From positions 1 through 22,819 of the IMG/VR virus record IMGVR_UViG_3300027754_000464: a DNA stretch of 22,819 bases, one strand, 5' to 3'. Position 1 is the stretch's first letter, and the number at the start of each line of letters is the position of its first letter. Shown piece by piece: positions 1 to 22,819 of this stretch. Source of the stretch: a virus. Under the pieces are notes generated by a model. It saw nothing but the letters and a program-made list of their open reading frames with translations, had not been told where the DNA came from and ran no database searches. Position numbers and translations under genes: made by a program.

Positions 1-16
1 AGGAGAGGGGAAGTAA

Positions 17-166
17 ATGTATTTAGATACAGGAACACTCATAGGTATAACTATTGCACTAGCAGGTTCATGTCTTGTAATGGTTATCAGTATCAGAGAG
101 CATGGCAAGTTGCTAAAGAAGGTTCGCACCTTGCAAGTAGCACTAAGAGATGAACGGAAAAAGTAA
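17..166 (+). CDS. Small single-pass membrane protein, 49 aa
   Basis: The ATG follows a purine-rich ribosome binding site (AGGAGAGGGGA, positions 1-11). The protein has one hydrophobic segment at about residues 7-26, followed by a strongly basic, probably cytoplasmic tail of about 23 residues. This is the layout of a small N-out membrane peptide. It resembles a short holin-like or membrane-anchoring peptide only in general shape, and I recognise no family. Its TAA is followed directly by the ATG of the next gene, so the two are probably translated together. It may belong to an operon that begins left of the window. Confidence 0.6.
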   Translation: MYLDTGTLIGITIALAGSCLVMVISIREHGKLLKKVRTLQVALRDERKK

Positions 167-322
167 ATGGAAGCACTAAAAGTAAAACTACTTGAAAGAA
201 TAGAACACCACCAAAGGCTGGAACGCATGGGGAGAGTTTTCAAGCAGGGAACAGTTAGTTACCACAAAGCAAAGTCAGAGGCGTTCCAAGAAGCACTAGC
301 AATCATGGAAGGAGAACAATAA
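167..322 (+). CDS. Hypothetical small helical protein, 51 aa
   Basis: The ATG directly abuts the previous stop codon. The stop overlaps the next gene's ATG by one base (TAATG), so the gene sits in a translationally coupled chain. The product is charged and has helix-forming composition, with leucines and alanines spaced as in an amphipathic helix (for example LKVKLLERIEHHQRLERM near the start). It has no cysteine cluster, membrane segment or known motif. I do not recognise a family. Tight packing between two other plausible small genes is the main evidence that it is real. Confidence 0.55.
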   Translation: MEALKVKLLERIEHHQRLERMGRVFKQGTVSYHKAKSEAFQEALAIMEGEQ

Positions 323-495
323 TGGGTTATGTATCCATGAGAAAAATAACTCCCAATGACCGCATTGACAAATGCGATAATTGTGAGCAACAAGGCGTGT
401 ATGCCAATGGTAAAGAAATCAGAGATAGTGTTAATGAAGTTGTTATGTGGTTCTGCTACAACTGTATTCAAGACACACTACGAGATAGGGGGTAA
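322..495 (+). CDS. Small zinc-ribbon protein, 57 aa
   Basis: The ATG shares its A with the previous stop (TAATG). Two CxxC knuckles are visible: C18/C21 (KCDNC) and C45/C48 (FCYNC), 23 residues apart, which is the spacing of a zinc ribbon. Such tiny ribbons are common in actinophages and often bind nucleic acid or proteins. No catalytic residues are seen. The aromatic residues beside the second knuckle (MWFCYNC) are typical of a folded ribbon core. The next gene, an HNH-type protein, also opens with CxxC knuckles, so this stretch is rich in zinc-binding proteins. Function unknown. Confidence 0.65.
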   Translation: MGYVSMRKITPNDRIDKCDNCEQQGVYANGKEIRDSVNEVVMWFCYNCIQDTLRDRG

Positions 496-518
496 CTCAA
501 TCGCCTAAAAGAACAAAG

Positions 519-1142
519 GTGTGTATCGGGTGTTTCTATCCGCTACCGCTATCTAGGTTCAACAAGCACACGCAGGGTCTTTACGGCAAGAGAGCAAGGT
601 GCAAAAAGTGTTTTGCAACCTTCCGTAAAGGTTCTGTTCAACGAATGGCAAAGCGTAAAGAACTTCTAAAGCAAGGCAAGCGACCTTGTAATGGTTGTAA
701 CAAAGCAAAGCCGTTATCTCAATTCCAACCTAAGACACAAGCCAATGGTAAAGAAGGTTGGGAAGGTAAGTGCAAGCCTTGTGTTTCTAACCGCCAAAAA
801 GTAAATCATGCAGTTAGAAATGCAGGTGCAAGAGAGTTGGTATTCAACTATCTAAAGAAGCACCCATGCGTGGATTGTGGTGAGAACAATGTGTTAGCAC
901 TAGAGTTTGACCATGTTTATAGCAAAAAGTTTGACATAGGCACAGCACTCAACAACAACGCCACTATTGAGGCACTAAAGAAAGAGATAAAGAAGTGTGT
1001 TGTTCGTTGTTCTAGTTGTCATAGAATAAAAACACACTTAGAAATTAACTCATGGCGTTTCCAAATGTCTTTACAAGATAAAGACACTAGCAATAAGGTG
1101 AAGCGCACCAAGCAATACAAATCGTTAAAGAAAGTTGCGTAA
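519..1142 (+). CDS. HNH / recombination endonuclease VII-like nuclease with two N-terminal zinc ribbons
   Basis: 207 aa. The C-terminal half has the Zn-stabilised HNH (His-Me finger) layout: a CVDC knuckle (C117, C120), LEFDHV with D131-H132, and a closing CVVRCSSCHRIKTH with C164/C167 and H168. Such proteins nick or cut DNA and are frequent, often mobile, in phages. Upstream are two tandem ribbon repeats, C2/C5...C28/C31 and C57/C60...C85/C88, both carrying a K/L-PLS-x-F element after the first knuckle, so they look like an internal duplication. The start is odd: the only usable in-frame start after the upstream TAG (486-488) is GTG 519, which has no close Shine-Dalgarno and places the first Cys at residue 2. 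In-frame sequence continues upstream to 489 without a start codon. The strong terminator just downstream ends this operon. Confidence 0.8.
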   Translation: MCIGCFYPLPLSRFNKHTQGLYGKRARCKKCFATFRKGSVQRMAKRKELLKQGKRPCNGCNKAKPLSQFQPKTQANGKEGWEGKCKPCVSNRQKVNHAVRNAGARELVFNYLKKHPCVDCGENNVLALEFDHVYSKKFDIGTALNNNATIEALKKEIKKCVVRCSSCHRIKTHLEINSWRFQMSLQDKDTSNKVKRTKQYKSLKKVA

Positions 1143-1159
1143 CTTCTTTAGCACCCAAA

Positions 1160-1199
1160 GGGGGCAGGTAGCCAATCGGCTATCTGCCCCCTTTTTTTT
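1160..1199 (+). terminator. Intrinsic terminator after the HNH gene
   Basis: A 14-bp stem (1160-1173 with 1178-1191, one G-U pair, AATC loop) rich in GC at its base is followed by eight T residues (1192-1199). This is a textbook rho-independent terminator. It separates the HNH operon from the integrase gene. Confidence 0.93.
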
Positions 1200-1259
1200 G
1201 ATTTGCTAAGTTACTCACCAGTAGGTATTGTTCTATTCCTAGCGCAAAGGGGGCGTTTC

Positions 1260-2576
1260 ATGGCGTATGTAGTCAAGCGTGGAAGCCGTTTCACAGGCTA
1301 TTACAAGAGCCTAGACACAGGCAAAGCCAAATCGGTAGGCACATTCCCAAGCAGGGCTAAAGCCTTGCAAGCAAGCCTGTTGGCAGAGGAAGGTTCGCTT
1401 GATGTTCTGCCCGAATACCAAGACACAATAGCCACCTATGTTGAACAACTTATGAAGCGAACTGATGTCCGACTAGCAACAAGAAGGCACTATTCAATCC
1501 TTCTAAAGAAGTATGCCCTACCTGTTATCGGCAGCAAAAAAATTAAGTCAATCAAGAAGCAAGACATACGCAAGATGTTGGACAATCTGCAATCCGAAGG
1601 GATAAGTCCAAGCACAATCTCTCACCTCAAAACTGCACTAGGTTATCTATTTAGGCAAGCAGTTGATAATGAGGTAATCCCAATCAACCCAACCCACCGC
1701 ATAAAGACCCCCGTAAGCAGACCAGACCCGACCTACACGCTAGAGGCTAAAGACTTCTCAAAGGTGCTAAAGAACTTACCCACAGAAGGCTCACGCCTAT
1801 TTGCTAGGTTTCTCGTAGGCTCAGGACTTAGGTTTGGAGAAGCCACAGAACTGCGTGTAAAAGACTTCAATTTCCAATCAAAAGAAGTTTATGTAAGACG
1901 AAGCGTAAGTGATGTTGGAAAAAAATTAAACAATGGAGAAAGATTTATAGTCATACCCGCCACAAAAAACGGGCATAAGCGCACAGTAACCCTAAGCGCA
2001 AACCTCATAGCCGAAATCAAAGCCTTTGTCATAGCAAAAGCACTAGCAAAAGACGAGTTAGTCTTTTCAAAGAACCTCGTCATAGATGAGGGTAGAATGA
2101 ATGTCCCTAGCGAAAGCAAAGGGAAGCCTTACATGAAGGGAAACAAGACCTTTCAGCACTCAACAGCGTATTCATACAATGTTGGTGGGTGTAGGTGTAG
2201 CCAATGTAAGCAAGCGGTAAAGGAATACCGCAGTCAATACAGAAAGGACAAAGCGAAAGGCAAAGGTAAAAGCCTTAGCGAAAGCGATAGCAGAAGCAAT
2301 AGCAGAAGCCAAAGCAATAGCAAAAGACATTTACCTCGTGACAGGTGGAGAACTACCTGGAACGAAGCCATAACCCAGTCAGGTATTGGTTGGTATCCCA
2401 AAACGCACGACCTTAGACATGCTAACGCCACTCTTCTTTTGAAGGGGGGAGTTGATGTTCATGAGGTTAAAGAGCGTTTAGGTCATCAGTCAATCACAAC
2501 GACGGAAAGGTATTTACACCGAATCCGTCACCAGCAGTCAAAGGCAGCCGAGGTTGTCAGCGACTTTTTGGAGTGA
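1260..2576 (+). CDS. int: Tyrosine site-specific recombinase (phage integrase) with an inserted Cys/Ser-rich segment
   Basis: 438 aa from ATG 1260, chosen because AAAGGGGG lies 8 nt upstream; an in-frame start at 1203 is possible but follows the terminator directly. Residues ~1-45 look like the arm-type (AP2-like) DNA-binding domain, ~55-145 the SAM-like core-binding domain, and ~160-438 the catalytic domain. All catalytic residues are present: R191 (SGLRFGE), K236 (ATKNGHK), H383 and R386 (THDLRH), H409 (LGH) and nucleophile Y418 (ERYLH). Between the beta-sheet Lys and the HxxR box lies about 80 extra residues (~278-359) containing H300, a GCRC-x2-C cluster (C311, C313, C316) and a Ser/Arg/Lys-rich tract. 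Integrases of this class insert phage DNA into the host chromosome, often at tRNA genes. The lytic transglycosylase gene starts 3 nt after the stop. Confidence 0.95.
   Translation: MAYVVKRGSRFTGYYKSLDTGKAKSVGTFPSRAKALQASLLAEEGSLDVLPEYQDTIATYVEQLMKRTDVRLATRRHYSILLKKYALPVIGSKKIKSIKKQDIRKMLDNLQSEGISPSTISHLKTALGYLFRQAVDNEVIPINPTHRIKTPVSRPDPTYTLEAKDFSKVLKNLPTEGSRLFARFLVGSGLRFGEATELRVKDFNFQSKEVYVRRSVSDVGKKLNNGERFIVIPATKNGHKRTVTLSANLIAEIKAFVIAKALAKDELVFSKNLVIDEGRMNVPSESKGKPYMKGNKTFQHSTAYSYNVGGCRCSQCKQAVKEYRSQYRKDKAKGKGKSLSESDSRSNSRSQSNSKRHLPRDRWRTTWNEAITQSGIGWYPKTHDLRHANATLLLKGGVDVHEVKERLGHQSITTTERYLHRIRHQQSKAAEVVSDFLE
2250..2331 (+). repeat. Degenerate AGC/AAAGC-type purine-rich repeat tract inside int
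   Basis: The sequence is a run of near-hexameric units such as GCGATAGCAGAAGCAATAGC, read here as alternating Ser and Lys/Arg/Asn/Gln codons. The same DNA pattern recurs at about 2590-2670, 3231-3255 and 3672-3705 in other reading frames. The 14-mer GTAAAAGCCTTAGC is exact at 2266-2279 and 3231-3244. Confidence 0.6.
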
Positions 2577-2579
2577 AAG

Positions 2580-3173
2580 ATGAAAGAACAAACGAAAGCA
2601 AGAGCAGGGTCTTTAGCAAAAGCCTCTGTAAAAGTAATAGAAATACGCAAAGCACAAGCAAAAGCAAGGTTGAAAGCATTAGGAATAGGTGGTGGTGTAA
2701 TGCTACTAGCCTTTGGGTTTGTGGTTACTGGAACAACAGAAGCCATAGCACCAACTAAAGCACAAGCCTTAGTAGTAAAAGAAACAATTCTAAAGAAGTA
2801 TGAGAACGCTAATACTTTGACTGACCAAGAGTTAGTTGAGTTGTTATCAGCAGTCGGTTTCGAAGGTCAAGACCTTAAGGAAGCGTGGGCGATTGCTAAA
2901 AAGGAATCAAATGGACGTCCCCTTGCCCACAACGGGAACACCAATACTGGTGATAACTCCTACGGCATGTTTCAAGTAAACATGCTTGGCGAATTAGGAG
3001 TTGATAGAAGAGAACAATTTGGCTTAAAGTCAAACTCTGACTTGCTGAACCCTGTTGTCAATGCCCAAGTTGCTTATCACATGAGCAATGGCGGAGAAAA
3101 CTGGACAGCATGGAAAGGAATTACCTCACCCAAAGTAAAAGAATGGATGAGCAAGTTTCCTACAAAGCAATAG
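2580..3173 (+). CDS. Membrane-anchored lytic transglycosylase / lysozyme-like protein
   Basis: 197 aa. GGAG at 2570-2573 precedes ATG 2580, and int ends at 2576, so the two are coupled. Residues 1-32 are basic and low in complexity; 33-51 form a hydrophobic segment (signal anchor or uncleaved signal). From ~95 the protein has the SLT/goose-lysozyme-like pattern: KKESNGRP with catalytic-type E109, then SYGMFQVN (127-134), NPVVNAQVAYHMS (157-169) and NWTAW (174-178). Enzymes with this fold cleave the MurNAc-GlcNAc bond of peptidoglycan. The N-terminal anchor suggests an exported enzyme that stays on the membrane, either a SAR-type endolysin or a cell-wall-remodelling factor carried with the integrase. 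Its position beside int rather than in a holin cassette leaves the role open. The DNA for residues 3-32 has the same purine-rich repeat character as the int insert. Confidence 0.85.
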   Translation: MKEQTKARAGSLAKASVKVIEIRKAQAKARLKALGIGGGVMLLAFGFVVTGTTEAIAPTKAQALVVKETILKKYENANTLTDQELVELLSAVGFEGQDLKEAWAIAKKESNGRPLAHNGNTNTGDNSYGMFQVNMLGELGVDRREQFGLKSNSDLLNPVVNAQVAYHMSNGGENWTAWKGITSPKVKEWMSKFPTKQ

Positions 3174-3185
3174 CAGAAGCGACAC

Positions 3186-3218
3186 GAGAAGCCCCATCAG
3201 AAATGGTGGGGCTTTCTC
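3186..3218 (+). terminator. Hairpin terminator after the transglycosylase gene
   Basis: The arms GAGAAGCCCCA (3186-3196) and TGGGGCTTTCTC (3207-3218) pair with one bulged T. The downstream T-run is short and interrupted, so termination may be partial. Confidence 0.65.
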
Positions 3219-3257
3219 ATTTATGGTAAAGTAAAAGCCTTAGCAGAAGGGAAAGCA

Positions 3258-3404
3258 ATGGGAGCGAAGAAGAACCAAATGAAAATTGATGCTGGCTTAG
3301 CAGCACGACAAGCAGGACATAAAGGCCCTGGGGGTAAGTTACCTGGCTCAAGGAACAAAAAGAAGACTGGGTACCAAAAAGTAGCCTCTATTAAAGGTAA
3401 GTAA
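3258..3404 (+). CDS. Small basic Gly/Lys-rich protein, 48 aa
   Basis: ATG 3258 is preceded by AGAAGGGAAAG, a good ribosome binding site. The product is very basic, rich in Lys, Gly and Ala, and contains HKGPGGKLPGSRNKKK near its middle, suggesting a disordered nucleic-acid-binding or virion-associated peptide. It lies alone between two terminators (3186-3218 and 3417-3449), which supports it as a separately transcribed unit. No family recognised. The DNA just upstream carries the GTAAAAGCCTTAGC repeat shared with int. Confidence 0.6.
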   Translation: MGAKKNQMKIDAGLAARQAGHKGPGGKLPGSRNKKKTGYQKVASIKGK

Positions 3405-3416
3405 AAGAAGTCATAG

Positions 3417-3449
3417 CCCCGATAGCAACTAACTGTCGGGGTTTTTCTT
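3417..3449 (+). terminator. Intrinsic terminator
   Basis: A CCCCGA/TCGGGG stem (3417-3422 with 3436-3441) is followed by a T-rich tract (3442-3450, one interrupting C). It lies just after the 48-aa gene. Confidence 0.85.
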
Positions 3450-3455
3450 TATTCT
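3450..3455 (+). promoter_or_regulatory. Possible -10 element of a leaderless promoter
   Basis: TATTCT fits TANNNT and ends 6 nt before ATG 3462, which has no Shine-Dalgarno and directly follows a terminator. Leaderless transcripts starting at the A of ATG are common in Actinobacteria and show this spacing. No -35 element is convincing. Confidence 0.3.
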
Positions 3456-3461
3456 TTATAC

Positions 3462-3788
3462 ATGGCTAATGCAAGTTCAGATGAAATTTCCTACGCAACA
3501 CGAGTAGGTGCTTCGAACACACTTCCCAATGGTGATGTTTCCTACGTAAGTCGTCACCCCTCCTCTAAAGACCATGTCATTAGAGTTACTGTTCGTAACA
3601 ACAAAGTTAAAGAAGCAACAGTTCATCGTGAGCCTCTTGATGTAGTAATACTGCGCCAAAAGAAAGTAGAAGGAGAAGCAAAAGCAAAAGCAGATAGAAG
3701 CAAATCCAATCGTGCTGCTCAGTTAGCAAAGAAGCGTTTGCGTACTCCTCCTCCTAATAACAACAAGAAAAAGCCCCCCAATAATTGA
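3462..3788 (+). CDS. Hypothetical protein with basic disordered tail, 108 aa
   Basis: The ATG at 3462 comes after a terminator and lacks a visible Shine-Dalgarno, so it may be leaderless. Residues ~5-65 alternate polar and beta-branched residues (for example HVIRVTVRNNKVKEATV), suggesting a small beta-rich domain. Residues ~68-108 are Lys/Ala/Pro/Asn-rich and probably disordered. The motif D-V-S-Y-V-S-R-H resembles short phage proteins of unknown role, but I recognise no family. The stop codon lies in the loop of the bidirectional terminator that ends the rightward region. Confidence 0.65.
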   Translation: MANASSDEISYATRVGASNTLPNGDVSYVSRHPSSKDHVIRVTVRNNKVKEATVHREPLDVVILRQKKVEGEAKAKADRSKSNRAAQLAKKRLRTPPPNNNKKKPPNN

Positions 3789-3799
3789 GGGGCTTTTTT
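3768..3799. terminator. Bidirectional terminator between convergent transcription units
   Basis: AAAAAGCCCC (3768-3777) pairs perfectly with GGGGCTTTTT (3789-3798). It has a T-run on the + strand and, because of the A-run, also a U-run when read on the - strand. It ends both the rightward 108-aa gene and the leftward reductase gene. Confidence 0.92.
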
Positions 3800-3808
3800 A
3801 TTTAGAAG

Positions 3809-5824
3809 TTATAGGTTGTCTTTAATAAGTTTAACTTCACAAGCATCAGTAGTGCAGTAAGCCTCACCAATTGCATCTGAAGCCATACCTGCATAAACAC
3901 CGCTGAAGTCAATAGGGAACAACTTCATTGTAAAATCTTCATACTCTTGTGCAGTAATTTGCGTGTAAGGCATTTGAGGATAGACGTGGTTACCCATAGG
4001 CAAGAAAGAAATTGTCTTGAGTTGTCCGTCATACATGTGAAGCACAGGCTCAATGTTTTCTGCTTCTTTATCTGCATCAAAAGTAACTGTTACTGATACA
4101 GAGTTATCTGACCAGTATCGTTGAGCAGCAGCAGCAAGTGCTACCTTTTCATAGATAGTTACATCTTTCTCTGCTCTCTTAGCATTAGTCTCTACAGGAA
4201 AGAAAACAACACTTGTAGTTTCAGGTGATTCCGCAGCAGGTTCAACTCTGTATTTCGCCATTTCAAATAGCGGAAGCATTGGGTCAGAGTTTGCAAAACG
4301 AATAGCACGAAGGAAGTGCTTACCACCTGATGCCCAGTGAACTCCAGGAGATTCACCAGCAAGAATTGAAACTGTTCCTGATGGCTTTACAGTTGTAGTT
4401 TTAATTGATTCACGAATGCCAAGCCACTCAGAGTAACTAACGTCGTAACCCTTAATAACTCTATAGCCTTCATCCATCCATGTGCGAAGTTGTGACCAAC
4501 CATTGTTATCTGCAAAGTTTGCTACACCAGAAATTGAAGTTCCAATACGACGATTGCGTTGCATAATGGCGTTTGTTTCTTGCCAGTGAGTAGGAATAAG
4601 AGTCACAGTTTTTGCATAAAGATAAGCAAACTTTAATGTTCTCTTGAAATCTTCTAATGAGTCATGGCGATTAAGGTAAGTTTCTACCAAAGTACAGCAC
4701 TCGTATGATTCAAGTGATTGTTCTGCACAGGGGTTGTAACCTGCAATGCGCCAGTCTTTGTTGTTGATTGGGTCTGAAAGTCGTCCGTACTGACGAGATA
4801 CATCCATCCAAATAACTCCAGGTTCACCATTGCGAGCAATGCCATCAATAATTGGAGAAAGGTCTTGACCTACAGATACCTCAACAGAGTTGTTTGACAT
4901 CCACCCATGAGACATACGCTCTGGGTATTTTTCATAGTTCTTTAGGTTAAGGAAGTCTTGGTCGTCAATGCGTCCCATAAGCAGTTCAGCAGAACGACGA
5001 ACGTTGCCTGATACAACACAGACACCAATCATGTTTCCAATATCTGCAATGTCACGACGAGTAAGTTTGCCACCTGCACGACCCTCAAACATCTGACGTA
5101 AGTACTGGTGTAACTTCTCTAGCGGTTCGTGTCCTGCTGCGGTTCCACCAAAGGTTTTAATTGGTGTACCTGCTGGACGGATTTCTTGGTAATCAAATAC
5201 TGGAGTCTTCGTATCTGGCTTGAGGTAGGAATTGAGGAGGGTCGCAACTGACTCAACCCAGCCTTCTCTGGTGTCAGGTATGATAATGGTGTCGCCTTGT
5301 TGTGGCTCATAAATATTAAACTCCTTGTCTGCACCCTTGTCATCAAAGCCAACGCCCACTCCGAGCATTGAGGCTTCCATAAGGAATGCGAATGGTTTGG
5401 CTGGGTCTGTCTTTGTCATAGACCCAGTAGATACAAAAGCACAGTTCTGCAACGCTGCAGAGTTTCTCTGTTCATTAACTAAGGGTGTGCCCATTACCCA
5501 TAAGCCTCGTCCTGGTGGTGTCCACTTTAAGTTGAAGAGGCGGTCAAAGGCTTCCTTTGCTGAGGCTGCTGCTTTAGCATCTGACCATGGAAGGCGATTA
5601 AGTTTTGCGTGGTCTTTCTGAAGGGAGTACATGCCATTGATAACTCGTTGGCAGACATCCGTCCATGTCTCCTTAGTACCATCTTGCTTCAAGCGAGAAT
5701 AGGTGCGAAGAAAAGTAATCTCCCCTACAGAGTTTCCCCCTGCATCTCTATACCCAAATGGTGCCTTCTTAGCCTTATAGGACTCTACGAATTCGTTTGC
5801 TAGTTCAAAAGAGAACAACCCCAT
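3809..5824 (-). CDS. nrdJ: Class II adenosylcobalamin-dependent ribonucleoside-triphosphate reductase
   Basis: 671 aa, monomeric RTPR type (the Lactobacillus leichmannii enzyme has 739). It reduces ribonucleotides to deoxyribonucleotides using a thiyl radical generated from coenzyme B12. The key residues can be matched by spacing: C128 (LQNCAF) and C377 (ECC) as the disulfide-forming pair, C366 and E368 in NPCAEQ as radical site and acid, and C657/C662 (CTTDAC) as the C-terminal redox shuttle. The PSGTVS phosphate loop is at 481-486. C366 to C377 is 11 residues, as in the Lactobacillus enzyme (408 to 419). The ATG has GGTGG about 6 nt upstream. The gene is last in the leftward block, preceded by a 184-nt structured leader and followed by a terminator. 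It needs no oxygen and no separate radical subunit, but it requires host or environmental B12. Confidence 0.96.
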   Translation of the reverse strand: MGLFSFELANEFVESYKAKKAPFGYRDAGGNSVGEITFLRTYSRLKQDGTKETWTDVCQRVINGMYSLQKDHAKLNRLPWSDAKAAASAKEAFDRLFNLKWTPPGRGLWVMGTPLVNEQRNSAALQNCAFVSTGSMTKTDPAKPFAFLMEASMLGVGVGFDDKGADKEFNIYEPQQGDTIIIPDTREGWVESVATLLNSYLKPDTKTPVFDYQEIRPAGTPIKTFGGTAAGHEPLEKLHQYLRQMFEGRAGGKLTRRDIADIGNMIGVCVVSGNVRRSAELLMGRIDDQDFLNLKNYEKYPERMSHGWMSNNSVEVSVGQDLSPIIDGIARNGEPGVIWMDVSRQYGRLSDPINNKDWRIAGYNPCAEQSLESYECCTLVETYLNRHDSLEDFKRTLKFAYLYAKTVTLIPTHWQETNAIMQRNRRIGTSISGVANFADNNGWSQLRTWMDEGYRVIKGYDVSYSEWLGIRESIKTTTVKPSGTVSILAGESPGVHWASGGKHFLRAIRFANSDPMLPLFEMAKYRVEPAAESPETTSVVFFPVETNAKRAEKDVTIYEKVALAAAAQRYWSDNSVSVTVTFDADKEAENIEPVLHMYDGQLKTISFLPMGNHVYPQMPYTQITAQEYEDFTMKLFPIDFSGVYAGMASDAIGEAYCTTDACEVKLIKDNL

Positions 5825-6008
5825 TTAACGACCACCATTTCTATTTAATTGAATATACCCCTCAACAAGGAGCCCTATTGTGACGGAAGAAAACCTATCA
5901 TGCACTTGTTAACTTGGTGGAGTACTTACTGACTTGCAGGAGTGCTAAACCTCACTCCACTCCGCTCCACCTTGTTCCACTACTCTCCACTTACTGTTAT
6001 CAGATAAC
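5825..6008 (-). promoter_or_regulatory. Structured 184-nt leader upstream of nrdJ
   Basis: No gene is seen here. It is the longest non-coding gap on the - strand. It starts with the perfect palindrome GTTATC-A-GATAAC (5996-6008) directly after the upstream stop, then GTGGA-rich DNA. Nested complementary arms follow: 5916-5922 with 5965-5971 (7 bp) enclosing 5939-5944 with 5953-5958 (6 bp). It probably holds a terminator or attenuator-like structure and an internal promoter; TATATT near 5853-5858 is a weak -10 candidate. No B12-box of a cobalamin riboswitch is visible. Confidence 0.5.
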
Positions 6009-6667
6009 TTACTCTTCTATAGATTCAGAAATAATTCTTGTAACAGTATCTTCTCTAAGTGCTTCTGGAAGTTCTTTAAGGGCTTGGGCTCTGTCTCCAA
6101 AGATGGCAGATAGAACTCCACCTGAAGATTGACGACTAGCAGTAATCTGAATGAACTCTTTGTTTTGGTCCATCTCATTAACGTTGCCTACCAATTTAAG
6201 AAGGCGGTCAATCTCTTGGGATAGATTAGGGTCTGCGTATCCACCGTTCATTTCTTCAGCAAAACGCATGAAAGCAACTCTTTGACCCTGCATTTCAATG
6301 ATTGTGGTTAGCAAGGCTTTCAATTGTTCTTTAGTCTTTACCTCTACTGGTAGGTTGAAAGCACAGGTGTTTGAAGGTTTAAAGGCTGGGCAATTAGCCG
6401 CAACAAAACACGTGTCGCACTGGCGCAAAGATGAGGATTGATTGCTAATGACTGGAACGTCTTTTAGAACGTCACGTCCATCGTCATCTGTCTCTACAAC
6501 AGTCTTCATCTTGTACCCAAAAACAGGTAGGTTTTGTATCTCTTCTGGGGCTCTTTGGACTAATTCTGTTGGTTCTTTTTTCCGCATGTCAAGGTCACTG
6601 TTATCAGAAAGGTACCCCCCTAATTCCCCTAAACCTGATAGTAGAGGGGTATCACTGTTATCAGATA
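5993..6667 (-). repeat. Three copies of TCTGATAACAGT (minus-strand sense)
   Basis: On the + strand ACTGTTATCAGA occurs exactly at 5993-6004, 6597-6608 and 6654-6665; the first and third extend to ACTGTTATCAGATA. Two copies are inside the 501-aa gene, where they encode SDNS; one lies just past its stop within a palindrome. Confidence 0.6.
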
Positions 6668-7514
6668 CTATGTCTTTTTTACCACCATCAATGATGTGTA
6701 AATCAGGAGTTTTCTTGTCCATGAACGCTTCCAATCTTAGGTATGACCAAACTGCTACTTTAGTTGCTTCTAAGGTACTATCTTGGTTAAACGCTAAATA
6801 GTCTAACCCTGCCTTCTCTACTACAGACTTGTAACGGGGTCTTGCTTGGGCTTTCATCTTCTTGGGATAACGGTTTAACTTAGTGCCATCCCAGACAATA
6901 GTCTCGCCTCGTCTCATAGGAGAAAGCCAAGACAATGTGCTGGCGGTGGCAAATGGTACCTGTCTTAGGTTGTCAGGCTTGGCGCAGGCTAGGGCATGGT
7001 ACTGGGTGCCAAACTGCCTTTGATAGCCTCTGGTGACCGCTGAGAGGCTAGTAACAGCCTCAATTTCGTCGTTGGGAATGACTACGTTTTGGTGTTTTTC
7101 AGACATGGCTTTGAGGGCTGGTAGCCCGTATTCTTCATGCCAAACTACCCATAGTTTAGGGTCGTTCTCAAAGAAAGGGCGTTGTGCTTCTACCCACGCT
7201 TGTCCCAGAACCAATGAGTCAAACTCGGTAAAGGCAAATGCTCTTTCAGAGTTATCCACAAGGAACTCTTGATACTCAATGGCTAAAGAAGTTAACTCTT
7301 CTTTAGAGAGTCCAGCCTTGTCTGCCTGGGCCGCTCCTGACTCAATGACCACCAGGGTACTTGCATCAAAGTGTTCTGAGATTAACCATCTTTTGGTTTT
7401 AGGCAAACCTCTTTTGCGCAGTCCCCAAAAGTTGAGTCCCATCAACTCAACTTTCATACCTTCTAAAAGGGTGCGATTACTTCCTACCTCAGCACCAGAG
7501 AATATTACTCTCAT
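6009..7514 (-). CDS. Conserved phage-type protein: predicted barrel domain plus four-Cys cluster domain
   Basis: 501 aa, function not recognised. Residues 1-260 contain about eight short hydrophobic strands alternating with helices, each ending in acidic or polar residues: MRVIFSG, LVVIESG, FAFTEFDS, LWVVWHEEYG, NVVIPNDE, YHALACA, STLSWLSP and ETIVWDG. This is the pattern of a TIM barrel with a negatively charged active-site rim. A linker (about 265-360) carries two SDNSD repeats. Residues 361-390 hold C366, C369, C375 and C384 (QCDTCFVAANCPAF...NTC), suitable for zinc or an iron-sulfur cluster, followed by a helical C-terminal domain with EMQGQRVAFMRFAEE. The start overlaps the upstream stop by 4 nt (ATGA). 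The C-terminal half resembles conserved actinophage proteins without known function. A base- or nucleotide-modifying enzyme is one possibility, unproven. Confidence 0.75.
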   Translation of the reverse strand: MRVIFSGAEVGSNRTLLEGMKVELMGLNFWGLRKRGLPKTKRWLISEHFDASTLVVIESGAAQADKAGLSKEELTSLAIEYQEFLVDNSERAFAFTEFDSLVLGQAWVEAQRPFFENDPKLWVVWHEEYGLPALKAMSEKHQNVVIPNDEIEAVTSLSAVTRGYQRQFGTQYHALACAKPDNLRQVPFATASTLSWLSPMRRGETIVWDGTKLNRYPKKMKAQARPRYKSVVEKAGLDYLAFNQDSTLEATKVAVWSYLRLEAFMDKKTPDLHIIDGGKKDIVSDNSDTPLLSGLGELGGYLSDNSDLDMRKKEPTELVQRAPEEIQNLPVFGYKMKTVVETDDDGRDVLKDVPVISNQSSSLRQCDTCFVAANCPAFKPSNTCAFNLPVEVKTKEQLKALLTTIIEMQGQRVAFMRFAEEMNGGYADPNLSQEIDRLLKLVGNVNEMDQNKEFIQITASRQSSGGVLSAIFGDRAQALKELPEALREDTVTRIISESIEE

Positions 7515-8008
7515 ACTCCAGGCTCTGCCCAGAAGTCTTGTTCTTTAGGACGTTGAGCGTCTTTAGCCTTTGCCGTGTTTACACGGTTGACTGAGGCTTC
7601 AATGTCTGCCCACCTACGTACTTTGGTTGGAGCATCTGGGCGATTCTCTACCTTTATGTACCCAGGATGGCTAAACAATAAAGCGGTTACATTTTGTACT
7701 TCGAATGCCCAAGCACACATTGAAGGGTCTGCATCAACATACATCTCAAGGGGAGATTTTGAACGTGCTAAAAGAAACTGTCTTTTCTTTAGGTCTTCAC
7801 CCTCTAAGTGAGCAGATGCATCGTACAACTCATCATAGTTAATGATTCCATGATTTTGTAACCATTGTTCAGCATCTTCTCGTTTACGACTTGTCGTAAG
7901 AGATACTCTATGGGCGTTGTTTAAAGCGTAATAAAGGATTACTCCTGCTCGGATTGGTTCCCCAGATTCCGAACTTAGTACGCCGTCTAGTGATACGAGT
8001 ATGTTCAT
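7511..8008 (-). CDS. HAD-like phosphatase/nucleotidase-fold protein with altered motif I
   Basis: 165 aa. The order of motifs suggests the HAD fold: N-terminal ILVSLDGVL (motif I position), LTTSRKREDAEQWL (motif II with T/S), and YVDADPSMCAWAFEVQ near 89-104 (motif III/IV-like acidic pair) before a beta-strand and HPGY. HAD enzymes use the first Asp of DxDG as nucleophile; here it is Ser6 (S-L-D-G), with only D8 kept. Catalysis by the usual route is therefore doubtful, unless D8 or another group serves. Related actinophage proteins may share this change. The stop overlaps the 501-aa gene's ATG (ATGA), so the two are coupled and may act together. It may be a 5'-nucleotidase relative supporting dNTP metabolism, or a regulatory pseudo-enzyme. 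Confidence 0.7.
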   Translation of the reverse strand: MNILVSLDGVLSSESGEPIRAGVILYYALNNAHRVSLTTSRKREDAEQWLQNHGIINYDELYDASAHLEGEDLKKRQFLLARSKSPLEMYVDADPSMCAWAFEVQNVTALLFSHPGYIKVENRPDAPTKVRRWADIEASVNRVNTAKAKDAQRPKEQDFWAEPGV

Positions 8009-8015
8009 TTATTCT

Positions 8016-8366
8016 TTAATGTTTCCTAATCTCGTGTGGTGCCCAACCATCTGGGTTATTTGGAGCAAAAGAATGCTTGTAAGTCATCCCTTTTAGATTA
8101 GGCGTGGAATACGAATGTTCGTTAGTGACATACCTACTGTCTGTTGTTTTTCTAGTATCGGTTACAGGCAGACTGTGAACGTGCACTACATACGGTTCGC
8201 TTCGGTCTACAGACAAAACCGTGTGTTTTTTACCAAACACTTTGTTTCCTTGCCCTCTAAAAGAAACTACGTCTCCTTCTTTCAAAGTGTTCAGTACATT
8301 AAATTGTGCTGGACTCAGATTAGGGTTTGCTGGATAATTTGGGTCTGGGTATGTGTGCTCTTTCAT
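8016..8366 (-). CDS. Hypothetical protein with possible SH3-like beta domain, 116 aa
   Basis: The ATG overlaps the TGA of the upstream nucleotidyltransferase gene (ATGA), so it is probably translated with it. Residues ~28-72 (LKEGDVVSFRGQGNKVFG..., then HTVLSVDRSEPYVVHVH) alternate hydrophobic residues with glycines and look like a small beta-barrel of SH3 or KOW type. The C-terminal part is His/Asn/Pro-rich and carries the repeated aromatics YSTPN and YKHSF. No catalytic motif and no family recognised. Confidence 0.7.
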   Translation of the reverse strand: MKEHTYPDPNYPANPNLSPAQFNVLNTLKEGDVVSFRGQGNKVFGKKHTVLSVDRSEPYVVHVHSLPVTDTRKTTDSRYVTNEHSYSTPNLKGMTYKHSFAPNNPDGWAPHEIRKH

Positions 8367-9295
8367 CCTTTGGCCCTATACGTTGCTGCTCTCCTAATAA
8401 GGGTCTGGGTATCTGGCAGTTCAATGCCATAGTTTTCTTCTGTTTCCTGCGCTTTGTATGCTGACCAGTACCCAGACAGTTTCTTTAGGGCAGCCACTGT
8501 TCCATACTTCTTACCAGCCTGCCATCTATAGTTGTTAAAATCTTTATAACCTTCACCCTCTTGCTTGAACGCAAACTTACGGGCGCTGTGAATGTCTTCA
8601 AACAATGCGTTTCCTTGCATCAGTGCGTTGTGCATTGCTGTCTCTGCGTTACGGCGGGCTGCATCGTTCTGGGCTGCGTTTAACTTGCCGATAGCCTTAG
8701 AGTAACGAGCAACAATCTCAGTTGCCATATTTAAATCACGTTTTGCAAATTCATCCCAAACCTTGTTGTGTGGCGCACCTTCTTTAGAAGGTTCAACTGT
8801 CCATTCGTTATGGATTAAATCATAGGCTGCGTATGGGTTGATTCGACGAATGTCTGTTGCACCTGGGTTAACATAGAATGTAACCTCAAACCCATTCCAA
8901 TTCTCTGTGTCTGGTTGAAGGTGGGTGCGGAAATCTTCATTCAACATACGGCTAATCTCAACGTCTGACAACCCGTTGTATTCAGCGTGCAACTTACGAA
9001 AGGTAATGTAATCAATTCCTATAAGTACATCTAAGTCACCTGGCTCACGTGCTGCTGACCACTGGTATGAGACTGCAGAACCAGCAACCCATACGTTTGT
9101 CCATGATTCTGGATATTGGTACTCTTCTTTAAGAAATCCAAATAACAATTGAAGAAGTCCATTACGTACCCATCCATTAAGGATGTTTCCAGAAAATAAC
9201 TTAGGGTCTAAATCTGATTCAGGGGCAGAAAAATAGGAAGTAGCGGCACCCTGAATATGTACAGGTTGAGAGTTACTCACTAAGTTACTAAACAT
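8363..9295 (-). CDS. Nucleotidyltransferase (Pol beta superfamily)
   Basis: 310 aa. The superfamily signature is clear: VWVAGSAVSYQW with G72-S73, then GDLDVLIG with the metal-binding D87 and D89, and a likely third acidic residue, E137, in FEVTFYV. Such enzymes transfer a nucleotide to a protein, RNA, small molecule or another nucleotide. The rest of the protein is helical (about 185-300) and may form the acceptor-binding part. No HEPN partner, antitoxin or tRNA-type C-terminal domain is visible, so it is not assigned to a MNT toxin-antitoxin pair or CCA enzyme. It overlaps the 116-aa gene downstream by 4 nt, and the small 91-aa gene lies 4 nt upstream. Similar genes occur in actinophage replication regions. 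Substrate unknown. Confidence 0.85.
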   Translation of the reverse strand: MFSNLVSNSQPVHIQGAATSYFSAPESDLDPKLFSGNILNGWVRNGLLQLLFGFLKEEYQYPESWTNVWVAGSAVSYQWSAAREPGDLDVLIGIDYITFRKLHAEYNGLSDVEISRMLNEDFRTHLQPDTENWNGFEVTFYVNPGATDIRRINPYAAYDLIHNEWTVEPSKEGAPHNKVWDEFAKRDLNMATEIVARYSKAIGKLNAAQNDAARRNAETAMHNALMQGNALFEDIHSARKFAFKQEGEGYKDFNNYRWQAGKKYGTVAALKKLSGYWSAYKAQETEENYGIELPDTQTLIRRAATYRAKG

Positions 9296-9299
9296 AGGA

Positions 9300-9575
9300 C
9301 TAGTTTAGGGTTGGTTTAATGCCTCTATCGCTTAAAGCGTCAATTATCTTTGACTTAATCTCTGCACTAGGGTCTATAGGCTGCAATAATTGCGCTACTG
9401 ATTTGGCAATTCTATCTGCCAAAAGAAGATGTTCAATTTCTGAGACTAGTTCTTTAGAAGTTTGATAGATGTCAAAAGTAGTTGCCTGGCGAGTAATGCC
9501 TTCTCCAGCCTCAACTGTTTCCGTTGCTAAAGTGCCGTCATCATTAATTGTAACAATGTATTTTGCTTGTGCCAT
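9300..9575 (-). CDS. Hypothetical protein, 91 aa
   Basis: I chose ATG 9575 (protein begins MAQAKYIV) because it has AGAAGGA upstream and shares its A with the stop of the preceding gene (TAATG). A longer in-frame reading to 9644 would overlap that gene by 70 nt. The protein starts with two beta-strands (YIVTINDDGTLATETVEAG) and continues as an amphipathic helix (about 35-75, SKELVSEIEHLLLADRIAKSV) with a helical C-terminus. It could be a small dimeric or adaptor protein. No family recognised. Confidence 0.72.
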   Translation of the reverse strand: MAQAKYIVTINDDGTLATETVEAGEGITRQATTFDIYQTSKELVSEIEHLLLADRIAKSVAQLLQPIDPSAEIKSKIIDALSDRGIKPTLN

Positions 9576-10126
9576 TATCGGATTCCTTCTATTAGTTTTT
9601 GCTTGCGTTGGTTTACAGCAATAGATACTGGGCAGAAATTGCAAAGGTATGTTTTTGGACCTGCTTCGTCTTGGTAACGTGCCATACCTTCAGCCTTACG
9701 TTCTTTAACTGTATTAGGTATAAGAAGTTTGCTCTTGTCTTGCCAATCTGGGCAACCTTCTTTTGGTTTGTTGTGCTTTACGTAGCACGACATAGCGTCT
9801 TCTAAAAAAATAGAACGTGAGTCATAAAAAGTATCGTCAATTTCTGCAAGACCTTTAGAACCTCCGCCTTTAATCTGGCGAATAATTTCTTTTTTAGACT
9901 CTGATTTTGCCCATGCTCGTAAGGGAAGAACAAACAATTTGCCCTTGTGTGGCTCGCCAGATGGAAAGACATGTGCTTCACAAGCAATTGTTAACAAATG
10001 GTCTAATTCTGGGTCACCGTCATACGGAGGTAATTCTTCTAATTTGTCGCAGACAAGACAGTACAACAAACGAAACATAGGTTCATCTGCAGTTGGTTTT
10101 TGCCCAAGTAAAGGTACGTTACTCAT
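9575..10126 (-). CDS. Cys-rich conserved phage protein, probable metal binding, 183 aa
   Basis: The ATG has a strong AAGGAG six bases upstream. Two Cys groups are visible: YCLVC (C23, C26) with ACEAH (C49, H52), and C114, C125 (GCPDW) with LCNFC (C162, C165) near the C-terminus. These could form two zinc sites, or one iron-sulfur cluster from the later set. The middle contains a basic patch, RQIKGGGSKG. The N-terminal CxxC-x22-CxxH is zinc-ribbon-like. I do not recognise a function. Its good ribosome binding site and the 35-nt gap before it suggest a new translation unit after the small-gene block. Confidence 0.75.
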   Translation of the reverse strand: MSNVPLLGQKPTADEPMFRLLYCLVCDKLEELPPYDGDPELDHLLTIACEAHVFPSGEPHKGKLFVLPLRAWAKSESKKEIIRQIKGGGSKGLAEIDDTFYDSRSIFLEDAMSCYVKHNKPKEGCPDWQDKSKLLIPNTVKERKAEGMARYQDEAGPKTYLCNFCPVSIAVNQRKQKLIEGIR

Positions 10127-10161
10127 TGTGCTCCTTGTAATAGTCCGATTATCCTAACAGA

Positions 10162-10542
10162 TTATGCGTCCCAAAGACTCTGTTCTGTTGTATCTGCTTT
10201 AGCCTTTTTCTTGGCTGCTGCTGCTTCACGTTTAGTTTCTGCAGCACTTTTTACTCCAATTGCTCTGCGTACAATTGATTGATGTTTACCAGTTGGTGAA
10301 CTGTGAGAAACGTCTGGATAAATCCATCCACCTTCATGGTGAACAGCAATAGGTGTGTTGTATGACTTAACATGGTAGTCAGTTGTATTTGCTACTTCTT
10401 CAAGTTGTTTTGAAAACTGTGTGCCAGATAGCCAACCGTGTGAAGATGGTGCACCTTTGACGCCTTCCATGTTTGAACCTTTGAACTCTTCTCGTCCTTG
10501 GATGAGTGGTCCAGCCTTTGTATTAGAAGTTCTTTTAGCCAT
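10162..10542 (-). CDS. Hypothetical protein with DUF8033-like segment, 126 aa
   Basis: Residues ~55-95 contain YHVKSYNTPIAVHHEGGWIY followed by PDVSHSSPTGKHQS. I associate this pattern (YNTPIAxH...W..P...YS.TTxKHQ) with a short domain in phage and plasmid proteins, labelled DUF8033 as far as I recall; its function is unknown. The rest is basic and probably disordered, with an AAAAKKKAKA tract near the C-terminus and a final SLWDA. The gene begins with the stereotyped junction TAATCATG and is the last gene of the 13-gene block. Confidence 0.7.
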   Translation of the reverse strand: MAKRTSNTKAGPLIQGREEFKGSNMEGVKGAPSSHGWLSGTQFSKQLEEVANTTDYHVKSYNTPIAVHHEGGWIYPDVSHSSPTGKHQSIVRRAIGVKSAAETKREAAAAKKKAKADTTEQSLWDA

Positions 10543-10544
10543 GA

Positions 10545-10748
10545 TTATTTACCCTGTCCTTTTTGTCTGTCATCGTGATATTTTTTCATAGCGTTTCTTT
10601 TAGTGTAACCTTGAAATTGTTGGCTGTGTAAGTAACCATCAACCATGCTGCTTACTTCGTAGGCACCAGAAGGAGAAACTTTGTTAACAGTCATATCGCT
10701 ATAATTGCGACGCTTTGGTGAATCTCCTGAAACTGTTGTTTTAGCCAT
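10545..10748 (-). CDS. Small basic protein, 67 aa
   Basis: GATGGGAAAATA precedes the ATG. The protein begins with a disordered basic stretch, then YEVSSMVDGYLHSQQF and QGYTKRNAMKKYHDD, a pattern of two or three beta-strands and a helix seen in short phage proteins of unknown function (G-x-Y...V-x-G-Y...F-x-G-Y-T-K-x-x-A). It ends in GQGK, because the last codons double as the ribosome binding site (AGGGTAAATAATC) of the next gene. Role unknown. Confidence 0.7.
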   Translation of the reverse strand: MAKTTVSGDSPKRRNYSDMTVNKVSPSGAYEVSSMVDGYLHSQQFQGYTKRNAMKKYHDDRQKGQGK

Positions 10749-10766
10749 TATTTTCCCATCGCTTTC

Positions 10767-10934
10767 TTAACCTTCGTAATAATTAGGTTGTTCACTTGCA
10801 AAACGTTTTTGAATTTTTCTGTTTAATTCTTCATTGGAGTATTCTTCACCTAGTGCAGCATCCATCTCATCTCGTGTAGGTGACTTTGTTATTCTGCGTT
10901 TAGAGTTTGGTGCTCTATTAGGTACTTTAGGCAT
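10767..10934 (-). CDS. Small protein, 55 aa
   Basis: The ATG follows AAAGGACGCGATTAATC; the upstream gene's TAA lies two bases before the ATG. The N-terminal ~20 residues are basic (PNSKRRITKSPTRDEM); the C-terminal half is a charged helix (DAALGEEYSNEELNRKIQKR) ending in NYYEG. The split charge suggests a small nucleic-acid- or protein-binding adaptor. No family recognised. Support comes from packing in the block, a good ribosome binding site and the shared junction type. Confidence 0.65.
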   Translation of the reverse strand: MPKVPNRAPNSKRRITKSPTRDEMDAALGEEYSNEELNRKIQKRFASEQPNYYEG

Positions 10935-10936
10935 GA

Positions 10937-11254
10937 TTAATCGCGTCCTTTAAACTTCTTTAGCGCAGCATCTCTTTTAACTTTGTCTTTAATTTCAAAA
11001 ATTCTTGCCTCTGTAATTGCGCTACCACTAACTGGAGACTCAGACTTAGTTGTTCTAATACTTTTTTTGATACTAAGTTTTGTAGCCTTTGTTTTTCCGT
11101 CTGCTTTTTTTGTAACTCTTTTTGTTCCAGCAAACTCTAATCCAGCCTTACGCTTCTTTTCATCAGAAGCCATCATTCTATTTCGGCTTTGTTGAAGTGC
11201 ACGTTTTTTAAGTGCTTCTTCAGCAACTTTGTCACCTTTACGAATAATAGCCAT
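10937..11254 (-). CDS. Lys-rich basic protein, 105 aa
   Basis: Nearly one residue in four is Lys or Arg, with Ala and Ser in between. There is no hydrophobic core beyond two short amphipathic helices (about 8-35 and 80-100). The composition resembles histone-like or DNA-condensing peptides, or a virion-internal DNA-binding protein; this is inference from composition only. The junction upstream is AGAGGTAAGTAATCATGG, and the C-terminus ends KGRD, again because AAAGGA is the next gene's ribosome binding site. Confidence 0.7.
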   Translation of the reverse strand: MAIIRKGDKVAEEALKKRALQQSRNRMMASDEKKRKAGLEFAGTKRVTKKADGKTKATKLSIKKSIRTTKSESPVSGSAITEARIFEIKDKVKRDAALKKFKGRD

Positions 11255-11256
11255 GA

Positions 11257-11490
11257 TTACTTACCTCTGTTTCTTGTACGTGAAGTTAATCTTCCGTCGT
11301 TAAGTGTGTACTCATTTTTCATAGCGTTTTTCAACAAATAAACGGGGTCTTTATGTTTACCTAAACCAGCAACTGGTTCCCCAGTTAAACTTGCGGTTGC
11401 TTTCATAGAGCGTTGTTTGTTTTTCAAACCTTTTCTTAAAGTATTTGCTGAAGAAAGTACGCCTTGTCTACGACGGTCATTAAACTCCAT
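11257..11490 (-). CDS. Small basic protein with FNDRR N-terminus, 77 aa
   Basis: It starts MEFNDRRRQ, closely matching MLFNDRRKA of the 102-aa gene at 11702-12010, so the two N-termini look related by duplication or share a targeting or recognition tag. The remainder is basic and Gly/Ala/Thr-rich, with VYLLKNAMKNEYTL as the only hydrophobic patch. It ends NRGK, the GGTAAG of these codons forming the ribosome binding site of the next gene. Function unknown. Confidence 0.7.
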   Translation of the reverse strand: MEFNDRRRQGVLSSANTLRKGLKNKQRSMKATASLTGEPVAGLGKHKDPVYLLKNAMKNEYTLNDGRLTSRTRNRGK

Positions 11491-11492
11491 GA

Positions 11493-11699
11493 TTACTTAC
11501 CTGGGTTTACTTTGTTTGGGTACTCAGATGTTAGAAAACCATAACCATAAAATGGGTTGAGTGATTGACGATTGTCAATCGTTGCTTCGTCACCTAGACC
11601 AGGGGTTACCTCTGTATCTGGACGAGCCTTGCGGTACTTGCCATCTGTTGCGCCTGCATCTAAGCCTGCGTTCATTGAACGTGATGAGTTAACTGTCAT
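11493..11699 (-). CDS. Small Gly/Asn/Tyr-rich protein, 68 aa
   Basis: The ATG follows AGAAGTAATC. The composition is Gly, Asn, Asp and Ser with an aromatic patch LNPFYGYGFLTSEYPN near the C-terminus. That patch is unusual in an otherwise basic block and could pack onto a partner. It is probably disordered alone. It ends NPGK by the same junction rule as its neighbours. No family recognised. Confidence 0.68.
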   Translation of the reverse strand: MTVNSSRSMNAGLDAGATDGKYRKARPDTEVTPGLGDEATIDNRQSLNPFYGYGFLTSEYPNKVNPGK

Positions 11700-11701
11700 G
11701 A

Positions 11702-12010
11702 TTACTTCTGACCTTTCTTATAACCTGGTTCTTGCATCTTGCGATAAGCAGGTGCGTCATACCCTCTAACGTCTTCTTTTTTTGAAACAATCTTTGCTGC
11801 TGTTGCATATTGTTCTTTTCTAGAACGATTATCATAAGTGCCTCTGGCTTCTTTTCCTACATCAGCACGTTCGTTACGATTAAACTCTGTTGAACCTGTT
11901 GTAGGCGCTTTAGTGGCTCTCAAAGTTCCTGCCTTTGCCATAGCAGAAATCTGTGCTTTGGTTGTAGCACTTGCGGCTTTCTTAGCCTTACGGCGGTCGT
12001 TAAATAACAT
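11702..12010 (-). CDS. Basic Ala/Lys-rich protein with FNDRR N-terminus, 102 aa
   Basis: It starts MLFNDRRKAKKAAS, like the 77-aa gene at 11257-11490, and carries a second related element, EFNRNERADVGK, around residues 42-53. The rest is basic, Ala/Thr-rich and likely disordered. The ATG shares its A with the upstream stop (TAATG) and AAAGAAGGACAG supplies the ribosome binding site. It marks the change between the two junction types of the block. Function unknown; the shared N-terminus is the main clue. Confidence 0.7.
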   Translation of the reverse strand: MLFNDRRKAKKAASATTKAQISAMAKAGTLRATKAPTTGSTEFNRNERADVGKEARGTYDNRSRKEQYATAAKIVSKKEDVRGYDAPAYRKMQEPGYKKGQK

Positions 12011-13014
12011 TACTGTCCTTCTTTCGCTGCTTGTTCTGCTCGAATTCGTTCCATGCGCTTGGCACGCCCTGCCTGTGAACGCTCTGTACGAGCATCCATA
12101 GTCTTTTTACCAAGTCCTAGTCTCTCACCTGCGGCTTGTTTTGCGTATGCAAACTGCTTAGGAGAATCAGGATGGCTAGGATTTGAGGCTGCTGTGTGAG
12201 CCATTTTTAGGATTTCACCCATGCTGTGGTCTAGTTGTGCTACATGGGCATGGGTTTCGTTAAAGTCTGCGTGATGGGAGTGGTACTCATCAGTGCCATG
12301 AGTGGATTGCATACGACCAAGATGTAAAAATGCTTTGCCTGTCAGTTGCTTGAGGCGCTCATGATGCTCTGGACCTGATTGTGAGTATCCTTGTTCCGCA
12401 ACAGTTTGTGGAGCACCTGGCAACTCATAGGTTTTCTTTTGCTCTTCTGGACCAGCAGTTGGAAGGACAGTTGTTACTGCTGACCTTTTTGCTGCTTCAA
12501 TGTTTGACTCATCAACACGAACTACTTTGCCGTCAACCTTTGCTGCTTGCCCCTTTTTAATGTTAGGAACAACAACTTTTCCTGTCTTAGGGTCAAGGGG
12601 TCTACCGCTTCTTGTTTTTCTGCGTTTTCTACTTGTGCGTGCTTTAGGCTCTTCATTTTTTAACGTAACCGCCATTACACCATTACGAAGTTCACGGTTT
12701 TTTGCAGGACGCAATCCTGTTTGACGCATTTTGCGACCAGTGCTAACGAGTGAACCTTTTAGTACTGGTTTTGGTGCCGCTGATGGACCTTGCTCTTCTT
12801 GCCCTGATACACGTGTTGAATCAATACCTTCTACCTTTGTAAAAGTTGGCCCTGTTTCTACTTTTGCAACAGCAGCCTTTTTTCTCCTGCGGCGTGTACT
12901 ATCAGAAGGAACTACTGATGGTATAAGAGGTGTGTCTCCAACACCTTTATTTTCACGAATCGCTTTTCTTTCAGCAGGTGTTTTGGCGTGGGGATTTTTT
13001 GGGTCACGTGCCAT
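12010..13014 (-). CDS. Long disordered basic protein with His-rich helix, 334 aa
   Basis: This is the largest gene of the block. Residues 1-200 are low-complexity and basic, with RRRRKK (41-46) and RKRRK (129-133) clusters resembling DNA- or RNA-binding tails. Residues ~210-300 form a probable helical region with 12 His (217-281, for example DEYHSHHAD), which could bind metal or respond to pH. The C-terminus is a charged helix rich in Arg, Ala and Glu. No known domain. Both ends use one-base TAATG overlaps. A virion-internal or scaffold-like protein and a nucleoid-binding protein are both compatible with the composition. Confidence 0.72.
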   Translation of the reverse strand: MARDPKNPHAKTPAERKAIRENKGVGDTPLIPSVVPSDSTRRRRKKAAVAKVETGPTFTKVEGIDSTRVSGQEEQGPSAAPKPVLKGSLVSTGRKMRQTGLRPAKNRELRNGVMAVTLKNEEPKARTSRKRRKTRSGRPLDPKTGKVVVPNIKKGQAAKVDGKVVRVDESNIEAAKRSAVTTVLPTAGPEEQKKTYELPGAPQTVAEQGYSQSGPEHHERLKQLTGKAFLHLGRMQSTHGTDEYHSHHADFNETHAHVAQLDHSMGEILKMAHTAASNPSHPDSPKQFAYAKQAAGERLGLGKKTMDARTERSQAGRAKRMERIRAEQAAKEGQ

Positions 13015-13220
13015 TACTTAACCATCTTGTTTTTTGCACGGTTGTAACGTTCTTGTGTAACGCAGTTTAAACAACGTCCATTATTACTATGCATAAACTC
13101 AACTGGGTTCATAATAATTCCACATGTTGGGCATGGGTGAGAACCTTTGTAATTAATTGCATTTTCGGCAATTTTCTTTGCTTGCAACTCCATTGTAATC
13201 ATGCCGTCGCCATCATCCAT
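13014..13220 (-). CDS. Small zinc-ribbon protein, 68 aa
   Basis: Two knuckles are clear: HPCPTCG (C30, C33) and GRCLNC (C50, C53), 16 residues apart, followed by a basic helix (TQERYNRAKNKMVK). An acidic N-terminus (MDDGDG) leads into a short helix. It looks like a small nucleic-acid-binding zinc ribbon. It lies between the His-rich 334-aa protein and a 120-aa protein with one-base TAATG overlaps on both sides. Confidence 0.78.
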   Translation of the reverse strand: MDDGDGMITMELQAKKIAENAINYKGSHPCPTCGIIMNPVEFMHSNNGRCLNCVTQERYNRAKNKMVK

Positions 13221-13582
13221 TAGGTATTACCCAAGTCATTTCTACTAGAAGCACTGTATCCGCCAACTCCACCTGAATACCATGATACACGTGGCTCTGT
13301 GTAATTGCGGTCTACACTAACAATATCTTCAATGGTTGGTTCAATTCTTGCGCCATAGCCAAAACGGTCTGGAAATAAAGTAATCTGTGGAAGTGGTGGA
13401 CGAACCATTGCTTGAATATCTTTACCAGGTATGTTCATAATCATTAACGCTTGAGAAACTAAACGTTCAGCATTTGATGACCATGGGCCGTTGTATTGCC
13501 AACGCTTGGCTACCTGGTCAGGTTGGATTGGTGCACGCCACGGTTTAGTGTGGTCATAAACTCCATCAACTGGTTGTGTCAT
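13220..13582 (-). CDS. Hypothetical protein, 120 aa
   Basis: I prefer ATG 13582 (MTQPVDGVYD), which shares its A with the upstream stop like the neighbouring genes, over GTG 13591 three codons earlier. The protein is not obviously disordered: RWQYNGPWSSNAERLVSQALMIMNI and PLPQITLFPDRFGYGARIEP suggest a folded core with a helix and strands. The C-terminus is Gly/Ser/Tyr-rich (WYSGGVGGYSASS). Pro, Trp and Tyr are frequent, as in phage structural proteins. No family recognised. Confidence 0.7.
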   Translation of the reverse strand: MTQPVDGVYDHTKPWRAPIQPDQVAKRWQYNGPWSSNAERLVSQALMIMNIPGKDIQAMVRPPLPQITLFPDRFGYGARIEPTIEDIVSVDRNYTEPRVSWYSGGVGGYSASSRNDLGNT

Positions 13583-14115
13583 TAGCGCCACGCTGGTTTC
13601 AAGTAAGCCATCATTGCCTGACGACGTTCGTTAATTTCACCTGGGCTTGTTGCAATTGTATTTGCTTTACCATCGTTAACAAGGTGAGGAGCAGAAGTAA
13701 GTTGTACTTGTGGGGCATTACGAATTGAACGATAAACAGTAACTCCGTTTGATGTATCAACCATTGCACCCATTTGACGTTGAATACCACTCATTGGCCC
13801 CATTGATTCAGGCCAGAAGTACATGGATGGTTCAACACGCTCACCTTTGTGAACGCCACGTTGATACGATTTCTGGTTAACACGAGACTTGATGCTATCC
13901 AACAAACGGTCATCACGACGTGAGCGGATAGTGCCAAGATAACCATCTGGATATTCTGCAGATGGAACACGTCCCACACCAATACGTGTGGCATCTAACG
14001 AATCACGTGCTACAGGAGTTCCTGCACCACCCTGGTTGTTATAACCATACATACCGCCGCCGCCAAGTGACTGCCAGTTCTGTGATGGTGAAAAGTTATT
14101 TACTCCGCCTGCCAT
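13582..14115 (-). CDS. Hypothetical Gly/Arg-rich protein, 177 aa
   Basis: The N-terminal 40 residues are Gly/Asn/Gln-rich with a GGGGMYGYNNQGGAG run, as in sticky, low-complexity segments. The middle is Arg/Asp-rich (TIRSRRDDRLLDSIKSRVNQ) and the C-terminal half has strand-like segments (GVTVYRSIRNAPQVQL). It is joined by one-base overlaps to its neighbours. Function unknown. The composition would fit a virion-associated protein, but no structural family is recognised. Confidence 0.7.
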   Translation of the reverse strand: MAGGVNNFSPSQNWQSLGGGGMYGYNNQGGAGTPVARDSLDATRIGVGRVPSAEYPDGYLGTIRSRRDDRLLDSIKSRVNQKSYQRGVHKGERVEPSMYFWPESMGPMSGIQRQMGAMVDTSNGVTVYRSIRNAPQVQLTSAPHLVNDGKANTIATSPGEINERRQAMMAYLKPAWR

Positions 14116-14702
14116 TAGACGCCTCTATTTCGACGGTTCTTTGCAATCGTTGCATAAACTTCATTAACTGAAATTTTTTTTCCTTTATTAGTGGCACCAC
14201 GACTAACGTGTGCTTGTTCTGCAAACTCTTGAGCCTTTGGCTTTGGTTGCATACGTTCTTGAGTGCTTGTTGCTTTTGATGTTGATTTCCACTCTGGGTT
14301 TGTTTCACGACCAGGAACACTGCGGTCAAAAAAGATTTCTCCACCTTCTGGGCGGCGCTCATCTGTTTTGCCTAAATCATAACCAGCAATTTGCTTTCCT
14401 GCAGAACCTGCTTTACGGGCAGCATCAAGCGTAGTTTCTTTTCTAGAAATATCTTGAAAGATTTTTTCTCCAGATTTCCAAGCACCGTGGTACTCATCAT
14501 TTGAAGCAGCGTTAGCGTGTTTTTTACGAAAATCTTTTACTTGACCAGAAGTTATTGGTGCATTAGTTACTTTTTCTGCACCTGGAACAGACACCATAAC
14601 GCCTGGACCCTCTGCAGGTTTAGCCGTCTTAATGTTGTGACTTGCTCCGCCTTCTTGGTTTACAACGTGTGCAAACGCTTCAGCGCTTAATGAGTCGTGC
14701 AT
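14115..14702 (-). CDS. Hypothetical charged protein, 195 aa
   Basis: It begins with a helix (HDSLSAEAFAHVVNQEGGAS). The rest is rich in Lys, Glu, Ala and Gly with few long hydrophobic runs. GGEIFFDRSVPGRETNPEW (about 120-138) is the most ordered-looking part. The last ~50 residues are basic. TAATG overlaps join it on both sides. I recognise no family; it resembles its neighbours in composition and is probably part of the same functional set. Confidence 0.7.
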   Translation of the reverse strand: MHDSLSAEAFAHVVNQEGGASHNIKTAKPAEGPGVMVSVPGAEKVTNAPITSGQVKDFRKKHANAASNDEYHGAWKSGEKIFQDISRKETTLDAARKAGSAGKQIAGYDLGKTDERRPEGGEIFFDRSVPGRETNPEWKSTSKATSTQERMQPKPKAQEFAEQAHVSRGATNKGKKISVNEVYATIAKNRRNRGV

Positions 14703-14956
14703 TACGCACCTCCGAAATTGGCGCCCTTGTCTGACGTTGGCATACTTGCTTTCGGTGCATCATCCCAATTCAAAGTTGTTCCACGTGTCTTGTTTGAGTA
14801 CGCAGCAGGAGAACTGCCACGTTCATTACTACGCCACGCTAATCTAGAAGAAATGCTTCCAGTTGTTCCTGAACTTAATGAAAGTGGAGGAGTTACGTAA
14901 GGATTTTTTTCAACTCCACTTACATCACCAAATTGAGAAGATGAAATAGATGACAT
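14702..14956 (-). CDS. Small Ser/Gly-rich protein, 84 aa
   Basis: Ser, Gly, Thr, Pro and Asn make up most of the protein. It has SLSSGTTGSISSRLAWRSNE in the middle and NWDDAPKASMP near the C-terminus. It is probably disordered, with the Trp residues as likely contact points. It is joined by one-base overlaps to the 195-aa and 146-aa genes. No family recognised. Confidence 0.66.
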   Translation of the reverse strand: MSSISSSQFGDVSGVEKNPYVTPPLSLSSGTTGSISSRLAWRSNERGSSPAAYSNKTRGTTLNWDDAPKASMPTSDKGANFGGA

Positions 14957-15396
14957 TAGCGAACGCTATTCATACCATCGTCAAAGTTTGGTGCTTGACG
15001 TCCTGAAACTGACTTAACAGTTCTTGCACTAGCCATTGTTGGGCCTGCTGCTGGGTCAATTGTTGGTGCAAATCTTACGCTTGTACGATAACGAGCACCC
15101 ATACGCTCTGATGCTGCTGCATCTCCTGCAAGCATGTTTGTACGGTTTGCTTTTCCGCCAGCAGTTGGGTCTGCTGCTTGTGTGTTCTTTTTTGGCATTA
15201 GTTTGCCAACAGCAGGCTTTGCACTTGGTGATGTGAACGAACCTGCTTCACTACCCATGTATGCTCGTGCGCCTGATGCAATAACTTGCTCTGGTGATAA
15301 TTCTTTAGCCATGCTTTTACCTGCCGCTTCATGATGATTTGAAGGTGCGCCCATGCGACGACGCATTGCGTGACCTACTGATGTCCAAGATGCCAT
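14956..15396 (-). CDS. Basic Ala/Ser-rich protein heading the small-gene block, 146 aa
   Basis: AAGGAG six bases before the ATG makes this the best ribosome binding site of the block, consistent with it being the first gene, with the following genes coupled by overlaps. The N-terminus is a basic amphipathic helix (SWTSVGHAMRRRMG). The rest is Ala/Ser/Lys/Pro-rich and likely disordered. The 37-nt gap upstream could hold a weak promoter, but none is convincing. Function unknown. Confidence 0.72.
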   Translation of the reverse strand: MASWTSVGHAMRRRMGAPSNHHEAAGKSMAKELSPEQVIASGARAYMGSEAGSFTSPSAKPAVGKLMPKKNTQAADPTAGGKANRTNMLAGDAAASERMGARYRTSVRFAPTIDPAAGPTMASARTVKSVSGRQAPNFDDGMNSVR

Positions 15397-15433
15397 TGTG
15401 ACTCCTTAATCTATGTCCAAGGATAAGTCTTTA

Positions 15434-15727
15434 TTAACTTGCTGTAATGGCGAATACAATGGCGGATATTTCTCCGTCACGAGATTCGATAGTTGTAAAC
15501 CCAGGGATGCAAGAAAGGTCCATACCTCTTGGGGCTACGTAACCACGGGCAATTGCGATTGCTTTTACTGCTTGGTTAACGGCTCCAGCACCTACGGCAC
15601 GTAGTTTTACCTCGTGTTTGTCGTAAATTGCGTGGGCAATGGCAGATGCAACGCTCTGTGGGTTAGAAGATGCGCTAACCCGTAGGAATGGCTCATCTGT
15701 AGGTACTACGTCGGGTGTGTTAGTCAA
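15434..15727 (-). CDS. spoVS: SpoVS-domain (Alba-like) nucleic-acid-binding protein
   Basis: 97 aa. After a 14-residue tail, residues 15-94 match the Stage V sporulation protein S family almost end to end: LRVSASSNPQSVASAIAHAI, then VGAGAVNQAVKAIAIARGYV and DLSCIPGFTTI, ending in a VFAI strand. SpoVS proteins are small, with an Alba-like fold thought to bind RNA or DNA; in Bacillus they affect sporulation, and they also occur in non-sporulating bacteria. The start is TTG 15727, supported by AAAGGA seven bases upstream; there is no ATG before the domain. That AAAGGA lies in the 3' arm of a 10-bp hairpin, suggesting translational control. The gene sits between the replication/recombination genes and the small-gene block, as a regulator might. 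Confidence 0.92.
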   Translation of the reverse strand: MTNTPDVVPTDEPFLRVSASSNPQSVASAIAHAIYDKHEVKLRAVGAGAVNQAVKAIAIARGYVAPRGMDLSCIPGFTTIESRDGEISAIVFAITAS

Positions 15728-15734
15728 TTGTTAG

Positions 15735-15775
15735 TCCTTTAGTTCGATGTGGTGTGCCACTCCTAAACTAAAGGA
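15735..15775 (-). promoter_or_regulatory. Hairpin sequestering the spoVS ribosome binding site
   Basis: In - strand sense, TCCTTTAGTT (15775-15766) pairs perfectly with AACTAAAGGA (15744-15735). The second arm contains the AAAGGA Shine-Dalgarno of the TTG start at 15727. Inside is a second mini-hairpin, GTGG-CACA-CCAC. The first arm starts only 5 nt after the stop codon of the RuvC-like gene, so a ribosome ending there would cover it. No T-run follows, so it is not a standard terminator. Confidence 0.7.
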
Positions 15776-15780
15776 TAGGG

Positions 15781-16365
15781 CTAAATACGTGGTTGGTCTC
15801 TGTATTTGCCATCTGACATTTGTTCAACAACAGCCTTTTCTATCTCATTTATATGGGTTTTGGAGACCAATCGTGCCAGTGCGTATGCATCCGCTGCATT
15901 GTCATCACTAAATTCCATGCCCCAACGTTTGTATATTTGCAATAACATTTCTTGTTTCTTAGCATTTCCTTTACCTGCTGCGTATTTCTTTAATGTCATT
16001 GGCGGAACTTTTAACGGATATTTTCTTTCATCATCAAAGAAATCGTAAATTGCCAATCTAACACAGGCTGATAACTCTCCAAGAACTAACGCTGCTTGTG
16101 ACTGCAAGACAGTTCCTTCCATTGCAATATCTAAAATGTCTAGTTCTAGTTCTTCTTCAATGTAATTCATACTGTCAATTAACCATGTACGAATATCTAC
16201 TAATCTTTCAATTCCAAAATAAGTAGATTTGTATACCCACGTTAAATGTTTAGTTGGGTCTTCTACAGACATTACGGTTAACGCAAACCCTGTAAGGGAT
16301 TGGTCAATACCTAAAGTTACGTCACCTTTTTTAGGTAAACCACTATCAAATAATTTAGTTGGCAT
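15781..16365 (-). CDS. RuvC-like Holliday junction resolvase
   Basis: 194 aa from ATG 16365, chosen because GGAG lies about 10 nt upstream; a TTG at 16395 would extend it 41 nt into the kinase gene. The RNase H-like fold is indicated by GIDQSLTGFAL (D21), the E83 strand (DIAMEGTV) and DDNAADAYALARL (D155, D159), matching the four-acid arrangement of RuvC (D7, E66, D138, D141 in E. coli). PPMTLKKYAAGKGNAKK resembles the segment with the basic loop that contacts DNA. It would cut four-way junctions made during recombination or late replication. It is 11 nt overlapped with the kinase gene and followed by the spoVS hairpin. Confidence 0.9.
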   Translation of the reverse strand: MPTKLFDSGLPKKGDVTLGIDQSLTGFALTVMSVEDPTKHLTWVYKSTYFGIERLVDIRTWLIDSMNYIEEELELDILDIAMEGTVLQSQAALVLGELSACVRLAIYDFFDDERKYPLKVPPMTLKKYAAGKGNAKKQEMLLQIYKRWGMEFSDDNAADAYALARLVSKTHINEIEKAVVEQMSDGKYRDQPRI

Positions 16366-16888
16366 TAAGGGTAAACTCCATACGTGTACGAACAAGTGTT
16401 CGTAAATCTTCTAAAGTACCCTCGTTCTTTAAAATTTTATCTACAGGATATCCATCCATATCATGTTCTGATACATGACTATTTACTGCTTCTACACCAT
16501 TACGTTTAATTCGCCACAGTTCTCCGCCACGGGCGCCAATGCATTCGGCTTCGTTTATAAACCGAACATCGGAAATTACAACTTTGTCAGAAGGATGTAA
16601 ATCTTTTAAAACTTGATATATCCAAATATCATCACCAAGTAACTTACGAGCCCCAACACCAATTGATTGAAGTAAATGGCGTACTTCAGGTTGAGATTTT
16701 GCAACTTCCCAACCATAGGTATCTATGAGGTGCTGTAAACAATTGCCACCAATTTGTGGATTAGTCTCATAAAGAAACTCTCTAATTTTGTCTGCAAACG
16801 CTGCTCTTGTGTAACCGTATTCCTCAACTAAAATCTTTGCTACTTCGTCTTTACCTGAACGTGCATATCCTGATAGTCCAATAATCAT
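16355..16888 (-). CDS. Deoxynucleoside monophosphate kinase
   Basis: 177 aa. The N-terminal P-loop is GYARSGKDE (G7-K13, with D14 after the Lys), and VVISDVRFINEAECI (about 103-117) is the strand and Arg-containing segment typical of phage dNMP kinases (T4 gp1 and AAA/adenylate kinase-like relatives). It would phosphorylate dNMPs to dNDPs, feeding the nucleotide pool with the ribonucleotide reductase. The ATG overlaps the TGA of the coiled-coil gene (ATGA). The family assignment is firm at the fold level; base specificity cannot be read from the sequence. Confidence 0.88.
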   Translation of the reverse strand: MIIGLSGYARSGKDEVAKILVEEYGYTRAAFADKIREFLYETNPQIGGNCLQHLIDTYGWEVAKSQPEVRHLLQSIGVGARKLLGDDIWIYQVLKDLHPSDKVVISDVRFINEAECIGARGGELWRIKRNGVEAVNSHVSEHDMDGYPVDKILKNEGTLEDLRTLVRTRMEFTLNAN

Positions 16889-17352
16889 GGTGTGCCATAA
16901 TCCTTTCGGAATGAGCGCTGGTCTGAAGTACGGCGAGTAATCTCTCTTGATACCAGTGTGGTATCACGTTCTTGATTCTGCAACATTACTTCCCACGCTT
17001 TACGTTGTACATAAGATTGGTGATGTTTATCTTCTAAATCTTGAACTTCTTTATCCATTGAAATTTGTGCTTTAACAAGAGTTACTCTATCCCCTTTTTC
17101 TTTTGCACCCATCTTTTCAACTAACAGTGATGCAACCTTTCTATCTAACTTCTTTTCTAAAGTACGTTCTTGTATCTGTGCGTTTGCTAGTTGGGTTGCA
17201 ATGTAATCTGCCCACCCAGTAAGAATGGTAAACATTTCTGCCAGTTGTTCGCTAGAAAGAACGGTAATGTCTGGCGGCAACTTAACCATGTCATAGGCAG
17301 GTTGCTTTGCCTTTAACAACTGGTCGTGGACTGTTAAGGAATCAAGTTGCAT
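16885..17352 (-). CDS. Coiled-coil phage protein, 155 aa
   Basis: After a short N-terminal region with a PPDITVLSSEQL segment, residues ~35-135 are almost entirely helical with heptad-like hydrophobic spacing (for example WADYIATQLANAQIQERTLE), so a long coiled coil is likely. The C-terminus is basic (TRRTSDQRSFRKDYG). Helical proteins of this kind occur in actinophages beside exonuclease and recombinase genes. A role as a recombination mediator or adaptor is plausible but unproven. Its ATG lies 19 nt inside the Cas4-like gene's end, so translation is coupled to it. Confidence 0.78.
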   Translation of the reverse strand: MQLDSLTVHDQLLKAKQPAYDMVKLPPDITVLSSEQLAEMFTILTGWADYIATQLANAQIQERTLEKKLDRKVASLLVEKMGAKEKGDRVTLVKAQISMDKEVQDLEDKHHQSYVQRKAWEVMLQNQERDTTLVSREITRRTSDQRSFRKDYGTP

Positions 17353-18173
17353 GATTTACACCCTTCCTCTGGATTGAGGTTACATTCTGGCATAACTTCT
17401 GCTTCAAGTGCTTTAATGACTTTTTCAGCCTTAAAGAAAATTCGGTCTACAATTTCGTAATCTGCTTTAACCGTAAACTCTTTATACGATTGGTCAGCCT
17501 TAAGTTCATACAAGAAAACAATTTCGTTTGGTGCTTCATCGCCAAACATACGCTTACCCAGTTCAAGATACATCTGTCCCTGAAGTAAGTGACTTCTAAA
17601 TGGGCGTTTAATACTGTTGAACGCCTTAAAGATGTCTCCATTGTTATCTAAAAGAAGTTCTGGGGCTTCATAACGGAATGTGCCTGCACCAACAGACTTG
17701 ATTTCAATGAGGCAATCATTTCCAATTCCCTTAATCCATCCATCTGTATGACCTGCAATACGGAGTTTGTCATCAACCAAAATAACTTCTTTATACTCCA
17801 TACGGGTATCACCACACTTCTCACAGACTGTAGGAGAAATACCAGTCACTGATTCGTGACAGTGCTTACACTCAAAACGACCGTACAAGTTTCCCATTTC
17901 GTGAAACCAGTTTTGCCATTTGTGGTGAATTGCGTGTCCTTCATCAAAGATTGATTGCAAACGTAGGTTTGGCTTCTCGTTTTTTGATTCCCCACCTGTC
18001 ATCAAGTAATACGAATACTTGTAACAGAAATCGTTCTTAATCATTTCAGATGGGTGAAGAACCGTTGTAGAACGGTCTCCTAGTGGACGGCGCATTAAGT
18101 GTCGTTCAATATCACCGAGTAAACGTGGCTCACGCTTCTTAGCATCTAAAAAGCGTTTTAGGTCATTTTCCAT
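17334..18173 (-). CDS. Cas4/RecB-type PD-(D/E)XK exonuclease with Fe-S and extra zinc-finger Cys
   Basis: 279 aa. The nuclease core is visible in order: GHAIHHKW (H80/H84), IAGHTDGW (D144), LIEIKSVG (E157-x-K159) and LLQGQMYL (Q198-x3-Y202). C50 (FCYKYSYY) together with C264, C272 and C275 at the C-terminus gives the 1+3 Cys arrangement that binds a [4Fe-4S] cluster in Cas4 and AddB nucleases. Between the His and Asp motifs is an insert with CKHC (C102, C105) and CEKC (C117, C120), which looks like a zinc ribbon. The enzyme would resect DNA ends, generating single strands for RecA. AAGGA precedes the ATG. Cas4 homologues without CRISPR are frequent in phages, and no CRISPR array is present here. 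Confidence 0.9.
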   Translation of the reverse strand: MENDLKRFLDAKKREPRLLGDIERHLMRRPLGDRSTTVLHPSEMIKNDFCYKYSYYLMTGGESKNEKPNLRLQSIFDEGHAIHHKWQNWFHEMGNLYGRFECKHCHESVTGISPTVCEKCGDTRMEYKEVILVDDKLRIAGHTDGWIKGIGNDCLIEIKSVGAGTFRYEAPELLLDNNGDIFKAFNSIKRPFRSHLLQGQMYLELGKRMFGDEAPNEIVFLYELKADQSYKEFTVKADYEIVDRIFFKAEKVIKALEAEVMPECNLNPEEGCKSCNLIP

Positions 18174-18176
18174 TTA

Positions 18177-18512
18177 TTAGTCCTTACTAAAGATGTATTC
18201 TTGAAGTGTTAGTTTAGTTTTCTTTTTGGTCTTGTTCCACTTACGAATTAAAGCGTTCCTCTCACGGTGACTGAGGCCGCCCCAAATACCGTGGGGTTCT
18301 TCACGGACAACCGCATCCCACAAACACTCTTTACGGACTGGGCAATGGTTCTTTTTATTTTCTCCAAAGCAATAAACTTTGGCTTTAGCAGCAATGATTC
18401 GGTACTGTTCCTTATCCCTAGGAGGATAGAAGATATCTTCATCATCCTTAGACTTAGGTGCAGCGCCTTTACATTGGGCGTGCGACCACCATGGGTCTTC
18501 GTCGTTGTACAT
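18177..18512 (-). CDS. whiB: WhiB-family iron-sulfur transcription factor
   Basis: 111 aa. Four Cys are in WhiB order: C14, C48, C57 and C63, followed by the G-I/V-W-G-G turn (HGIWGGLSHRER) and a basic tail (KWNKTKKKTK) suited to DNA contact. The Cys spacing is unusual: C48 and C57 are eight residues apart (FGENKKNH), where WhiB proteins normally have CxxC. C57-x5-C63 is standard. WhiB proteins hold a [4Fe-4S] cluster and bind the principal sigma factor. Phage WhiB proteins can repress or redirect host genes. The ATG follows AAAGGA at about 10 nt. It lies inside the recombination operon. Confidence 0.93.
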   Translation of the reverse strand: MYNDEDPWWSHAQCKGAAPKSKDDEDIFYPPRDKEQYRIIAAKAKVYCFGENKKNHCPVRKECLWDAVVREEPHGIWGGLSHRERNALIRKWNKTKKKTKLTLQEYIFSKD

Positions 18513-18515
18513 GTA

Positions 18516-18833
18516 TTAGGCATCCTTTAGTTTCTCCCTCATTTCTAGGAAATCATGCTCGGAAAGAATCACGTAATTCTCTCCATCCAGGTGAATACCA
18601 AGTACTGGCATTCTCCCGTCAAGGATTGCCTCTCTCATAATCTTTTTGAGGACATCGGATTTTACAGTGCACTGTTTTTTACCAGTCCACTTGTGCTCAA
18701 TCAAGAGGTCGCTTGACCGCACATCTCCTTTTCGTGACCAGAATGCTCCAGATGCTGCAGTACGTGACCCGCTTACCTTCTTGGCTAAACGGTCCTCATG
18801 CTTTCTGGATTGCTTCTGTCCTTCTGTCTTCAA
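18516..18833 (-). CDS. Hjc-like PD-(D/E)XK endonuclease (Holliday junction resolvase type)
   Basis: 105 aa from a TTG start, needed to include the helix with E13 (RKHEDRLAKK). The core is GDVRSSDLLIEHKW, with D37 or D42 and E46-x-K48, after a G-S-R...SGA segment, as in archaeal Hjc resolvases and related phage nucleases. The C-terminal half has strands (PVLGIHLDGENYVIL) and a helix (EHDFLEMREKL). It would cut branched DNA, which makes it the second junction-nuclease candidate here with the RuvC-like protein. It lies between recA and whiB, 9 nt after recA's stop. General nuclease function is the safer reading. Confidence 0.83.
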   Translation of the reverse strand: MKTEGQKQSRKHEDRLAKKVSGSRTAASGAFWSRKGDVRSSDLLIEHKWTGKKQCTVKSDVLKKIMREAILDGRMPVLGIHLDGENYVILSEHDFLEMREKLKDA

Positions 18834-18842
18834 ATCTAGGCC

Positions 18843-19895
18843 CTACTCTTCTTCTTCTATTAGTTCAGCAGGTGTGTCATGGTTCTCTAAAACTTTTTTA
18901 CGCAAATCTTCCATGAAATCAATCTCTTCACGAATACTTGCAATTACATTTTCAATACCTTGCCACTTACGCTCACCGTAGTAAAACCATCCACCACGGC
19001 GTTCAATGTAACCCATAACAACTGCAAGGCTGGCAATTTCTTTTGCAAAATCGTATTCTCCTGGGGCACAGTTGCCACCTTCTGCAAAATAAAAGTCAAA
19101 GTATGCAACACGCTGTGGTGGCGCAGTTTTATTTTTGAGTGTCCTAACTTTAATTCGCTGACCAATTCTATTTTTATTACCACTTGGACCAATTTCAATC
19201 CATTCATCACGACGAACTTCGCAACGAGTGAAAAATGCGTAATTCTTACCTTCTCCACCTGGCGTTGTTCTAGGGTCTCCGTGCATTACTCCAATTTTCA
19301 TACGGTACTGATTAATGATGAGACCAAGTACAGGTCGTTCATCCTCTGTAAGGCTGCGTTTCATTGCAGTTCCTACAACACGAAAAAACTTATTGGTGAG
19401 CAGTGCTCCACGACCTACAGTCATTTCATCCATATCTTTTGCCATTTCAGGCGCAGGAGATAGTGCTGGCAATGAATCAATGACAATGGCATCTACAGAT
19501 TTAGATTCTGCAAATTGAATAACTGACTGGTATGCCTCTTCCATAACAGAAGTTTCAATAACAATGACACGACTTGTATCTACACCGCACATTGCAGCAT
19601 ATTCTGGAACCCATTGTTCTGCTGCTACCCAAACCGTGGTGTAATCAGGATTTAATTTTTGGTTTGCAGAAATTGTTTTAAGCGCAAGCGCAGTTTTACC
19701 GTGGGACGGTTCGCCAACCAATTCATTCCATTGATTACCAGGAAAACCACCGCCCAGAACGTAGTCAAGAGTAGTAGAACCGCTAGTAATACGAGGGATA
19801 ATGTCAGAGCGAATATCAGACGCAAGAACGACGACGCCATCTCCAAATTTTTTGTTGAGTTGTGCGAGTACTTTGCGGGCTTCATCATTTATCAC
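18843..19895 (-). CDS. recA: RecA-like recombinase
   Basis: 350 aa from GTG 19895, which overlaps the upstream stop (GTGA). Motifs in order: Walker A GEPSHGKT (61-68), E93 in AAEQW as the catalytic-type Glu, Walker B AIVID (136-140) and a loop NQYRMKIGVMHG leading to TTPGGEGK (210-217), as in RecA loop L2. The C-terminus is acidic (ELIEEEE). It would form filaments on single-stranded DNA and drive strand exchange. It is longer than minimal phage UvsX-core proteins and similar in size to bacterial RecA. It is flanked by the zinc-ribbon protein and the Hjc-like nuclease. Confidence 0.96.
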   Translation of the reverse strand: MINDEARKVLAQLNKKFGDGVVVLASDIRSDIIPRITSGSTTLDYVLGGGFPGNQWNELVGEPSHGKTALALKTISANQKLNPDYTTVWVAAEQWVPEYAAMCGVDTSRVIVIETSVMEEAYQSVIQFAESKSVDAIVIDSLPALSPAPEMAKDMDEMTVGRGALLTNKFFRVVGTAMKRSLTEDERPVLGLIINQYRMKIGVMHGDPRTTPGGEGKNYAFFTRCEVRRDEWIEIGPSGNKNRIGQRIKVRTLKNKTAPPQRVAYFDFYFAEGGNCAPGEYDFAKEIASLAVVMGYIERRGGWFYYGERKWQGIENVIASIREEIDFMEDLRKKVLENHDTPAELIEEEE

Positions 19896-20278
19896 TGCTT
19901 AGTCCCATCTGAGTTGTAACCTTGTGGCATTGGATTAAATCCACCTGTTGTATTTCCTATTGCGCCTTTTGCTGCGCCCTCTACTTTAGCGCCAGTTAAT
20001 GCTCCGTATCTAGAACCTGACTGACTTATTGGGTAACCACAATCGTAACAACGCAACGCAACAGTTTGGCTAGGAGACATATAGTTTCCACCACCACACT
20101 CAGGACATGGTTGAGTTTGACTAACACTTTGAGCCTTTGATGGTGCAGGAGGTTGTTGTTGCGGTGCTTGATATTGAGTCATTGGTTGTTGCGAAGGTGG
20201 CATTGGGTTGTTAACCCGTGGTGCAGGTTGTGGGACATTAGTTCCTAACTGCTTTGCCCACCAATCTGAATTACTCAT
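19892..20278 (-). CDS. Pro/Gln-rich zinc-ribbon protein, 128 aa
   Basis: ATG 20278 is chosen (MSNSDWWAKQ): GGGGAG lies about 7 nt upstream and its ATG overlaps the polymerase TGA. An in-frame start at 20293 would run into the polymerase gene. Residues ~15-55 are a Pro/Gln-rich linker. CPEC (C58, C61) and CYDC (C77, C80) form a zinc ribbon with a GYPI loop. The tail is Gly-rich. The layout is a short N-terminal contact motif, flexible linker and ribbon. Position between polA and recA suggests an accessory protein of replication or recombination; this is inference. Confidence 0.8.
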   Translation of the reverse strand: MSNSDWWAKQLGTNVPQPAPRVNNPMPPSQQPMTQYQAPQQQPPAPSKAQSVSQTQPCPECGGGNYMSPSQTVALRCYDCGYPISQSGSRYGALTGAKVEGAAKGAIGNTTGGFNPMPQGYNSDGTKQ

Positions 20279-22272
20279 TTGGCTTCTCCCCATCTGTCTA
20301 CAATTTTTACATCAGCAATAAGAGGAACAATAATCTCTGGAAGTTTTACACCTTCCATTGACTCCCGAATTGCTTCGGCTGTCTCTTCTGCTAAATCTTC
20401 ACGTGCAACTGTAACGAGTTCATCATGCACAGTCAATACGACATTCACATCTGGTTCTGTAATAAAACAAGAATGTGCACGAACTAACGCTAATTTCATT
20501 AAATCTGCAGCAGAACCTTGAATCATGGTATTAAATGCTTGTCTTTCTGCTCTAAATTTGAGACCATTTTCGGTGCTCTTTAAGTCAGGCAAATACCTGC
20601 GACGCCCAAGCAATGTCTCTACGTAAGGTATATCGCCTTTACTTCGTGCAGTTCTAATTACCTTTGATTTGTATTTAATAATGTCGTGAAATTCTTCTGA
20701 AAATTGGTCAATTAAATTTCGTGCTTCTTTTTCGGAACAATCAATGCTTCGTGCAATTTTTTCAGGACCTACACCATAAGAAATTGCAAGAACTAACATT
20801 TTTCCAACTTTACGTTCTACACCCATAACATCGCCAATAGCGGTGTACATGTCTTTACCTTTACGATAATAATCAAGTGCAACTGGGTCTTGAGATAAAG
20901 ATGCAATGATTCGTGGCTCAATCTGTGAATAATCAGCAACTACTAATTTGTATCCTGGGGGAGCAACAAACAAGTTACGAATTAACGTACCGTAATCTCC
21001 ACCACTGGGAATATTTTGTAAATTTGGGTCAGTACTAGAAAAACGCCCTGTTTCTGCTCCATGTGATTTAAAGTTGGTGTGCGCTCTACCGTTAATAAGA
21101 AGTGATTTTTTATCTATAACACGAGACTTACCTGCTGTTGTGCGAGTAATTTCTCCGCCCAAATAAGGCATTACATACGTTGTCATCAACTTATTTAAAT
21201 CTTGATATTCAATAATTGCATCTACTAACTCATCTTTAGAACGATAAAACTCCATTGCTTCTGCCGATACTGAGTAATGGTAAATAGTTAGTTGTTCACC
21301 TGCTCTAACAATAGTTTGTCCTTTGTCAGTAAGGGCTACTTTAATCTTAAGGTTTGGTTTAATTCCACGACCTTCTGGTTTTGGAGAAAACAATAGTTCC
21401 TGTTTTTCTTTTACAGAGTTCATAGAAAATGCTCTACCAGCCAACTTCCATGCTTTGGCTTTTGATAAATCAATGTCAATCTCTAAACGGTCTTTTAAGT
21501 TCTGTAGTTCAACCATGTCTAAATTAGCACCTGTTAATTCCATGTCGCACAGTGCTGCAATAACGTCCATCTCTAAACGCCATACACGTGCCAGGCTTCC
21601 CTCTAACTTTGGAGATAAATACTTGTACAACTTCCAAGTTGCCTCTGCGTCTAACCCTGAATAGTGAGCAACATCAGTAAAGGAATGAACCTCAACCATT
21701 GCTCCAATACCTTTTTCAACTTTAATCTTTAAAAATTTTTCAGCACAATCTTTTAATCCCAACGAACCACGGTTGCGGTTATCAATGATGAAGGCTGCCA
21801 TCATTGTGTCAAAGTAAGGTTTCTTTGCAACTACGCCACGGTAATACTTAGCAATTGATTTCAAATCAAACTTAATGTTATGACCAACCTTTAACTGGTC
21901 ACTAAAGAACAACGGCTTTAATGCTTTAAATACGTCTCCTGGTAATAACTGGTCTGGAGGTGTGCTAAATACTGGAGTCCACTTTGTTTGGTTTTTTGAG
22001 TAATCTGTGTCTTTAACTTCTTTGCCAGCCGCAAGTTTGCGTTGACCACTTAACAACATTTCTTTATCCCAATGTAAAAAATCACCATTTGGATGTCCCA
22101 TAGGAATTACATCAGTGCGACCATCTGTTGCCAAAGAAATCCACAGCACATCATTAACTACAGGTTGGATTCTGTTTTTTCCAACTGTTTCCACATCAAA
22201 TGCAAAACCATCTACCTTGGAGTAAAACTCAACAAGTTTTTGTAACTGTTCTTTATTTGTAATGATGTTCAT
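20275..22272 (-). CDS. polA: Family A DNA polymerase with 3'-5' exonuclease, Leu at the Phe762 position
   Basis: 665 aa. The exonuclease domain (1-220) has FDVET (D26, E28), NIKFD (D136) and HYSGLD (Y204, D208). The polymerase domain has ADYSQIEPR (D447, motif A), the O helix R487-K488-x2-K491-x7-Y499-G (motif B) and VHDELV (H616-D617, motif C). There is no N-terminal 5' nuclease domain, as in many phage polymerases. Aligned to the E. coli O helix, R487 corresponds to R754, K491 to K758, L495 to F762 and Y499 to Y766. Leu there has been linked by others to slower, more accurate synthesis and temperate lifestyles. GAGGG lies before the ATG, and a 14-bp hairpin lies just upstream. Confidence 0.97.
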   Translation of the reverse strand: MNIITNKEQLQKLVEFYSKVDGFAFDVETVGKNRIQPVVNDVLWISLATDGRTDVIPMGHPNGDFLHWDKEMLLSGQRKLAAGKEVKDTDYSKNQTKWTPVFSTPPDQLLPGDVFKALKPLFFSDQLKVGHNIKFDLKSIAKYYRGVVAKKPYFDTMMAAFIIDNRNRGSLGLKDCAEKFLKIKVEKGIGAMVEVHSFTDVAHYSGLDAEATWKLYKYLSPKLEGSLARVWRLEMDVIAALCDMELTGANLDMVELQNLKDRLEIDIDLSKAKAWKLAGRAFSMNSVKEKQELLFSPKPEGRGIKPNLKIKVALTDKGQTIVRAGEQLTIYHYSVSAEAMEFYRSKDELVDAIIEYQDLNKLMTTYVMPYLGGEITRTTAGKSRVIDKKSLLINGRAHTNFKSHGAETGRFSSTDPNLQNIPSGGDYGTLIRNLFVAPPGYKLVVADYSQIEPRIIASLSQDPVALDYYRKGKDMYTAIGDVMGVERKVGKMLVLAISYGVGPEKIARSIDCSEKEARNLIDQFSEEFHDIIKYKSKVIRTARSKGDIPYVETLLGRRRYLPDLKSTENGLKFRAERQAFNTMIQGSAADLMKLALVRAHSCFITEPDVNVVLTVHDELVTVAREDLAEETAEAIRESMEGVKLPEIIVPLIADVKIVDRWGEAK

Positions 22273-22292
22273 TTAAATTCCCTCTGATTAAT

Positions 22293-22332
22293 GATAAAGG
22301 GGCCTGGAAACGGAATTACAGGCCCCTTTATC
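22293..22332 (-). terminator. Strong hairpin between the SSB-like gene and polA
   Basis: A perfect 14-bp stem, GATAAAGGGGCCTG (22293-22306) with CAGGCCCCTTTATC (22319-22332), has a 12-nt loop. It lies 10 nt after the stop of the SSB-like gene. The tail TTTATCATTAAT on the - strand is T-rich but broken, so it may terminate partially and let reduced transcription into polA, or block 3' decay of the upstream message. Confidence 0.8.
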
Positions 22333-22342
22333 TATGGAAGTA

Positions 22343-22819
22343 CTACGCTATTGAGCGAGCAATCTCTAGAAGTTCAGAGCGAGGGGTCTCACGAACTACT
22401 TCTTCTGCTGTAAATAAAACAGCATTTGCTACAGCATCAGTAACGGTGTCTTGCGACAACTTCCATTCCTCTGCTAAGTCACGACCACGCACAAAGTTGA
22501 GGGTATATTGTGTCGTTGGTCCTGTTCCTAGTCGAGAAATCTCCCAGAACTCCTTATCAAGAGGTCCCTTGCGCTCATCATCATGAGCCTTCTTGATTTG
22601 TCGTGCTAAGGAAGGCGGTGCTGTAAGGACTTGCACTGTTGGTTCTCCACCAGAAAGTACAAGTACGTTAAATGCAAATTTTCCACGAGCCTTGTCACCA
22701 AGTACATCGCAGAGTGGGCAAGTTTCGCCAATACAAACAAAAGATTTTTTACCCTTTGGGCGTTCAATCCAGTGTTGTTCGTAAGTTGCGAAAGGGCGGT
22801 CTTGTAAAAACTTTACAAG
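22343..22819 (-). CDS. gp32-like single-stranded DNA-binding protein (partial, N-terminus outside)
   Basis: The reading frame is open from the right edge to 22343, giving at least 158 codons; the start lies beyond the window. The visible part starts LVKFLQDRPFATYEQHW, then FVCIGETCPLCDVLGD with three Cys near an expected zinc site (C-x4-C-x2-C). FAFNVLVL, FWEISRLGTGPTTQY and TLNFV are strands of an OB fold, matching the gp32-like pattern of F-x-I-x-R-x-G-x-G...T-x-Y. SSB proteins of this type protect single-stranded DNA during phage replication. There is no acidic C-terminal tail (it ends LLEIARSIA), unlike bacterial SSB. The hairpin follows its stop. Confidence 0.78.
   Translation of the reverse strand, partial: LVKFLQDRPFATYEQHWIERPKGKKSFVCIGETCPLCDVLGDKARGKFAFNVLVLSGGEPTVQVLTAPPSLARQIKKAHDDERKGPLDKEFWEISRLGTGPTTQYTLNFVRGRDLAEEWKLSQDTVTDAVANAVLFTAEEVVRETPRSELLEIARSIA

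Follow-up and report, generated by a model that had tools for sequence, protein, structure and literature searches.

A conserved leader hairpin pairs the Shine-Dalgarno sequence of phage spoVS genes downstream of Holliday-junction resolvase genes

Leaders related to the one described here stand upstream of spoVS in well over 100 distinct viral sequences. In these leaders, the Shine-Dalgarno (SD) sequence of spoVS is paired in a hairpin with a covarying stem and a conserved apical loop, directly behind a gene for a Holliday-junction resolvase. The interpretation we lean towards, with moderate confidence, is that of a conserved cis-acting spoVS leader which locks the SD, is opened by the ribosome finishing the resolvase gene, and contacts a partner through its loop. 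Judged from the sequences, SpoVS protein is probably made mainly during translation of the upstream resolvase gene.

The leader was studied in a window of 22,819 nucleotides, comprising positions 1 to 22,819 of IMG/VR virus record IMGVR_UViG_3300027754_000464. The features of the locus are as follows.

15781-16395, minus strand: RuvC-like Holliday-junction resolvase gene (phrog_159, E 4.9e-26; start codon uncertain)
15783-15781, minus strand: TAG stop codon of the RuvC-like gene
15731-15780, minus strand: extent of the entire leader element in its match to covariance model R1 (score 72.7 bits; the training set included the window)
15766-15775, minus strand: 5' arm of the stem, RNA UCCUUUAGUU, which pairs with the SD and covaries with the 3' arm in relatives
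15745-15765, minus strand: apical loop of 21 nt, RNA UAGGAGUGGCACACCACAUCG
15764-15752, minus strand: conserved core AGGAGUGGCACAC within the apical loop (general core AGGnnGGC)
15735-15744, minus strand: 3' arm of the stem, RNA AACUAAAGGA, which includes the SD
15740-15735, minus strand: SD of spoVS, AAAGGA
15434-15727, minus strand: spoVS with a TTG start (15727), encoding a 97-aa SpoVS protein of the Alba superfamily (PF04232, E 1e-30; solved homologue structures 2EH1/2EK0, E 8.7e-20)

The perfect 10-bp stem at 15735-15775 around the SD of a TTG-started spoVS, reported in the first-pass annotation, was confirmed on the minus strand, as was the start of its 5' arm 5 nt past the RuvC-like stop. 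AAAGGA, which lies 7 nt before the TTG, had been taken as the sole plausible SD; it is the only one at normal spacing, but the loop holds a second SD-like stretch, AGGAG (15764-15760), approximately 30 nt 5' of the start. The TTG is the sole in-frame ATG, GTG, or TTG upstream of the SpoVS domain, with an in-frame TAA two codons 5' of it. At 53 nt, the ruvC-spoVS gap is the longest between adjacent minus-strand genes from 22,272 to about 8,000 in the list of open reading frames, where the remaining junctions mostly overlap or are a few bases long. A second Holliday-junction resolvase is encoded in the same gene cluster as the RuvC-like gene, at 18516-18833 (minus strand, phrog_2002, E 8e-23). 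A WhiB-like regulator is encoded at 18177-18512 (minus strand, phrog_472, E 4e-16).

Folding of the 61-nt leader gave a minimum free energy of -19.1 kcal/mol, and none of 200 dinucleotide shuffles folded as well (z -4.5); the z weakens to -2.7 when about 20 nt of extra flank is included on each side. In the same calculation, SD-core pairing averages 0.68 in the other genes of the window and exceeds 0.9 in several. SD pairing alone is not special, and the leader is distinguished by its conservation and covariation in relatives. That the 5' arm mimics the anti-SD, as proposed, follows from its being complementary to an SD and adds nothing further.

Scanning viral contigs at the protein level yielded the 80 nearest spoVS loci, and all 80 have kept the leader. 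The set was widened by scans with the loop motif, with RuvC, and with SpoVS from Streptomyces phage BRock, which is more distant. Among the 116 unique leaders from the first scans, 113 belong to type A (n = 70; ruvC upstream, loop AGGAGYGGCACAC) or type B (n = 43; a non-ruvC gene upstream, loop AGGUGGGCGACU), and the six type-B leaders with a distant upstream stop are referred to as type C. From a later scan, for which locus L243 was the seed, came 19 new unique leaders, roughly a dozen further sequences, and a divergent group, type A', with ruvC upstream and the loop GAGGAUGGC and its variants. Several loci came from the same contigs, and counts of unique sequences were thus used where it mattered. 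Most loci are metagenomic fragments without a known host. The leader-bearing phages are apparently from freshwater, and the WhiB-like gene suggests an actinobacterial host for the virus of the window.

The leader appears to be restricted to spoVS. Searching viral contigs with the type-B loop pattern returned 43 independent places, all of them upstream of spoVS, which in three cases lacked an automatic call and was identified by reading the sequence. Loci were retrieved via spoVS, and the evidence that other genes lack the leader comes from motif scans of viral contigs, in which the motif was not found before any non-spoVS gene. Loosely spaced pattern hits without spoVS were scattered over unrelated contexts with different spacings and were discarded. 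A covariance model trained on 48 type-A leaders found exactly one strong site per phage locus and matched 16 of the 34 loci of the type-A' scan (E 8e-12 to 1e-3), none of which was in the training alignment; it had no match in 80 bacterial spoVS loci. Rfam 15 gave no family match in the window at the gathering threshold, nor in six loci at E values up to 1, and the leader RNA is a candidate for a new family absent from Rfam.

The apical loop, which the first-pass annotation had missed, is the most constrained part of the leader. In 58 type-A leaders, most columns of the loop and the SD have a homozygosity of about 0.9-1.0, in comparison with a mean of 0.51 at 34 four-fold sites of spoVS, of which just 3% are above 0.9. 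By inspection, the universal part of the loop consists of AGG, two or three free bases, and GG, usually followed by C. Several other roles for conserved leader sequence were tried and rejected. The loop has no conserved start codon that would indicate a leader peptide; the likeness to a tRNA or T-arm is confined to UCGAAC, and the T-stem fails to form (by eye); and pairing of an upstream GCC..CC with the GG..GGC of the loop occurs in type A only, being absent from A' and B (by eye). A common GGCACACC ahead of the dNMK gene (16888) lies within the coding region of the gene before it and was taken as coincidence.

Related phages had been named as the place to look for the hairpin and for compensatory changes in it, and there the stem is kept with extensive compensatory change, seen in type A and A' leaders. 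The SD-pairing stem thus stands, but the exact 10-bp stem of the window is lineage-specific and not the constant part. Its register drifts among close type-A relatives, where the 5' arm pairs in other registers: UAGUCC/GGACUA in one sister clade (89.9% of cells paired) and GUUCU with AGGAC in another. RNAalifold accordingly returned no common pair and no single consensus stem for 48 close type-A leaders, since clades differ in register and the right arm shows almost no variation, and pair counts for a fixed stem in the close type-A alignment were just modestly above shuffles. The single fixed stem was abandoned and superseded by the wider scan and an arm-swap test.

Across the wider set, pairing is kept by arms as different as CCUUGAAUACGA/UCGUAUUUAAGG in L508, CCUUAGUAGUUG/CGACUAUUAAGG in L454, CCUUGUUGUC/GACAACAAAGG in L481, CCUUUGUUUC/GAAACAAAGG in L017, and CCUUUAAGUC/GACUUAAAGG in L115. 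Variable stem positions range over UA, AU, GC, and CG pairs, and the SD stays AAGG paired to CCUU or UCUU. In 28 of 34 divergent representatives, the SD is on the 3' strand of the stem with its GG paired in the minimum-energy fold. Stem pair counts come from single-sequence folds, and the alignment-free swap test, in which 5' arms were exchanged between leaders, therefore serves as their control. Among 26 representatives separated by more than 10 differing positions, folding with own 5' arms gave -11.3 kcal/mol versus -8.0 kcal/mol for swapped arms (z -7.2, 0 of 20000 permutations). The sense strand shows a larger effect than the antisense strand, although antisense folding also gains from own arms. 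Within type B alone, where the 3' arm hardly varies, the swap test was weak or null, and some leaders, such as L442 and L259, have weak SD pairing. Upstream of spoVS in L251, L253, L261, and L265, another 5' arm, CUUAAGGUAU, which contains the upstream stop codon, pairs with the SD.

A Holliday-junction resolvase gene lies directly upstream of spoVS in 191 of 202 unique 250-nt upstream sequences, and it encodes RuvC in 134 and a phrog_244 protein in 57. In types A and A' the gene before the leader is ruvC; in types B and C it encodes a small protein that matches phrog_244, annotated as a "RusA-like Holliday junction resolvase", at E 1e-13 to 1e-25. Profile searches with the phrog_244 and RuvC groups had no shared hits. 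The 11 exceptions comprise nine Streptomyces, gut, and other phages without the leader, together with L258 and L330, the latter of which has an upstream gene that is a resolvase by profile match. The constant unit is hence Holliday-junction resolvase, leader, and spoVS, of which RuvC is not a constant part. Since two resolvase families occur upstream of the same leader, the leader travels with spoVS and tolerates replacement of one resolvase family by the other.

Placement of the hairpin for opening by translation of the RuvC-like gene, as first proposed, is borne out in its geometry, since nearly all relatives have the stop a short distance ahead of the 5' arm; the tie to RuvC itself does not hold, given that other phages have phrog_244 resolvases. 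In 139 leaders, the resolvase stop is 24-51 nt 5' of the SD, and in L454, by reading of the sequence, it is inside the 5' arm. Distances of 62-73 nt occur only in the six type-C leaders, which form one lineage and have a median SD pairing of about 0.40 versus 0.86 in the rest. The lock is lost in five of these six, the exception being L271 with a pairing of 0.94. Loss of the lock where the stop is distant fits opening by a ribosome ending the resolvase gene, and it suggests that the lock persists only at places where the hairpin could be opened by a terminating ribosome, which with one lineage and one exception is suggestive only. Short stop-to-start distances are normal in phages, and stop geometry by itself is thus weak evidence for coupling.

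In the mechanism that we favor, the 3' strand of the leader contains the spoVS SD and the 5' strand, just past the resolvase stop or overlapping it in some phages, would pair with it, so that free ribosomes would load poorly on spoVS while the hairpin is closed. A ribosome ending the resolvase gene would cover or melt the 5' strand and free the SD, and SpoVS output would keep in step with the resolvase by translational coupling of the RNA-unfolding type. The AGGnnGGC loop would probably contact a trans-acting partner, which would set how strong the lock is. SpoVS is a reasonable candidate for this partner, given that it belongs to the Alba superfamily and that repression at their own ribosome-binding sites (RBS) is frequent among phage nucleic-acid-binding proteins; the 30S subunit is an alternative because the loops hold SD-like stretches.

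Simple coupling does not demand such strong loop conservation, which counts against it. A possible alternative, which we hold tentatively, is an autogenous translational operator, where SpoVS would bind the loop and stem of its own leader and stabilize the closed form when abundant. This is compatible with a coupling lock, and it would suit a leader that is present in a single copy per locus, accompanies spoVS and not one kind of upstream gene, and is most constrained in its loop. SpoVS belongs to a superfamily of DNA- and RNA-binding proteins, and there are known cases of phage repressors that bind to the RBS of their own genes (PMC3014915). However, no RNA ligand of any SpoVS protein was found in the literature searched, the leader is missing from Streptomyces phages with SpoVS as well as from the 80 bacterial loci, and the conserved loop could serve another ligand. 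That the loop instead acts as a ribosome standby site or tandem SD, its SD-like sequence (AGGAG, GAGG, or AGGUG) holding the 30S subunit until the stem breathes, seems improbable to us. The stem would then be a delay and not a regulated lock. Nearly every loop variant has 3-6 nt complementary to the 16S 3' tail (by eye), located about 25-30 nt before the start, but the conserved GGC and UCG flanks and the tie to spoVS and resolvase genes would be left unexplained.

We find it very unlikely that the element acts at the DNA level, as an inverted repeat or cruciform to which the resolvase, SpoVS, or a transcription factor would bind. A Holliday-junction resolvase is encoded next door, the inverted repeat of the window is spaced by about three helical turns, and own arms help antisense folding too. 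Unlike an operator, however, the arms vary freely with complementarity kept and shift in register, the stronger signal is on the sense strand, and the constant half is exactly the SD; the leader also has no match to a promoter consensus. There is equally little to recommend an intergenic hairpin of an ordinary kind, a terminator, or an RNA-processing site that does not control spoVS, even with SD pairing common among the other genes of the window. The stem is not followed by a U-run and was not called as an intrinsic terminator, and covariation, loop conservation, and linkage to spoVS all speak against this explanation.

The coupled lock that we prefer is of a known kind, while the leader RNA itself is undescribed. 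Hairpins over a downstream RBS that are resolved by RNA-unfolding coupling are established for other gene pairs, including phage f1 gene VII-IX, MS2 coat-lysis, and E. coli rpmI-rplT (reviewed in PMC12548453). The spoVS hairpin resembles these in covering the downstream RBS, in being placed such that an upstream translating or terminating ribosome could open it, and in its short distance from the stop. It differs in covarying across many phages, in following two unrelated upstream families, in having a conserved loop, and in being known from sequence alone. The T4 gp32 and gp43 and RNA-phage coat operators likewise place a structured RBS before the own gene of a nucleic-acid-binding phage protein, but the spoVS hairpin is within an operon right behind a resolvase gene, and SpoVS is a candidate binder.

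SpoVS, an Alba-superfamily protein (PMC11621453), is recurrent in viral metagenomes, where it has been labelled a sporulation auxiliary gene (PMC8940887, PMC6172770). A resolvase of either family before spoVS, together with a conserved RNA lock, points to a role of SpoVS in phage DNA junction processing, and the roughly 50-nt leader offers a concrete handle on what SpoVS binds. A more speculative proposal, to which we give low credence, is that of an undescribed phage RNA family in which SpoVS recognizes the AGGnnGGC loop in the leader of its own gene, and through this leader SpoVS output is tied to whichever of the two unrelated resolvases the phage has. If true, SpoVS-family proteins would have their first specific RNA ligand, and SpoVS would be a partner in, or a regulator of, the processing of recombination junctions and not a "sporulation" gene.

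Streptomyces phages such as BRock and LuckySocke have the same gene order, a RuvC-like resolvase followed by spoVS, but in place of the leader their gap of about 110 nt contains a promoter-like TACAAT/TATAAT and a hairpin that resembles a terminator. The same junction is thus arranged differently in these phages. In the Streptomyces phage ruvC-spoVS gaps at L228:2385-2530, L229:2363-2500, and L230:2368-2510, a strong terminator-like hairpin is followed by an inverted repeat (UUCGGAU...AUCCGAA in L228 and L229) around the TACAAT promoter-like box.

Elsewhere in the window, strong hairpins of 15-17 bp at or near intergenic gaps (1157-1194, 3768-3798, and 22293-22332) are probable terminators. 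A queuine tRNA-ribosyltransferase-like protein encoded at 6009-7514 (minus strand, phrog_887, E 3e-52) is possibly a DNA-modification (deazaguanine) enzyme. A tyrosine-type integrase match at 1203-2576 (plus strand) has an inserted segment at about residues 295-385, with a Cys-rich motif, a Ser/Arg-rich stretch, and a weak match to HNH-endonuclease profiles.
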